The notes under the pieces: generated by a model | Database searches by the model: none | What the model was told of the DNA's origin: nothing | The model's input: only the letters and a program-made list of their open reading frames with translations | Program-made: the position numbers and the translations under genes | Shown: positions 1 to 64,000 of the stretch, piece after piece | Layout: each line of letters starts with the position of its first letter | How positions within the stretch are numbered: position 1 is the stretch's first letter | Assembly: GCF_017832975.1 (NCBI RefSeq) | Contig: NZ_JAFIBI010000001.1 | Span: 1,736,001 to 1,800,000, forward strand | Length of the DNA stretch: 64,000 bases | Source of the DNA: Arthrobacter sp. PvP023 | GTDB lineage: Bacteria; Actinomycetota; Actinomycetes; Actinomycetales; Micrococcaceae | Reading direction: 5' to 3'

Positions 1-579
1 CTCAAGCCCCGAAGCGGTGTTGTGGCAGGTGTCCTTCTTGCCAGCTCCTGTGCCGTGGGAGAGGAGGAATTGTGTAGACCCATCGCCCGCGACACTGAGG
101 TCAACTTCGCATTCGGAAAAAGCAATGGGAAAGACGTTTCCGGATTGGGCGCCGCCCCATTTCGCTTCGGCAACGGCCCCGATGTTAGTGGTGTCAGTGC
201 CGAAGATCCTCGCAAAGAAGGTCGAGAAATGAACACCAGAGGTGTCCTGGGCGTTTGTGGTGACGGTGACCTTTCCGGCCGTTTTGTCCACGACCGTCGA
301 AGCCACATTGGTGAGATTGTCCTTGGCATTGGCGTTGGCAAGAGGACCGGAGAGCGAAGAACCCGTAGCGCAGCCCGGGTTGGCGGTGCTTTTGGCGCAA
401 GTCTGAGCCACGGCAAGGGCTGAAGCATCTGCGCCGTTCTGCACTACGGATTTCTCCGCGTACATTGCGGCGACGTCCACGGCGATTGCTCCAAATCCGA
501 GCAGGGGAACCATCAGGACGGCCACCAGGACGGCCGTGGCGCCGCGTTGCTTCTCGTTGTCATCGACTAACCACCGCAT
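1..579 (-). CDS. TadG-like Flp pilus-assembly protein (5' part, runs off the left edge)
   Basis: The visible 193 residues begin at an ATG read on the minus strand. Residues 10-45 hold a short arginine-flanked region followed by one hydrophobic segment (ATAVLVAVLMVPLLGFGAIA) and then VDVAAMYAEKS, the arrangement of the N-terminal Tad domain in TadG-like proteins. The following part is rich in Ala, Thr, Asn and Gly with few charges, as expected for an extracytoplasmic domain. It overlaps the upstream TadE-like gene by 13 bases, which implies translational coupling. Family knowledge: TadG-like proteins are membrane-anchored accessory factors of Flp (type IVb) pili. The C-terminus lies outside the window, so whether a von Willebrand-type domain follows is unknown. 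Confidence 0.75.
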   Translation of the reverse strand, partial: MRWLVDDNEKQRGATAVLVAVLMVPLLGFGAIAVDVAAMYAEKSVVQNGADASALAVAQTCAKSTANPGCATGSSLSGPLANANAKDNLTNVASTVVDKTAGKVTVTTNAQDTSGVHFSTFFARIFGTDTTNIGAVAEAKWGGAQSGNVFPIAFSECEVDLSVAGDGSTQFLLSHGTGAGKKDTCHNTASGLE

Positions 580-959
580 TGCATTGTTCCTTTTCCGGTG
601 AGGACTATGGTTCCAGTGAAGGCGTCGAGGAAGCCGGTGACCGTGGTGAGGGTGTAGCTAGTGGTGGCCGTCACCTGCTTGCCGGCCGAGCAGGCGGTTC
701 CGCCACCGCTGACAGCGAACGTAGTTGTCACAGTGCTCGGTGCCAGCCTGCCGGCTGCATTGCTAGCCGCAGTAGCCGCCGCTCCGGTGTTGTTGTGGAT
801 GGCCATATACCGTGCACCCTCCCTTGCAGCCTGATTGAGGGAAAGCTGGGCGTTGAAAGCCAAGGAAAACTCGATGATGCCGATCAATATGAGCAGTAAG
901 ACCGGCAGAATTAATGCGAATTCCACTGCGGCTGCACCTTTTTCATTTTTCTTACGCAT
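567..959 (-). CDS. TadE-like pilus assembly / minor pseudopilin protein
   Basis: 130 residues. The N-terminus reads MRKKNEKGAAAVEFALILPV and continues into a single long hydrophobic helix and then NQAAREGAR, which is the TadE signature: a G followed by a Glu five residues later, in a prepilin-like helix. The C-terminal part is Thr/Ser/Gly rich with two Cys (in ACSAG and MQCGG) that could pair outside the cell. A GAGG sits about 8 bases before the ATG. It follows the flp gene on the same strand, separated by a hairpin, and overlaps tadG. The likely role is a minor component or assembly factor of Flp pili at the cytoplasmic membrane; the family is clear, the exact role inferred. Confidence 0.85.
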   Translation of the reverse strand: MRKKNEKGAAAVEFALILPVLLLILIGIIEFSLAFNAQLSLNQAAREGARYMAIHNNTGAAATAASNAAGRLAPSTVTTTFAVSGGGTACSAGKQVTATTSYTLTTVTGFLDAFTGTIVLTGKGTMQCGG

Positions 960-980
960 TTTTCGATCCTCATGTCTCGA

Positions 981-1020
981 AAAGCCAATGGCGGCTCCCA
1001 GATGGCCTGGGAGCCGCCAT
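981..1020 (-). terminator. Strong hairpin between flp and tadE (partial terminator)
   Basis: A perfect 13-bp inverted repeat (988-1000 with 1008-1020, ATGGCGGCTCCCA stem) has a 7-base loop. Read on the minus strand it is followed by TGGCTTTTC, a short T run. It begins 27 bases after the flp stop. It probably stops most transcripts after flp, so that the abundant pilin is made in excess of TadE and TadG. Confidence 0.75.
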
Positions 1021-1046
1021 CATGCCGGCGATCTGAAAAGCTGCTC

Positions 1047-1247
1047 TTAGAGAAGCTTGGGGGCGATGTCCGTGTTGAAGAGAGTCTGCAGATTAGTTCC
1101 GACTGCCGTGATACCGGCGATGGCGGCGATGACGATGAGGGCAACCATTAGACCGTATTCAACGGCCGTTGCGCCCTTTTCTTCACCCGTGAGGCGGTTC
1201 TTGACGCCGGCGACAAAAGCGATCATGGAGACCAGTGCTGAGTTCAT
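1047..1247 (-). CDS. flp: Flp-type (type IVb) pilin
   Basis: 66 residues. The start was set at the ATG preceded by AAGGAA, giving MNSALVSMIAFVAGVKNR; the open frame continues 48 codons further upstream but without pilin-like sequence. The core EEKGATAVEYGLMVALIVIA is a class IVb prepilin signature: cleavage after the Gly of KG, a Glu-Tyr pair at mature positions 5-6, then one hydrophobic helix. The short length is typical of Flp pilins. It lies between the prepilin peptidase that should process it (same strand, upstream) and the TadE/TadG genes. This would be the structural subunit of a surface fibre used for adhesion. Confidence 0.9.
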   Translation of the reverse strand: MNSALVSMIAFVAGVKNRLTGEEKGATAVEYGLMVALIVIAAIAGITAVGTNLQTLFNTDIAPKLL

Positions 1248-1437
1248 TTTCGTGTTCCTTTTGTGAGTGCTGAATTGGTTTCGAATTTCCAGCTCCCCCC
1301 AACTTGGCGTTGCTAGAAGTTTCGATGCACTAAGGAATACAGGAGTAACAAATAGCCCCACAATGAGTGGATGTACTCGTCTTTTTGACACGAGAATCAG
1401 TCGTCTACTTGCTGTAACACAACTTAATGGGGGCTCC

Positions 1438-1457
1438 CCAAGTACGCGACTACTTGG
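1438..1457. other. Short inverted repeat after the prepilin peptidase gene
   Basis: CCAAGTA and TACTTGG form a perfect 7-bp stem with a 6-base loop, about 15 bases past the prepilin peptidase stop and about 190 bases upstream of flp. There is no T run, so it is not a standard intrinsic terminator; it could be an operator for the flp promoter. The rest of 1248-1472 shows nothing else clear. Confidence 0.3.
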
Positions 1458-1472
1458 TGTACGCGGAAACGG

Positions 1473-2165
1473 CTAGCGGGGGAAGACCGTCGGTAAGAGA
1501 ACCCGCCCGATCTCGGTGCCCCACAGCACTGTCAGGACACAGCCAGCGAACATCGACGGCCCGAAGGGCACTGACGTCTTCCGCCCCGCCAATCCGCCTA
1601 TAACAAGGAGCACGCTGGTCACAGCGCCCACAACAAAACCAAGAGCAATACCCAGTATCAAGTGCCCCACAGAGAGGTACCCCAAGTACAAACCGAGTGG
1701 TGCTGAGAGCTTTACGTCGCCCATCCCCATTCCGCGGGGAGAAATCAGCGCCAAAATTAGATAAAACACGAAAGTTACGGCACATCCGATGGCTGCCACG
1801 AGCAGATTTCCCCATCGCTGGTTCATGCCGGCGTCCATAAGCAGCAGCAGGAGGCCGATTCCGAGCGCGGGAACAACAATCCTGTTGGGCAATAGTTTGT
1901 GTTGCAGGTCAATTCGCGACAGCACAAGACCAGCTGCACAGAGAAACAGGAAGGCCGGCAGCACCCAGGTCCAGCCGAACCGCCAAGCCATCGCCCCAAA
2001 CAGCGCTGCTGTGGCGACAGAGCCGGCAACAGCATGCCAGCGGACGTGCCCCAGCTCGATGCCGGGCAGCAACCGCCGCGTGACTGCAAGGGCAGCGGGT
2101 GCTGCGGCAAGGCCCAAAAGGGTGCAGGCAGCGACCAACAGAGCAACCGGGGGCATTTCAGTCAA
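1473..2165 (-). CDS. Prepilin peptidase (A24 family, TadV/CpaA-like)
   Basis: 230 residues, mostly hydrophobic with about seven predicted membrane segments. The two catalytic aspartates of A24 peptidases are visible: Asp86 in SRIDLQHKLLPN and Asp150 in the GMGMGDVKL motif (GxGD). The N-terminal cytoplasmic Cys-rich methylase domain of long PilD enzymes is absent, as in the short TadV/CpaA class and some actinobacterial relatives. The frame opens at a TTG with AGGTG 9 bases upstream; an ATG three codons later (2156) is an alternative. It would cleave the Flp leader, and perhaps the TadE-like protein, at the inner membrane. It is divergent from rplM. Confidence 0.88.
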   Translation of the reverse strand: MTEMPPVALLVAACTLLGLAAAPAALAVTRRLLPGIELGHVRWHAVAGSVATAALFGAMAWRFGWTWVLPAFLFLCAAGLVLSRIDLQHKLLPNRIVVPALGIGLLLLLMDAGMNQRWGNLLVAAIGCAVTFVFYLILALISPRGMGMGDVKLSAPLGLYLGYLSVGHLILGIALGFVVGAVTSVLLVIGGLAGRKTSVPFGPSMFAGCVLTVLWGTEIGRVLLPTVFPR

Positions 2166-2252
2166 CGGGGCACCTAAGCTTGAAGTTGTTCGCGGTCAAA
2201 GTCGCCGGACGCGGCATCAGGACCGGCGCAGGCTGGCTACCTAGAGCCTATT

Positions 2253-2282
2253 TTGACCAGCAGCCTCTGTACCCGCTATTCT
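2253..2282 (+). promoter_or_regulatory. Probable sigma70-type promoter of rplM-rpsI
   Basis: TTGACC (2253-2258), an 18-base spacer and TATTCT (2277-2282) match the housekeeping promoter. Transcription from here would give a leader of about 200 bases before rplM. The same -35 hexamer occurs in the groES promoter. Nothing else recognisable was seen in the 2283-2489 leader. Confidence 0.6.
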
Positions 2283-2489
2283 TGATAGTCGTTGTGCGTG
2301 TCCTTTCTCGATGATGCGTGCCCGCTGAGAATCCGGTTGCAGGATAACTACTCCTCGGGCACATTCGAGACTTCTGGACCACTGGATTCATAGAGCCCTC
2401 ACCTCTGTTCCGGTAGCGCATAGATAGTAGGTGCACACGCTTACGTGACACCTAAACAAGAACGCCAGAACAAGAACGAGGCAAACACC

Positions 2490-2933
2490 GTGCGTACGTA
2501 CACCCCGAAGCCCGGCGATATCAACCGCCAGTGGCACGTCATTGACGCCACCGACGTTGTCCTTGGTCGTCTCGCCAGCCAGACCGCAATCCTGCTGCGC
2601 GGCAAGCACAAGGCCACCTTTGCTCCCCACATGGACATGGGCGACTTCGTCATCATCATCAACGCTGAGAAGGTTGCCCTGACCGGCGCCAAGCTCGAGC
2701 AGAAGCGCGCTTACCGCCACTCCGGCTACCCGGGCGGCCTGACCTCCGTCAACTATGCGGAGCTGCTGGAATCCAACCCGGTCCGCGCCGTGGAGAAGGC
2801 CATCAAGGGCATGCTCCCGAAGAACTCCCTCGCTGCACAGCAGCTGGGCAAGCTGAAGGTTTACCGCGGTGCAGAGCACCCGCACGCCGCCCAGCAGCCC
2901 AAGACTTTCGAAATTTCCCAGGTCGCCCAGTAG
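2490..2933 (+). CDS. rplM: 50S ribosomal protein L13
   Basis: 147 residues starting at a GTG ([10 protein letters not shown]), with GAGG 8 bases upstream. The open frame extends 15 codons further but only this start gives the family's usual length. Family features are clear: [18 protein letters not shown], the [20 protein letters not shown] region and GMLPKN followed by [17 protein letters not shown]13 binds 23S rRNA early in large-subunit assembly. It is the first gene of the conserved rplM-rpsI operon, 38 bases ahead of rpsI. Confidence 0.98.
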
Positions 2934-2971
2934 TCCTGGCCACCAAACAACTTATCTATACAAGGAGAACC

Positions 2972-3478
2972 GTGGCTCAGAACGAAGAGACCACCGAAGC
3001 CGTTGAGGCAGAGGAAACCCTGACCAGCTACACCTCGGAAAGCGGAGCTGCTGAAGCTGCTGCGCCGAAGAAGGAGCGCCCGGCACTGACCGTTGCCGGC
3101 GCAGCTGTTGGCCGCCGCAAGGAAGCCGTTGCACGCGTTCGCGTTGTGCCGGGCTCCGGCAAGTGGATCATCAACGGCCGCGAGCTGGCGAACTACTTCC
3201 CGAACAAGCTGCACCAGCAGGACGTCAACGAGCCCTTCAAGATCCTCGATCTTGACGGCGCCTACGACGTCATTGCCCGCATCCACGGCGGTGGCCCTTC
3301 CGGCCAGGCCGGTGCGCTGCGTCTCGGAATCGCCCGTTCACTGAACGAGATCGACGTCGAGAACAACCGCGCCACGCTGAAGAAGGCCGGTTACCTCACT
3401 CGTGACGCACGCGTCATCGAGCGCAAGAAGGCCGGTCTCAAGAAGGCCCGCAAGGCTCAGCAGTACTCCAAGCGCTAA
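2972..3478 (+). CDS. rpsI: 30S ribosomal protein S9
   Basis: 168 residues from a GTG preceded by AAGGAG. The first 40 residues are an acidic, Ala/Glu-rich extension common in actinobacterial S9, and the conserved S9 body starts at [17 protein letters not shown]. The C-terminal tail ends [11 protein letters not shown], the basic tail that reaches the decoding centre near the P-site tRNA. It is the second gene of the rplM operon and is followed by a strong terminator. Confidence 0.98.
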
Positions 3479-3489
3479 ATCCGCTTACC

Positions 3490-3525
3490 GGAAGCCCGTC
3501 CCGACACTCGTCGGTACGGGCTTCC
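3490..3525 (+). terminator. Terminator after rpsI
   Basis: A 10-bp perfect stem (GGAAGCCCGT at 3490-3499, ACGGGCTTCC at 3516-3525) with an inner CCGA/TCGG extension, followed by GCCGTTT, 11 bases after the rpsI stop. A second, smaller hairpin (GCCCGCG/CGCGGGC, 3582-3601) lies further on, just before the glmM promoter region. Confidence 0.85.
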
Positions 3526-3642
3526 GCCGTTTAAGCCCCGCTGCGTGCAAAAGGTGCTGCGGCCGGTAGGGAATACTGGCAGCCCGCGTCACGGCGCGGG
3601 CCGACGCCAGCCTTGGCAGCTCAATCGTCTAAACTTGACCCG

Positions 3643-5001
3643 ATGTCTAGATTATTTGGAACAGATGGTGTCCGGGGCCTGGCTAACGGCCTGCTCACAG
3701 CAGAGCTGGCGATGCAGTTGGCGCAAGCGGCCGCCGTCGTGCTCGGCCACGAACGCACGGCCGACGGCACCAGGCCGCGCGCCGTGGTGGCCCGCGATCC
3801 GCGGGCCAGCGGCGAGTTTATCTCTGCCGCCGTCGCGGCAGGACTCTCCAGCTCCGGTATCGACGTTTACGACGCCGGTGTCCTCCCGACCCCTGCCGCT
3901 GCTTACTTGGTGGCCGACCTTAACGCCGACTTCGGCGTCATGATCTCGGCCTCCCACAACCCAGCCCCGGATAACGGCATCAAATTCTTTGCCAAGGGCG
4001 GCCAGAAGCTGCCAGACGAGGTGGAAGACGCCATCGAGGCGCAGATGGGCAAAGATCCGTTCCGGCCCACCGGTAGCGACGTAGGCCGCATTCAGACCTT
4101 CTCGGACGCCGAGGACCGCTACATCGTCCACTTGCTGGGGACGCTGCCGCACCGCCTCGACGGGCTGAAGGTGGTCCTCGACTGCGCCCACGGTGCTGCC
4201 AGCGGCTGTTCACCGCAGCTCTTCAACGATGCCGGCGCCGAGATCGTGGTCATCGGCGCGGAGCCCGACGGCCTGAACATCAACGACGGCGTGGGCTCGA
4301 CCCACCTCGGCGCTCTCCAAAGGGCCGTAGTGGAGCACGGCGCCGACCTGGGCATTGCCCACGACGGCGACGCCGACCGGTGCCTTGCCATCGACCATGA
4401 AGGCAACGAGGTGGACGGTGACCAGATCATGGCCATCCTCGCCCTGGCGCTGAAGGAATCCGGGAAGCTCAAGGACAACGTCCTGGTGGCCACCGTCATG
4501 AGCAACCTCGGGCTGAAGATCGCCCTCCGCAACGCCGGGATCAGCATCCGGGAGACCGCGGTGGGGGACCGCTATGTTCTCGAGGAAATGCGCGACGGCG
4601 GCTACAACCTCGGCGGCGAGCAGTCCGGCCACGTGATTTTCGCAGACCACGCCACCACGGGCGACGGCCTCCTGACCGGCCTGCAGCTGGCCGCACAGGT
4701 GGCCCTCACCGGCAAGTCGTTGAAAGAACTCGCCACGGTGATGACCAAGCTTCCACAGCTGATGATCAACGTCAAGAACGTGGACAAGGCCCGGGCCGGC
4801 ACCGATGAGGGTGTGCTGGCCGCTGTCGCTGAAGCTTCCGCGGAACTCGGCGAGACCGGCCGGGTGCTTCTGCGCCCATCCGGAACCGAAGCCCTGGTCC
4901 GGGTGATGGTGGAGGCGGCCGACATGCCCACCGCCGAACGCATCTGCAAGCACCTTGCTGCCGTGGTGGAGGAACGCCTGGCGGTCGCGCCGGCGGTCTA
5001 A
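3643..5001 (+). CDS. glmM: Phosphoglucosamine mutase
   Basis: 452 residues. GlmM interconverts glucosamine-6-phosphate and glucosamine-1-phosphate on the way to UDP-GlcNAc. The N-terminus [12 protein letters not shown] is diagnostic. The phospho-serine is Ser104 in [12 protein letters not shown], the metal loop is DGDADR, and the sugar-binding and phosphate-binding motifs GGEQSGH and [12 protein letters not shown] follow. The start is the ATG at 3643, ten codons inside the longest frame. A -10-like TAAACT (3630-3635) ends 7 bases before this ATG and no Shine-Dalgarno is present, so the mRNA is probably leaderless. GlmS, the preceding enzyme of the pathway, is encoded 4 kb away. Confidence 0.97.
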
Positions 5002-5021
5002 CTCAAGGCGCCCACAAACAA

Positions 5022-5056
5022 AAAATGGTCCGCCCCATCCGGAGGCGGACCATTTT
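5022..5056. terminator. Bidirectional terminator between glmM and mscL
   Basis: AAAATGGTCCGCC (5022-5034) pairs perfectly with GGCGGACCATTTT (5044-5056) around a 9-base loop. A/T runs on both sides make it a terminator for both convergent genes. Confidence 0.92.
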
Positions 5057-5071
5057 GTTGTCTTCAGGAAC

Positions 5072-5467
5072 CTAAGCCCGCGTGTTGCCGCTCCGGAGTG
5101 AGTCGCGGATTTCGGTGAGCAGTGCGATCTGGGGGTCCTCGGCGGCTTCTTCCTTGACCTCGGTACCAATTCCGAGCCGGCGGTTGCGGCGTTCGATCAT
5201 GTGGTTCATCGGCAGGACGACCACGAAGTAGATGGAAGCGCCCACAAGCAGGAAAGAAATGAGGGAGGAGATGACGGAGCCGTACATGAACCCCTCCCAC
5301 TGCATCTCTTCGATGCCCTTGGCGTTGAAGAGGCGGCCGATCAGCGGGGTCAGCAGACCTTCAACGATTGAGGTCACGACGGCGCCGAAAGCCGCACCCA
5401 TGACCACGGCCACGGCAAGGTCTACGACGTTGCCCTTCATAATGAAATTCTTGAATCCGGTCAACAT
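5072..5467 (-). CDS. mscL: Large-conductance mechanosensitive channel
   Basis: 131 residues. MLTGFKNFIMKGNVVDLAVA matches the amphipathic N-terminus and gate-lining first helix of MscL; a second membrane helix (SSLISFLLVGASIYFVVVLP) and the charged cytoplasmic bundle IALLTEIRDSLR follow. MscL opens under membrane tension and releases solutes during hypo-osmotic shock. The start at 5467 was preferred over a frame extending 25 codons upstream because TAGTCT ends exactly 7 bases before this ATG, suggesting a leaderless mRNA. It is convergent with glmM and shares its terminator. Confidence 0.95.
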   Translation of the reverse strand: MLTGFKNFIMKGNVVDLAVAVVMGAAFGAVVTSIVEGLLTPLIGRLFNAKGIEEMQWEGFMYGSVISSLISFLLVGASIYFVVVLPMNHMIERRNRRLGIGTEVKEEAAEDPQIALLTEIRDSLRSGNTRA

Positions 5468-5563
5468 GGGACCCAGACTAGCGCGGCCCTGTGAACACGA
5501 TGTGACGGCAGGGTAATTTCGCGGAGGTGTGTCGCCGGTCACCCGGACCGAGGCGCGGCCGTA

Positions 5564-6481
5564 CTAGTACCCTGGCGCCGCTTCCAGTCCGAAGTACTCC
5601 TCCAGCGTCGCAACGCCCTTGGCTGACATGTCCGTTGCCGCCTCCACGCCGATGTACCGCAGATGCCAGGACTCGTAGTAGTAACCCGTGACCTCGTGGA
5701 ACATCCACGGATACCGCACCACGAAACCAAAGCGGTGCCCGTTGGCCTTGGCCCACACCGCCGCCGGCTGTTCGGCGAAACACGGCTGGAAGCTGCACGC
5801 CCCGCCGCCGTCGCCGATGTCGAAGGCCCAGCCGGTCTGGTGTTCCGAGAAGCCCGGCCTGGCCGAGGCCGTGTCAGCTTCTGCCTGTCCGCGGGACGCT
5901 ACATAGCTGTTGTACGTGGCCACCTGCGTACCGTACGAACGGTAGCCGCTCGCCAGGGTCATGGTGACGCCGTCCCGCGCTGCCGCGGCAAACATCTGCT
6001 CAGCAGCGGCGGCCGTCGTGCTGTTCAACTGGGCGGCCTCGCCCGAAACTGCCAGTGAGATGTTGGGCTGGACGAGGTCCGCCGGGACGTAATCGGCGGG
6101 GGAGAGCGGCCGGTGCTTGTTGACTACCAGCCAGGGGCTGGCTGGATCCGTCAGTGAATGCTGTTGGCCCAGCCCGGCCGCCGGCGAAGCGGGTGTCGGT
6201 GCGGAGGTTGGAGGCGGCGTGCCCGGTTCAGTGACAGCGGGGGACGTCGGCTGCCCCGCTGTAGACGGCGCCGCCGTCTGTGAGGCGGAGGCGGACGTTG
6301 CAGACGGGGAGGACGACGACGACGGCGGCCGGGTTCCGGCGTCGGGCGTGCAGGCTGCCAGTGCGGTCAGTCCTGCGCCGGCGGCCAGGAACCTTGCGAC
6401 AGACCGCCTGCTCGGCACCGCGCCCGCTTTGGCACCCGCGGTGGCAGGCCCGGCGGCAGCAGTGGAACAGTTGTGGCACAC
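5564..6481 (-). CDS. VanY-type D-alanyl-D-alanine carboxypeptidase lipoprotein
   Basis: 305 residues. From a GTG 5 bases after the coaA stop, the N-terminus carries SRRSVARFLAAGAGLTALAAC: a twin-arginine-like start, a hydrophobic stretch and a lipobox ending in Cys, so a lipid-anchored exported protein is likely. A Pro/Ser/Thr/Ala-rich linker follows. The C-terminal domain has the M15B zinc peptidase motifs SGYRSYGTQ, GFSEHQTGWAFDIG (metal-binding His and Asp) and ESWHLRYIG. Such enzymes trim the terminal D-Ala from peptidoglycan stems. The GGAAGG overlapping the coaA end would serve as ribosome binding site. It is co-transcribed with coaA; the substrate is inferred from the family. Confidence 0.87.
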   Translation of the reverse strand: MCHNCSTAAAGPATAGAKAGAVPSRRSVARFLAAGAGLTALAACTPDAGTRPPSSSSSPSATSASASQTAAPSTAGQPTSPAVTEPGTPPPTSAPTPASPAAGLGQQHSLTDPASPWLVVNKHRPLSPADYVPADLVQPNISLAVSGEAAQLNSTTAAAAEQMFAAAARDGVTMTLASGYRSYGTQVATYNSYVASRGQAEADTASARPGFSEHQTGWAFDIGDGGGACSFQPCFAEQPAAVWAKANGHRFGFVVRYPWMFHEVTGYYYESWHLRYIGVEAATDMSAKGVATLEEYFGLEAAPGY

Positions 6482-6486
6482 GTGTG

Positions 6487-7452
6487 CTAGACCTTCCGCA
6501 GCAGCATGCGGCGGATGGAATGGTCTGCTTCCTTGGTGAGCACCAGCTGCGCCCGGCCTCGCGTGGGGAGCACGTTTTCCTCGAGGTTGGGCTCGTTGAT
6601 GCGCTTCCAGATTTCGCGGGCGGTGCTTTCGGCTTCCTCGTCGGACAGCGTGGCATAGCGGTGGAAGTAGGACTCGGGCTGGGCAAAGGCGGTGGTGCGC
6701 AGCTTGCGGAACCGGTCGACGTACCATTCCTCGATGTAGGAGGTCTTCGCGTCCACATAGATGGAGAAGTCGAAGAAATCGCTCAGTGCCAGCCCCTGCT
6801 TGCCGTCGTGGCGGGGACGGGCGGGGGCCAGGACGTTCAGGCCCTCAACGATCAGCACGTCGGGCCTGCGGACCACCACTTCCTTGCCGGGCACGATGTC
6901 GTACGTGACGTGGGAGTACCAGGGCGCCCGGACCTCTTCCGCGCCGCCCTTGATCTCACTCACAAAGCGGAGGAGCGCGCGGCGGTCGTACGACTCCGGA
7001 AACCCCTTGCGTTCCAGGAGGTGCCGGCGCTTGAGCTCGGCCAGGGGATACAGGAAACCGTCGGTGGTGATGAGTTCCACGTTGGGCGTGCCGGGCCAGC
7101 GGCGGAGCATCTCGCGGAGCACGCGGGCGATGGTGGACTTGCCCACCGCCACCGAACCGGCCACGCCGATCACAAAGGGCGTGCGCTGCGTCTGTTCGCC
7201 GAGGAACGTGGTGGTGGCTGCGTGCAGCTGGCCCGCCGCCTCCACATAGAGATGAAGCAGCCGGGAGAGCGGCAAATAGACTTCGCGGACTTCCTTCATG
7301 TCCAGCGGATCACCGAGCCCTCTGAGACGGACCACGTCCTCTTCGTTCAGAGGCTGTTCCATCTGGGCTGCGAGCCGGGACCAGGTCTGCCTGTCCAGCT
7401 CCACGAACGGGGAGACACCCTCTCCATTCGCTTCGTTGCGTTGCAAAGTCAC
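6487..7452 (-). CDS. coaA: Pantothenate kinase, type I
   Basis: 321 residues, close to the E. coli enzyme. It phosphorylates pantothenate in the first step of coenzyme A synthesis. The Walker A motif [11 protein letters not shown] lies at residues 96-106, followed by [11 protein letters not shown] and the conserved C-terminal [14 protein letters not shown]. The GTG at 7452 was chosen ([10 protein letters not shown]) because the 40 upstream codons of the open frame look non-coding and because CAGAAT (7460-7465) ends exactly 7 bases before this GTG, indicating a leaderless start. It is divergent from glmS; the downstream VanY gene begins 5 bases after its stop. Confidence 0.96.
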
Positions 7453-7586
7453 GTTAGAGATTCTGCCCTCCGCGACGCTGAGAGCGAAATGGAGGCCGTC
7501 GCATCCGCTGTAACGGGGCACGGCGGCAGCCGCGCGGCGGTTGCAACGAACGTCAGCGGGCCGCTCCGCCATATAAGCTTGGCTCT
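7453..7586. promoter_or_regulatory. Divergent promoter region of coaA and glmS
   Basis: 134 bases between two divergent starts. A -10-like CAGAAT for coaA (7460-7465, minus) and TAAGCT for glmS (7574-7579, plus) each end 7 bases from their start codons. No convincing -35 elements or Shine-Dalgarno sequences were seen, and no glmS ribozyme-like element fits in the remaining space. Confidence 0.55.
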
Positions 7587-9479
7587 ATGTGTGGAATCGT
7601 AGGATACGTAGGCCATTCGTCAGGCCGGGTAAATGTTGGCCATAGCGCGTTGGACGTTGTCCTTGAGGGACTCCGCCGTCTGGAGTACCGGGGGTATGAC
7701 TCGGCGGGTGTTGCTGTGGTGGCGGACGGAACCATTTCGTCGCGGAAGAAGTCCGGGAAGCTGAGCAACCTGCTCGCCGAGCTGGAAGCGTCCCCGCTGC
7801 CGGATTCGGTGACCGGGATCGGGCATACCCGCTGGGCCACGCACGGCGGGCCCACGGATGAGAATGCGCACCCGCACCTGTCCGACGGCGGGAAGCTGGC
7901 CCTGATCCACAACGGCATCATTGAAAACTTCGCTGAGCTGAAGCTGGAGCTGCTGGAGAAGGGCACTGTGTTCGCGTCCGAGACGGACACCGAGGTGGCC
8001 GCGGCGCTGTTGGGCGACATTTTCCGGAACGAGCTGAACGGCGAGGCTTCCAAGGGCGGGCTGACCAAGGCCATGCAGCTTGCCTGCCAGCGCCTTGAAG
8101 GCGCGTTCACGCTGCTGGCCGTGCATGCGGACCAGCCCGACGTCGTTGTCGCCGCCCGCCGCAACTCCCCGCTCGTGGTGGGCCTGGGGGAAGGCGAGAA
8201 CTTCCTCGGCTCGGACGTTTCCGGCTTTATCGATTACACGCGCCGGGCCGTGGAGCTGGGCCAGGACCAGATCGTGACCATCACCGCGGACAGCGTGGAG
8301 ATCACCGACTTTTACGGGGCCCCGGCCGAGGGCAAGGAATATCACGTGGACTGGGATCCGGCGTCGGCGGAGAAGGGCGGCTACCCGTCCTTCATGGAGA
8401 AGGAAATCCACGACCAGCCGGACGCCGTGGCCAAGACCCTGCTGGGCCGCTACGACCTGGACGGCAAGCTCACGCTCGATGAAATGCGCATCGACCCCGA
8501 GCACTTGAAGAACATCACCAAAATCATCGTGCTCGCCTGCGGCACGTCCGCCTATGCCGGGCAGGTGGCCAAGTACGCCATTGAGCACTGGTGCCGGATC
8601 GCCACGGAGGTGGAGCTCTCCCACGAGTTCCGTTACCGCGACCCGATCGTGGACGAGAACACCCTGGTGGTGTCCATCTCCCAGTCCGGCGAGACCATGG
8701 ACACCCTGATGGCCGTCCGGTACGCCAAGGAACAGGGCGCCAAGACCCTCTCCATCTGCAACACCAACGGGTCCACCATCCCGCGCGAATCCGACGCCGT
8801 GCTCTACACGCACGCCGGCCCGGAAATCGCCGTCGCCTCAACGAAGGCGTTCCTGGCGCAGATCGCTGCCGCCTACCTGCTGGGCCTGTATTTGGCACAG
8901 CTGCGCGGCAACAAGTTCCAGGGCGAGATCAAGGACATCCTGGCCGATCTCGGCAAGATCCCGGCCAAGATCCAGGAGATCCTGGACCACGAGGGCGAGA
9001 TCAAGGAGCTTGCCCGCTCCATGGCCGGCGCCAAGTCGGTGCTGTTCCTGGGCCGCCATGTCGGGTTCCCCGTTGCCATGGAGGGCGCGCTCAAGCTCAA
9101 GGAACTGGCCTACATCCACGCCGAAGGCTTCGCCGCCGGCGAGCTGAAGCACGGCCCGATCGCGCTGATCGAGGAAGGCCAGCCGGTGTTCGTGGTGGTC
9201 CCCTCTCCGCGCGGTAGGGACTCGCTGCACGCCAAGGTTGTCTCCAACATCCAGGAGGTCCGGGCCCGCGGCGCGAAGACCATCGTGATCGCCGAAGAGG
9301 GTGACGAGGCCGTGAAGGCGTACGCCGAGCACGTCTTCTACATCCCCGAAACGCCCACGCTCCTGGCGCCGCTACTGGCCACCGTGCCGCTGCAGATCTT
9401 CGCCCTCGAACTCGCCACCGCCAAGGGATACGACGTGGACCAGCCACGCAACCTGGCCAAGAGCGTGACCGTAGAATAA
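7587..9479 (+). CDS. glmS: Glutamine--fructose-6-phosphate aminotransferase (isomerising)
   Basis: 630 residues, full length. The N-terminal amidotransferase nucleophile is Cys2 (MCGIVGYVG), which takes ammonia from glutamine. The C-terminal half has two SIS sugar-isomerase domains ([28 protein letters not shown]) and ends in the family signature [11 protein letters not shown]. The product, glucosamine-6-phosphate, feeds GlmM. TAAGCT ends 7 bases before the ATG and there is no Shine-Dalgarno, so the mRNA is probably leaderless. The stop codon region contains the promoter-like TAGAAT of acpS. Confidence 0.98.
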
Positions 9480-9484
9480 GCCGC

Positions 9485-9832
9485 ATGATTGTTGGCATTG
9501 GCGTAGACGTCGTAGACATTGAACGGTTCGGCAGGCAGCTGGAACGGACCCCCGGGCTCCGGGACCGGCTGTTCGTCCCGGCCGAGCGTGAGCTGAACAC
9601 GCGCTCCCTGGCCGCGCGCTTTGCGGCCAAGGAAGCCGTGGCCAAGGTCCTGGGCGCTCCCGCCGGGATGAACTGGCAGGACTGCTGGATCGGATTGGAC
9701 CAGAACGGCCCCACCATCCAGGTCAAGGGCACCGTGCTGGCCGTCGCCGAGTCCAAGGGCGTCAAGCGCTGGCACTTGTCGATGAGCCACGACGGCGGAA
9801 TCGCGACAGCGACCGTCCTCGCAGAAGGGTAA
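9485..9832 (+). CDS. acpS: Holo-[acyl-carrier-protein] synthase
   Basis: 115 residues. AcpS transfers 4'-phosphopantetheine from coenzyme A to acyl carrier protein. The magnesium-binding motifs are visible: [10 protein letters not shown] near the N-terminus and [15 protein letters not shown] near residue 50; the C-terminal [18 protein letters not shown] is also conserved. Only 5 bases separate it from glmS. TAGAAT (9472-9477) overlaps the last glmS codons and ends 7 bases before this ATG, so it may have its own leaderless transcript in addition to read-through. Its substrate CoA depends on coaA, encoded 2 kb away. Confidence 0.95.
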
Positions 9833-9889
9833 GCGCGCACTCTCGACCTGACGGCCCGCAGCGGACCCAGCACCGATTGGACTGAACCA

Positions 9890-11404
9890 ATGATCAGCGC
9901 CTACACCGGCACCCAGATTCGTGAGGCCGAAAGACCCCTTCTTCTTGCCGGGGCGGGCGCTGTCCTCATGCAGCGGGCCGCCTACGGTCTGGCCAACGCC
10001 GTTATCCGTGAACTCGTTGCCCGGGGGATCCGTCCCTACGGGGCCGGCGTGGCGGTTCTTGCCGGCAAGGGCAACAACGGGGGGGACGGGCTCTTCGCCG
10101 CCGCCTTCCTGGCAGCCCGCGGAATGCGTACGACGGCGGTGCTCACCGCCGGCGAGGCCCACCCGGACGGACTGGCCGCCTTTGAACGGGCCGGCGGGCG
10201 CGCCCGGACCCTCACCGACCACAACGCCGGTGAGCTGGCAGCGGCAGCCGCCAGTGCCGACGTCGTGATAGACGCGGTGCTGGGGACCGGAGCCCAAGGC
10301 GGGCTCCGCGGCGCAACGGCCTCCCTCGTCGGGAAGCTGCGCGCCGCCGCGCACGGGTTTGTGGTGGCTTGCGACATTCCCAGCGGCGTGGACGCCGACA
10401 CGGGCGTGGCCTATGACCCGGTCCTTCCGGCCGACCTCACCGTGACGTTCGGGGGAGCGAAAGCCGGACTGCTCGCAGATCCCGGCGCTGACCATGCCGG
10501 GCGCGTCCTGGTCATCCCCATCGGCATTGAAACGGAATTGCCGTCGCCGGTGCTGCGGCGCCTGGAATCCGCTGACTTTGCCAGGCTGCTGCCCCCGCCG
10601 ACCCGCCGCTCCCACAAATACACCCGGGGCGTCCTGGGCGTTGTGGCGGGATCGCATCAGTATCCGGGTGCTGCCGTCCTCGCCTGCCTCGGTGCCCTCG
10701 CGGCGGGCGCCGGGATGGTCCGGTACCTCGGGCCGCCCGAGCCGACCCGTCTGGTGCGCCAGGCCTGCCCGGAAGTGGTGTGCGGGCCGGACAACGTGGC
10801 TGACGCGCACGTCCAGGCGTGGCTGGTCGGTTCAGGGATCGCCGACGGTGACGACGAACAGCTGCAGCGGGTGCGCGACGCCGTGGAGACGGGACTGCCA
10901 GTGGCCGCCGACGCCGGTGCGCTGCCTGCCCTCCCCGATGCCTTGCCTCCGCACGTGGTGCTGACACCGCACGGCGGCGAGCTGGCGCATGTCCTGCAGC
11001 GCTACGGGATCGACCTGGGGCGGCAGGGAGTTGACGGTGCCACCCTCGACGCCGTGCGCCAGGCGGCTGAAAGGACCGGGGCCACCGTCCTGCTCAAGGG
11101 CGCCACCACGTTGGTGGCCGCGCCGTACGGCCCGGTCTTCAGCCAGGCTGAAGCCACGCCGTGGATGGCCACTGCCGGAAGCGGTGATGTCCTGGCCGGG
11201 GTACTCGGGTCCCTGCTGGCCCAGCATTCGGATGACGAGGAAAGATTTGGGGCGTGCGGGATCTCCGCGGACCAGCGCTGGGCGGCCATCGGCGCCATCG
11301 CGGCAAGCCTGCACGGCCGTGCAGGGACCCTCGCCTCCGCCGGCGGCCCGGTGACTGCCGGTTCGATTGCCCATTTCGTGCCCGAGGTGATGCGCACTTT
11401 GTAA
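9890..11404 (+). CDS. nnr: Bifunctional NAD(P)H-hydrate epimerase / ADP-dependent dehydratase
   Basis: 504 residues, a fusion of two repair enzymes for hydrated NAD(P)H. The N-terminal YjeF epimerase domain (about 1-210) has the nucleotide loop AGKGNNGGDGL and IPSGVDADTG. The C-terminal ribokinase-like dehydratase domain (about 235-500) has GSHQYPGAAVLA, LTPHGGELAHVL, LLKGATTLVAAP and TAGSGDVLAGVLG. It lies 57 bases after acpS on the same strand and may be part of that transcript. No strong Shine-Dalgarno precedes the ATG. Function follows from the well-characterised YjeF families. Confidence 0.94.
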   Translation: MISAYTGTQIREAERPLLLAGAGAVLMQRAAYGLANAVIRELVARGIRPYGAGVAVLAGKGNNGGDGLFAAAFLAARGMRTTAVLTAGEAHPDGLAAFERAGGRARTLTDHNAGELAAAAASADVVIDAVLGTGAQGGLRGATASLVGKLRAAAHGFVVACDIPSGVDADTGVAYDPVLPADLTVTFGGAKAGLLADPGADHAGRVLVIPIGIETELPSPVLRRLESADFARLLPPPTRRSHKYTRGVLGVVAGSHQYPGAAVLACLGALAAGAGMVRYLGPPEPTRLVRQACPEVVCGPDNVADAHVQAWLVGSGIADGDDEQLQRVRDAVETGLPVAADAGALPALPDALPPHVVLTPHGGELAHVLQRYGIDLGRQGVDGATLDAVRQAAERTGATVLLKGATTLVAAPYGPVFSQAEATPWMATAGSGDVLAGVLGSLLAQHSDDEERFGACGISADQRWAAIGAIAASLHGRAGTLASAGGPVTAGSIAHFVPEVMRTL

Positions 11405-11496
11405 TGATTCAGCGAAAACCGCGGCAACAAACATTTACTAAACCTGCTTACTAGTAGTCTGTCTAGAGATTTATTCGTTACGCACGAGGAGTACAC

Positions 11497-13752
11497 ATGG
11501 AAGTCTGGCCCGGATCGGCATACCCGCTGGGAGCCACCTTTAACGGCACTGGCACGAACTTTGCGCTGTTCAGCGAAAGGGCCGAAAAGGTTGAATTGTG
11601 CCTCTTCGACGACGAGGGTGTTGAAACCCGGATCGAGCTCCTCGAAGTCGACGGCTATGTGTGGCACTGCTACCTGCCCCACATCCAGCCCGGCCAGAAG
11701 TACGGATACCGCGTCCACGGCGCCTACGATCCCGACTCCGGGAACAGGTTCAACCCGAACAAGCTGCTCCTGGATCCCTATGCAAAGGCCGTGCACGGCC
11801 AGATCGACTGGGACCCCGCGCTGTTCTCCTACAACATGGGCGATCCCGATTCCCGCAACGATGCCGATTCGGCCCCGCACATGATGATGGGTGTGGTGAT
11901 CAACCCGTTCTTCGACTGGGACGGTGACCACCTGCCCCGCGTCCCGTATCACAAGTCCGTGATCTACGAGGCCCACGTCAAGGGCCTGACCCAGCTGCAC
12001 CCCGAGGTTCCGGAGGACCAGCGCGGCACCTACGCCGGCGTGGCCCACCCCTCGGTTATCTCCCACCTGCAGAAGCTGGGCGTCACGGCCATCGAGCTGA
12101 TGCCGGTGCATCAGTTCGTCAACGACGGCATCCTCGAAGACAAGGGCCTGAACAACTACTGGGGTTACAACACCATCGGCTTCTTCGCCCCGCATAACAG
12201 CTACAGTTCCACGGGCGATACCGGCCAGCAGGTCCAGGACTTCAAAGCCATGGTCCGCTCGCTGCACCAGGCGGGCATCGAAGTGATCCTGGACGTCGTG
12301 TACAACCACACGGCCGAAGGAAACCACCTGGGGCCCACCCTGTCCTTCAAGGGCATCGACAACGCCGCCTACTACCGGCTCATGGACGGCGACGAGAAGC
12401 ACTACATGGACTACACGGGCACGGGGAACTCGCTCAACGTCCGGCACCCCCACTCTCTGCAGCTCCTGATGGACTCCCTGCGCTACTGGGTCACCGAAAT
12501 GCACGTGGACGGTTTCCGGTTCGACCTCGCCTCCACCCTTGCCCGGGAATTCTATGACGTGGACAAGCTGTCCACCTTCTTCGAACTCATCCAGCAGGAC
12601 CCGGTTGTGTCCCAGGTCAAGCTGATCGCGGAGCCGTGGGACGTTGGCCCCGGTGGCTACCAGGTGGGCAACTTCCCGCCGCAGTGGACGGAATGGAACG
12701 GAAAGTACCGCGACACCGTCCGCGATTTCTGGCGTGGAGAACCGGCCACCTTGGGTGAATTTGCTTCCAGGATCACCGGCTCTGCCGACCTGTACGAGCA
12801 CTCCGGCCGCCGTCCGGTCGCCTCGATCAACTTCGTTACCGCCCACGACGGCTTTACGCTCCACGACCTGGTGTCTTACAACGAGAAGCACAACGAGGCC
12901 AACGGCGAGGACAACAACGACGGCGAATCGCACAACCGCTCCTGGAACTGCGGCGCCGAAGGCCCCACCGACGACCCCAAGGTCCTGGGCCTCCGCGCCC
13001 GGCAGCAGCGCAACTTCATCGCCTCTCTGTTGCTCTCGCAGGGCGTGCCGATGATCCTGCACGGCGACGAGATGGGCCGCACCCAGCAGGGCAACAACAA
13101 CGGCTACTGCCAGGATTCCGAACTGACCTGGATCAACTGGGACGCGGTGGACCAGCCGCTGGTGGAATTCACCGCCGCCGTCAACGCCCTCCGGCACAAG
13201 CACCCCACCTTCCGCCGCAGCCGCTTTTTCGATGGCAGGCCGGTCCTGCGAGGCGAAGGTGAACGGCTTCCGGACATCGAATGGCTGGACGTGGACGGCT
13301 CCACCATGAAACCCGAAGACTGGGACAGCGGCTTCGGCCGCTCGGTGGGCATGTTCCTCAACGGCGACGGCATCCGTGGCCGCGACGAACGCGGCCGCCG
13401 CATCACGGACGTCAACTTCGTGCTCTACTTCAATGCGCACGACGACGAAGTAAAGTTCACGCTGCCCTCCGACGAATATGCTCCGGCCTGGGACATCATC
13501 ATCGACACCGCAGGACATAACGCCGACACTGAACCAGTGGAGGCGGGAGGATCGCTGCCCGTCGATGCGAAGTCCCTCGTGGTCCTGCGGGCCCACAGCA
13601 CCCCCGAAGTGGAACCGGATCATTCAGTGGCCGCTTCGCTCGCTGCCTTGTCCCAGACGACTACCAGTGAAACCGAGGCGCTGACTACGCCGATTGTCCC
13701 TGAGCCGCCGCACACCAAGAAGGTCAGGTCGAAGGGGCAGGAGGATTCATGA
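11497..13752 (+). CDS. glgX: Glycogen debranching enzyme GlgX/TreX
   Basis: 751 residues of the GH13 family. An N-terminal CBM48-like domain begins [20 protein letters not shown]. The catalytic residues are visible: nucleophile Asp343 in DGFRFDLAS, acid/base Glu379 in LIAEPWDVG, and the third carboxylate in [11 protein letters not shown]. It hydrolyses alpha-1,6 branches, providing linear maltodextrins. It overlaps treY by 4 bases, the treX-treY-treZ order described for Arthrobacter trehalose producers. GAGGAG lies 8 bases before the ATG, and TAGTCT (11455-11460) could be its -10 box, giving a leader of about 30 bases. Confidence 0.97.
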
Positions 13753-16097
13753 GGACCCCTGTCTCCACATACCGCCTCCAGATCCGCCCGTCCTTCACCC
13801 TCCAGGACGCTGCCGCCGAGGTCCCTTACCTGAAATCGCTGGGCGTGGACTGGATCTACCTGTCCCCGATCCTGACGGCGGAAAAAGGATCAGACCACGG
13901 CTACGACGTCACCGACCCGTCCACGGTGGACGCCGACCGCGGCGGCCCCGAGGGCCTCGCAGCGGTGTCCCGGGCGGCCCGCGCCGCCGGCATGGGCGTC
14001 CTCGTGGACATTGTGCCCAACCACGTCGGGGTCGCGTCGCCGTACCAGAACCCCTGGTGGTGGTCCCTGCTCAAGGAAGGCCGGAAGTCACCTTACGCCG
14101 AGGCGTTCGACGTCGACTGGGACTTCGGCAACGGACGCGTCCGGCTCCCCGTGCTGGGGAGCGACGACGACCTGGACAAGCTGGAAATCCGCGACGGCGA
14201 ACTTCGCTACTACGACCACCGTTTTCCGCTGGCCGAGGGCAGCTTTGCCGACGGCGATGACCCCCGTGACGTCCACGCCCGCCAGAACTACGAACTGGTG
14301 GGGTGGCGCCGCGCGGATACGGACCTCAACTACCGACGTTTCTTCGCCGTGAATACTCTGGCCGGCGTCCGGGTGGAAGTTCCCCGGGTGTTCGACGAAG
14401 CCCATGCTGAAGTGATCCGCTGGTTCCGCGAAGGTCTGGCGAACGGGCTGCGGATCGACCACCCGGACGGGCTCGCTGACCCCGAGGGCTACCTCCGGCG
14501 GCTCCGCGAAGCCACCGGCGGCAGCTACTTGCTGATCGAGAAGATCCTGGAACCGGGGGAGGAGCTGCCGGCCTCCTTCGAATGCGAAGGCACCACCGGC
14601 TACGACGCCTTGGCTGACGTGGACCGCCTCTTCGTCGACGCCTCGGCGCAGACGGCCCTGGACCAGCTCGACGGCAGGCTCCGCGGCGGAGAACCCGCAG
14701 ACTATGAGGAAATGATCCGCGGAACCAAACGCCGGATCACCGACGGCATCCTGCACTCCGAGATCCTCCGGCTGGGAAGGCTCATTCCGGCCGGGACAGA
14801 GCTTGCCGGGGCGGCGTTGGATGCCGGACTCGCAGCCGACGCGATCTCCGAGATCATCGCTTCCTTTCCCGTCTATCGGACCTACCTGCCGTACGGCGAG
14901 GAAGTCCTCAGGGAGGCCTGCAGCCTCGCCGCACGGAACCGGCCGGACCTCGCTGCGGCCATCGAACTGCTGCAGCCGCTGCTGCTGGACGCCGGCTCGG
15001 CGCTGGCACAGCGGTTCCAGCAGACCTCCGGCATGGTGATGGCCAAGGGCGTGGAGGACACAGCGTTCTTCCGCTACACCCGGCTGGGCACACTGACGGA
15101 GGTGGGCGCCGACCCCACCGAGTTCGCCCTCGACCCGGCCGAGTTCCACCAGCGGATGGCGCGGCGGGAAGCCGAACTGCCGTTGTCCATGACCACGCTG
15201 AGCACGCACGACACCAAACGCAGCGAGGACACCCGGGCCCGGATCTCCGTGATTTCCGAGTTCGTGGCGGAATGGGACAAGGTGCTGACCAAGCTGCAGG
15301 AACTGGTGCCGCTGCCCGACGGGCCGCTTGCCAGCCTTCTATGGCAGGCCATCGCCGGCGCGTGGCCGGCGTCCCGTGAGCGTCTCCAGCAGTACGCCAC
15401 CAAAGCCGCCCGCGAGGCCGGCAATTCGACCGACTGGCTGGACCCGGACGAAGCGTTCGAGCAGAAGCTGGCTGCCGCCGTCGACGCAGCGTTCGACAAC
15501 CCCGAAGTCCGTGCGGAACTGGAGGCCTTCGTGGCGCTCTTGGAACCGTACGGCGCGGCAAACGCGCTGTCCGCGAAACTCGTGCAGCTGACCATGCCGG
15601 GCGTTCCGGACGTGTACCAGGGCACCGAGTTCTGGGACCGTTCCCTCACCGATCCGGACAACCGCCGTACTGTCGACTTTGCCGCGCGTCAGGAGTCGCT
15701 GGCGGCACTCGACTCCGGCGAGCGTCCGGCGTCGTACCAGGACGACGCCGCCAAGCTGCTGGTGACTTCGCGGGCGCTCAGGCTCCGGCGTGACCGGCCG
15801 GAGCTCTTCACCGCCTACACGGCAGTCACGCCGAGCGGTCCCGCGGCGGCGCACCTCGTGGCGTTCAGCCGCGGTGCCGGTGAGTCCGCCGGCGCCTTGA
15901 CGCTGGCCACCAGGCTGCCGCGCCGGCTGGAACAGTCCGGCGGCTGGCGGGACACGTCCGTGGCATTGCCCGCTGAAATGACGGACGAACTCACAGGCAA
16001 CAGTTTCGGGCCAGGGCCGGTGCAGGTTGCGGACATCCTGGCACGCTACCCCGTTGCCTTGCTGGCACCCACTCACGGATCGGAGAACCACGGATGA
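13749..16097 (+). CDS. treY: Maltooligosyl trehalose synthase
   Basis: 782 residues of the GH13 family. TreY converts the reducing-end alpha-1,4 bond of a maltodextrin to an alpha,alpha-1,1 bond. The N-terminus [16 protein letters not shown] is typical, with VDIVPNHVG, the catalytic [11 protein letters not shown] (Asp237), [10 protein letters not shown] and [14 protein letters not shown]. Its ATGA start overlaps the glgX stop by 4 bases, and treZ overlaps its own stop in the same way, so the three proteins should be made in fixed proportion. The length fits the family. Confidence 0.97.
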
Positions 16098-17848
16098 CGT
16101 ACCCCGCAAGCGGAAGCGGACGCTTCGACATCTGGGCCCCCGAGGTCACTGCCATCACCTTGCTGGCAGACGGCGCTGAATACCCCATGAGCCAGCGCGG
16201 CGAGGGCTGGTGGACGGCGGTCAATGCCCCGGCCGGGGGAGAGGTGGACTACGGCTACCTGCCGGGGACGGACACCACCCCGTTGCCGGATCCCCGGTCC
16301 CGCCGCCAGCCGGCGGGCGTGCACGCCTTGTCCCGCACCTTCGACCCGTCCGCCCACGAGTGGGCCGACGGGAACTGGGCGGGCCGGGAGCTGCAGGGCG
16401 CCGTCATCTACGAACTGCACATCGGCACGTTCACGCCGGAGGGCACCCTGGAAGCCGCAGCCGGAAAGCTGGGCTACCTCAAGGACCTCGGCGTCGACTT
16501 CGTGGAGCTCCTGCCCGTCAACGGCTTCAACGGCACCCATAACTGGGGCTACGACGGAGTCCTCTGGTACGCCGTCCATGAGGGCTACGGCGGCCCTGCC
16601 GCGTACCAGCGCTTCGTGGACGCCGCCCACGGCGCCGGCCTGGGCGTCATCCAGGACGTCGTCTACAACCACCTCGGTCCCAGCGGAAACTATCTGCCGA
16701 AGTTCGGGCCCTACCTGAAGTCAGGGGAAGGGAATACCTGGGGCGACTCGGTCAACCTGGACGGGAACGGATCAGACGAGGTCCGCCGGTACATCCTGGA
16801 CAATGCGGCCATGTGGCTCAGGGACTACCACGTTGACGGCCTGAGGATCGACGCCGTGCACGCCTTCAAGGACGAGCGCGCGGTCCATCTCCTCGAGGAG
16901 TTCGGCGCCCTGGGCGATACGGTGGCCGCGGAAACCGGCCGGCCGATCACCATGATCGCGGAGTCGGACCTCAACAACCCCCGCCTGCTGTACCCCCGCG
17001 ACGTCAACGGGTACGGGCTGGAAGGCCAGTGGAGCGACGACTTCCACCACGCCGTGCACGTGAACATCAGCGGCGAGACGGAGGGGTACTACAGCGACTT
17101 CGATTCGCTGGGCGCCCTGGCCAAGGTGCTGCGCGACGGGTTCTTCCACGACGGCAGTTACTCCAGCTTCCGCGGCCGGCACCATGGACGGCCCATCAAC
17201 ACGTCGCTGGTGCACCCCGCGGCCCTGGTGGTGTGCAGCCAGAACCACGACCAGATCGGCAACCGCGCCACCGGCGACAGGCTCTCCCAGTCCCTGTCCT
17301 ACGGCCAGCTGGCCCTTGCGGCGGTCCTCACGCTGACGTCCCCGTTCACGCCCATGCTCTTCATGGGGGAGGAATACGGCGCCACCACGCCGTGGCAGTT
17401 CTTCACCTCCCACCCCGAGCCGGAGCTGGGCAAGGCGACGGCGGAAGGCCGCATCAAGGAGTTCGAGCGCATGGGGTGGGATCCCGCCGTCGTGCCCGAT
17501 CCCCAGGATCCGGAGACCTTCAACCGGTCGAAACTGAACTGGGCCGAGGCCGCCGAGGGCGACCATGCCCGCCTCCTGGACCTCTACCGCTCGCTGACCG
17601 CGCTGCGGCGCAGCACTCCGGAACTGGCAGGGCTGGGGTTCACGGGCACCGCGGTGGACTACAGCGAAGAGGAAGGGTGGCTGCGGTTCCGGCGCGGAGA
17701 CGTGATCGTGGCGCTGAACTTCTCGGAGCAGGCGGTCAAGCTCGAGGACACTGCCGGATCCGTGTTGCTCTCCACCGACGAGGCGTCAGTGGGCGACGGC
17801 GGCTCGCTGGTGCTGGCGCCATGGAGTGCCGCCATCCTGAAGGCCTGA
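16094..17848 (+). CDS. treZ: Maltooligosyl trehalose trehalohydrolase
   Basis: 584 residues of the GH13 family. TreZ cleaves trehalose from the maltooligosyl trehalose made by TreY. An N-terminal CBM48-like domain ([19 protein letters not shown]) is followed by the barrel with [29 protein letters not shown] (nucleophile Asp253), [10 protein letters not shown] and [16 protein letters not shown]. The start overlaps treY by 4 bases. Trehalose protects against desiccation and osmotic stress, fitting the soil lifestyle of Arthrobacter. No clear hairpin terminator follows before the next gene. Confidence 0.97.
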
Positions 17849-17953
17849 CCCGTTTGACCGCTGTTGCTGCGCCGCGGGCTGTTTGTGTCAGGCCGCGGCG
17901 TAACAACGGATTTGTTGGCTGTCGCCTGCGTCACAGCTGGCAGGATTGCAGGT

Positions 17954-18991
17954 ATGACTTATTCTGCAGCGGACAACCGCTATGAATCCATGCCCTACCG
18001 CCGCGTCGGACGCAGCGGCCTGAAACTTCCGGCCATCTCCCTTGGGCTCTGGCACAACTTCGGCGACGACAAGCGCTTCGACGAGCAGCGCGCCATCCTC
18101 CGCCGCGCCTTCGACCTGGGCGTCAACCACTTTGACCTGGCCAACAACTACGGCCCGCCGGACGGCTCCGCGGAAACCAACTTCGGCCGCCACCTGCAGG
18201 ACGACTTCAAGCCGTACCGCGACGAGCTGGTCATCTCCACGAAGGCCGGTTACTACATGTGGCCCGGCCCGTACGGTGAGTGGGGCTCCCGCAAATACCT
18301 GATCTCCAGCCTGGACCAGTCGCTGCAGCGCATGGGCCTGGACTACGTGGACATCTTCTACAGCCACCGCCCGGATCCGGAAACGCCGATGGAAGAGACC
18401 ATGGGTGCGCTGGACTACGCCGTGCGCTCCGGAAAGGCCCTGTACGCGGGCATCTCCTCGTACACCCCGGAACAGACCCTCGAGGCCGCCCGGATCCTGA
18501 AGGAACTCGGCACCCCGCTGCTCATCCACCAGCCCAGCTACTCCATGCTGAACCGCTGGACCGAGAACGGCGCCCCGAACCTCTACGAGACGTTGGACCA
18601 GGTGGGCGCGGGTTCCATTGCGTTCTCCCCGCTGGCGCAGGGCATGCTGACGGACCGCTACCTGAAAGGCATCCCGGCCGATTCCCGTGCAGCCAAGGAA
18701 CGGTTCCTTTCTGAATCGGCGCTCACCGAGGACAAGCTGGACCGGGTACGCGGGCTCAACAACATCGCCGCCGGCCGCGGGCAGTCGCTCGCACAGATGG
18801 CCATCGCCTGGATCCTCCGCGACCAGCCCAAGGGCTCACCCGTGACGTCCGCGCTGGTTGGCGCGTCCAGCGTCAAACAGCTGGAGGACACCCTGTCCGC
18901 CATCAACAACCTGGCGTTCTCGCAGGAGGAGCTGAAAGCGATCGACGAGTTCGCCGTCGAATCCGACATCAACCTCTGGGCCCAGAAGTAG
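17954..18991 (+). CDS. Aldo/keto reductase, YghZ-like (L-glyceraldehyde 3-phosphate reductase type)
   Basis: 345 residues, nearly the length of E. coli YghZ (346). The start is the ATG of [25 protein letters not shown] ends 7 bases upstream, suggesting a leaderless start, whereas the open frame runs 30 codons further without family-like sequence. Catalytic residues of the AKR tetrad can be assigned: Asp and Tyr in [15 protein letters not shown], Lys in [14 protein letters not shown] and His in FYSHRPD. Cofactor-binding [13 protein letters not shown] and [13 protein letters not shown] are present. NADPH is the expected cofactor; the physiological carbonyl substrate is uncertain. Confidence 0.9.
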
Positions 18992-19055
18992 CGCACCCTT
19001 AACAGGGCCGACGTGCCCAACCGGGCCGCGTAACAGAACTGTCCATGTCATAAAG

Positions 19056-19083
19056 CCGGGGCCGGGAACAACTCCGGCCCCGG
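19056..19083 (+). terminator. GC-rich hairpin after the aldo/keto reductase
   Basis: CCGGGGCCGG (19056-19065) and CCGGCCCCGG (19074-19083) form a perfect 10-bp stem with an 8-base loop. There is no T run; it is still the likely end of the preceding transcript. Confidence 0.6.
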
Positions 19084-19093
19084 CGGCGTTGGC

Positions 19094-19193
19094 TACAATG
19101 CAAGGGCGCCCAATGGCGCCGTGCCCATCAGCCGCCGTCGCTCATCAGAGTGCTGCCGCGCCGGGCACTGAAGTTTGTTCTCAAAGGAGTTTC
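19094..19193 (+). promoter_or_regulatory. ino1 promoter and structured leader
   Basis: TACAAT (19094-19099) is a good -10 box, with no obvious -35. The resulting leader of about 88 bases contains two hairpins: GGCGCC-CAAT-GGCGCC (19105-19120) and AGTGC/GCACT with an inner CCG/CGG (19149-19169). It ends with a strong AAAGGAG (19183-19189) before the GTG. This differs from the many leaderless genes around it. A small in-frame reading from 19089 is not supported as coding. Confidence 0.45.
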
Positions 19194-20279
19194 GTGTCTT
19201 CAAATCCGATTCGTGTTGCCATCGTCGGTGTGGGTAACTGCGCCGCGTCCCTGGTCCAGGGTGTCCACTACTACCGGGATGCCGACCCCCAGGCCACGAT
19301 TCCCGGTCTGATGCACGTGGAGTTCGGCGAGTACCACGTCAACGATGTTGAATTCGTTGCAGCCTTCGATGTTGACGGCAAGAAGGTCGGCGTTGACCTG
19401 GCCGACGCCATCCTGGCCAGCGAAAACAACACCATCAAGATCGCCGACGTTCCGCCCACCGGCGTAACGGTCCAGCGCGGCCACACCCTGGACGGCCTCG
19501 GCAAGTACTACCTCGAGACCATTGAGCAGTCCCCGGCGGAGCCGGTCGATGTTGTCCAGGCCCTGAAGGACGCCAAAGTTGACGTCATGGTCTGCTACCT
19601 GCCCGTTGGATCGCAGGAAGCCGCCGAATTCTACGCACAGGCCGCAATCGACGCCGGCGTGGCGTTCGTCAACGCCCTGCCGGTGTTCATCGCCGGAACC
19701 AAGGAATGGGCGGACAAGTTCACTGCCGCCGGTGTCCCGATCGTGGGCGACGACATCAAGAGCCAGATTGGTGCCACCATCACGCACCGCGTCATGGCCA
19801 AGCTCTTCGAAGACCGCGGCGTCACGCTGGACCGCACCTACCAGCTCAACGTCGGCGGCAACATGGACTTCAAGAACATGCTGGAGCGCGACCGCCTCGA
19901 GTCCAAGAAGATCTCCAAGACCCAGGCCGTTACGTCCAACGTTGAAGCTGAACTGGCTGCCAAGGACGTGCACATCGGCCCGTCCGACTACGTCCAGTGG
20001 CTCGACGACCGCAAGTGGGCCTTCGTGCGCCTCGAAGGACGCAACTTCGGCGACGCCCCCGTGTCGCTCGAATACAAGCTGGAGGTCTGGGACTCACCGA
20101 ACTCCGCCGGCGTGATCATCGACGCCATCCGCGCGGCCAAGATCGGCCTGGACCGCGGCATCGGGGGCCCGCTGCTCTCGGCGTCCAGCTACTTCATGAA
20201 GTCCCCGCCGGAGCAGTTCAACGACGACCTCGCCCGTGAAAAGGTCGAGGCCTTCATCCGCGGAGACCTGGAGCGCTAA
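19194..20279 (+). CDS. ino1: Inositol-3-phosphate synthase
   Basis: 361 residues from a GTG 4 bases after AAAGGAG, close in length to mycobacterial Ino1. It converts glucose-6-phosphate to 1L-myo-inositol-1-phosphate (also named D-inositol-3-phosphate) using NAD. Visible features are the NAD-binding [27 protein letters not shown], the active-site [21 protein letters not shown], and [17 protein letters not shown]. In actinobacteria the product feeds phosphatidylinositol and mycothiol; MshA, the next mycothiol enzyme, is encoded at 27.9-29.2 kb beyond an accessory block. The stop codon is followed within 22 bases by a 32-bp repeat array. Confidence 0.97.
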
Positions 20280-20300
20280 ACTCTTCCGTTCCCCCCGCGC

Positions 20301-20395
20301 GATGCTCTCTCACTTGTGGTGGGTTTTGCCGCGATGCTCTCTCACTTTTGGTCGGTTTTGGCGCGATGCTCTCTCACTTCTGGTGGGGGAGCGTC
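20301..20395 (+). repeat. 32-bp tandem repeat array 1 (3 units)
   Basis: Units start at 20301, 20333 and 20365, an exact 32-base period. Each begins GATGCTCTCTCACTT and the first two continue with a TGGTnGGTTTTG-like half; the third degenerates in its second half. The array lies between the stop codons of ino1 (plus) and the MerR-like gene (minus), in the orientation of ino1. Unit 2 matches the middle unit of array 2 (25001-25032) at 29 of 32 positions by my count. There are no spacers, so it is not CRISPR. Confidence 0.9.
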
Positions 20396-20400
20396 GCGCT

Positions 20401-21024
20401 TTAAACGTCATTCTCATATCGGCGGATGGCGTGGCTGGCCTGTGCGAAAGCAAGGAGCTTGAGCAGCAGCCGGCTGTGCATGTGCATCCCGACTGCGGCC
20501 GTGAGAATAAGCTGGTCGACGCTGTCCGGGGCCGTCGTGGCCGCGATGTCGATCCCTGCGACGTCATCCATAGCCTTGCTGTACGTGCCCAGCACCTCAG
20601 GAGAGACACGGATGTTGAGGCTCTCCATGAGCGCCAGGTGGGCATTCAGTGCGTTCCGGGCGTCACTCGGGTAATCGGGCCAGCCCCGAAGACGTACGAC
20701 GGCGTCAGCCGCCGGTGTGCCGACGCTGCCACCCGCTGTGGCGGAGGTGTCCAGCTCCAGCACCACGCGCTGGACTGCCGCCAGCAGGTCGAGCCGCGGC
20801 GCGCCGTCGTCGGCCATTCCGAGGAGGCCGCGGATCTGTTCGATGTTCAGTCCGACTATCCGGCGGAGCGCCTGGATCAATTCGAGCCGCTCGACGTGCC
20901 GCGCCGAATACTGCGCGCGGGTTGCGTGGACGGCGGCCCCGGCGGGCAACAGGCCCTCGCGCAGGTAGTACTTGATGCTGGCGGCCGAGACTCCCGACCG
21001 CTCGCTGAGTTCCTTAAGCTGCAT
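20401..21024 (-). CDS. MerR-family transcriptional regulator
   Basis: 207 residues. The start MQLKELSERSGVSAASIKYY was chosen because AGAAGG lies 6 bases upstream; 18 further upstream codons are open. Residues 1-70 form the MerR winged helix-turn-helix (SGVSAASIKYYLREGLLPAG, then VERLELIQALRRIVGLNIEQIRGLL). The rest, about 135 residues, is a helical effector domain I cannot assign; it has no Cys cluster for metals. The likely role is local transcription control, ligand unknown. It is convergent with ino1, with repeat array 1 between the stops, and marks the start of the accessory block. Confidence 0.85.
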   Translation of the reverse strand: MQLKELSERSGVSAASIKYYLREGLLPAGAAVHATRAQYSARHVERLELIQALRRIVGLNIEQIRGLLGMADDGAPRLDLLAAVQRVVLELDTSATAGGSVGTPAADAVVRLRGWPDYPSDARNALNAHLALMESLNIRVSPEVLGTYSKAMDDVAGIDIAATTAPDSVDQLILTAAVGMHMHSRLLLKLLAFAQASHAIRRYENDV

Positions 21025-21141
21025 CCGCGCCTTCTTTGGTCGGAAGCCGGGTCCGTTGGATAGTGGGTCCGGCGGCAACTATCCTGATGTACACAGACTG
21101 GATAGGGCGGTTTCCAACGATCGTCGCAACGGCTCCATTTG

Positions 21142-21170
21142 AAGGGCAACCATATCGCTCGGTTGCCCTT
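21142..21170. other. Hairpin in a 500-base gene-poor stretch
   Basis: AAGGGCAACC (21142-21151) and GGTTGCCCTT (21161-21170) form a perfect 10-bp stem with a 9-base loop. Short A/T runs flank both arms, so it may terminate transcription in either direction. Apart from this, 21025-21528 shows no convincing gene; the small open frames there lack start signals and family-like sequence. Confidence 0.45.
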
Positions 21171-21528
21171 TGCCGGCCTGACCGCGCCCACGACGGCTGC
21201 CGGATTACAGTGCCGCAGAAGGCCCCGTGACCGTGCGGTTAACCGGACAGGTTCTATGGGAGTTCTACGGTCGCGCAAACGAGACTAAATCCGGCCATGA
21301 AGTAGTCCGGCAGTCTGCCCGGATCAGGGACCGGCTAACGGGACGGTCTGAACGGGCGGGTATGCGAGAAATGTTTCGCTGTGTTTCGTGAGGTGGTGGG
21401 CCCGCCCGGGTGCCCGGAAGGGTACCTCGGGTTTTGAGAGCGTTCCCGAAACAAACGCTTCAAGTCCATTCTGTCTGCGCATGTGGCCCGCTAAACTCGC
21501 TTGTACTAACGAGGTTGGGGGAACCGAA

Positions 21529-21825
21529 ATGAGTACGCCTATGGTGCCGGCTCGCACAGCAACTGGACGACCAAACAAACTGGCCCTTGCGGCCATCATT
21601 TTCGCCGTCATCGCTGCCTCAGGATTCTGGGTATTCGGCGTCGCGGTTCTCGCTGTTTTTGCAGTCGGGGCCGGACACGTTGCCCTCAATCAGATCCCTC
21701 TGAGAGGCGAAAGTGGCCGTGGGCTAGCCATCGCTGCCCTGGTCATTGGGTATGGCATAGCCACGCTGGCATTGATCAACACTCTGGCGTTCATACCAAG
21801 CGCGGTCCAGCAGATCTCAATGTAG
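21529..21825 (+). CDS. Small DUF4190-like membrane protein
   Basis: 98 residues from the ATG of MSTPMVPARTATGRPNKLAL, with GGGGGA 7 bases upstream. Two membrane helices (about 20-50 and 68-90) are joined by GAGHVALNQI and RGESGRGLAIAALVIGYG, the pattern of DUF4190 proteins. A Thr/Pro-rich cytoplasmic start precedes them. Function is unknown; such proteins are often fused or adjacent to secretion or stress functions. It is the only plus-strand gene between the MerR-like regulator and the DUF2306 gene and seems to be its own unit. Confidence 0.75.
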   Translation: MSTPMVPARTATGRPNKLALAAIIFAVIAASGFWVFGVAVLAVFAVGAGHVALNQIPLRGESGRGLAIAALVIGYGIATLALINTLAFIPSAVQQISM

Positions 21826-21938
21826 CGCTGCGGCTGACGAGCCTAGCCGCCAGCCTTGACCCTAATTCCTCGGAACAACGGCGTGGACTGTCCCGAAAGG
21901 GATTCGGCTTAGTGCAAAGGCTCAGCCGGCCATTCTCG

Positions 21939-22139
21939 TCAACGCCTGCGGGTTTGCCTTGTACTAAGCCCCTCTACGTCTCCGGCCCGACGGGCCCTGA
22001 ACCTGATGACCAAAACTAGAATCCCCAACAAGAGCGCTAGCGTGACGCCTTCGAGGATTATTACCCACGAATCAAGGTAAATGCCCGTCACGATCAAGAC
22101 GAACCCAATGGCGATCAGGACATACAGCATTTTGATCAT
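21939..22139 (-). CDS. Small two-helix membrane protein, unknown function
   Basis: 66 residues, starting MIKMLYVLIAIGFVLIVTGI, with AGAGGAG about 6 bases before the ATG. Two hydrophobic helices (about 4-23 and 27-47) are followed by a strongly basic tail (RFRARRAGDVEGLSTRQTRR) expected to stay in the cytoplasm. I do not recognise a family. The clear ribosome binding site and topology support a real gene. Base composition is lower in GC than the surrounding core genes. Confidence 0.65.
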   Translation of the reverse strand: MIKMLYVLIAIGFVLIVTGIYLDSWVIILEGVTLALLLGILVLVIRFRARRAGDVEGLSTRQTRRR

Positions 22140-22414
22140 GTTCTAACTCCTCTTTGCCGCAGTTGCCGTTCTGCGGTCGAGCGCGTGTCCTCAAACTGAC
22201 CTGATGCGCGCCGCCTTCGGCCTGCGCTCAGGGAACCCGTCCTGCTATTCAAAGACTACCCACGAGACATTCTCGGGGAATGAGTGCGGGATACCTGCTT
22301 TTCTGCACGTCGGCGGTAGTGCCCGTGGCTGGATATCTGCCCAAGGTAGCCTTCGGCCCGGGATACTCGTTCCACGCCATGGCAGCCCCATTTTCGTGCT
22401 CACGACTCAGACCG

Positions 22415-22999
22415 CCATTTCCGCCCCGGTCAGGGTTCCCTCGCTGACCCTTTTACGGCACGGAGATTCAGAGAGATCAATAGTTAGGTCGAACCCAATC
22501 GGTGATTGGCGCGAACCCAACTTCGCTTTCCCTCACAAGTGGGCCGCCGAACTCGATTTCGGTCAGTATGGTGACATCACCGAGTATTGCCAGCCTCTCG
22601 ACAATGCCGGTGAGGCTATTGACGACGGCCGTGGCGCGGAAAGCGGGGTCGTTAACGTGCTCGAACGTAATAAGCAACGACTGCTGACCGACCTCCTGGA
22701 CGAGCATTGGGTAGAAACTTTCACTTGGACGGCCCCACATTAAGAGCGATTCGGGGTGAAGCATTTGAACCGGGGTCGGCATGCCGCGAGGGAACACGAC
22801 CGCCCGCGGCGCCCAAGAAGTTCACCGCGATGCCGGTCCTCCGAAGGGAGAGCAAATCACACAGCCTGGGACGTCGCTGACGGCTGACGTTCTCCTCTAA
22901 CTGAGCCCGGTCAAGGTAGCTATCGCCCTAAACGACCAATTCCCGGTAACAACTGGTGCTACCCGTCGGAGACCCATTTTTCGGCCCGGTCAGGGTTCC
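22415..22999. repeat. Pair of short imperfect direct repeats about 560 bp apart
   Basis: 22415-22439 and 22974-22999 both read CCATTT, a few variable bases, then CCCGGTCAGGGTTCC. The exact shared 3' part is 15 bases. They flank the possible small gene in this stretch. They could be relics of a duplication or of a lost element. Confidence 0.4.
22477..22797 (-). CDS. Hypothetical protein, possibly the remains of a frameshifted gene
   Basis: 106 residues from a GTG, or 101 from the ATG at 22782. Neither start has a convincing ribosome binding site. The sequence looks protein-like (MPTPVQMLHPESLLMWGRPS, then LLITFEHVNDPAFRATAVVN and GGPLVRESEVGFAPITDW) with a balanced composition, but I know no family. 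A stop lies 9 codons before the GTG. In another frame a GTG at 22825 follows a GGAGG (22838-22842, minus) and reads VNFLGAAGGRV before it would need a frameshift into this frame. It may therefore be a broken gene. Codon third positions are less GC-rich than in core genes. Confidence 0.4.
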   Translation of the reverse strand: MFPRGMPTPVQMLHPESLLMWGRPSESFYPMLVQEVGQQSLLITFEHVNDPAFRATAVVNSLTGIVERLAILGDVTILTEIEFGGPLVRESEVGFAPITDWVRPNY

Positions 23000-23036
23000 G
23001 GAACGAGAGTCCCGGCACAACACGTTGCCGTCCACG

Positions 23037-24426
23037 GTTGGGGTCAATTCGGGTTATCCAGGGCTGGGAATGGGGAGCCATTGGGGTAGCTCCCTGGTAG
23101 CCGTAGCGGTGGATAACTCATAAAGGATTGTCCCCGGCTGTGGGCGGAGGAAGCGTGCCCTCGGTGCCGCTGGAAATCGCAGTGTTCTGAAGCGCGGCAA
23201 TGGTTTGGAGGGAAGTAAACCGGACGGTTGCACTGTTCCACGCGAGGACGGCACGGGGCCGACCGTTGATCTCGTCCGCGGCGAAGCGGACATCGGCTGG
23301 TTCTACCGTGCTGAGGTCGGCTCCTTTCCGGAAGTATTGGCGGAGCAGACCGTTGGCGTTCTCGTTCGAAGCCCGTTGCCAGGGGCTGGCAGGATCACAG
23401 AAGTAGACGAGCGTACCGAGCGCTACAGTCACCTCGGCGTGCCTGGCCATTTCGGAACCCCGGTCCCAGGTCAATGTTCTCCGCAGTGTGGCCGGCAGGA
23501 CTCCGAGAACTTCTATGAGCCGGTCGCGCATGACGTCAGACCTGATCCCTGGCGGAAGCGCAAAGGCGATGAGGAACCGTGAGGACCGTTCCACCAGGGT
23601 GACTATCGCGGACTTGTTCGCCTTCCCCATGATGAGATCGCCTTCCCAGTGGCCTGCCTCCTCCCGGGTGGCAATATGGGCCGGCCGATCCCCGATCTTC
23701 AGGGCATCGGTGATGTATTGGCGAGGCTTCACCTTGGTCCGCGACCGCGGGCGCCGGCTGTATTTTCCGGAACGCAACAGCCGGGCAGAGCCCGATGGGA
23801 CAGGGCGAATGCTCAGGCCGTAAAGCGCGCGGTAGATCGTTTCGTGGACCAAATGTCTGTGGAGTTCGCCTGGAAACCGTTCCTTCAGCGCCCGGCAGAC
23901 CTGTTGCGGGCTCCATCGCTTCGACAGGCATTCCACGACGTACTGCCGCAGGTCGGCGTCACCGGTCAGCTTGGAAAGCCGGGGTCTCGGGCGTCTCTTC
24001 TGCGCCATTTTCTGGGCACGGAACGGATGATAGCGGCGGGAGTCAGGACGGTTTCGGGCTAACTCCCTGCTGATCGTGGACGCCGAACGCCCAAGCTCCC
24101 GGGCGATGGATCGAAGGCTTGCACGGGCCAATAGACGGTCGGCAATGAAGATGCGTTCATCTTCTGATAAGTAACGGAGGGATCCGCCGGCCGCAGGCAC
24201 CGCGACGCGCGGCCTCGGATCCAAACCTTGCTGGATCAAGCCCTCCACACCGTTGCGTCCATGCAACCAGTGATGGCCTGTGTTCCGGCCTATGCCGAGG
24301 ACCCTGCAGGCCTCGGAGTTGGAATATCCCTGCTTCATCAGCTGAACGTACAAGGGCTTCTTCTCAACCAAGCCCTCTGGGCCCATTTTCCTCGATCGGC
24401 GCGTCGAACTGCGCATGAATCAACAC
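23037..24426 (-). mobile_element. IS30-family insertion sequence (ends approximate)
   Basis: The element contains the transposase gene at 23118-24416. I could not prove its terminal inverted repeats. A weak candidate pair is GGGGTCAATTCGGG near 23041 and, read inward on the minus strand, GGTGTTGATTCATG near 24430, matching at about 9 of 16 positions. The limits given are therefore only a guess around the gene. Confidence 0.45.
23118..24416 (-). CDS. IS30-family transposase
   Basis: 432 residues, apparently intact. The N-terminal part has helix-turn-helix regions (LMKQGYSNSEACRVLGIGRN; LRSIARELGRSASTISREL), and the C-terminal DDE catalytic core is recognisable: Asp in HWEGDLIMGK, Asp in LTWDRGSEMA, and Glu in SNENANGLLRQYF. 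IS30 enzymes move their element through circular intermediates. The gene lies inside the accessory block; the length exceeds many IS30 transposases, as in the longer actinobacterial members with an extra N-terminal domain. It does not interrupt a recognisable gene. Confidence 0.95.
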   Translation of the reverse strand: MRSSTRRSRKMGPEGLVEKKPLYVQLMKQGYSNSEACRVLGIGRNTGHHWLHGRNGVEGLIQQGLDPRPRVAVPAAGGSLRYLSEDERIFIADRLLARASLRSIARELGRSASTISRELARNRPDSRRYHPFRAQKMAQKRRPRPRLSKLTGDADLRQYVVECLSKRWSPQQVCRALKERFPGELHRHLVHETIYRALYGLSIRPVPSGSARLLRSGKYSRRPRSRTKVKPRQYITDALKIGDRPAHIATREEAGHWEGDLIMGKANKSAIVTLVERSSRFLIAFALPPGIRSDVMRDRLIEVLGVLPATLRRTLTWDRGSEMARHAEVTVALGTLVYFCDPASPWQRASNENANGLLRQYFRKGADLSTVEPADVRFAADEINGRPRAVLAWNSATVRFTSLQTIAALQNTAISSGTEGTLPPPTAGDNPL

Positions 24427-24486
24427 CACTTTCAGTCGGTGTTGCGACGTTGGTGAGAAACCGCCTAGTGCCTCTACCCTAAAGCT

Positions 24487-24996
24487 ATGGAGCCCTGGAA
24501 TGTACTGCTAGTCAGCCATGTGATCGCAGCGCTGTTCGTCCTTGTGATTGGCCCCTTTCAGATTCTTCGACGGCGCCGCGACCGCATCCACCGCACCATG
24601 GGATACCTCTGGGTGGCGGCCATGTACTACGTCTGCTTCAGTAGTTTCTGGATTGTGACCGCAGAACATTTCACCTGGTTGCACGGGCTGTCCGCCTTCA
24701 CCATCGTGACTGTTACCCTCGGCCTTGTCAGTGCAATTCGCCGTAACGTTCCGTCGCACCTGGGCAACATGGTGGGCAGCTACGTCGGCATTGCCGTGGC
24801 CTTCATTTTTGCCGTCGCCGTCCCGGGGCGGGCGATCCCGCAACTTCTTGCCGAGGACCCGGCCACCGCGGCGTACGTCGCCGGTCTGGTGGTGCTAAGC
24901 GTCGTGGTGGTCTTCGTTTCGCTCAAGCGCGGTGGCCGTGCGGGGGTGGGGGCCAAGGTGAAGGACCAAACGCTCTCTCACTCCCTGCAGGTTTAA
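24487..24996 (+). CDS. DUF2306-like membrane protein
   Basis: 169 residues with four predicted membrane helices. The order IHRTMGYLWVAAMYYVCFSS, LHGLSAFTIVTVTLGLVSAI, RRNVPSHLGNMVGSYVGI is typical of DUF2306, whose biochemical role is unknown. TACCCT ends 6 bases before the ATG and no Shine-Dalgarno is present, so a leaderless mRNA is likely. Oddly, the last eight codons (TLSHSLQV) and the stop are made from the first unit of 32-bp repeat array 2, so the natural C-terminus has probably been replaced or extended by the repeat. It is convergent with the DUF559 gene. Confidence 0.8.
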   Translation: MEPWNVLLVSHVIAALFVLVIGPFQILRRRRDRIHRTMGYLWVAAMYYVCFSSFWIVTAEHFTWLHGLSAFTIVTVTLGLVSAIRRNVPSHLGNMVGSYVGIAVAFIFAVAVPGRAIPQLLAEDPATAAYVAGLVVLSVVVVFVSLKRGGRAGVGAKVKDQTLSHSLQV

Positions 24997-25053
24997 GATT
25001 GATCCTCTCTCACTTTTGGCGGGTTTTGGCGCAACGCTCTCTCACCCGGCGTC
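24969..25053 (+). repeat. 32-bp tandem repeat array 2 (3 units)
   Basis: The CTCTCTCAC cores start at 24973, 25005 and 25037, an exact 32-base period. Unit 1 codes for the end of the DUF2306 protein; unit 2 is non-coding and nearly identical to unit 2 of array 1; unit 3 is truncated and covers the stop codon of the convergent DUF559 gene, whose TGA (25044-25042, minus) is part of the GTGAGAGAG complement of the core. Confidence 0.9.
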
Positions 25054-26001
25054 GGCAAAACCGGACGCTTGGGGATGATCGAGCCATGCGGTGCGCAGCA
25101 GTCGTTTGATCTTGCTGACGGCCGGCCGGCAACCATCAGCAAGATCGTCCTTGCCGAGGATCAGGACCGTCCAGCCAGCCGACTCAAATGCTTTGTCCCG
25201 CCGTCGGTCGCTGAAGATCTGGGCGTCGAGAAGGTGATGTTCGCCGTCATACTGGATGGCGAGACGCCGATGACGGTAGCCCAGATCGGCCGTCGGCGAA
25301 ACGGCATCCGTTGGGCGCAACGCCAACTGGAGCTCCGGCTCAGGGAGGCCGGCGTCGGCCATCGCCAGGCGGAGAAGCGATTCAGGCGCGGAGTCCGCAC
25401 CGACCCGCATGAGGTGCAGCGCCTCCCGGGCGCGTACTACACCCTGCAGGTTTGGGTGGCGGCCAACTAAGGTGCGGAGACCGTCCAAAGTGTCATAAGG
25501 CCGGGTGCGTCCCTCGAACGCCACTCGCGGGACACGGATTAGTTGATCGCCCATGCACACCAGATCGCTCACCGGCAGCCGTCGCGCCAGATCCAGCCAG
25601 GTCCGCGAACGGGTACTGACGCGGAGGCCATCGATCGATTCAATCTCGTCTTCGAGGGCCACCACCGTGTGGCCGATAACGCCGTTGCGGCGCACAGAGG
25701 GCAGGGCCCGGGGCTTGCTCAAGTGCAACTCCGTCGAGTCAGCTAGCCAGGGTGGCAGGAGTTGGCAGTGAAGCCGAGCTGCCGTGACGTGGGATATCCA
25801 AGCCCCTGGCGACGCGGTGGACAACGCCCTTGCCGCGGCCTCCAGTTCGAAGTTCCAGTCTGACGGGCGGTAGAGTCCGCGGCCCACATGAACCACATCT
25901 TTCCGCCGCAGCCTGGCCCTGGAAACTCCGGACGCCCGCGCTGAATCCAACGTGAATGGAGCCGCCGCCAGATGGCCGGGCAATTCGTTGCGCTTTTGCA
26001 T
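25042..26001 (-). CDS. DUF559-type nuclease-like protein with AbiEi-like N-terminus
   Basis: 319 residues. The N-terminal part (FTLDSARASGVSRARLRRKD, VHVGRGLYRPSDW) resembles the winged-helix start of AbiEi-type antitoxin-like proteins. The C-terminal part (about 235-300) has LGYRHRRLAIQYDGEHH, SDRRRDKAFESAGWTVLIL, the pattern of DUF559, a PD-(D/E)XK Vsr-like nuclease fold: Asp in QYDGEHH and a following RRDK. Such genes are common single genes in actinobacteria and their role is not established; a toxin or defence role is possible but unproven. The start is an ATG; its stop codon is formed by the repeat of array 2. Confidence 0.72.
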   Translation of the reverse strand: MQKRNELPGHLAAAPFTLDSARASGVSRARLRRKDVVHVGRGLYRPSDWNFELEAAARALSTASPGAWISHVTAARLHCQLLPPWLADSTELHLSKPRALPSVRRNGVIGHTVVALEDEIESIDGLRVSTRSRTWLDLARRLPVSDLVCMGDQLIRVPRVAFEGRTRPYDTLDGLRTLVGRHPNLQGVVRAREALHLMRVGADSAPESLLRLAMADAGLPEPELQLALRPTDAVSPTADLGYRHRRLAIQYDGEHHLLDAQIFSDRRRDKAFESAGWTVLILGKDDLADGCRPAVSKIKRLLRTAWLDHPQASGFADAG

Positions 26002-26062
26002 GCTGGCATTGTTACCCGAAAACCACTCGCGCTGCAGAAGTTATCCACAGGCAGCTGTTTGG

Positions 26063-26180
26063 TCGGGAGGAAGTGAGAGAGCGTCGGGGAAAAACCGGTA
26101 GGGAGTGAGAGAGCGTCTGGGAAAAACCGGCAGGAAGTGAGAGAGCGTCCGGGAAAAGGCGGCAGGAAGTGAGAGAGCGT
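26063..26180 (-). repeat. 32-bp tandem repeat array 3 (4 units, minus orientation)
   Basis: GTGAGAGAG cores start at 26073, 26105, 26137 and 26169, exactly 32 bases apart. Read on the minus strand, the first unit begins at the base after the fhs stop codon as ACGCTCTCTCAC TTCCTGCC and continues with a TTTTTCCC-like stretch. The four units are more alike than those in arrays 1 and 2. The orientation is that of fhs. The rest of 26002-26062 shows no other feature. Confidence 0.93.
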
Positions 26181-27878
26181 CTAGAAGAGGCCCAGGGGCT
26201 TGCCGGTGTCGTCCACGTCCATCCGCAGGGCTGCAGGAACTTTGGGCAGGCCCGGCATGGTCATCACCGCGCCGGTCAGCGCCACGATGAAGCCCGCCCC
26301 GGTCTTGGGGATGAGGTCCCGGACGTGCACCGTGAAGCCTTTCGGCGCACCCAGCTTCGTGGCGTCGTCGCTGAACGAGTACTGGGTCTTGGCCATGCAG
26401 ACGGGCATGCCGGCCCAGCCGTTCTTCTCGATTTCGGCCAGGCGTTTGAGCGCTGGCACGGAGAAGTCCACGCCGTCGGCCCCGTACATTTCCTGCACGA
26501 TGGTGCGGATCTTGTCCTCCACAGACAGGTCCAGCGGATACAGGTGCCGGAAAGTGTGCGGGGCATCAAGGGCTGCGAGCACCTTCGCCGCGAGTTCGTC
26601 GCCGCCGTCCCCGCCGCCGCCCCGGCCCCAGACGTCGGCCACCGCGGCCTGCACTCCTTCGCCGGCGCACCACTCCAGCAGCCAGTCCAGCTCCTCCCGG
26701 GTGTCCGTCGCGAACTTGTTGACGGCCACCACGGGAGTGATTCCAAACTTCTCCACGTTGCGGATGTGCCGCCGGAGATTTGCCGTGCCGGCGGCCAGCG
26801 CCTCCACGTTGGGCTCCTTCAGCCGGTCCTTTGCCACCCCGCCGTGCATCTTCAGCGCCCGGACCGTGGCCACAAGCACGACGGCGGACGGCGCCACGTC
26901 TGCCACCCTCGCCTTGATATCCATGAACTTTTCGGCCCCCAGGTCGGCCCCGAAGCCGGCTTCGGTGACCACGATGTCCGCGAGCCGGCGGGCGGTCTGG
27001 GTGGCGATCAGCGAGTTGCAGCCGTGTGCGATGTTGGCGAACGGGCCGCCGTGCACCAGGGCTGGGGTCCCGGCGATGGTCTGCACGAGGTTGGGTTTGA
27101 TCGCATCCCTGAGCAGCATGGTCAGTGCGCCCTGGACGCCGAGGTCCGCCACCGTGACGGGTTCGCGGTCGTAGGTATAGCCGAAGGTGATGCGGCCCAG
27201 CCGGGCACGGAGATCGGCGATGTCCGTGGCCAGGCAGAACACCGCCATGATCTCCGAAGCCACGGTGATGTCGAAGCCGTCCTGCCGCGGGACGCCCTGG
27301 GCCGGTCCGCCGAGGCCAATGACCACTTCGCGGAGGGAGCGGTCATTCATATCCAGGACCCGCTTGAAGGTCATCCTGCGGGGATCGATGTTGAGTTCGT
27401 TGCCCTGGAAAATATGGTTGTCCACCAGGGCCATGAGTGCGTTGTTCGCCGAGGTGATGGCGTGGAAGTCGCCGGTGAAGTGCAGGTTGATTTCCTCCAT
27501 GGGCAGCACCTGGGAGTAGCCCCCTCCGGTGGCCCCGCCCTTCATGCCCAGCACGGGACCCAGGGACGGCTCGCGCAGGGCAATCATCACCTTCCGGCCC
27601 GCCCGGGCCAGGGAATCCGCCAGGCCCACCGTGGTGGTGGACTTCCCCTCGCCCGCCGGAGTGGGGGACATCGCCGAGACAAGCACCACCTTGCCCGGCA
27701 GGCGGTCCGGTGCCCCTGCCGGAGCCACAAGCTTCGCCGGATCGATCTTCGCCTTGTACCGGCCATAGAGTTCCACGGCGTCGGCGTTGATGCCTGCCGC
27801 GGCTGCGATGTCACCGATGGGCCGCATGGTGGCGCGCTGGGCGATTTCCAGGTCACTCATGACGTTGTTGTCAGACAT
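26181..27878 (-). CDS. fhs: Formate--tetrahydrofolate ligase
   Basis: 565 residues, the normal family length. The enzyme makes 10-formyltetrahydrofolate from formate, tetrahydrofolate and ATP for one-carbon metabolism. The P-loop [10 protein letters not shown] is at residues 71-80, followed by [34 protein letters not shown] and the C-terminal [15 protein letters not shown] lies 6 bases before the ATG. It is the second of two same-strand genes (63 bases after mshA). Its stop codon directly abuts repeat array 3. Note that a long open frame on the opposite strand is only its shadow. Confidence 0.97.
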
Positions 27879-27941
27879 CGTTGTCCTTCAGTTCGTGGCT
27901 TCAGGGAAAGCCGTTCGGGGGTCCCGCCCGGCGCTTCCGGC

Positions 27942-29207
27942 TCAAGGCGTGTGGCCCACCGGAATTCTGTGACTATCAATGTACTGGTCGACGGCGGCGT
28001 GGTAGCTTTCCAGCGTGATGGCGGCGGTGCGCTGCCAGCCGAAGCCCTGGGCGTGCAGGGCTGCGGCCCGCCCCATGTCCCCGCGGGTGGCGGGATCGTC
28101 ATAGAGCGCTTCCAGGACATCGGCCCAGTCAGCGGCTTTGTGCCCGTCCACCAGCAGCCCGGTCCGTCCGTCGAAGATGGCCCGGGACAGTCCGCCCACC
28201 CGGGTTGCCACCACCGGAGTCCCGCAGGCCTGGGCTTCCAACGCCACCAGGCCGAAGGATTCACTGTAGGACGGCATCACCACGACGTCGGCCGAGCGGA
28301 ACCAGCCGGCCAGCTCCGGTGCGTTCACCGGCGGGTGGTGGGTGACGACGTCGTCCATTCCGGCAGCGCTGATCAGCGCCTTCAGGTCGAAGTCCTTGGC
28401 CCCGCTCAGGGCGCCCAGGATGGTCACCTGGAGGTCGATGTCGGGGCGGCGCGAGCGGAGCAGGGCAGCTGCCTTGACGAGGACCTGCGGTCCTTTGAGC
28501 CGCTGGATCCGTCCGGCGAACAGCAGGTGGAACTTGCCGGCGGGTACTCCGAGCTGTGCACGGGACCGGGGGCGGAAGGCGGGTGTGAAAACTGTCAGGT
28601 CCACACCCGGGGGAGCCACGTCGATGTGGTCGAAGTCGGCGTCGTAATGCGACACGAGTTCCGCGGCTTCGGCCGGGGTGTTCGCGATCAGCCGGGTGGC
28701 GCCGTCGACGATGCGGTGTTCGCCGTCCTCACGCCGCCGCGGTTCGGGCTTCTCACCGGACTGCAGGAGGAGGTTCTTGACCTTGGCCATGGTGTGCATA
28801 GTGTGCACCAGCGGCACGCCCCACAGCCGGGAAAGCTCCAGCCCGGCCACGCCGGACACCCAGTAGTGCGAATGGATGAGGTCGTACCGGCCGTGCGGCT
28901 GGCGCTGCCGGATGCGCTCAATTTCCGCCACCATGCTGTGCAGCAGCTCCGGAAGCTCCTCTTTGGGCAGCTTCCGCGGCGGTCCGGAGATCACGTTGTG
29001 GACGCACACACCGGGATCCGGGTGTTCGACGGCGGGCTGCCCCGACGACGTGGACCGGGTGAAGATTTCCACCTCGACGCCGCTGGCGGCCAGCGCCGAG
29101 GCCAGCGCCCGCACGTACACGTTCATGCCGCCGGCGTCGCCGGAACCGGGCTGTTCCATGGGCGAGGTGTGCAGGGAAAGGAACGCGACACGGCGGATCA
29201 GAGTCAC
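27942..29207 (-). CDS. mshA: D-inositol-3-phosphate glycosyltransferase
   Basis: 421 residues of the GT4 family. MshA transfers GlcNAc from UDP-GlcNAc to inositol-3-phosphate, the first committed step of mycothiol synthesis. Visible are the acceptor-side loop PGSGDAGGMNVYVRALA, HSHYWVSGVAGLEL, the FAGRIQRLKGPQVL donor-domain entry and the ESFGLVALEAQACGTPVVAT E-x7-E motif. It starts at a GTG with GGGAGA 3-8 bases upstream. Its donor depends on GlmS/GlmM and its acceptor on Ino1, all within this window. Assignment to MshA rather than a generic GT4 rests on the N-terminal motifs and length. Confidence 0.95.
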   Translation of the reverse strand: MTLIRRVAFLSLHTSPMEQPGSGDAGGMNVYVRALASALAASGVEVEIFTRSTSSGQPAVEHPDPGVCVHNVISGPPRKLPKEELPELLHSMVAEIERIRQRQPHGRYDLIHSHYWVSGVAGLELSRLWGVPLVHTMHTMAKVKNLLLQSGEKPEPRRREDGEHRIVDGATRLIANTPAEAAELVSHYDADFDHIDVAPPGVDLTVFTPAFRPRSRAQLGVPAGKFHLLFAGRIQRLKGPQVLVKAAALLRSRRPDIDLQVTILGALSGAKDFDLKALISAAGMDDVVTHHPPVNAPELAGWFRSADVVVMPSYSESFGLVALEAQACGTPVVATRVGGLSRAIFDGRTGLLVDGHKAADWADVLEALYDDPATRGDMGRAAALHAQGFGWQRTAAITLESYHAAVDQYIDSHRIPVGHTP

Positions 29208-29328
29208 GGCTCTCCCTTCGGCTGGCGGAACTGCATCCGATAAAACACTACTCCTGAAGTGACCCGGCCTTCACAGTGTCCCGAGCACTGTCCCGAGCAC
29301 CGAGAGCCCTCCTGCTAACGTGGCGCGT

Positions 29329-29865
29329 GTGAGCGCAACCGCAGACGCAACCGCAGAGTCAAGCCGGCACCCGGCCGGCATCCAAATCCGCGGCGCCACC
29401 GCAGCCGACTGGCCCGGCATGTGGGCCATCCTGGAACCCGTCATCCGGGCCGGGGAGACCTTCACGTGGGACCGCGGCACCACGGAGGACGAGGCCCGCG
29501 CGCGCTGGTTCAAGGACGCCCCGGGCCAGGCATTCGTGGCTGTCCAGGACGGGTCGGTGCTGGGGACAGGAGAGCTGCACGCCAACCAGGGCGGGGGAGG
29601 CAGCCATGTGGCCAACGCAGGCTACATGGTCCACCCGGACCACGCCGGCAAAGGACTGGCCAGGGCCCTCTGCGCCTATTCGCTGGACGCGGCCCGGGCG
29701 GCAGGCTTCCGGGCCATGCAGTTCAACGCCGTGGTGGAGAGCAACGTCCGTGCCGTGGCGGCCTGGCAGGCCATGGGCTTCGAAGTCCTGGCCACCATTC
29801 CGGACGCCTTCAACCACCCGACGCTGGGCTACGTGGGCCTGAAGGTGATGTACCGCAAGCTGTAG
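29329..29865 (+). CDS. GNAT-family N-acetyltransferase
   Basis: 178 residues. The acetyl-CoA motif is GYMVHPDHAGKGLARALCAY, followed by MQFNAVVESNVRAVAAWQAM, a standard GNAT fold. The start is the second GTG (29329): TAACGT ends exactly 7 bases before it, which argues for a leaderless mRNA starting here rather than at the GTG three codons upstream. The substrate is unknown; the N-terminal IRGATAADWPGMWAIL and FTWDRGTTEDEARARW resemble acetyltransferases acting on small molecules such as phosphinothricin-like amines, but this is not enough to assign one. It is convergent with the GH4 gene. Confidence 0.82.
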   Translation: MSATADATAESSRHPAGIQIRGATAADWPGMWAILEPVIRAGETFTWDRGTTEDEARARWFKDAPGQAFVAVQDGSVLGTGELHANQGGGGSHVANAGYMVHPDHAGKGLARALCAYSLDAARAAGFRAMQFNAVVESNVRAVAAWQAMGFEVLATIPDAFNHPTLGYVGLKVMYRKL

Positions 29866-29892
29866 GCACAGCCGGAACCAGCACCGCCGGAG

Positions 29893-31260
29893 TCAGGCCC
29901 CGTCGCCCCACAGCTGTCCGAGAGCCGGAAACGCCGCTTCGTAGCCGGCCAACAGCTTCACAGCCAGCTCCTCGGAATCGATCAGCGGGTGCAACGCGAA
30001 CGCCTGAAGAGCGTCGGCCCGTCGTCCCTGCACCACCGACGACACCGTGAGCCGCTCCACCTCCTTGACCCGCTGCATGAGGGCAAGTTGCGCGTCTCCG
30101 GGCCGTTCCTGCGGCAGCGGCACCGCGCCGTCGGCGGTCACCCGGCAGGGAACCTCGACGACGGCGTCCGCCGGCAACCCGGGAACCGAACCTGCGTTTG
30201 GGGTGTTCAGGATGAGCTCCGTACCCCCGGCCGGCGCACCACCCGACAGAGCCCGCATCACGCCGAGGGCAACGCGCTCGTACCCGCCGCCCGCGAGGTC
30301 CTCCTCGTCCCGCTGTTCGCCGCCGGCGCGTGCCTCAGCCAGGTAGCCTTCCTCGCGCGAACGTCGGGCCGAGTCCCACAGTTCGTAGGCGCGGGGCCCG
30401 GCCGCGGCCAGTGCCGGGTACAGCCCGGACTGCTGGTCGTGGATCGATTCGCCGCGTGTCTGCCGCATCGCGCGGATGGCGCCGACGGCCCGTTCGGTGT
30501 CGTAGTAGTAATAGAGGTACTCGTTGGGCAGGCAGCCCAGTGCCTGGAGGAAGGGCTGCGGGAAGAGCCGTCCCTCCTCGAAGCCGGACAGGGCCTGTGC
30601 GTCCGCCAGCAGTCCGGGCAGCAGGTCCTGACCCCCCGACTCCAGCCGGTACAGCCAGCCCAAATGGTTGAGTCCGTAGTAGCCCACGCCGTCGAGCTTT
30701 CCCTCAGGCAGCGGGGCGCCGGCTGCCCGGGCAGCGCGGTGGACCAGGCCGCCGGCCGAATCGCAGATGCCGATCACCCTGGTGCCCAGCACGGGGACCA
30801 GCGCCTCGGTGACCATTCCGGCCGGGTTGGTGAAGTTGATCAGCCATGCCCCAGGGCATCGCTGCTTCATTTCGCGGGCCAGGGCCAGCATCCCGGGGAT
30901 GGACCGCAGGGCGTAGGAGATTCCGCCTGCGCCCGTGGTCTCCTGGCCCAGCAGGCCCAGGCCGATTGCCACGCGTTCGTCGGCGGTCCGGCCCGCTGTT
31001 CCTCCGGGGCGGATGGCCGCGAACACCATGTCGGTGCCGCCGAGGCCCTCGGCCAACGATGTGGTGGTGCTGACCGCAGGACCGGGTGCGCCGCCGGACG
31101 CACCCATTGATGCCAGGACGGCCTTGATCGCGGCCAGCCGCAGGGGATCGACGTCGAAGAGCACAAGCTCGCGAACCAGCCCTGCGAAGGGGCCGGAGGT
31201 GAGCGCCCGGTACACGAGCGGGACACGGAACCCGCCGCCACCGGCAATCATGAGCCGCAT
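29893..31260 (-). CDS. GH4 family 6-phospho-beta-glucosidase
   Basis: 455 residues. GH4 enzymes use NAD and a divalent metal to cleave phospho-glycosides by a redox mechanism. MRLMIAGGGGFRVPLVYRAL is the NAD-binding start, the metal-site Cys is in IGICDSAGG and the His in GLNHLGWLY, both typical of the 6-phospho-beta-glucosidase branch; NEYLYYYYDTERAV is also a family marker. The ATG at 31260 was chosen over a frame 105 codons longer because TAGACT (31268-31273, minus) ends 7 bases before it. It is divergent from a PfkB kinase gene, with which it probably forms a sugar-use pair. Confidence 0.92.
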   Translation of the reverse strand: MRLMIAGGGGFRVPLVYRALTSGPFAGLVRELVLFDVDPLRLAAIKAVLASMGASGGAPGPAVSTTTSLAEGLGGTDMVFAAIRPGGTAGRTADERVAIGLGLLGQETTGAGGISYALRSIPGMLALAREMKQRCPGAWLINFTNPAGMVTEALVPVLGTRVIGICDSAGGLVHRAARAAGAPLPEGKLDGVGYYGLNHLGWLYRLESGGQDLLPGLLADAQALSGFEEGRLFPQPFLQALGCLPNEYLYYYYDTERAVGAIRAMRQTRGESIHDQQSGLYPALAAAGPRAYELWDSARRSREEGYLAEARAGGEQRDEEDLAGGGYERVALGVMRALSGGAPAGGTELILNTPNAGSVPGLPADAVVEVPCRVTADGAVPLPQERPGDAQLALMQRVKEVERLTVSSVVQGRRADALQAFALHPLIDSEELAVKLLAGYEAAFPALGQLWGDGA

Positions 31261-31375
31261 ACCTCGCAGTCTATTCTGCTGCGGCCGGCCACTCACGGGG
31301 ACCCGCGCCCAGCCCGTGGCGCGCCCCGCGGCAGGGCTCTTTGCAGGCGTGGCGCGAGGGCGTAGTCTGCCGAAC
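31261..31375. promoter_or_regulatory. Divergent leaderless promoters of GH4 and PfkB-kinase genes
   Basis: TAGACT (minus, 31268-31273) and TAGTCT (plus, 31363-31368) each end 7 bases from the start codons of the GH4 and kinase genes. No clear operator palindrome was seen between them. Confidence 0.6.
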
Positions 31376-32467
31376 ATGGACGCGATACCAGAGCGCCGGT
31401 TCGACCCGCTCTCCGCCGTCCGCACTCCCGCGGACGGGAGCTTCGACCTGCTCCTGACGGGGACGGTCTTCCAGGACATCATCTTCACCGGGCTGCCCCA
31501 CGCGCCGGAGCCAGGCACTGAAATCTGGAGCGAGGGAATGGGCAGCTGCCCGGGCGGTGTGGCCAACCAGGCCATTGCCGCCGCCCGGCTGGGACTGCGG
31601 ACCGGGCTGGCGGCTGCCTTCGGCGATGACGGCTACGGGGACTACAACTGGAAGATCCTGGCCGCCCAGGAGCACGTGGACCTGTCCCTGTCCAAGCGGG
31701 TACCAGGCTGGCACTCGCCCGTGACCGTCTCGCTGAGCGTGCAGCACGACCGCTCCATGGTGACCCACGGCCACCCGGCGCCGGTCACCTCCTCGGAACT
31801 GATCGGGACGCCGCCGGCCGCTCTCGCCGCCGTCGCCGACCTGGATGAGGAACTGGCCCCGTGGGCGGTTGCCGCCCACAGCGCCGGAGTCAAACTTTTC
31901 GGCGACGTCGGCTGGGACGCCACCGGCAAATGGTCGTCCACCAGGCTGGACAACCTCGAGTACTTCCACGCATTTATGCCCAACCAGCGCGAGGCCATGG
32001 CGTTCACCGGCCGGGACACGCCCTGGGCGGCGCTGTATGCACTCGCCGACCGGGTTCCGGTGGCCGTGGTGACCCTGGGGCCGCAAGGTGCCATGGCCGT
32101 GGACTCCGAAACGGGCGAGGAGGAATGGGTGCCGTCGCTGCCCGTCTCGGCCTTTGACCCCACCGGGGCCGGGGACTGCTTCGGCGCTGCCTTCATTGTG
32201 GGCAGCCTGGCGCGCTGGCCGCTGGCGGACCGGCTGCGGTTCGCCAACCTGTGCGCGTCGCTGGCGGTCCAGGAAGTGGGCGGGTCCCTCGCAGCACCCG
32301 GCTGGGGCGACATCGCCGACTGGTGGAAGCGGGCCAACGCTAGGCCGGAACGGCAAAGCAGCCAGTGGCTGCGGCGCTTCAGCTTCCTCGAGGAAATCGT
32401 CCGCGATGTTCCCCCGCAGGCCCTGCGCCGGGCCACGGCAACCATCGCCCACCTCTCCGACGCCTAG
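31376..32467 (+). CDS. PfkB-family carbohydrate kinase
   Basis: 363 residues. The N-terminal GG motif is in SCPGGVANQAIAAARLGL and the C-terminal catalytic motif is FDPTGAGDCFGAAFI, with the base Asp in GAGD. The middle has FGDVGWDATGKW and FMPNQREAMAFTG. The specificity is not clear; the sugar-binding region does not let me choose between ribokinase, fructokinase and others. TAGTCT ends 7 bases before the ATG, so a leaderless start is likely. It extends about 50 residues past the kinase core with a Trp/Arg-rich tail. Divergent from GH4, it may phosphorylate a sugar released by that enzyme. Confidence 0.88.
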   Translation: MDAIPERRFDPLSAVRTPADGSFDLLLTGTVFQDIIFTGLPHAPEPGTEIWSEGMGSCPGGVANQAIAAARLGLRTGLAAAFGDDGYGDYNWKILAAQEHVDLSLSKRVPGWHSPVTVSLSVQHDRSMVTHGHPAPVTSSELIGTPPAALAAVADLDEELAPWAVAAHSAGVKLFGDVGWDATGKWSSTRLDNLEYFHAFMPNQREAMAFTGRDTPWAALYALADRVPVAVVTLGPQGAMAVDSETGEEEWVPSLPVSAFDPTGAGDCFGAAFIVGSLARWPLADRLRFANLCASLAVQEVGGSLAAPGWGDIADWWKRANARPERQSSQWLRRFSFLEEIVRDVPPQALRRATATIAHLSDA

Positions 32468-32509
32468 CTGAATTAAGCCACCCGCCGTGCCGCCACTAGA
32501 ATCACTAGG

Positions 32510-33703
32510 GTGACTTACCCAGCAGCAACCGAACGTTCAGCCAGCGAACGTTCAGCAGTGATCGACCTGGACGCCATCCGGCACAACGTGCGCCATCTGG
32601 CCGCCGTCGCCTCTCCCGCGCAGGTCATGGCCGTGGTGAAGGCCGATGCCTACGGGCACGGTGCCGTTCCGGTGGCGCGTGCTGCGCTGGAAGCCGGTGC
32701 CCGCTGGCTTGGTGTTGCGCACATATCAGAGGCGCTTGCCCTGCGCGCTGCAGGCATCGAGGCCCCGCTGCTCGCTTGGCTGCACACGCCGGACAGCAAC
32801 TTCGGTGCCGCCGTCGCCGCCGGGATAGACATCGGCTGCTCCGGCTGGGAGCTGGAAAAGATCGTCCTGGCGGCCCGGGAGCAGGAACGCCCCGCGCGCA
32901 TCCACCTGAAGGTGGACACCGGCCTGGGCCGCAACGGCTCAACGCTGGAGGCATGGGACAGCCTGGTGGGCGAAGCCATGGAATACCAGGACGAAGGCCT
33001 GCTCCGCGTGGTGGGCATCTTCTCCCACCTCGCCGTGGCGGATGAGCCGCACCGTCCGGAAACGGACCAGCAGCTGCAGGCCTTCCGCGAAGTCCTGGCC
33101 ATTGCGGAGGACGCCGGCGTGGACCCCGAAGTGCGGCACCTGGCCAACACCCCTGCCGCACTGTCCCGCCCGGACACGCACTTCGACCTGGTCCGCGTGG
33201 GACTTGGCATTTATGGACTCTCACCCTTCGAGGGCCAGTCGCCGGCCGAGCTGGGCCTCCGCCCGGCGATGACCGTCCGCACCAAGGTGTCCCACTGCAA
33301 GGACGTCCCCGCGGGCCAGGGCGTTTCCTACGGCCTCAATTACCGGACCGCCGCCGCCAGCACGCTGGGACTGATCCCGCTGGGCTACGCGGACGGTGTG
33401 CCCCGCGTGGCCACGGGCGGCCCGGTGCGGGTGGAAGGCCGGAATTACCCGGTGGTAGGCAGGATTGCGATGGACCAGATGGTGATCGACCTCGGACCCC
33501 GCCGCGTGTCGTCCGGCGGGGCCAGCGTGCTGGGTGCCGAGGCCGTCCTCTTCGGCGACGGCACAGACGGCGGCCCGACGGCGGACGACTGGGCCCGCGC
33601 GGCGGGCACCATCAACTACGAGATCGTGACCCGGATCAGTCCGCGTGTTCCCCGACGGTACGTCAACGAAAGCCATACGGACGGACCGGGTGAGGCGCGA
33701 TGA
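32510..33703 (+). CDS. alr: Alanine racemase
   Basis: 397 residues, PLP-dependent, making D-alanine for peptidoglycan. The PLP lysine is Lys44 in VVKADAYGHGAVP, and the catalytic tyrosine region GQGVSYGLNYRT is present, with GRIAMDQMVIDLG near the C-terminal domain. The start is a GTG; TAGAAT (32497-32502) ends 7 bases before it, indicating a leaderless mRNA. It is the first of five genes (alr-tsaE-tsaB-rimI-tsaD), overlapping tsaE by 4 bases. Confidence 0.97.
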   Translation: MTYPAATERSASERSAVIDLDAIRHNVRHLAAVASPAQVMAVVKADAYGHGAVPVARAALEAGARWLGVAHISEALALRAAGIEAPLLAWLHTPDSNFGAAVAAGIDIGCSGWELEKIVLAAREQERPARIHLKVDTGLGRNGSTLEAWDSLVGEAMEYQDEGLLRVVGIFSHLAVADEPHRPETDQQLQAFREVLAIAEDAGVDPEVRHLANTPAALSRPDTHFDLVRVGLGIYGLSPFEGQSPAELGLRPAMTVRTKVSHCKDVPAGQGVSYGLNYRTAAASTLGLIPLGYADGVPRVATGGPVRVEGRNYPVVGRIAMDQMVIDLGPRRVSSGGASVLGAEAVLFGDGTDGGPTADDWARAAGTINYEIVTRISPRVPRRYVNESHTDGPGEAR

Positions 33704-34287
33704 ATGATCCGCAGTGGGAGCTGTCCCTGACGGTGCAGAGCGCCGAGGAAACCCATGCCCTTGCGGCGGCCCTTGGCGCCGTTCTTGACGCGGGCGACCT
33801 CGTCATCCTGACCGGAGAGCTCGGCGCCGGCAAGACCACCTTTACCCAGGGACTCGGCGAAGGGCTGGGGGTGCGGGCCGGCATCATTTCCCCCACGTTC
33901 GTCCTGGTCCGCATCCATCCCAACCTTCCGGACGGCCCGCGTCCCGGCGGCCCCGACCTGGTGCACGTGGATGCCTACCGGCTGGAAAGCGCGGCGGAGA
34001 TCGATGACATCGACCTCGAAAACACCATGGACAGCACCGTCACCGTGGTGGAGTGGGGCCGCGGACGGGTGGAACACCTCAGTGACAGCGTGCTCGACGT
34101 CGAACTGCACCGTCACCTGGGCTCCTCACCCGGCGCTGCGGGAGGCTCCGCGCCGGGCGCCGCTGACGGCGTGCTGGACTTCGATACGGACGACGACGAT
34201 GAGCCCCGCACCATCATGATCCGCGGTTACGGCCCCCGCTGGGCTGAACAGCCCCTGCTGCCTGCCGTCCTGAAAGGGAATTCCTGA
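33700..34287 (+). CDS. tsaE: tRNA t6A biosynthesis ATPase TsaE
   Basis: 195 residues. The Walker A motif GELGAGKTT is at 39-47, followed by GIISPTFVLVR and VHVDAYRLESAAEIDDIDL, the TsaE pattern. TsaE drives turnover of the TsaB-TsaD complex that forms N6-threonylcarbamoyladenosine on tRNA. It is longer than the roughly 150-residue E. coli protein because of a Gly/Ala-rich stretch and an acidic run (DFDTDDDDEPR) near residues 145-168. It overlaps alr by 4 bases (ATGA) and tsaB by 1 base. Confidence 0.95.
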   Translation: MNDPQWELSLTVQSAEETHALAAALGAVLDAGDLVILTGELGAGKTTFTQGLGEGLGVRAGIISPTFVLVRIHPNLPDGPRPGGPDLVHVDAYRLESAAEIDDIDLENTMDSTVTVVEWGRGRVEHLSDSVLDVELHRHLGSSPGAAGGSAPGAADGVLDFDTDDDDEPRTIMIRGYGPRWAEQPLLPAVLKGNS

Positions 34288-34958
34288 TGCTCATCCTTGC
34301 CATCGACACCTCAGCCGTGGCCAGTGCGGCGCTGGTTTCGGACGACGCGCCGGAGGGCGTGCTGGCGAGTTTCTCCACGGAGGACACCCGCAGCCACGCC
34401 GAAGTGCTGGCCCCCGGCATCGACGCCCTGCTCGCTGACGCCGGAGTGACCGGTGCGGACATTGACGCGATTGTGACCGGCGTGGGCCCGGGGCCGTTCA
34501 CGGGACTGCGGTCCGGGATCGCCACGGCGCGGACCCTGTCCTACGTCTGGGGCAAACCCCTGTACGGCCTGATGAGCCTGGACGCCATGGCCCTGGAAGT
34601 GGCCGAATCGACTGCTGCCGTGCCGGAGTTCCTGGTGGCAACGGATGCCCGACGCAAAGAGGTCTATTGGGCGCGCTATTCACTCGTGGACGGCCAGCTG
34701 CCCCTGCTCGTTGACGGACCTCACGTGGGCTTCGCCGCCGATCTTCCCGACCTTCCGGCCTACGGTGCCGGTGCGGGCATCTACGAGGACGTGCTGAAAG
34801 CCGATCCGGATTTCAGCACCGAGCAGCCGGACGCCCTGTATCTTGGCCAGTTCGCCCTGGCGAGGCTGGCCGCGGGGGAGCAGCTGCTGGACTCCACGCC
34901 GCTGTACCTCCGCGAGTCCGATGCGCAGGTTCCCGGGCCCCGGAAGCGTGCGCTGTGA
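34287..34958 (+). CDS. tsaB: tRNA t6A biosynthesis protein TsaB
   Basis: 223 residues with an ASKHA fold. MLILAIDTSAVASAALV, RSHAEVLAPGIDALL and VTGVGPGPFTGLRSGIATAR are characteristic. TsaB is the non-catalytic partner that stabilises TsaD. It begins one base inside the tsaE stop (TGATG) and overlaps the following rimI gene by 4 bases (GTGA). The C-terminal part (PLYLRESDAQVPGPRKR) is a common end for this family. Confidence 0.95.
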   Translation: MLILAIDTSAVASAALVSDDAPEGVLASFSTEDTRSHAEVLAPGIDALLADAGVTGADIDAIVTGVGPGPFTGLRSGIATARTLSYVWGKPLYGLMSLDAMALEVAESTAAVPEFLVATDARRKEVYWARYSLVDGQLPLLVDGPHVGFAADLPDLPAYGAGAGIYEDVLKADPDFSTEQPDALYLGQFALARLAAGEQLLDSTPLYLRESDAQVPGPRKRAL

Positions 34959-35509
34959 CCGGGATGGCGGCCGGCCCCGTGCCGGCAGGGGTGACGCTGC
35001 GCAGCATGAACGCGGCGGACATCCCCGCGGTGCACACCCTCGAATGCAGGCTGTTCCCCGTGGACGCCTGGCCGCTGCAGATGTTCCATGACGAACTGGC
35101 GCAGGCTGAGACACGCCACTATCTTGTGGCCGAGGTTGCCGGTGACATTGTGGGCTATGCCGGCCTGATGTGCATCGAACCGATTGCGGATGTGCAGACC
35201 ATCGCCGTGGTACCCGAGTGCGAAGGCAAGGGAATCGGCTCGGCCCTGCTGACCGAGCTCATCGCCGAAAGCCGGCGGCGCCGCGCGGCGGACGTGCTGC
35301 TGGAGGTCAGGGCGGACAACCCCCGGGCCCAGGATCTCTACCGCCGCTTCGGCTTCGAGCAGATCCATGTCCGGCCGAGGTATTACCGGGACGGCGTTGA
35401 CGCCCTGATCATGCGGCTCCAGCTTCAGGACTCCGCCCTGATCGACCGGCCGGCGGGCACCGGCGCGACTACAGACACTATGCCGGCCACGGAGGCAGAC
35501 ACACCATGA
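34955..35509 (+). CDS. rimI: Ribosomal protein S18-alanine N-acetyltransferase RimI-like
   Basis: 184 residues. GNAT fold with the acetyl-CoA loop [16 protein letters not shown] and [20 protein letters not shown]; the N-terminal half has the RimI-like [20 protein letters not shown]. RimI acetylates the N-terminal alanine of ribosomal protein S18, though relatives act on other protein N-termini. The start is a GTG overlapping the tsaB stop by 4 bases. The position between tsaB and tsaD is common in bacteria. About 25 C-terminal residues past the fold are low-complexity. Confidence 0.92.
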
Positions 35510-36576
35510 ACCGAACACAGCCCCTTGTCCTGGGCATCGAGTCCTCCTGCGATGAGACTGGCGTGGGAATCGTGCGCGGAACTGCGCTGCTCAGCAACAC
35601 CGTGTCCTCCTCCATGGAAGAGCATGTCCGCTTCGGCGGAGTCATCCCCGAGATCGCCTCCCGTGCACACCTGGACGCTTTCGTGCCCACTCTCCAGGGA
35701 GCCCTCGCGGAGGCGGGAGTCCGGCTCGACGACGTGGACGCTATCGCCGTCACCTCCGGTCCCGGGCTGGCCGGGGCGCTGATGGTGGGTGTGTGCGCCG
35801 CCAAGGCGCTCGCGGTGGCCACGGGCAAGCCGCTGTATGCCATCAACCACCTGGTGGCCCATGTGGGCGTCGGCCTGCTGCAGGAAGAGAACACGCTGCC
35901 TGAACACCTGGGCGCTCTGCTGGTATCCGGCGGTCACACCGAAATCCTCCGGATCAGGAACATCACCGACGACGTCGAGCTGCTGGGCTCCACGATTGAC
36001 GACGCCGCCGGCGAAGCCTACGACAAAGTGGCCCGGCTCCTGGGGCTCGGCTACCCCGGCGGGCCGGCCATCGACAAACTGGCCCGGACCGGCAACGCCA
36101 AGGCCATCCGGTTCCCGCGCGGACTGACGCAACCCAAGTACATGGGCACCGCGGACGAACCCGGCCCGCACCGCTACGACTGGTCCTTCAGCGGACTGAA
36201 GACCGCTGTCGCCCGTTGCGTGGAACAGTTCGAAGCCCGTGGCGACGACGTGCCGGTCGCGGACATCGCGGCCGCCTTCCAGGAAGCCGTGGTGGACGTC
36301 ATCACTTCCAAGGCGGTGCTCGCCTGCAGGGAAAACGGCATTACCGAACTCCTGCTGGGCGGCGGGGTTGCCGCGAATTCGCGGCTGCGCCAGCTCACCG
36401 AACAGCGGTGCAGGGCGGCCGGAATCCGGCTGACTGTTCCGCCGCTCGAGCTGTGCACAGACAACGGTGCCATGGTGGCCGCCCTCGGTGCCCAGCTGGT
36501 GATGGCCGGCATCGAGCCGAGCGGCATCGGCTTCGCCCCGGATTCGTCCATGCCGGTCACCACCGTTTCGGCGTAG
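35506..36576 (+). CDS. tsaD: tRNA N6-adenosine threonylcarbamoyltransferase TsaD
   Basis: 356 residues. [15 protein letters not shown] opens the ASKHA fold; the metal-binding HxxxH is His115 and His119 in [18 protein letters not shown] and [13 protein letters not shown] are also diagnostic. TsaD transfers the threonylcarbamoyl group to A37 of ANN-decoding tRNAs. It overlaps rimI by 4 bases and ends the alr operon. No hairpin terminator is visible in the 45 bases before the convergent YbdK-type gene. Confidence 0.97.
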
Positions 36577-36621
36577 CCCGCACAGCGCCGCGGCCCCCCG
36601 TCCGGAGCGCAGCTAAGAAGT

Positions 36622-37773
36622 TCAGGCGGTGGGGCCGTTCCGCATCTGTTTGACGAGGTCCAGCACCACGGCCCGGAGGTCTCCGCCGTGTTCCGCGGCG
36701 ACGCGGCGCTGGCGCTGGTATCCGGCACCGCGGCTGATGATCTTTTCGACGTCGGCAAGCTCGTCGGAGCAGCCGAGCTTCGCAGCCACGGGCTCGAGCC
36801 GGTTCAGGGTTTCGAGCAGGTGCTCGGTGACCAGCTGCTCGTTGCCCTCGGCGTCGAGGATGATGATCGCCTCGAGGCCGTACCGCGCGGCACGCCACTT
36901 GTTCTCCTGGACGTGCCAGGGAGGCATGGTGGGAATGGTGCCGCCGTTGTCCAGGATGGTGGAGAACTCGTCCACCAGGCACTGGGTCAGCGCCGCGATC
37001 GCGCCGACCTCCTCCAGCGTGGCCAGGCCGTCGCAAATGCGCATCTCGATGGTGCCCAAGTTGGGGACCGGGCGGATATCCCAGCGGATCTCCGAGATTG
37101 TGTCGATCACTCCGGTGGTGAACATGTCCTGGACATAGGACTCGTACTCCGCCCAGGTGGAGAACTGGAACGGCAGGCCGGCGGTAGGCAGCTGCTGGAA
37201 CATCAGCGCGCGCTGGGAAGCATAGCCGGTGTCCTCGCCGCCCCAGAACGGACTCGACGCGGACAGCGCCTGGAAGTGCGGGAAATAGTTCACCAGGCCG
37301 TCCAGTACCGGCAGGACCTTGTCGCGGCTGTCCAGGCCCACATGGACGTGGACTCCGTAGATCACCATCTGGCGGCCCCACCACTGGGTGCGGTCGATGA
37401 GCTTGGCGTAGCGGGCCTTGTCCGTGACCGGCTGCAGCTGGGGAGGGCTGAAAGGATGGCTTCCGGCGCAGAAGACCTCGACGCCCATGGGGTCGGTGAC
37501 TTCCCGCACCGCGGCAAGGGAACTGCTGAGGTCGGCCTTGGCCTGCGCCACTGTTTCGCAGATGCCGGTGACGAGCTCCACTGTGTTCAGCAGGAGTTCC
37601 TGCTTGATGTGGGGGTGTTCGTCGTCCTCGTTGAGCTCGGGATGGTTGGCCGCGACGCCGCGAAGCACTTCATTGGCCACTGAGGCCAGTTCGCCGGTTT
37701 GCGCATTGACCAGCGCCAGCTCCCATTCCACACCAAGAGTTGATTGCCTGGATGAAGCGAAATCAATCTTCAT
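36622..37773 (-). CDS. YbdK-type carboxylate-amine ligase (GCS2 family)
   Basis: 383 residues. The GCS2 glutamate-cysteine ligase fold is recognisable from STLGVEWELALVNAQTGEL, CAGSHPFSPP, VIYGVHVHVGLDSRDKV and WDIRPVPNLGTIEMRICDG. YbdK-like enzymes show weak gamma-glutamyl-cysteine ligase activity; the physiological role is unsettled, and this organism likely uses mycothiol instead of glutathione. An alternative is a step in ergothioneine or redox metabolism, without direct support here. GAAGGG lies 6 bases before the ATG. It is convergent with tsaD and divergent from the NagZ-like gene. Confidence 0.88.
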   Translation of the reverse strand: MKIDFASSRQSTLGVEWELALVNAQTGELASVANEVLRGVAANHPELNEDDEHPHIKQELLLNTVELVTGICETVAQAKADLSSSLAAVREVTDPMGVEVFCAGSHPFSPPQLQPVTDKARYAKLIDRTQWWGRQMVIYGVHVHVGLDSRDKVLPVLDGLVNYFPHFQALSASSPFWGGEDTGYASQRALMFQQLPTAGLPFQFSTWAEYESYVQDMFTTGVIDTISEIRWDIRPVPNLGTIEMRICDGLATLEEVGAIAALTQCLVDEFSTILDNGGTIPTMPPWHVQENKWRAARYGLEAIIILDAEGNEQLVTEHLLETLNRLEPVAAKLGCSDELADVEKIISRGAGYQRQRRVAAEHGGDLRAVVLDLVKQMRNGPTA

Positions 37774-37866
37774 GTGGTCCCTTCACTGTTCCGCCGTCCG
37801 TTGCCGAAGCCGCCTGCGGGCGGGCAACGGGTGGTTCAATTCTAGTGCAGGGGTAGCATCGAGTTG

Positions 37867-39630
37867 ATGGCTTGGTTTCAAGGACGCAGTGACAGTTCCC
37901 ACAAAAAAACGCCGTACGAAAAAACGCCGGACACAAAGACTTTCCAAAAATCAGCGCTGGCCCTCGCCATGACGGCGGCCATGCTCGCGACGGCTGCTTG
38001 CACCGGTGTGCCTTCACCGTCGCCATCGGGAACGTCCCCCGCAACGGCATCGCCGTCCGGCGGAGCCATGCGGTCCGAACCCGCTGCTTCGGACGCCCCG
38101 CACTCGTCCGTGCCTGCCACCCCGGCGCCGGGAGAACGCCAGCTCGGCTGGGGGCCGCAGCAGCAGGACGAAGACTCAGCCCGCGCCGCCGTCGCAGCAA
38201 TGAGCGTTGAACAGAAGGCCGGGCAGGTGATGATGCCGTTCTTTGCCGGAACGGATTTTGCTGCGCACGCGGCCACCATGGAACGGCTGCACCTGGGCGG
38301 GGCGATCGTGATGGGTGACAACGTGCCCCTCTCCGCCGACGGAACCGTGGACACCGCCGCCATGGCGGCAGGCATCAGCCGCCTTCGGAACGCGGCCAAG
38401 GCGGACGGACGCACCTGGCCGGCACTGATCGGCGTGGACCAGGAGGGCGGGGTCGTGGCGAGGCTGCGCGCTCCATTGACGGAATGGCCGGCGCCCATGA
38501 GCTTTGGCGCCGCCGGCAATGTGGGGCTCGCAACCGACGCCGGCAAGGCGCTCGCCTCGGAGCTGGCCGGGCTCGGCTTCACTGCGGATTTCGCACCGGA
38601 CACGGATGTCACAGCGGGGCCGCAGGACCCGACGATCGGTGCCAGGGCGATGTCCGGCGACCCGGACGCGGCAGCGGGCCTGGGCGTCGGCTTTGCCCAG
38701 GGAATGCTGGCGGCCGGGGTCCTGCCTTCCGCCAAGCACTTCCCGGGGCACGGCTCCGTGGCCGTCGACTCGCACGAGAACCTGCCGGTGCAGAAAGCAA
38801 CGGTGGAGCAGCTCCGCGCAAAGGACTGGAAACCTTTCCAGGCCGCCATCGATGCCGGGCTGCCCATGATCATGACCGGCCACATCTCCGTGCCCGCGCT
38901 GGAACCGGGGGTGCCGGCGTCGTTGTCCAAGCAGAGCTACGCCGCCCTCCGCGGCATGGGCTTCAAGGGCGTTGCCGTGACCGACGCACTCAACATGGGT
39001 GCCATCAAGAAGCAGTACCCCGGGGACTCCGCCGCGCCGCTGGCCCTGGCAGCGGGGGCGGATCTGCTGCTCATGCCCGGGGACGTGGCGGCCGCCCACG
39101 CGGCAGTGGTCAGCGCCGTCAAGACCGGTGCGGTGCCGGCATCACGCCTCGACGAGGCCGCGCAGCGGGTGGTGACCATGATGATGTGGCGTGCACGGAC
39201 TCCTGCGCCACAGGGCGCCGCCCCGGGAAGCGGCTCCGCCCTCTCCCAGCGTATTTCCGCGGCCGCGGTGACCGTCCTGGCCGGACCGTGCCACGGGCCG
39301 ATGGTGCCGGGAAGCGTCCGCGTGGCTGGCGGCAGTGAACAGGACCGCGCCCGGTTCGCCAGGGCTGCCCGGGCGGCCGGAATTACGCTCGGCGCCGGGC
39401 CGCTCGTGACGCTGATCGGTTACGAAGGGCCGCCGGCCACGGGCGATGTCGTCGTGGCCCTTGATGCCCCGTGGCCGCTGGCCGGCTCGTCGGCACCCGC
39501 CAAGGTGGCTCTCTACGGGCGCAGCCAGGAAGCCTTCAATGCCCTGGCTGCCGTCCTGGCCGGCAAGGCGCCGGCACCCGGAAAGCTGCCTGCCGCCGTC
39601 GGGCCGTATGCCCCCGGAAGCGGTTGCTGA
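37867..39630 (+). CDS. GH3 beta-N-acetylhexosaminidase (NagZ-like) lipoprotein
   Basis: 587 residues. A lipobox with Cys45 (MLATAACTG) follows a hydrophobic stretch, then a Ser/Pro/Ala/Thr-rich linker to about residue 95. The GH3 domain has LIGVDQEGGVVARL, the NagZ signature AKHFPGHGSVAVDSH and the nucleophile Asp in AVTDALNMGAI. Unlike the cytoplasmic NagZ of enterics it would act outside the cell, removing GlcNAc from peptidoglycan fragments. About 150 C-terminal residues form an extra domain. The start is the ATG at 37867: TAGCAT ends 7 bases before it. Confidence 0.93.
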   Translation: MAWFQGRSDSSHKKTPYEKTPDTKTFQKSALALAMTAAMLATAACTGVPSPSPSGTSPATASPSGGAMRSEPAASDAPHSSVPATPAPGERQLGWGPQQQDEDSARAAVAAMSVEQKAGQVMMPFFAGTDFAAHAATMERLHLGGAIVMGDNVPLSADGTVDTAAMAAGISRLRNAAKADGRTWPALIGVDQEGGVVARLRAPLTEWPAPMSFGAAGNVGLATDAGKALASELAGLGFTADFAPDTDVTAGPQDPTIGARAMSGDPDAAAGLGVGFAQGMLAAGVLPSAKHFPGHGSVAVDSHENLPVQKATVEQLRAKDWKPFQAAIDAGLPMIMTGHISVPALEPGVPASLSKQSYAALRGMGFKGVAVTDALNMGAIKKQYPGDSAAPLALAAGADLLLMPGDVAAAHAAVVSAVKTGAVPASRLDEAAQRVVTMMMWRARTPAPQGAAPGSGSALSQRISAAAVTVLAGPCHGPMVPGSVRVAGGSEQDRARFARAARAAGITLGAGPLVTLIGYEGPPATGDVVVALDAPWPLAGSSAPAKVALYGRSQEAFNALAAVLAGKAPAPGKLPAAVGPYAPGSGC

Positions 39631-39687
39631 CGCCCTGCCGTGTGGCGTAACAGTGCTGACCGGGCTCCGGAGGCGTTTAATGGACCC

Positions 39688-40518
39688 GTGCCAATTCTGA
39701 ATAAAGACATGACCCTGTGCATCTCGCTCTCGGCCCGGCCGAGCAACAACGGGACACGCTTCCACAACCATCTTTATGAGCAGCTGGGCCTGAACTGGAT
39801 CTACAAGGCTTTCGCCCCAACGGACCTGGCGCAGGCCATCGCCGGCGTCAGGGGCCTGGGCATCCGGGGCTGCGCTGTGTCCATGCCGTACAAGGAAGAC
39901 GTCATCGCGCTGGTTGACGCTATGGACCCCTCCGCCAAGGCCATCGATTCCGTCAACACGATCGTGAATGACGGAGGCCGGCTCACGGCCTACAACACCG
40001 ACTACACGGCCATCGAGCAGCTGCTGCAGCGCAACGCCGTCCCCACCGACTACTCAGTGCTGCTCAAGGGTTCCGGCGGCATGGCCAAAGCCACCGCCGC
40101 CGCCCTCCGTGATGCGGGATTCACGAACGTCACCATCGTCGCCCGGAACGAGGCGTCCGGTAAGCCGCTGGCGGACCTCTACGGCTTCGCGTGGATCCCC
40201 GAGCTGCCGGCAGCGGATGCGGGCGGAACGGCGGACATGATCATCAACGTCACGCCCGTCGGCATGGCGGGAGGGCCGGATGCCGACTCGCTGTCCTTCC
40301 CGCAGGAGGCAGTGGACGCCGCGAAGGTGGTGTTCGACGTCGTCGCGCTGCCCGCCGAGACGCCGCTCATCAAGGCGGCCCGCACCGCCGGCAAGACCGT
40401 GATCACCGGCGCGGAAGTCGCCACCATCCAGGCCCTGGAGCAGTTTGTGCTCTACACCGGCGTCCGGCCCACCGACGAGCAGGTCCGGGCGGCAGAAGAG
40501 TTCATGCGGGCCCAGTAG
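39688..40518 (+). CDS. Shikimate dehydrogenase-like protein (AroE family)
   Basis: 276 residues. SMPYKEDVIALVD carries the catalytic Lys of the AroE family, SVNTIVNDGGRLTAYNTDYT the substrate-binding motif, and LLKGSGGMAKATAAALRDAG the NADP-binding loop. The substrate-pocket start (LCISLSARPSNNGTRFHNHL) differs from canonical AroE (usually Ser-x-Ser with HN), so this may be a relative acting on a quinate or shikimate-like compound. The GTG at 39688 was chosen because TTTAAT ends 6 bases upstream. Its stop codon is part of a 14-bp tandem repeat. Confidence 0.85.
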   Translation: MPILNKDMTLCISLSARPSNNGTRFHNHLYEQLGLNWIYKAFAPTDLAQAIAGVRGLGIRGCAVSMPYKEDVIALVDAMDPSAKAIDSVNTIVNDGGRLTAYNTDYTAIEQLLQRNAVPTDYSVLLKGSGGMAKATAAALRDAGFTNVTIVARNEASGKPLADLYGFAWIPELPAADAGGTADMIINVTPVGMAGGPDADSLSFPQEAVDAAKVVFDVVALPAETPLIKAARTAGKTVITGAEVATIQALEQFVLYTGVRPTDEQVRAAEEFMRAQ

Positions 40519-40551
40519 CTTAGGCCCAGTAGCTTAGGGCCAGTCGCTTAG
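40510..40551 (+). repeat. 14-bp tandem repeat across the aroE-like stop codon
   Basis: Three units of GCCCAGTAGCTTAG occupy 40510-40523, 40524-40537 and, with two changes, 40538-40551; a partial fourth follows. The TAG stop of the AroE-like gene (40516-40518) is in the first unit. The rest of the short gap to the convergent methyltransferase gene has no terminator. Confidence 0.85.
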
Positions 40552-40574
40552 GGCCCGGTCGCCTCGGCCCGCAG

Positions 40575-41819
40575 TTAGATCCGGGGCTGTACCGGCTCCA
40601 CCGAGATGGCCACCCTGTCCTCGCCGATCCTGGTGAGGACCAGGGTGGCTGTCTTTTTGCCCTTCGAACCTTTGCCGCCGTTCTTGCCTCCGGCAAAAAG
40701 CTGCTTGCGGAGTTCCTCCGGGGTGACGGATGTGCCACGCTTCTTGATGTCCAGTACGCCGATGTTGTTCTGCTTCACCCAGGCCTTGAGGGCCTTGACG
40801 TTGAACGGCATGACCTCAAGGACTTTGTAGGCCCTGGCAAACGGGGTGTCCACGATTTCCGGGGCACAGATGTAGGCAATGTGCTCATCCAGGAGGTGGC
40901 CGCCCAGCCGCGCCGCGACATCAGCCACGAGCCCGGCCCGGATGACGGCCCCGTCCGGCTCGTACAAGTACCCCTCCACCGGACCCACGGGCGCCACCGG
41001 GCCGCCGTCGAACTCTTCCCCGCTGGTAATTTCCGCCGCGCCCTGCGGGCCCAGCAGCAGCGCCGCCCGCCGGATGCCGGGCCGGCTGACCGCGTTGAAC
41101 CACAGCGTCACCTCGGTGACGTCGCCGCCCACGGACACCCACTGCGCTTCGCAGCCGGCCGGCACGGAGTCATGCGGAATGCCCGGCCCCATCTTTACGC
41201 CCACGGCCCGCCCGGACTCAGCAAGGGATTCCACGAAGGACAGCGGCGGGGAGAATTCCTCCGGATCCCAGATCCGCCGCGTGCCCGAGGTCGAGGTGGT
41301 GCGTCTGGCCGGATCCAGCCAGACGCCGCCCACTCCCTCGAGCGGGACGGAGGTCGCATCGGAGTGGACCACACTGGCGTGCGGGAAAGGAATCAGGTTC
41401 ATGGTGGCGCAGGCCGCCGTGGTCTCGTCCATTTCCACGGCGGTCACCCGGATGTCCATGGAGGCCAGGGCCATGGAATCGGCACCCAGCCCGCATCCGA
41501 GATCGGCCACATGTTCGATACCGGCGGCCGCGAACCGTTCTGCGTGCCGGGCGGCGACGTTGAGGCGGGTGGCCTGCTCCAGCCCGGCCGGCGTGAAGAT
41601 CATCTGCCGGGCGAATTCGCCGAATTTGGTCTCGGCCTTGGTCCGCAGCCTGGACTGGGTGAGGACGGCGGACACCAGCGCGGGGGAGTGGCCGGCCTTT
41701 CGGAGCGACTCGTTAAGCCGGAACGCTTCGTCCTCCCGGTAGGGCCCCAGCGACGCCAGCAGCTCCCAGCCTTCGCTGGTCAGGAGCGGGGCGATCAGGT
41801 CCTGCAGTGCGTCAGCCAT
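40575..41819 (-). CDS. Class I SAM-dependent methyltransferase with THUMP-like domain
   Basis: 414 residues. The SAM-binding motif is VADLGCGLGADSMALASMD, followed by VTAVEMDETTAACA and VWLDPARRT. The C-terminal region (IGVLDIKKRGTSVTPEELRK) resembles the THUMP-like domain of actinobacterial methyltransferases, which suggests an RNA substrate, but this is inference. The ATG at 41819 was chosen over one 19 codons upstream because TAGGCT (minus, 41827-41832) ends 7 bases before it. A Gly/Lys-rich stretch (GGKNGGKGSKGKK) near the C-terminus would favour RNA contact. Confidence 0.85.
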   Translation of the reverse strand: MADALQDLIAPLLTSEGWELLASLGPYREDEAFRLNESLRKAGHSPALVSAVLTQSRLRTKAETKFGEFARQMIFTPAGLEQATRLNVAARHAERFAAAGIEHVADLGCGLGADSMALASMDIRVTAVEMDETTAACATMNLIPFPHASVVHSDATSVPLEGVGGVWLDPARRTTSTSGTRRIWDPEEFSPPLSFVESLAESGRAVGVKMGPGIPHDSVPAGCEAQWVSVGGDVTEVTLWFNAVSRPGIRRAALLLGPQGAAEITSGEEFDGGPVAPVGPVEGYLYEPDGAVIRAGLVADVAARLGGHLLDEHIAYICAPEIVDTPFARAYKVLEVMPFNVKALKAWVKQNNIGVLDIKKRGTSVTPEELRKQLFAGGKNGGKGSKGKKTATLVLTRIGEDRVAISVEPVQPRI

Positions 41820-41874
41820 GTCATCAAGCCTAATCGAGGAGCCCTGCACCCGCGGTGCGGCTAGGGTTGGAGAC
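41820..41874. promoter_or_regulatory. Compact divergent leaderless promoters
   Basis: Only 55 bases separate two divergent start codons. TAGGCT (minus, 41827-41832) and TAGGGT (plus, 41862-41867) each end 7 bases before their start codon. The -35 region of each promoter must overlap the other promoter, so the two genes may interfere with each other's transcription. Confidence 0.6.
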
Positions 41875-42273
41875 ATGGAAGACAGCGCAGTGCAGCAGCC
41901 ACCCGTCGATGATCAGGGCAATGACCGCCCGCAGCACACTGGACTTGCCAAATATGCCCGGACTGCGCTGATCGCCGGTTCCGCCATCGCCGTGGTCTGC
42001 CTGGCGCTCCTGGTCATCATCTTCTTCCTGGATTCCTTCAACGCAACGGTGTACTCGGTCGGCGGCAAGAACATCCAGGACGCCACCGACGAGGCCCGGG
42101 AAATCCGCGAGTCCTATGCTGCCGTCCGCACGGGCGGCCTCGTGTTCCTCATTGCCTCGGTGGTTACGGCGCTCGCCGCCGCCGTCGTGCTTTACCGGAA
42201 CCGCAACGTTACGAACGACGACGATACGGACGACGGCGACGACGTCGACTTTGAGGACCTGGCAGGGCGCTAG
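41875..42273 (+). CDS. Two-helix membrane protein, unknown function
   Basis: 132 residues from the ATG of MEDSAVQQPPVDDQGNDRP; TAGGGT ends 7 bases upstream. Two membrane helices (about 26-50, ALIAGSAIAVVCLALLVIIF, and 88-108, GLVFLIASVVTALAAAVVLY) surround a charged, presumably extracellular loop. The C-terminus is very acidic (TNDDDTDDGDDVDFEDLAG). I do not recognise a named family. It lies upstream of groES with 206 bases between, including both CIRCE operators, and is probably transcribed separately. Confidence 0.75.
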   Translation: MEDSAVQQPPVDDQGNDRPQHTGLAKYARTALIAGSAIAVVCLALLVIIFFLDSFNATVYSVGGKNIQDATDEAREIRESYAAVRTGGLVFLIASVVTALAAAVVLYRNRNVTNDDDTDDGDDVDFEDLAGR

Positions 42274-42294
42274 CCGTTCACCCGGGACGAAATT

Positions 42295-42368
42295 CTGGCA
42301 CTCGCCTTGACCGAGTGCTAACCACTTACATAGAGTCATCATTAGCACTCTCCCTAGGAGGGTGCTAA
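42295..42368 (+). promoter_or_regulatory. groES promoter with two CIRCE operators
   Basis: Two HrcA-binding CIRCE elements are visible: CTGGCACTC-N9-GAGTGCTAA (42295-42321) and TTAGCACTC-N9-GGGTGCTAA (42342-42368); each has small departures from TTAGCACTC-N9-GAGTGCTAA. Between and overlapping them is a sigma70-type promoter, TTGACC (42307-42312), 18 bases, TAGAGT (42331-42336). HrcA binding should block it, giving heat-induced expression of groES-groEL. Confidence 0.92.
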
Positions 42369-42479
42369 CACATGAAGAACTGCCAGCCACGCTGCTGCCG
42401 GCACCGCGACGACGGTTTGCATGCGCAGGCGCAACAGTTTTCCAGTCCATAAATTTGCTGACGTAAAGGAGAGGTCCGA

Positions 42480-42773
42480 GTGTCGGTCTCTATTAAGCCT
42501 CTTGAGGATCGTATTGTTGTCCGCCCGCTCGAAGCAGAGCAGACCACGGCTTCCGGCCTGGTTATCCCGGACTCCGCGCAGGAGAAGCCGCAGGAAGGCG
42601 AAGTTGTTGCAGTCGGCCCCGGCCGCTTTGAAGATGGCAACCGCGTTCCGGTCGACGTAGCCGTTGGCGACGTCGTTATCTACTCCAAGTACGGCGGAAC
42701 CGAAGTCAAGACCGGCGGCACCGAGTACCTCGTGCTGTCCGCCCGCGACGTTCTGGCGATCGTCGTAAAGTAA
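42480..42773 (+). CDS. groES: Co-chaperonin GroES
   Basis: 97 residues from a GTG; AAAGGAGAGG lies about 5-14 bases upstream. [40 protein letters not shown] and the C-terminal [16 protein letters not shown] are standard. It caps GroEL during folding. It is the first gene of the CIRCE-controlled groES-groEL operon, about 110 bases downstream of the second CIRCE, and is separated from groEL by an 85-base gap with a terminator-like hairpin. Confidence 0.98.
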
Positions 42774-42782
42774 CTCTTGGAC

Positions 42783-42840
42783 CCCCGCGCAGCCGATCCG
42801 TCTGATTCATGTCTGACAGGTCAGCGGCGCGGGGTTTCTG
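42783..42840 (+). terminator. Attenuator-like hairpin between groES and groEL
   Basis: CCCCGCGC (42783-42790) pairs with GCGCGGGG (42827-42834), and inner CTGA/TCAG arms extend it; TTTCTGTCTT follows. This could stop part of the transcripts after groES so that groES and groEL levels differ, or mark an RNA processing site. Confidence 0.6.
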
Positions 42841-42846
42841 TCTTGA

Positions 42847-44469
<1,623 letters not shown>

Positions 44470-44490
44470 CTTCCAGCCAGCGCCACAAAG

Positions 44491-44541
44491 GCCGGCCCGG
44501 CCGGACGGTTTCCAGAAACCATCCGCGCCGGGCCGGCTTTT
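44491..44541. terminator. Bidirectional terminator between groEL and the DUF389 gene
   Basis: GCCGGCCCGG (44491-44500) and CCGGGCCGGC (44528-44537) form a 10-bp stem with a long partly paired loop; TTTT follows on the plus strand and the minus-strand exit also has TTT. It serves both convergent genes. Confidence 0.9.
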
Positions 44542-44546
44542 CGTGC

Positions 44547-45524
44547 CTAGCTCCGGGCACGCAAGGCCTGTCGCCTCAGCCGCCCGGCCATGCCCTCCGG
44601 CAGCCGCTTGGTGATGATCCGGTAGAAGATGAGGACGGCAAGCGCAGAAACCACGATTCCCACGAGGTTCAGCAGCAGCTGAAGCGCAGACCCCGCCGCT
44701 TTCTGGTACTCACCCAGGACCAGAGCGACGGCGACGAACCCGGCGGCTGGAACGGTGGTCACCGAAATGAAGACTCCGATCAGTGCGGCCGAGCGCCGGC
44801 TGATCATGGAGAGCATTCCGGCGGTACCGGCCAGCACCGCAACGATCAGCGAGTAAGGCCCCGGATGGTAGATGAATTCAACGGCTGACCCGGTGTCGAG
44901 GGTGTCGGCAGGAAAGAGCCCCAATGGGACTGACAACCAGGCCGTCAGGGCTGCCAGGAGCATTGCTACGGGAAAGCCGACGCCCAGAGCAAGCGCGGCG
45001 CTGCGTCCCAGCTTCCATTTGCGCTGCGCCAGCGCGACAGCCAGGGCTGCCAGCGGTCCGAACTCCGGCCCGACGGCCATGGCCCCGACGATGGCAATGG
45101 TTGAATCGGTGACGATCCCGATCGCGGCCAGCTGCGTGGCCAGGACGAGGAAGGCCAAATAGCTCCACGTGAGCCGCGAATCCTCGCCTGTCTGGCGGGT
45201 CACCTCATCCCAGATCATGGCGTCGGCCCCGTCGCCGGGCGCTGCTGCTTCAGCCCGGTCGGCACGCCGGGAGAGCATGAGCTCCGGCATGGAAATGGCG
45301 ATGGAGCCCACCTCCTGGACGTTCAGGGCATGCAGCTTTTCCAGCAGCTCCTCGACCGATTCCCTGGCTACATGGACCACCACCACATCCCCGGGCGGCT
45401 GGATGGACGCTCCTTTGTGCACGGCCACTTCCGCCGCGCCGGTTTGCTGTGTGCAGCTTTCCACGACCAGGTCGGAGAGCTCCGCGGGTATGCAAATGCG
45501 CACCTGAACGATCACTATGGCCAC
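44547..45524 (-). CDS. DUF389-family membrane protein
   Basis: 325 residues. An N-terminal cytoplasmic domain (about 1-110) is followed by six or so membrane helices containing DSTIAIVGAMAVGPEFGPLAALAVALA, the DUF389 signature. The function of the family is unknown; a transport role has been suggested. The frame opens with a GTG at 45524, but GGAGG sits only a few bases before it and fits better with the GTG at 45515, so the true protein may be three residues shorter. Convergent with groEL. Confidence 0.85.
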   Translation of the reverse strand: MAIVIVQVRICIPAELSDLVVESCTQQTGAAEVAVHKGASIQPPGDVVVVHVARESVEELLEKLHALNVQEVGSIAISMPELMLSRRADRAEAAAPGDGADAMIWDEVTRQTGEDSRLTWSYLAFLVLATQLAAIGIVTDSTIAIVGAMAVGPEFGPLAALAVALAQRKWKLGRSAALALGVGFPVAMLLAALTAWLSVPLGLFPADTLDTGSAVEFIYHPGPYSLIVAVLAGTAGMLSMISRRSAALIGVFISVTTVPAAGFVAVALVLGEYQKAAGSALQLLLNLVGIVVSALAVLIFYRIITKRLPEGMAGRLRRQALRARS

Positions 45525-45668
45525 CCCTCCGTGTTTTTCCGGTTCCGCGATCCGGCGTCGGCACCAGCCTAGTTTCCCGGCCGGCCCCTAACCGCCGCCT
45601 TCCTCTGGAAACTCCCTCCTTGGAGTGCCTTAATGGGAGGCGGGGGTTCTTTTCGAATGCGCCGGCGA

Positions 45669-45698
45669 TTGGCGATGAAAATTACGTTTCGGTAACAT
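45669..45698 (+). promoter_or_regulatory. Probable promoter of the acyltransferase pair
   Basis: TTGGCG (45669-45674), 18 bases, TAACAT (45693-45698). Transcription would start near 45705 and give a leader of about 28 bases before the ATG at 45733. This argues against using the earlier in-frame ATG at 45697, which overlaps the -10 box. Confidence 0.5.
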
Positions 45699-45732
45699 GG
45701 ATGCTTTGGTTGTCCGCCTGAAGGGTTTTTGT

Positions 45733-47805
45733 ATGTCCATAGCGAGAGCCCTGGCTTCGCCGCGCCGTACTGGCGCCGATACTGGAACGAACCGAAAATC
45801 GAAATTCAGGCCGGAAATCCAAGGCCTGCGCTCGCTCGCCGTGCTGATGGTGGTCAGCTACCACGTCTGGTTTGGCCGGGTTTCCGGCGGCGTTGACGTG
45901 TTTCTGCTAATTTCAGCCTTCCTCATGACGTTGCAGTTCGTGGGCAAATATGAGCAGGGCCGCCCGATGGCATTGTTCAAACACTGGCTGCACCTCTTCC
46001 GCCGACTGTTGCCCGCCGCTGTCACGGTGATAGTTGCCACGTTGGCAGCGAGCTACCTCTTTCTGCCACGAACCCGTTGGTTGGAGATTGTGGATCAAGC
46101 CTGGGCGTCCCTCTTCTACTATGAAAACGCGTTGCTCCAGGCCCGTGCGGTCGACTACTACGCCACCGACCACAGCCTGGCCAGCCCCTTCCAGCACTTT
46201 TGGTCGTTGTCCATCCAAGGTCAGATCTTCATTCTTTGGCCCTTGACTTTTGCCGCAGCTGCCCTGCTGGCAGTGCGGTTCCGGCTTCATTACCGCGTCC
46301 TGCTCTGCTACGTCTTTGGCGCCATCTTCGTGGTCTCGCTCATCTACTCGATTCTCTTCACCGCTGACAATCAAGCGCAGGCCTATTTCGACACTGGGGC
46401 GAGACTGTGGGAATTTGCCCTTGGCACCCTGGTAGCCTTGCTCCTCCCCGGGCTTCGGATTCCCCGAGGTGGGCGGATTGCTCTCGGCTGGTTTGGAATC
46501 GCGGCCATGCTGTGCTGTGGAATCTTACTCAACGTCCAGGCTGCCTTCCCCGGCGTGGCAGCGCTTTGGCCCACGCTCGCCGCCGCGAGCGTCATCGCAG
46601 CAGGCCAAACCGGGAGCCGCTATGGCGTAGACAGGATCCTGAGCAGCGGGCCGCTCGTCCGCTTAGGTGACAACTCATATGCCCTGTACCTGTGGCACTG
46701 GCCGGTGCTGGTCATCGCCTTGGCGGCGACAGGCCGCGACCATGCGGGTCCCATCTCCGGAACTATCATTATTGTGCTGTCGATGGGGCTGGCGTTCATC
46801 ACCACCAAATTCATCGAGAAGCCTTGGCGCGAATGGGGGTGGCCCGAGGTAAACCGCCGTCGTGCAGTCCTGGCGGTGGCGGCATGCGTCATCACCGCTG
46901 TGGTCCCGTTGACGGCGATTCAAGTGCAGCAGCACTTTGCTGCCGAGGCGGCACAAGCCGCAGCAGAGAGAAACAATCCCGGCGCCAAGGCACTACTGCC
47001 GGGTTTTGTTGACCGGAGCGACAGCGATGCGGCGCTACTCCCTACAGCAGAGCAGCTTCCTTTGGATTGGGCTACCTTATCCGGTCCCTGCACTGGTGAA
47101 CTGGAGCCCGATGTCGACATCGTCAAGGATACCTGCAGCCAAAACCAGGAAGCCGATGAGCCGGCTAAGTCCGTTTTGGTTCTCGGCGATTCGCACGCTC
47201 AGCAATGGCTTGCGGCCATCGGCGAAGTAGGTCAACAGAAGGGCTGGACTGTATACGCCATGCTCAAGGGCGGGTGCCAGGTTCAGCCCTCAACGCCGGA
47301 ACTGGAACAAACCAACCCCGATTGCGCGCGCTACAACGAAGCGGTTCGGGAGCAGATTGCCAAAACCCCGCCCGACGCCATCATGGTTGTTGGGACCGCG
47401 GCCGCACCATCATCTCCGGCGGAAGTCCTCACCCCGGGACTTGAAGAAAGCGCTAGATCATGGAGCGACCAAGGAATCGATGTGGTTGCGATCCGGGACA
47501 ACCCTCGTTTTGACTTCAACATGGCGGACTGCGTCGTGACCAAGGGCAAAGACAGCCCGGATTGCCGACTCGCCGTAACTGACGTCTTGGCCTCGGAGAG
47601 CCCGTTTTCTGCTTTGAACGGAAAAGTTGACGGCTTGTCCTTTGTGGACATGACGGACCTGATCTGTGATGGAACGTCCTGTCCGGGGGTGGTCGGAAAC
47701 ACTTTCGTGTACTTGGACAACAATCACCTCACCCGGACTTACGTCGCTAGCATGTCAGCAGCATTTGGGGAACGGCTCATGGCGGCGACGGCTTGGACAG
47801 ACTAA
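45733..47805 (+). CDS. OafA-type acyltransferase with SGNH domain (copy 1, low GC)
   Basis: 690 residues from the ATG of MSIARALASPRRTGADTG, with GAAGGG about 8 bases upstream. Residues 30-400 form the acyltransferase-3 membrane domain of about ten helices, with the catalytic His in LMVVSYHVWFGRVSGGVDVF and the LGDNSYALYLWHWPVLV signature. Residues about 430-690 form a periplasmic SGNH domain: nucleophile Ser in VLVLGDSHAQQW and the Asp-His pair in YLDNNHLTRTY. Such proteins O-acylate cell-surface glycans; the target is unknown. The GC content is clearly lower than its neighbours and its tandem copy. The next gene overlaps its stop by one base. Confidence 0.9.
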   Translation: MSIARALASPRRTGADTGTNRKSKFRPEIQGLRSLAVLMVVSYHVWFGRVSGGVDVFLLISAFLMTLQFVGKYEQGRPMALFKHWLHLFRRLLPAAVTVIVATLAASYLFLPRTRWLEIVDQAWASLFYYENALLQARAVDYYATDHSLASPFQHFWSLSIQGQIFILWPLTFAAAALLAVRFRLHYRVLLCYVFGAIFVVSLIYSILFTADNQAQAYFDTGARLWEFALGTLVALLLPGLRIPRGGRIALGWFGIAAMLCCGILLNVQAAFPGVAALWPTLAAASVIAAGQTGSRYGVDRILSSGPLVRLGDNSYALYLWHWPVLVIALAATGRDHAGPISGTIIIVLSMGLAFITTKFIEKPWREWGWPEVNRRRAVLAVAACVITAVVPLTAIQVQQHFAAEAAQAAAERNNPGAKALLPGFVDRSDSDAALLPTAEQLPLDWATLSGPCTGELEPDVDIVKDTCSQNQEADEPAKSVLVLGDSHAQQWLAAIGEVGQQKGWTVYAMLKGGCQVQPSTPELEQTNPDCARYNEAVREQIAKTPPDAIMVVGTAAAPSSPAEVLTPGLEESARSWSDQGIDVVAIRDNPRFDFNMADCVVTKGKDSPDCRLAVTDVLASESPFSALNGKVDGLSFVDMTDLICDGTSCPGVVGNTFVYLDNNHLTRTYVASMSAAFGERLMAATAWTD

Positions 47806-49865
47806 TGGCTACGGAATCGACAAGCGGAGCCGGGAAAGTCACCACGAACAAGGCAGCCAGGAAGGAGGGGTACCGCCCCGAGGTCCAGGGCCTCCGCGCC
47901 CTCGCAGTACTGATGGTGGTCACGTACCACGTCTGGCTGGGCCGGGTGTCCGGCGGCGTGGACATCTTCCTGCTTATCTCCGCGTTCCTGCTCACCCTCT
48001 CCTTCGTGCGGAAGGTGGAAAGCGGCAGCCCGCTCAAGCTGGTCAGCCACTGGCTGCACCTGTTCAAGCGGCTGCTGCCTGCCGCCGTCGTCGTTATCCT
48101 GGGTGTCCTCGCCGGCACCTGGGCACTACTTCCGCAAAGCCGCTGGCCGGACGTCCTGGACCAGGCCTGGGCCTCACTGCTCTACCGGCAGAACTGGCTG
48201 CTCGCGGACTCGGCGGTTGACTACTATGCCCAGGACCACTCCGGCGCGAGCCCCCTGCAACATTTCTGGTCACTGTCCATCCAGGGGCAGGTGTTTATCC
48301 TGTGGCCCCTGGTGTTTGCCGGAATAGCCGTGCTGCACCGGGTCCTGCGCCGGCCCGGGATCAGTTTCCGCCTGCTGCTGGCCCTTGCCTTCGGCGTGAT
48401 CTTTGCGGCCTCGCTGGCTTTCTCCATTGACCAGACGGCCACCAACCAGGCCTACGCCTACTTTGATACCAGGACCAGGCTGTGGGAGTTCGCACTGGGC
48501 TCCCTTCTGGCTCTCGCACTTCCTTACCTGAAGCCGGGAAAGCTCCTTCGGGTCATCCTCGGCTGGGCGGGCGTGGCGGCCATGGTGTCCTGCGGCCTGC
48601 TGCTGACAGTGGACCGGTCCTTTCCCGGTTTCGTGGCACTGTGGCCCACGCTGGCGGCGGCGGCAATCATTGTAGCCGGCCAGAGCGGCAGCCGCTTTGG
48701 TGCCGACCGCCTCCTCAGCTGGAAACCCCTCGTGTCACTTGGTGACAACTCCTACGCACTGTACCTGTGGCACTGGCCGCTGCTGGTCCTGGCCCTCGCC
48801 GGCACAGGAATTGTCTCGCCCAACCTCGTCCAGGGTCTTGCGATCGTGGCGGCCTCCGTGGTGATGGCCGTCCTTACCACCCGGTTCGTGGAGAAACCGC
48901 TGCGTGAATGGCACTGGCCGCAACGTCGGGTCTGGCGTAACGCCGTCGTGATTGTGGCGTGCGGAGCCCTGCTCGCCGGGCCGGTGTCACTGTGGCAGAC
49001 CAAACTGACCGCCGAGGAAGCAGCCGCCGCGGCACAGCCCAGGGAACTGACGCCGGGCGCCGCCGTGCTGACGCCCGAAAACGCGGGCAAGCCAATGCCG
49101 GAGGCCAGGATCATTCCGGCGCCGGTTGCCATGAAGAATGAGTGGGCGGATATCGACGGCCTCTGCACCGACGGCAATGTGCCCAGTGATCCGCTGCTGT
49201 CGGGCTGCCTGCAGAACAGCAAGCCCGACGTTGTCACCAAGCGGATCGTGGTGCTGGGCGACTCTCATGCACAGCAATACATGGCAGCCCTGGGTCCGAT
49301 CGCCAAGGAGCACGGCTGGGAAGTGGTCACGCTCCTCAAGGGCAGCTGCCGCTTCGGTGCGGAGTCGGCCGAGCGCGATGCTGAGTGCAACGCCTTCAAT
49401 AAAGCCAGCGCCGCATACGTGCTTGAACACAAACCGGATGCCGTATTCACAGTCGCGTCCCTCACCCACACTGAGGCGCCGTTCGAAACCGAAGTCCCCG
49501 GCTACCTGGAGGGCATCAAGCCGTTCACGGATGCCGGGATGGACGTCGTCGGCGTGCGCGACAATCCGCGGTTCGGGTTCAACATGCCGGAGTGCGTGCA
49601 AAAGAGGGGAGCCGCCGCGGAGGAATGCAATCCGCCGCTCGGTGAATCGCTCGCCGACTCGTCACCGCTGGACCAATACCGCGGCAAGGTGGCCGGCCTC
49701 CACCTGATGGACATGAGCGACTTCATCTGCGCGGACGGAATCTGCCCGGCAGTGGTGGGCAACGTCTATGTCTACAAGGACGACAACCACCTGACCAAAA
49801 CGTATGTGCAGAGCATGATTCCCATGTTCGAGCAACGGCTGCTGGCCGCCACCGGCTGGACCTAA
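47805..49865 (+). CDS. OafA-type acyltransferase with SGNH domain (copy 2)
   Basis: 686 residues beginning at the ATG that overlaps the stop of copy 1 (TAATG), so the two are translationally coupled. The architecture is the same: LMVVTYHVWLGRVSGGVDIF, LGDNSYALYLWHWPLLV in the membrane domain, then VVLGDSHAQQY and YKDDNHLTKTY in the SGNH domain. The two proteins align along the whole length, mostly with identical or similar residues. This copy has the high GC content normal for the genome. The pair probably acylates two related surface substrates or forms a heteromer; this is inference. No terminator is seen before guaB. Confidence 0.9.
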   Translation: MATESTSGAGKVTTNKAARKEGYRPEVQGLRALAVLMVVTYHVWLGRVSGGVDIFLLISAFLLTLSFVRKVESGSPLKLVSHWLHLFKRLLPAAVVVILGVLAGTWALLPQSRWPDVLDQAWASLLYRQNWLLADSAVDYYAQDHSGASPLQHFWSLSIQGQVFILWPLVFAGIAVLHRVLRRPGISFRLLLALAFGVIFAASLAFSIDQTATNQAYAYFDTRTRLWEFALGSLLALALPYLKPGKLLRVILGWAGVAAMVSCGLLLTVDRSFPGFVALWPTLAAAAIIVAGQSGSRFGADRLLSWKPLVSLGDNSYALYLWHWPLLVLALAGTGIVSPNLVQGLAIVAASVVMAVLTTRFVEKPLREWHWPQRRVWRNAVVIVACGALLAGPVSLWQTKLTAEEAAAAAQPRELTPGAAVLTPENAGKPMPEARIIPAPVAMKNEWADIDGLCTDGNVPSDPLLSGCLQNSKPDVVTKRIVVLGDSHAQQYMAALGPIAKEHGWEVVTLLKGSCRFGAESAERDAECNAFNKASAAYVLEHKPDAVFTVASLTHTEAPFETEVPGYLEGIKPFTDAGMDVVGVRDNPRFGFNMPECVQKRGAAAEECNPPLGESLADSSPLDQYRGKVAGLHLMDMSDFICADGICPAVVGNVYVYKDDNHLTKTYVQSMIPMFEQRLLAATGWT

Positions 49866-49938
49866 GCCGGCGTGACCTGCGGGCAGGTGCGGTTGCTCAC
49901 ATTACCGCCGCGGAATATGGGGATTGCCGCCGAGGTTC

Positions 49939-51576
<1,638 letters not shown>

Positions 51577-51591
51577 GTCCGCCGGTCCGCC

Positions 51592-51633
51592 AGTCCGAAG
51601 GGGATGGGGAGTCTTTCCCATCCCCTTCGGACT
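51592..51633 (+). terminator. Very strong hairpin after guaB
   Basis: A perfect 17-bp stem (51592-51608 with 51617-51633, arms AGTCCGAAGGGGATGGG) with an 8-base loop, 15 bases after the guaB stop. There is no T run, but a stem of this size should end or stabilise the guaB mRNA. Confidence 0.85.
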
Positions 51634-51674
51634 AGTGAGTCTGTATATTCGATGGAGTAAATACTTCACCGGCC

Positions 51675-53039
51675 TTGGGGGATGGTTTGGCAGGCGGATT
51701 CCACGGGGCCGATGTGGCGCAGCTGAGGCAGCTCGCCGCCACGATGCGGTCGGCCGGGCGGATGCTGGACGGCCAGCGGCTTGCCTTCAATGCCGGCGTG
51801 GTGGGAACCCCGTGGCCCGGTCCTGATGCAGAGAGGTTCCGCCAGGACTGGAAAGGGAGCCATAGCCGCTCGATGGGGGCAGCAGCCTTGTTCCTTGACC
51901 AGGCCGCGGACGCACTGCTGCGCCAGGCAAACGAGCAGGACTCGGCCAGCTCGGCCGCCGGAGGTTCTGCGGTGTCAGGGCCGTCCGGCGGCAGCTCCGG
52001 AACGCCCGGCCCGGGGGATGTCGCCGGCAAGTCCGCCTCCGAAGTCCGGGACTGGTGGCTGAGTCTCACCGACGCCCAGCATCAGGACTTCATCCGGGAC
52101 CACCCGGGCCTGGCGGGGAATACGAACGGCATACCGTTCAATGCGCGGGTCGAGGCCAACCGACTGAACGCCCAGGAACGGATTGTTTGGCTCGAAACAA
52201 AGGATCCGGAACCGGAATTCAACCCCTGGAACGTGGATTCAACCTATCCGTTGCGTTTCGCCGCCGAGCACGAGACCTGGCGGGAACGGCAGTCCGGACT
52301 GGAGTATCTCCAGCAGGCGGTCGCCGGGAAAATCCAGCTCGCGGCCTATGACCCCGATGAACAGTCCATCGTGGAACTCATCGGCAACTTTGACGAGCAC
52401 ACGACCTCGGTGATCACGTATGTTCCCGGCACCACCACCAACGAAGCGTCGTTCTATGGCGGCGGCCCGCAGCAGCTGGCCAACCGCTTTGTCGAGGCGG
52501 ACAAATCGGGCGGAACCGCGGCGTTTGTGTACAAGGGATCGGAGTTTCCCGACGGTGGCTTTGTTGAGGCATTCCTGGTGGAGGCCAAGAGCGATGAGTT
52601 CGTGGCCGATTCGGCACCAGTCCTGCGGGCCTTCCAGGACGCTGTTGACCTTGAGCTGCCGTCCGGGGCCCAATCGGTGGGCATGGGCCACAGCTGGGGA
52701 CTTCGGAACCTCACCGGGGCGGAGACCGAAGGAGCCCACTTTGACAAGCTCATTGCCCTGTCCGGCGCTGCCATGCCTCCTGGCTGGGAGCCTGACCCTG
52801 GCACCGACTATTCCAGCTTCACCTACCCCGATATCCTGCTGACCGCCGAAGCAAACGGGGTCGTGGGGGAGAATTACCCGATGAAGGAGCCCGCGTTTGA
52901 AAAGCACGTTTATGAGCCGCCGGGGGGCTTCGGATGGACGGAGGCTTACAGCATCGACAACCACAGCCTCATCGCCACCACGGATCCCTGGAATGAGAAG
53001 GCCATCAACGACGTCCGTACGGAACTCCGTGATCGGTAG
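51675..53039 (+). CDS. Alpha/beta hydrolase (DUF1023-like) with WXG100-like N-terminus
   Basis: 454 residues; the start is a TTG, either 51675 or 51687, with no clear ribosome binding site. Residues 1-85 (VAQLRQLAATMRSAGRML, PWPGPDAERFRQDWKG, FLDQAADALLRQ) resemble a WXG100-type helical hairpin, as in type VII secretion substrates. A Gly/Ser/Pro linker (90-118) leads to the hydrolase. GLAGNTNGIPFNARVEANRL is the DUF1023 entry motif, the nucleophile elbow is GHSWG with Ser340, and a late His is in SIDNHSLIATTD. There is no signal peptide. It may be an exported lipase or esterase-like effector; the gene after it encodes a lipoprotein. Confidence 0.78.
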   Translation: MGDGLAGGFHGADVAQLRQLAATMRSAGRMLDGQRLAFNAGVVGTPWPGPDAERFRQDWKGSHSRSMGAAALFLDQAADALLRQANEQDSASSAAGGSAVSGPSGGSSGTPGPGDVAGKSASEVRDWWLSLTDAQHQDFIRDHPGLAGNTNGIPFNARVEANRLNAQERIVWLETKDPEPEFNPWNVDSTYPLRFAAEHETWRERQSGLEYLQQAVAGKIQLAAYDPDEQSIVELIGNFDEHTTSVITYVPGTTTNEASFYGGGPQQLANRFVEADKSGGTAAFVYKGSEFPDGGFVEAFLVEAKSDEFVADSAPVLRAFQDAVDLELPSGAQSVGMGHSWGLRNLTGAETEGAHFDKLIALSGAAMPPGWEPDPGTDYSSFTYPDILLTAEANGVVGENYPMKEPAFEKHVYEPPGGFGWTEAYSIDNHSLIATTDPWNEKAINDVRTELRDR

Positions 53040-53544
53040 GGCCGGACGCGGGTGGACGACCGCCTGGCGGGTAGCCGGGGCAACAGCACTCACTGCAATG
53101 ATGGCCTCATGCGGGCAGGCCGGGAACGGAAAAGACATGGACATCAGCCTCGAATCAGCCAAATCCAAGGTCATGTCGATGGAACAGGAAATCGTGGCGC
53201 TGCTGCCCGAAGACGCGGTCCTGTCAACGTGGGCCAACGACACCTCAAGCCTGCTGCGTTGCGAGGGCGATCGGAAAAAATGGGCCGGTGATGCCGAAGC
53301 CGAATTGATGCCGGGAGTGGACCGCGACGGGTTCCTCGATATGGTGGCCGCTGCAATGTCCGGACGGGCAGGGTGGAGGGTTTCAGAAGACAGGACCTTA
53401 AGCGGGGATCGGTCGCTCGATCTCCTGCACGAGGACGGCACCCACCTGTTGGTCTCCTTCGAGGAGCCACCGGAAACGCTTCGTATTGCGGGCTACAGCG
53501 CATGCTTTGATCTCCCTGAATACCAGTACGGTGAGAAGTACTGA
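53029..53544 (+). CDS. Putative lipoprotein paired with the upstream hydrolase
   Basis: 171 residues from a GTG inside the last codons of the hydrolase gene (11-base overlap). The start VIGRAGRGWTTAWRVAGATA, followed by LTAMMASCG, is a lipoprotein signal with the Cys of MASC as anchor. The mature part (about 145 residues, ending CFDLPEYQYGEKY) belongs to no family I recognise; it contains two further Cys residues (LLRCEGD, SACFDLP). Overlap with the hydrolase indicates coupled translation, as in effector-immunity pairs, but that function is inference. Confidence 0.7.
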   Translation: MIGRAGRGWTTAWRVAGATALTAMMASCGQAGNGKDMDISLESAKSKVMSMEQEIVALLPEDAVLSTWANDTSSLLRCEGDRKKWAGDAEAELMPGVDRDGFLDMVAAAMSGRAGWRVSEDRTLSGDRSLDLLHEDGTHLLVSFEEPPETLRIAGYSACFDLPEYQYGEKY

Positions 53545-53584
53545 CCCTGCCGCCAGGCCGTTGCGGCAGCACTAGGCTGGAGGC

Positions 53585-55444
53585 ATGTCCCAACCACGCC
53601 ATCCCGCCGAACTGAACCCGAAAAGGGACGCTCAGCGGCGGCTGGCCGTGCGGCCCTACGCCCGTGCCGTGGCGCAGGTATTGCGGGTCAGCTTCCGGGC
53701 CTCGCCCGCCGCCGTCGTAATGAAGGTGGTCGGCTCGCTGATCTCGGCGCTGCTGCCCCTGGTCACCACCTACTTTGCCGCGCTGACCACCACCGCGCTG
53801 GCTGCCGCGTACGCCGGTGACGCCGCCGAGGGGCAGCGGGCGATCGTCTACGTCATCATCACCGCCGCGCTGGGTCTCTTCTGGGGCGCCTTCAGCAGTG
53901 TGGACCGCTACATCCAGCAGCTCATGAGCTTCAGGGTGGGGGCCATCGTGGGGGACCTCATGTACGAGCGGTTCCTGGCACTCGAGTTCTGGCGGTACGA
54001 CGACAAGGAAACGGTGGACCTGTACGACCGCGCCAAGCGGTTCTCGGATTCCTATGCCCGGGTCCTGGACCGGATCGCCGCGATCTTCACGCAGCTGGTC
54101 TCGGTGATCCTGGCGGTCGGAGCGCTGCTGCTGGTGAGCTGGTGGATCGCCGTGATCGTCCTGGTGGCCATCGTCCCCAGCGTCTACCTGCAGTTCAAAC
54201 TCTCGCGTGAACAGATCGCCCACTGGAACACGCAGGTGGACTCCCGCCGCCAGCGCCGCATGATCGAAACCAACCTCCTCCGTCCCCAGCACATTGCCGA
54301 GATGCGCCTGTACGGGATCGTCGGGTACCTCATGGGACTTCGTTCCCGCCTCCGGGACGCCGACGAGAAGCGGCGGCTGGATTTCCAGAAGCGCTACATC
54401 CCCAAGCAGCTCGCGGCTGATGCCCTGCAGTACGGTGCTGAGGTTGTTTCGCTGATCTGGGTGGTGGGCCAGATCATCGCCCGTGCCCAGCCGGTGGGCC
54501 AGTTCCTCTACGTCCAGCAGATCGTCAGCAGGGCGCTGTCCACGGCGAACAACCTTGTTTCCTCGCTCAGCTCCATCGACGAGGACCTGGCGAACCTGAA
54601 AGACTACGAGCTCTTTATGGCGTTGCCGGTTCACTCCGAGCATGCCCCGCCCCTGTTGCAGGCGCCGAAGACCGTGGAGTTGAGGGATATCCGGTTCACG
54701 TACACAGGCAGCGACATCGAGGTGATCCGCGGGATCACCATCACCATCCGCGAGGGCCAGCACATCGCCATCGTGGGGGAGAACGGTGCCGGCAAGTCCA
54801 CCCTGATCCGGATTCTCGCCGGGCTCTACCGCCCGGACTCGGGCCAGGTGATGCTCGACGGCGTGGACCTCGCCGCCGTCGACGTGAAATCCTGGCACCG
54901 CCATCTGGCGGTACTAAGCCAGGAATTCCTCAAGTATGAGTTCGCCACTGCGGCGGAGAACATTCTCTTTGGCGACGTCGATTCGCCACGGGACGATGAG
55001 CGGATCCGGCGGGCGGCGTCCGACGCCGAGGCCCTCGAGTTCATCACCAAACTGCCCAACGGCCTGGACAACCACGTGAGCAACTGGATGGAGGATCCCC
55101 GCGGGCGAAAGGGCAGCGGACTGAGCGGCGGCCAGTGGCAGCGGCTCGCGATGGCCCGGAACTTCTACCGGAATGCCTCCTTCATGGTGATGGACGAGCC
55201 GACGTCGGCGATTGATGCCCTCGCCGAACACCGGATCTTCACCCGGCTCTTCGCCGACCGCAGCAGCACCATCATCGCCATCAGCCACCGGCTCGCCACG
55301 ATCGAAAAAGCGGACATCGTTTACATGCTCGAAGACGGCAGGGTCGTGGAACAGGGAACCCACCGCGAACTGGTGGCTCTCCGCGGAAGGTACTTCCGGA
55401 TGTTCGAATCCCAGCTCACAGTGGACGAGGCCGAGGGGATCTGA
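53585..55444 (+). CDS. ABC transporter, fused permease/ATPase (exporter type)
   Basis: 619 residues. Residues 1-330 form a six-helix permease; residues 350-610 the ATPase with Walker A IVGENGAGKSTLIR, signature SGLSGGQWQRLAMAR, Walker B SFMVMDEPTSAID and H-loop IAISHRLATI. It works as a dimer at the membrane. The substrate is unknown; the domain layout fits drug, lipid or peptide export. TAGGCT ends 6 bases before the ATG. A GGAGG adjoins the ATG but is too close for normal ribosome binding, so the mRNA is probably leaderless and independent of the lipoprotein gene 40 bases upstream. Confidence 0.93.
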   Translation: MSQPRHPAELNPKRDAQRRLAVRPYARAVAQVLRVSFRASPAAVVMKVVGSLISALLPLVTTYFAALTTTALAAAYAGDAAEGQRAIVYVIITAALGLFWGAFSSVDRYIQQLMSFRVGAIVGDLMYERFLALEFWRYDDKETVDLYDRAKRFSDSYARVLDRIAAIFTQLVSVILAVGALLLVSWWIAVIVLVAIVPSVYLQFKLSREQIAHWNTQVDSRRQRRMIETNLLRPQHIAEMRLYGIVGYLMGLRSRLRDADEKRRLDFQKRYIPKQLAADALQYGAEVVSLIWVVGQIIARAQPVGQFLYVQQIVSRALSTANNLVSSLSSIDEDLANLKDYELFMALPVHSEHAPPLLQAPKTVELRDIRFTYTGSDIEVIRGITITIREGQHIAIVGENGAGKSTLIRILAGLYRPDSGQVMLDGVDLAAVDVKSWHRHLAVLSQEFLKYEFATAAENILFGDVDSPRDDERIRRAASDAEALEFITKLPNGLDNHVSNWMEDPRGRKGSGLSGGQWQRLAMARNFYRNASFMVMDEPTSAIDALAEHRIFTRLFADRSSTIIAISHRLATIEKADIVYMLEDGRVVEQGTHRELVALRGRYFRMFESQLTVDEAEGI

Positions 55445-55463
55445 CCGTTCCGCCGGGGCGCAG

Positions 55464-55985
55464 TCAGCGGCGTTCGAGCCACCGGGCGTAGAGTTCGGCG
55501 CTGTTCGTCATGAGCCGGCGGGTATAGGCCAGGCCTGCGGCCACCCCCAGCGGCAGTGTCATGAGCATTCCCAGGATGGGGAGCGTTTCCGGCCAGCCGC
55601 CCTCGGGCGTGAACAGCACAAGCGCAGCAATACCCAGTGCGGTGGCGATCAGGAAGGTCCGTATCATGCCAGGTGTGATCCGAATTCCCTGCTCCACCCG
55701 GGGGATGTCCGAAGCAGGCTTTGGAGCCTTGCGCGTGAAACGCGGCCACGCTGTGGAGACCCAGCCCAAGGACGCGAAGACTGCGCCAAGGATTACCATG
55801 ACGGTTCCAAGTTCCAGGCTTTGTCCAAGGACCGCAGCGACTCCCGCATGCACTGCACCGGAGATCGCCAGCACTACCGGGTACCACCAGGCGGAAAAAA
55901 CCCAGACACGGCGCTGGGCGAAGCCGAAGGCCGTCGCGCGGGGGTCCTTGGCCGTGTCCGTCATGCCCGTACGTCTCGTCGCCAC
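55464..55985 (-). CDS. Four-helix membrane protein, unknown function
   Basis: 173 residues from a GTG (55985) with GGGGGA 5 bases upstream; a TTG four codons earlier and an ATG at 55964 are alternatives. Two pairs of membrane helices (WWYPVVLAISGAVHAGVAAV, LGTVMVILGAVFASLGWV; MIRTFLIATALGIAALVLF, LPILGMLMTLPLGVAAGLAY) surround a cytoplasmic loop rich in Lys/Pro. The C-terminus ends YARWLERR. I cannot assign a family. It is convergent with the ABC transporter gene, 19 bases apart, and no terminator fits between them. Confidence 0.72.
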   Translation of the reverse strand: MATRRTGMTDTAKDPRATAFGFAQRRVWVFSAWWYPVVLAISGAVHAGVAAVLGQSLELGTVMVILGAVFASLGWVSTAWPRFTRKAPKPASDIPRVEQGIRITPGMIRTFLIATALGIAALVLFTPEGGWPETLPILGMLMTLPLGVAAGLAYTRRLMTNSAELYARWLERR

Positions 55986-56089
55986 AGTGTCCCCCAAATT
56001 GTTTGTGCCGGCGATGCCTGCCTGCGGTTTGTCCGTCCAAACTATTCCATGAACCGAAGTCGTGCGACGGGGACTTGTTCCCGCGCAGG

Positions 56090-56125
56090 AACCGCCGGCC
56101 GCGCAGGAGCGCGCGGCCGGCGGTT
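56090..56125 (-). terminator. GC-rich hairpin after the subtilisin-like protease gene
   Basis: A perfect 15-bp stem (AACCGCCGGCCGCGC, 56090-56104, with 56111-56125) with a 6-base loop, 22 bases past the protease stop on the minus strand. No T run. Confidence 0.75.
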
Positions 56126-56147
56126 CATGCGTTATCCGAGCAAAGAG

Positions 56148-58103
56148 CTAGGACGTGGTCACAGCGGTGTCGTCGAGGAAGAAGTACGTGGACAGTGACG
56201 AATCCTCGACACCCAGGAAGCGCAGTGTCACGCTCTTGCCCTTGTAGGCGGAAAGGTCCAGCTGCTTCTGCACGTAGCCGGTGGACTCGTTGAGGTTGGA
56301 GTACGTGGCCAGCGTGGCGGTGGTGCCGCCGCTGATCACCTGGACTTTGAGGGTGTCGTAGGCCGAGCTGGCGGTGGTTTCGTCGGACTGCACCTTCAAA
56401 TAGAAGGACAGCGAGGCGGCGGACACAGAGGAGGGGACGGCGAATGCCTGGTCCAGCTTGTAGGACGTCGCCTGGCCCCAGCCGTTGAGTCCTGCGAAGC
56501 GGGAACCGGTCCGGGCGTTCGTTCCGGTTTCAAATGTGTCGGCGTGGTCAGAGGTCCATGAGACAGCGCCCTCTTCGAAGCCGGGGTTCAGCAGGAGATT
56601 GCCCGTCGGCGGGGGAGTGGTCCCGCCCAGTAGCCCCATGGTCTTGGTGGCGTCGGAGAGGCCGGCGCCGCAGCCGGTGGTGCAACCGCCCGGCATGGCG
56701 CGGGTTCCCTGCTTGAGCGTGGATTCGACCTGGGCCGGGGTGAGGGAGGAGGTCTTGGATTTCATGAGTGCGGCGAGCCCGGCCACGTGCGGAGCCGCCA
56801 TGGAGGTGCCCTGGTAATTGGCGTAGCCCGCGGAGGACGGCGTGGTGGTGCCGGTGTTGATGGTGGAGAGGATTCCGCCGCCGGTCACCCTGACGTCTCC
56901 GCCCGGCGCAGTCAGGTCAACCGTGGCACCGTAGTTGGAGTAGTAGGAAAGGCTGCCGCTCGGATTGCTCGCAGCCACGCTCACAACGTTGTTGCAGTTC
57001 GCCGGGCGGAAACCGGAAGCATCCTGGTTGCTGTTGCCGGCGGCAACCACCACGGTGGCTCCCCGCGAAACCGCGGAATCGATGGCCGCCTGGTAAGTAG
57101 TGCCGCAGGAACCGGACCCGCCCAGGCTCATGTTGATGACCTTTGCCGGGTTGGCGTTGGCCGGGATACCCGAGACGGTTCCGCCGGCTGACCAGATGAT
57201 CGCGTCGGCGATGTCGGACAGGGAACCGCCGCACTTGGCGAGGACGCGGACAGGGACCACCTTGGCATTGGGTGCCACGCCTGCCACTCCGGTCGCGTTG
57301 CCGGTCACGGCTGCCACGGTGCCGGCCACGTGGGTGCCGTGCCAGGAACTGTTGCCGGCCGTCGTCTGGCCGCACTCGCCGGCGGCGTACCAGTCGCCCT
57401 GGTCCTGCGCGTTGGCATCGCGGCCGTTACCGTCCCGCGCAGCGGTTGCGTCGGAGACAAAGTCGTAACCGGGGAGCACATTGGCGTCCAGGTCGGGGTG
57501 GGCAGTGATGCCGGTGTCGATCACGGCCACTGTCACGCCGGTGCCGGTGGCGACGTCCCACGCGCCGGGAATCCGCATGCCGTTCGTCGCGGTGAAGTCC
57601 CACTGCTCGCCATAGCGCGGGTCGTTGGGTGTGAGCGCCACGGTCATCCGCGCGTCGGGCTCGACGGATTCGACCGCTCCCGAGGCCGCAATCCCGGCCA
57701 TGAAGTCCTCGGCCGCCTGCCCGGCCAGGGCCTTGTCCGCCTCGATCAGCGTTCCGCCGGTAGCCAGGGTGCGGACTTCCTTCACTGTCACGCCCTGCGC
57801 GTTGGCTGCCTTGCCCCAGGCATTGGCGCGGCCGTTTGGCGTGGAGTTGGCCGCACTTTCCTTGTAGTCCACGATGAACTTCGTATAGGCCTCGCCCGCG
57901 GCCACTGCCTGCACCGCCGGGCTCTGGACTGCGGCGGGTCCGGGGCCGGAACCGTCGCCGGTTTCGGTGGTGGCGAAGACCGGTGAACTCGCGAAGGCCA
58001 GGGTCCCGACTGCTGCCGCGAGCGACAGGGCCAGTATGCGATGGCGCCTGATAGGTGCACTTGCTGCTTTTGCCAAAAGGAGCTTCTTTCTCGGATCGGG
58101 CAT
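56148..58103 (-). CDS. Secreted subtilisin-like serine protease (S8)
   Basis: 651 residues from the ATG of MPDPRKKLLLAKAASAPIRR; the open frame continues 60 codons further, but they look non-coding. A signal peptide with a basic start ends near ASSPVFA (residue 44). A propeptide (about 70-155, YTKFIVDYKE to VESVEPDARM) precedes the S8 domain with the triad Asp196 (VIDTGITAHPDL), His255 (WHGTHVAGT) and Ser434 (GTSMAAPH). The C-terminal 130 residues, after a TTPPPTGN linker, form a beta-rich galactose-binding-like domain (LLLNPGFEEG; KSVTLRFLGVED). No ribosome binding site was seen. It would degrade extracellular protein. Divergent from guaB3. Confidence 0.95.
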   Translation of the reverse strand: MPDPRKKLLLAKAASAPIRRHRILALSLAAAVGTLAFASSPVFATTETGDGSGPGPAAVQSPAVQAVAAGEAYTKFIVDYKESAANSTPNGRANAWGKAANAQGVTVKEVRTLATGGTLIEADKALAGQAAEDFMAGIAASGAVESVEPDARMTVALTPNDPRYGEQWDFTATNGMRIPGAWDVATGTGVTVAVIDTGITAHPDLDANVLPGYDFVSDATAARDGNGRDANAQDQGDWYAAGECGQTTAGNSSWHGTHVAGTVAAVTGNATGVAGVAPNAKVVPVRVLAKCGGSLSDIADAIIWSAGGTVSGIPANANPAKVINMSLGGSGSCGTTYQAAIDSAVSRGATVVVAAGNSNQDASGFRPANCNNVVSVAASNPSGSLSYYSNYGATVDLTAPGGDVRVTGGGILSTINTGTTTPSSAGYANYQGTSMAAPHVAGLAALMKSKTSSLTPAQVESTLKQGTRAMPGGCTTGCGAGLSDATKTMGLLGGTTPPPTGNLLLNPGFEEGAVSWTSDHADTFETGTNARTGSRFAGLNGWGQATSYKLDQAFAVPSSVSAASLSFYLKVQSDETTASSAYDTLKVQVISGGTTATLATYSNLNESTGYVQKQLDLSAYKGKSVTLRFLGVEDSSLSTYFFLDDTAVTTS

Positions 58104-58296
58104 GGGTGTGGCCCGGATGGTGGAGTGATGGACGGTCACGTGGTGGATCAGGTGGTAACCGAGAGTAAACGTAAAGGTATTTTCATAACTTGTAAATGAT
58201 TGACAAAACGTGTCAATAAAGTGTGGACTATCAGTTTCCCTGACGACGGCGGGGAGTCGCCCCGCCGTATCCCGCGTGGTCAAGTAAAGTGGTCAC

Positions 58297-59433
58297 GTGA
58301 CTTATGAGATTGAGATTGGCCGTGGCAAGCGTGGGCGTCGTGCCTACTCCCTGGATGACATCGCGATCGTCCCCAACCGTCGGACGCGTGATCCCAAGGA
58401 CGTTTCGGTCTCGTGGCAGATAGATGCCTACAAGTTCGACATGCCGGTCATCGCCGCGCCCATGGATTCAGCGATGTCCCCCGAGACCGCCATTGCCCTG
58501 GGCCGCCTCGGCGGACTGGGCGTGCTGGACCTCGAAGGACTGTGGACCCGCTATGAGGACCCCCAGTCGGTACTCGACCAGATCGGGGCGCTGGAGGACG
58601 AGACCAACAGCCCCGCCGTCACCCGCCGGATGCAGGAGCTCTACCAGGCGCCCATCCAGCCGGAACTGATTACGTCCCGCCTGGCCGAAATCCGTGCCGC
58701 CGGTGTGACCGTTGCCGGCTCGCTGACTCCGCAGCGCACCCAGGAACACTACAAGACCGTCGTGGCCGCCGGCGTGGACATCTTCGTGATCCGTGGAACC
58801 ACAGTGTCCGCCGAGCACGTCTCCAAGGACCATGAACCGCTGAACCTCAAGCAGTTCATCTACGAGCTCGATGTTCCGGTGATCGTGGGCGGCGCCGCCG
58901 GCTACACCCCGGCCCTGCACCTTATGCGCACCGGTGCCGCAGGCGTGCTGGTGGGATTCGGCGGCGGTGCCACCACCACAACGCGCCGTGCCCTGGGAAT
59001 CCACTCACCCATGGCTTCGGCGATTTCCGACGTCGCCGCCGCCCGCCGCGACTACATGGATGAGTCAGGCGGCCGTTACGTTCACGTGATTGCCGACGGC
59101 GGCATGGGATCGTCCGGCGATATCGTCAAGGCCATCGCCATGGGCGCTGACGCCGTGATGCTCGGCAGCGCCCTGGCGCGCGCCGAAGAAGCGCCGGGCA
59201 AGGGCTGGCACTGGGGCCAGGAGGCACACCACCTGGAGCTGCCGCGTGGCGACAGGGTCAACGTTGGCACCGTGGGTCCGCTGGAAGAGGTCCTCTTCGG
59301 ACCGGGGCACCACACCAGCGGCACGTCCAACCTGATCGGCGCCCTCCGCCGCTCCATGGCGACCACCGGCTATTCGGACCTGAAGGAATTCCAGCGGGTC
59401 GACGTCGTCGTTTCCCCCTACTCCGGAAACTGA
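58297..59433 (+). CDS. guaB3: GuaB3 family IMP dehydrogenase-related protein
   Basis: 378 residues. It has the IMPDH barrel (IAAPMDSAMSPETAIALGRL, ADGGMGSSGDIVKAIAMGAD, VMLGSALARAEEAPG) but no CBS domains and a shorter loop region, as in the actinobacterial and cyanobacterial GuaB3 group. It lacks the GSICTTR catalytic loop with the cysteine; GFGGGATTTTRR takes its place. Such proteins have been called IMPDH-like; GMP reductase activity is reported for a cyanobacterial GuaB3, so that activity is possible here. TAAAGT ends 6 bases before the GTG, a likely leaderless start. A terminator follows. Confidence 0.92.
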   Translation: MTYEIEIGRGKRGRRAYSLDDIAIVPNRRTRDPKDVSVSWQIDAYKFDMPVIAAPMDSAMSPETAIALGRLGGLGVLDLEGLWTRYEDPQSVLDQIGALEDETNSPAVTRRMQELYQAPIQPELITSRLAEIRAAGVTVAGSLTPQRTQEHYKTVVAAGVDIFVIRGTTVSAEHVSKDHEPLNLKQFIYELDVPVIVGGAAGYTPALHLMRTGAAGVLVGFGGGATTTTRRALGIHSPMASAISDVAAARRDYMDESGGRYVHVIADGGMGSSGDIVKAIAMGADAVMLGSALARAEEAPGKGWHWGQEAHHLELPRGDRVNVGTVGPLEEVLFGPGHHTSGTSNLIGALRRSMATTGYSDLKEFQRVDVVVSPYSGN

Positions 59434-59450
59434 TGAGCCCCCGGAACTGA

Positions 59451-59475
59451 GCCGGTCCCGGCCCCCGGGACCGGC
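59451..59475 (+). terminator. Terminator after guaB3
   Basis: GCCGGTCCCGG (59451-59461) and CCGGGACCGGC (59465-59475) form a perfect 11-bp stem with a 3-base loop, 17 bases after the stop codon; no T run. Confidence 0.75.
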
Positions 59476-59555
59476 AGCAAATTGAACCCTGCCCATCCGC
59501 AAGCCTAGGAAGTAGGCTGGTGACCTACGAGGTTTGATGCGGATGGAGGCGTGAA

Positions 59556-61307
59556 ATGAACAGTTCTTCCGGAGGTTCGTCCTTTCAACAGGGGGCGCTC
59601 GGCCCCGCCGCAAGGGAAGCGTCGCTCGCTGCCCTCAAGGCAACCATGGAGCCCGGCAAGGAACTCGACATCCTCATTGTCGGCGGTGGCATCGTGGGCA
59701 CCGGCGCTGCCCTGGACGCTGTGACCCGCGGCCTGAGCGTGGGCATCGTGGAAGCGAGTGACTGGGCGGCTGGGACGTCCTCCCGCTCCTCCAAGCTCAT
59801 TCACGGCGGACTTCGCTACCTCGAAATGCTCGATTTCGGGCTGGTGAAAGAAGCGCTTCACGAGCGCGGACTGCTTCTTTCGGAGATCGCCCCCCACCTG
59901 GCCCGGCCCGTTCCCTTCCTCTACCCACTGACCAGGCCCTTCCTCGAACGGCCCTATGTCGGCGCGGGAATTGCCCTGTACGACGTCATGTCCATTTCCA
60001 GCGGCCACCAGCGGGGCGTGCCGTTCCACAAGCACCTGTCCCGCCGCGGCACGCTGCGCGCTGCGCCAAGCCTGAAGGACGACGCCTTCGTCGGGTCCAT
60101 CCGCTACTACGACGGCCAGGTCGACGACGCCAAGTACGTGGCCAACCTGATCCGAACGGCCGCGTACTACGGGGCCCATGCAGTCAACCAAACGGCCGTG
60201 GTGGACTTCCTGCGCGAAGGAGAGCGGGTGGTAGGCGCCAAAGTGGTGAACCGCGAGGACGGCTCCACTTTCAGCATCCGGGCCAAGCAGGTCATCAACG
60301 CAACCGGTGTCTGGACCGACGAAACGCAGGCCATGGTGACGGACCGCGGGCAGTTGAAGGTGCGCGCCTCCAAGGGCATCCATCTCGTGGTGCCGCGCGA
60401 CCGGTTCCAGTCAACCGTCGGCCTGATTCTGCGGACCGAGAAATCGGTACTGTTCGTCATTCCGTGGGGCCGCCACTGGATCATCGGCACCACGGACACT
60501 GACTGGCATCTCGACAAAGCTCATCCGGCAGCGTCCAGCAAGGACATTGACTACATCCTTGAACACGTCAACAAGGTGCTCAAGCGGCCCCTGACCAGGG
60601 AAGACGTCGAAGGCGTCTACGCCGGGCTCCGGCCGCTCCTGGCGGGCGAGAACGACTCCACGGCCAAGCTTTCCCGCGAACACGTGGTGGCCCACCCGGT
60701 GCCGGGCCTCGTGGTGGTGGCCGGCGGAAAATGGACTACCTACCGGGTCATGGCCAAGGACGCCGTCGATGAAGCGACGCGCAGCATGGACGAGCGCGTG
60801 GCGCCCAGCTGTACCGATTCCATTCCCCTGCTGGGCGCCAGCGGGTTCAAAGCGGCGTGGAACCGGCGTAACCGGACCGCTGAAGAGTCCGGCGTGCACG
60901 TGGCCCGGATTGAACACCTGCTCAACCGGTACGGGTCGATGGCCACGGAGGTCCTGGCGCTCATCAAGGAGAACCCGGCCCTGGCCGAACCGCTGCCCGG
61001 CGCCGACGACTACCTTCAGGCCGAGGCGGTCTACGCGGCCACCCATGAAGGCGCACGTCATGTGCACGACGTATTGACGCGTAGGACGCGGATTTCCATC
61101 GAGTCCTGGGACCGTGGTGTGTCCGCTGTCCCGGTAGTCGCTAAGCTGATGGGAGAAATTCTTGGCTGGAGCGACGCGCAGCGCGAAAGCGAAATCAAGC
61201 ACTACCTTGCCCGGGTGGAAGCCGAACGGCTGAGCCAGGAGCAGCCGGACGATGAATCTGCCGACGCCGCACGCCTGGGTGTCGAGGACATCGTTCCGTT
61301 GCGCTGA
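59556..61307 (+). CDS. glpD: Aerobic glycerol-3-phosphate dehydrogenase
   Basis: 583 residues. The FAD-binding DILIVGGGIVGTGAALDA lies near residue 38, and DWAAGTSSRSSKLIHGGLRY, VINATGVWTDE and GGKWTTYRVMAKDA are GlpD motifs. It oxidises glycerol-3-phosphate at the membrane and passes electrons to quinone. GGAGG lies 7 bases before the ATG. TAGGCT (59514-59519) could be the -10 box of a leadered transcript about 30 bases long. No glp regulator or transporter is next to it. A PTS EIIA gene follows 51 bases after. Confidence 0.96.
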   Translation: MNSSSGGSSFQQGALGPAAREASLAALKATMEPGKELDILIVGGGIVGTGAALDAVTRGLSVGIVEASDWAAGTSSRSSKLIHGGLRYLEMLDFGLVKEALHERGLLLSEIAPHLARPVPFLYPLTRPFLERPYVGAGIALYDVMSISSGHQRGVPFHKHLSRRGTLRAAPSLKDDAFVGSIRYYDGQVDDAKYVANLIRTAAYYGAHAVNQTAVVDFLREGERVVGAKVVNREDGSTFSIRAKQVINATGVWTDETQAMVTDRGQLKVRASKGIHLVVPRDRFQSTVGLILRTEKSVLFVIPWGRHWIIGTTDTDWHLDKAHPAASSKDIDYILEHVNKVLKRPLTREDVEGVYAGLRPLLAGENDSTAKLSREHVVAHPVPGLVVVAGGKWTTYRVMAKDAVDEATRSMDERVAPSCTDSIPLLGASGFKAAWNRRNRTAEESGVHVARIEHLLNRYGSMATEVLALIKENPALAEPLPGADDYLQAEAVYAATHEGARHVHDVLTRRTRISIESWDRGVSAVPVVAKLMGEILGWSDAQRESEIKHYLARVEAERLSQEQPDDESADAARLGVEDIVPLR

Positions 61308-61358
61308 TGCAAGGCTGATGCCTGACGCGCGCCTCCTGCCTCACTGAAGGGACAACTC

Positions 61359-61847
61359 TTGGCGGAACCACTGGACCGGTACGATGCCGAACTCACCACA
61401 CCGGAAATGGTGATTCTTGAACTTGATGCCAAGGACAAGACCGATGCGGCGACCCAGCTTGCTGAACGCCTCTATGCGGCGGGGCGGGTCTCGGACCTCG
61501 AGGGCTTCCTGAAGCATGTCAACGCCCGGGAGCACCAGCTGGCCACCGGCCTGCCCGGGGGAGTCGGGCTGCCGCACGCCCGCAGTGAGTTCGTTTCGCG
61601 GACATCAATCGCGGTCGGGATCACCAAGTACGGCAAGGCCCTGGACTTCGGGGCGGCTGACGGTCCGGCGACGGTCATTCTCTTGATCGCGACACCGGCA
61701 AGTTCATTTTCGGACCACCTCGAAGTCCTGGCCACCCTGGCCCGCTCATTGTCAAAGGAATCGTTCAGGGAGTCCCTTCGCCGGGCCTACGACCCCGAAG
61801 TGATCGCCGAACTCATCAACTCCAGCCTGGTGTTCTTCGACCACTAG
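61359..61847 (+). CDS. Fructose-type PTS EIIA domain protein
   Basis: 162 residues from a TTG with GAAGGG 6 bases upstream. The phosphorylated His73 is in GGVGLPHARSEFV, the PTS EIIA-2 site, and ILLIATPASSFSDHLEVLATLA completes the fold. No EIIB or EIIC gene is adjacent, so it may act with a distant permease or as a regulatory phosphoprotein, for example sensing the PTS state to adjust glycerol metabolism by GlpD. That role is inference from the neighbour only. Confidence 0.88.
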   Translation: MAEPLDRYDAELTTPEMVILELDAKDKTDAATQLAERLYAAGRVSDLEGFLKHVNAREHQLATGLPGGVGLPHARSEFVSRTSIAVGITKYGKALDFGAADGPATVILLIATPASSFSDHLEVLATLARSLSKESFRESLRRAYDPEVIAELINSSLVFFDH

Positions 61848-61897
61848 GGACAACGCCCGTTTCGTTGTTCTACACAAGGACGAAGTACGGTTAAGGT

Positions 61898-62794
61898 GTG
61901 TTGAAAACTGCCCTCAAACCCCGCTGGATCGCAGGACTGGTGTTTGCGATCGTCATTTCCGGGGTTTTTGTGCTGCTGAGCCAGTGGCAGTTCGGCCGCT
62001 CCACCCAGCCGGAAGCACCGGTTTCGTCCGGCACGGAAGACGCCAAGCCGCTGGTCAGGGTGCTGCAGCCGGGTGAATTCTTCCACGGCTCCGTGGCGGA
62101 CCAGATGGTCACCGCCAAGGGATCCTACGATCCCGACAAGCAGGTGCTGGTCCCGGGCCGCCTTCATGATGGTGCCACCGGGTTCTGGGTCGTATCGGCG
62201 TTTTCGGTTCAGGATGCCCCTGTCCTCAGCGGCGTCGGGGCGACGCCCCGGACATGGATCCCGGTCGCCCGCGGATGGGTGGCCGACGCCGCGCAAGCCG
62301 GCGCCCCGCCGTCGGGCATCATTGAACTGACCGGACGGCTCCTGCCGTCCGAAGCCCCGCTGCCAGGCACCGCACCCGAACCCGGCCGTGCCACGGCAGT
62401 GTCCGTGGCGGAACTGATCAACGCCTGGGAAGTCAGCAGCTATCCGGGATTCGTGGCGGCAACCTCCGAAATGGCCGCCGGCACCGACGTCAGCGCCGCG
62501 GCCGTCAACGGTGACCTGAAGCCCCTGAACATCGGCCCGCAGCCCCCGGCCCAGCAGGTGAACTGGCTCAATCTCTTCTACTCGGTGGAGTGGATCGTTT
62601 TCGCCGGCTTCGCGCTCTTCATCTGGTGGCGGATGGTGAAGGACGACTACCGCCGGGACCTCGAGGACGAGCTCGACGACGAACACGACGAAAACGGTGC
62701 GCACCGCGAAGGCACAGAAGAAGCTCCGCAGGCCGGACCGCACGCCGGCACATCAGAAACCCCCAGCCCGACCGAACAAAAGGTACAGCCATGA
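61898..62794 (+). CDS. SURF1-family cytochrome oxidase assembly protein
   Basis: 298 residues, starting VLKTALKPRWIAGLVFAIV. The first helix (about 11-28) ends in the SURF1 motif LLSQWQFGRST, and the second helix is near residues 225-245 (LNLFYSVEWIVFAGFALFIWW) after NIGPQPPAQQVNW. The middle is exported. Its role in other bacteria is insertion of haem into cytochrome c oxidase. An acidic, disordered tail (DELDDEHDENGAHREG and beyond) extends past the last helix. TACGGT ends 6 bases before the GTG. It overlaps the DUF3817 gene by 4 bases. Confidence 0.93.
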   Translation: MLKTALKPRWIAGLVFAIVISGVFVLLSQWQFGRSTQPEAPVSSGTEDAKPLVRVLQPGEFFHGSVADQMVTAKGSYDPDKQVLVPGRLHDGATGFWVVSAFSVQDAPVLSGVGATPRTWIPVARGWVADAAQAGAPPSGIIELTGRLLPSEAPLPGTAPEPGRATAVSVAELINAWEVSSYPGFVAATSEMAAGTDVSAAAVNGDLKPLNIGPQPPAQQVNWLNLFYSVEWIVFAGFALFIWWRMVKDDYRRDLEDELDDEHDENGAHREGTEEAPQAGPHAGTSETPSPTEQKVQP

Positions 62795-63303
62795 TCGATC
62801 CCAAGCCGGCCATCCAGCCCCAGCCGTCCCAGACCGGCGGATCGGGCACCGTCAAGAAGCGCAGGTTCGGCGGGACTGAAGCCCAGATCCGGTCCGCCCT
62901 GAAGTTCTACAAAGTCATGGCATACCTGACGGGCGGAATGCTCCTCCTGCTCTGCGCCGAACTGGTTGCGCGGTACGCCTTCGGCCAGTACCTGTTCGCA
63001 GGCGGCACCAACGCGGTGACAGGCCAGCCGTTCGGCTTCGGGTTCGCAGACGCCGAGCCGCAGGGCGTCCTCGGGGGAGTGAACGTCTCCGTCGCGGTGC
63101 TGATTGTGCACGGCTGGATGTACGTCGTCTACCTGATGTCCAACTTCCGGCTGTGGTCGCTGATGCGGTGGCCGTTCGCCAAACTGATCCTCCTGGCCCT
63201 GGGCGGTGTTATCCCGCTCCTGTCCTTCATCGTGGAGAAGAAGTTCCACGCCGAGGTGGAGGCGGAACTCGCCGCGAATCCGCAGGCGTCCAAGCGCTAC
63301 TGA
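62791..63303 (+). CDS. DUF3817 family membrane protein
   Basis: 170 residues from the ATG overlapping the SURF1 stop by 4 bases. Three membrane helices (YKVMAYLTGGMLLLLCAELV; NVSVAVLIVHGWMYVVYLMS; AKLILLALGGVIPLLSFIVE) with HGWMYVVYL and SLMRWP in the loops fit DUF3817. A Pro/Gln/Gly-rich cytoplasmic start (30 residues) precedes them. The family is associated with integral-membrane respiratory or lipid functions without a proven role. Translation coupling suggests a job with SURF1. Confidence 0.85.
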   Translation: MIDPKPAIQPQPSQTGGSGTVKKRRFGGTEAQIRSALKFYKVMAYLTGGMLLLLCAELVARYAFGQYLFAGGTNAVTGQPFGFGFADAEPQGVLGGVNVSVAVLIVHGWMYVVYLMSNFRLWSLMRWPFAKLILLALGGVIPLLSFIVEKKFHAEVEAELAANPQASKRY

Positions 63304-63385
63304 GCCGGCGGGCGCGGCCTGTGAGTTCGCTTACCCGGGGCTTCTCAATGTGCGGCCGGGCGGCGGTGCCAAGTAGGCTAGTACG

Positions 63386-64000
63386 GTGACTACTCCCACT
63401 GCATCCCAGACTTCCCAGAAGCCGGTGCTGGTTGTTGACTACGGTGCCCAGTACGCGCAGCTGATTGCCCGCCGCGTCCGGGAAGCAAATGTGTATTCGG
63501 AAGTGGTTCCGCATACCTACAGCACCGAACAACTGCTGGCCAAGAACCCCGCCGCCATCATCCTTTCCGGTGGCCCTTCCAGCGTGTACGCGGAAGGTGC
63601 ACCGAGTGTGGGTGCCGACCTCTTTGAAGCCGGGATCCCGGTCTTCGGCATCTGCTACGGCTTCCAGGCGATGGCCAACGCCCTGGGCGGCACTGTAGCC
63701 CAGACGGGCCTGCGCGAGTACGGCGCCACGGAAGCCACCACAGTCGGGGAGGCCCGGTCCATCCTGGACGGCCTGCCGCACCACCAGAACACCTGGATGA
63801 GCCATGGCGATTCCGTGCAGGAAGCACCGGAAGGCTTTGAAGTCCTGGCCACCACCGCCGGCGCTCCCGTGGCGGCATTCGCCAACGAAGAGAAGTGTCT
63901 CTACGGCGTGCAGTGGCACCCCGAGGTAAAGCACTCCGCATACGGCCAGCAGGTGCTCGAGAACTTCCTGTTCAAGGGCGCCAAGCTCGAACCCAACTGG
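63386..64000 (+). CDS. guaA: GMP synthase, glutamine-hydrolysing (5' part, runs off the right edge)
   Basis: The visible 205 residues cover the glutamine amidotransferase domain: [20 protein letters not shown], nucleophile Cys in [18 protein letters not shown] and the His-Glu pair in [14 protein letters not shown]. The ATP pyrophosphatase domain lies outside the window. It aminates XMP, the product of GuaB, to GMP. TAGGCT (63374-63379) ends 6 bases before the GTG with no Shine-Dalgarno, so a leaderless mRNA is likely. The gene is not co-transcribed with guaB, which is 12 kb upstream. Confidence 0.97.

Follow-up and report, generated by a model that had tools for sequence, protein, structure and literature searches.

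REP and BIME sequences are dispersed intergenic repeats that stand at the 3' ends of transcription units, often convergent ones, in small arrays whose sequence is specific to a lineage. The MIRU repeats of mycobacteria are intergenic tandem repeats, oriented with the neighboring genes and able to overlap stop codons. In Neisseria, DNA uptake sequences consist of a short motif with lineage dialects, often found as inverted pairs at gene ends. Behind eukaryotic rRNA genes, arrays of TTF-I/Sal-box or Reb1 sites act as protein-roadblock terminators.

This work describes a repeat array, array B, in Arthrobacter sp. PvP023 and the family to which it belongs. The window, meaning the whole stretch of 64,000 nucleotides that was analyzed, is G000:C1:1736001-1800000, where G000 denotes the genome, a single contig of 4.71 Mb. 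We read array B as one member of a dispersed, oriented DNA array family of this genus, whose units are probably same-face sites of a putative, co-evolving DNA-binding protein. No published description of these arrays was found in the literature; PMC12306157 has the 3'-end location of REP/BIME and gyrase cleavage among its references and names Arthrobacter livingstonensis only within a table of REP counts.

Array B and the genes at its edges

The features of the window that are discussed here are as follows.

20298..20387, minus strand: array A, three units (GTGAGAGAGCA), between a plus-strand gene ending at 20279 and a minus-strand gene ending at 20401
24487..24996, plus strand: gene for a DUF2306 membrane protein (PF10067, E value of 4.5e-13)
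24970..24996, plus strand: array-coded end of the DUF2306 gene, TLSHSLQV plus TAA (sequence, with orthologues compared)
24970..25045, minus strand: array B, three units (sequence, 32-bp register)
25042..25044, minus strand: TGA stop of the DUF559-like gene, within the core of unit 3 (sequence, orthologues)
25042..26001, minus strand: DUF559-like (endonuclease-fold) gene, with sub-threshold PF04480 and MTES_1575 matches
26073..26180, plus strand: array C, four units directly 3' of the fhs stop (sequence; kept behind fhs in other species)
26181..27878, minus strand: fhs, formate-tetrahydrofolate ligase gene (PF01268, E value of 2.3e-257)

The cores of array B lie on the minus strand at 24971-24981, 25003-25013 (with two mismatches), and 25035-25045, at a spacing of exactly 32 bp. 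An earlier note on this DNA held that unit 1 encodes TLSHSLQV and the stop region of the DUF2306 gene and that unit 3 supplies the TGA of the DUF559-like gene; both statements are right base for base. In unit 1, the core encodes TLSH (ACG CTC TCT CAC, from 24970), and the spacer encodes SLQV and the stop (TCC CTG CAG GTT TAA, to 24996). The TGA that ends the minus-strand open reading frame at 25042-26001 is the complement of 25042-25044 and falls in the unit 3 core (G-TGA-GAGAG); a TGA is part of the GTGAG that is invariant in the array core. Of the two family labels, DUF2306 rests on a clear match and DUF559 on a sub-threshold Pfam match (18.2 bits versus a cutoff of 20.6). According to the note, array C starts at the base that follows the fhs stop, and this is exact at the base level: the plus-strand cores start at 26073, 26105, 26137, and 26169, the TAG stop is the complement of 26181-26183, and ACGCTCTCTCAC adjoins it with zero bases between.

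The further claim that the repeat had changed at least one C terminus stands for DUF2306 and falls for the DUF559-like protein. A comparison of DUF2306 orthologues had been proposed as the refuting test, and the ends differ where no sense-oriented array is present, so this part of the claim survives. In G000 and in genome G020, whose DUF2306 proteins are 87% identical, the tails are array coded (..QTLSHSLQV and ..RTLSHFLRV, respectively), and the stop occupies an equal place in the spacer of unit 1 (TAA and TGA, respectively). In four orthologues that lack a sense-oriented array at this place, the ends are ..DARTGA (G015), ..AGRSQ (G002), ..KARIK (G021), and ..PAGRA (G005); the TGA stop of G021 lies within a core read from the opposite side. 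Because the protein can be aligned only to about residue 148 and the tail beyond is unconserved in all six orthologues, a functional change of DUF2306 is not implied. The stop of the DUF559-like gene has not been moved by the repeat, as 27 orthologues end within about 2 residues of one place whether a core is present at the stop or not. Judged from these sequence comparisons, the array gives coding sequence to one gene (DUF2306, whose tail is free) and merely overlaps the stop of the other. The repeat-encoded C terminus, a minor matter, and the stop overlap with the DUF559-like gene are both by-products of how closely arrays crowd up to stop codons.

Across the window, the 11-mer is matched 9 times at up to one mismatch, versus 1.75 expected. 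No Rfam family reached its gathering score in the window, and a known structured RNA was rejected on this basis. Arrays B and C were also considered as the bounds of a mobile unit around DUF559-type genes. This candidate was discarded: the G000 paralogues lie mostly away from arrays, and such genes closely follow fhs in many genomes of the genus, with arrays or with none. A segment of ∼3.4 kb at 21105-24466, containing an IS30-type transposase gene (23118-24416), separates stretches that are adjacent in G020; a simple exact search gave no clear terminal inverted repeat for it. An unrelated 14-bp tandem repeat, CCAGTAGCTTAGGG, is present in about three copies at 40512-40569.

Spread, placement, and conservation of the family

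The family consists of arrays of an 11- to 12-bp core (GTGAGAGAGCGT in this genome) with a 32-bp period, at ∼38 sites in G000 when nearby arrays are grouped. The exact 12-mer AGTGAGAGAGCG occurs 88 times in G000, 44 times per strand, and core pairs at 31 to 33 bp number 66; the reversed pattern gave zero in both searches. A third of the chromosome (G000:C1:1763000-3343000) contains a single one of the ∼38 sites, at 2660 kb. The GC skew of G000 is too slight to locate the origin or the terminus, and the contig begins elsewhere than at dnaA.

When one genome per species was scanned, the matches listed all fell in Arthrobacter, Pseudarthrobacter, Paenarthrobacter, or a Micrococcaceae bin, and the exact core formed arrays in 1 of 22 genera among relatives. 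When dialects of the core were allowed, 72 of 101 sampled genomes of the genus held at least one unit pair (range, 0 to 268 pairs; control, zero). In the plasmid collection, arrays were confined to two large records from one strain, Arthrobacter sp. StoSoilB13 (NZ_AP024648.1 and NZ_AP024649.1, 1.0 to 1.3 Mb, filed as plasmids), which contain several. The viral contigs of IMG/VR gave 0 matches to the two dialects tested, and a phage- or virus-borne repeat was rejected accordingly. A CRISPR array was likewise rejected, since spacers within one array are alike and the arrays lie dispersed around the genome.

The arrays stand at 3' ends as a rule, in agreement with the earlier note, at a median distance of 17 bp past the stop (for the 185 arrays that have a gene 3' end on their sense side; genes were called by codon usage, which misses atypical ones). 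The nearest core lay inside the gene in 6 of the 185 sense-side cases, so coding overlap is rare. Arrays are enriched between convergent genes: the 145 array-bearing intergenic regions comprise 75 convergent, 54 tandem, and 16 divergent ones, versus 131, 356, and 153, respectively, among all 640 intergenic regions of 40 to 600 bp in the same loci. Where a tandem region has a one-sided array, that array comes after the upstream stop in 17 of 21 cases. Intrinsic terminators show no clear depletion at array-bearing ends (17% versus 21%). Two pairs of facing arrays, near 1505153-1505459 and 1511540-1511734 of G000:C1, depart from the usual gene-end placement: both are in divergent intergenic regions, in each case next to a gene for a LacI-family regulator.

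Array positions are common to G000 and G020. In orthologous arrays, the core is 95.7% identical (727/760), the spacer 74.8% (649/868), and the flanks 87.4%, where the core value is biased upward because most G020 regions were fetched for holding exact cores, and orthologous loci, being from related species, do not count as independent samples. Synteny served as the only guide to four of the sites in G020 (349, 544, 610, and 3806 kb), and all four have recognizable arrays, as does the 2660-kb site, which was guessed from synteny plus a listed core. In some synteny-located arrays, the cores have changed in concert, while unit number and spacers vary freely between the orthologous arrays. None of the array sites with a comparable region in G020 was empty there. 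The suggestion that the repeat had been placed at 3' ends is not borne out: every comparable site has its array, with no empty site or recent insertion. A tandem duplication that arose by chance in simple GAGA-type sequence and has no function would explain why unit number differs between orthologous arrays and why units are alike within arrays. We consider it very improbable, as one core recurs at ∼38 unrelated sites with a reversed-pattern control of zero, and the retention of the core far above the spacer contradicts it.

Dialects of the core are genome-wide and differ between species. G071 has GTGAGGGAG in 54 of 55 cores, G002 has mainly GTGAGGAAG, G086 and G073 share GTGAGCGAG, G080 and G000 share GTGAGAGAG, and G061 holds a mix of several variants; the 32-bp period is retained in dialect genomes. 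The array is kept behind fhs in other species. At that position, different dialects of the array and two inverted-repeat elements substitute for each other, and a 29-species fhs tree (a quick tree with several weak forks) requires at least 13 changes of element or dialect. In species with few or no arrays (G069, G014, G075, G066, G024, and G006), inverted pairs of the form TCACTT-N31-AAGTGA, nearly always exactly 43 bp long and with complementary inner arms, number 9 to 29 per genome; this element also takes the place behind fhs in several species. G032, a genome of the GTGAGGGAG dialect, has a few GTGAGAGAG arrays on separate contigs (C168, C176, and C195), which may reflect horizontal transfer or contamination.

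These replacements behind fhs are what would be expected of selfish or mobile repeats (REP- or MITE-like) that are spread by some enzyme and tolerated at 3' ends, with dialects as element lineages and arrays built by local duplication. The dispersed copies, the tandem amplification, and the range of unit pairs between species are also consistent with such an origin. However, the spacers of different arrays are unrelated, and whole units have therefore not been copied; cores are conserved above their flanks; and G000 shares its array positions with G020. Furthermore, RAYT (Y1_Tnp, PF01797) is absent from G000 and from 60 of 61 genomes of the genus, with control genomes positive, and the viral contigs are free of both dialects searched. 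We thus regard mobile repeats as an unlikely account of the family.

Phased units and the protein proposed to read them

The unit, which recurs every 32 bp (three helical turns), has a conserved core and a weakly constrained spacer of ∼20 bp that has an A/T tract at its center. Its logo reads GTGAGAGAGCGT-Y-S5-W4-S3-GC-RKR-AA. Pooled over 162 loci, the spacing of same-strand cores was 32 bp in 456 cases, 31 bp in 13, and 33 bp in 19. Cores that face one another in the same loci are separated by gaps of 2 to 5, 13 (52 cases), or 23 to 25 bp, a series (∼3, 13, and 24 bp) whose step is one helical turn, and pairs of the other polarity were absent within 150 bp. The best period of the facing gaps is 10.55 bp even without the 13-bp class; further gaps of 34, 45, 66, and 77 bp could stem from ladders in which a core has been lost, such that the independent evidence of phasing is the three short classes. 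The 13-bp center is two-fold symmetric (TTTCYTNARGAAA) and is present only where two arrays face; the single unit is not palindromic. The A/T tract (unit positions 19 to 22) keeps its composition (70 to 91% A/T) while its letters are free, as in DNA-shape readout. An intrinsic terminator was rejected as the identity of the unit, which lacks a hairpin and has AAAA at least as often as TTTT; classic terminators occur at 17% of array ends.

A different way to account for the polarity relative to the upstream gene (17/21) and the short distance to stops is action in RNA, as 3' untranslated region elements. Here, repeated CGCUCUCUCAC sites would be bound by Rho or an RNA-binding protein, or hairpins of facing arrays, which with their 13-bp center could form long stems, would end convergent transcription. 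The helical steps of the facing gaps and the letter-free A/T tract suit DNA rather than RNA, however; no base-pair covariation or hairpin was detected inside the unit (best z of 2.5); and many arrays are one-sided, with some lying between divergent genes. We therefore consider RNA action quite unlikely.

For the phased DNA sites that we favor, a sequence-specific DNA-binding protein would occupy each core, neighboring molecules would bind cooperatively along the same face of the helix, and co-evolution of this putative protein with its sites would give rise to the dialects. The role that we rank first, although doubtful in itself, is that of a polar barrier at gene ends, which would stop or insulate transcription, especially where genes converge. 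The 16 of 145 divergent sites, including the two in G000 beside LacI-family genes, are not what a pure gene-end barrier would predict. Dispersed intergenic repeats are common in bacteria, and for few is there evidence of one genome-wide factor that reads them. Such a factor is suggested here by the helical phasing, by a core conserved amid rapidly changing spacers, and by dialects that extend genome-wide; it would presumably be a protein with recognition residues that follow the dialect. If this factor acts at gene ends, convergent bacterial genes would be separated by bound protein instead of an RNA hairpin.

Comparison with described systems

The arrays resemble REP/BIME in being dispersed, intergenic, often convergent, lineage specific, and located at 3' ends. 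In contrast to REP/BIME, the unit is neither palindromic nor hairpin forming, and its 32-bp period is strict. Membership in that family was rejected for want of the palindrome and of RAYT, the 3'-end intergenic location being shared. Like MIRU repeats, the arrays are intergenic, tandem, and gene oriented and can overlap stops, but MIRU units are longer and conserved over their full length, whereas only the 12-bp core is conserved here. With the DNA uptake sequences of Neisseria, they share a short motif with dialects and inverted pairs at gene ends; copies are far fewer here and are set in 32-bp arrays. The arrays of TTF-I/Sal-box or Reb1 sites are likewise oriented arrays of a short motif behind genes, bound by protein in those systems and putatively so here, although the present arrays are spread over many genes of a bacterium, and the relationship is one of analogy, not homology. 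On this analogy, it is plausible, if tentative, that a fast co-evolving putative DNA-binding protein, assembled on gene-end arrays that are polar and helically phased at 32 bp and that have their own dialect in each lineage, forms a genus-wide system that is the bacterial counterpart of protein-roadblock terminators or insulators.
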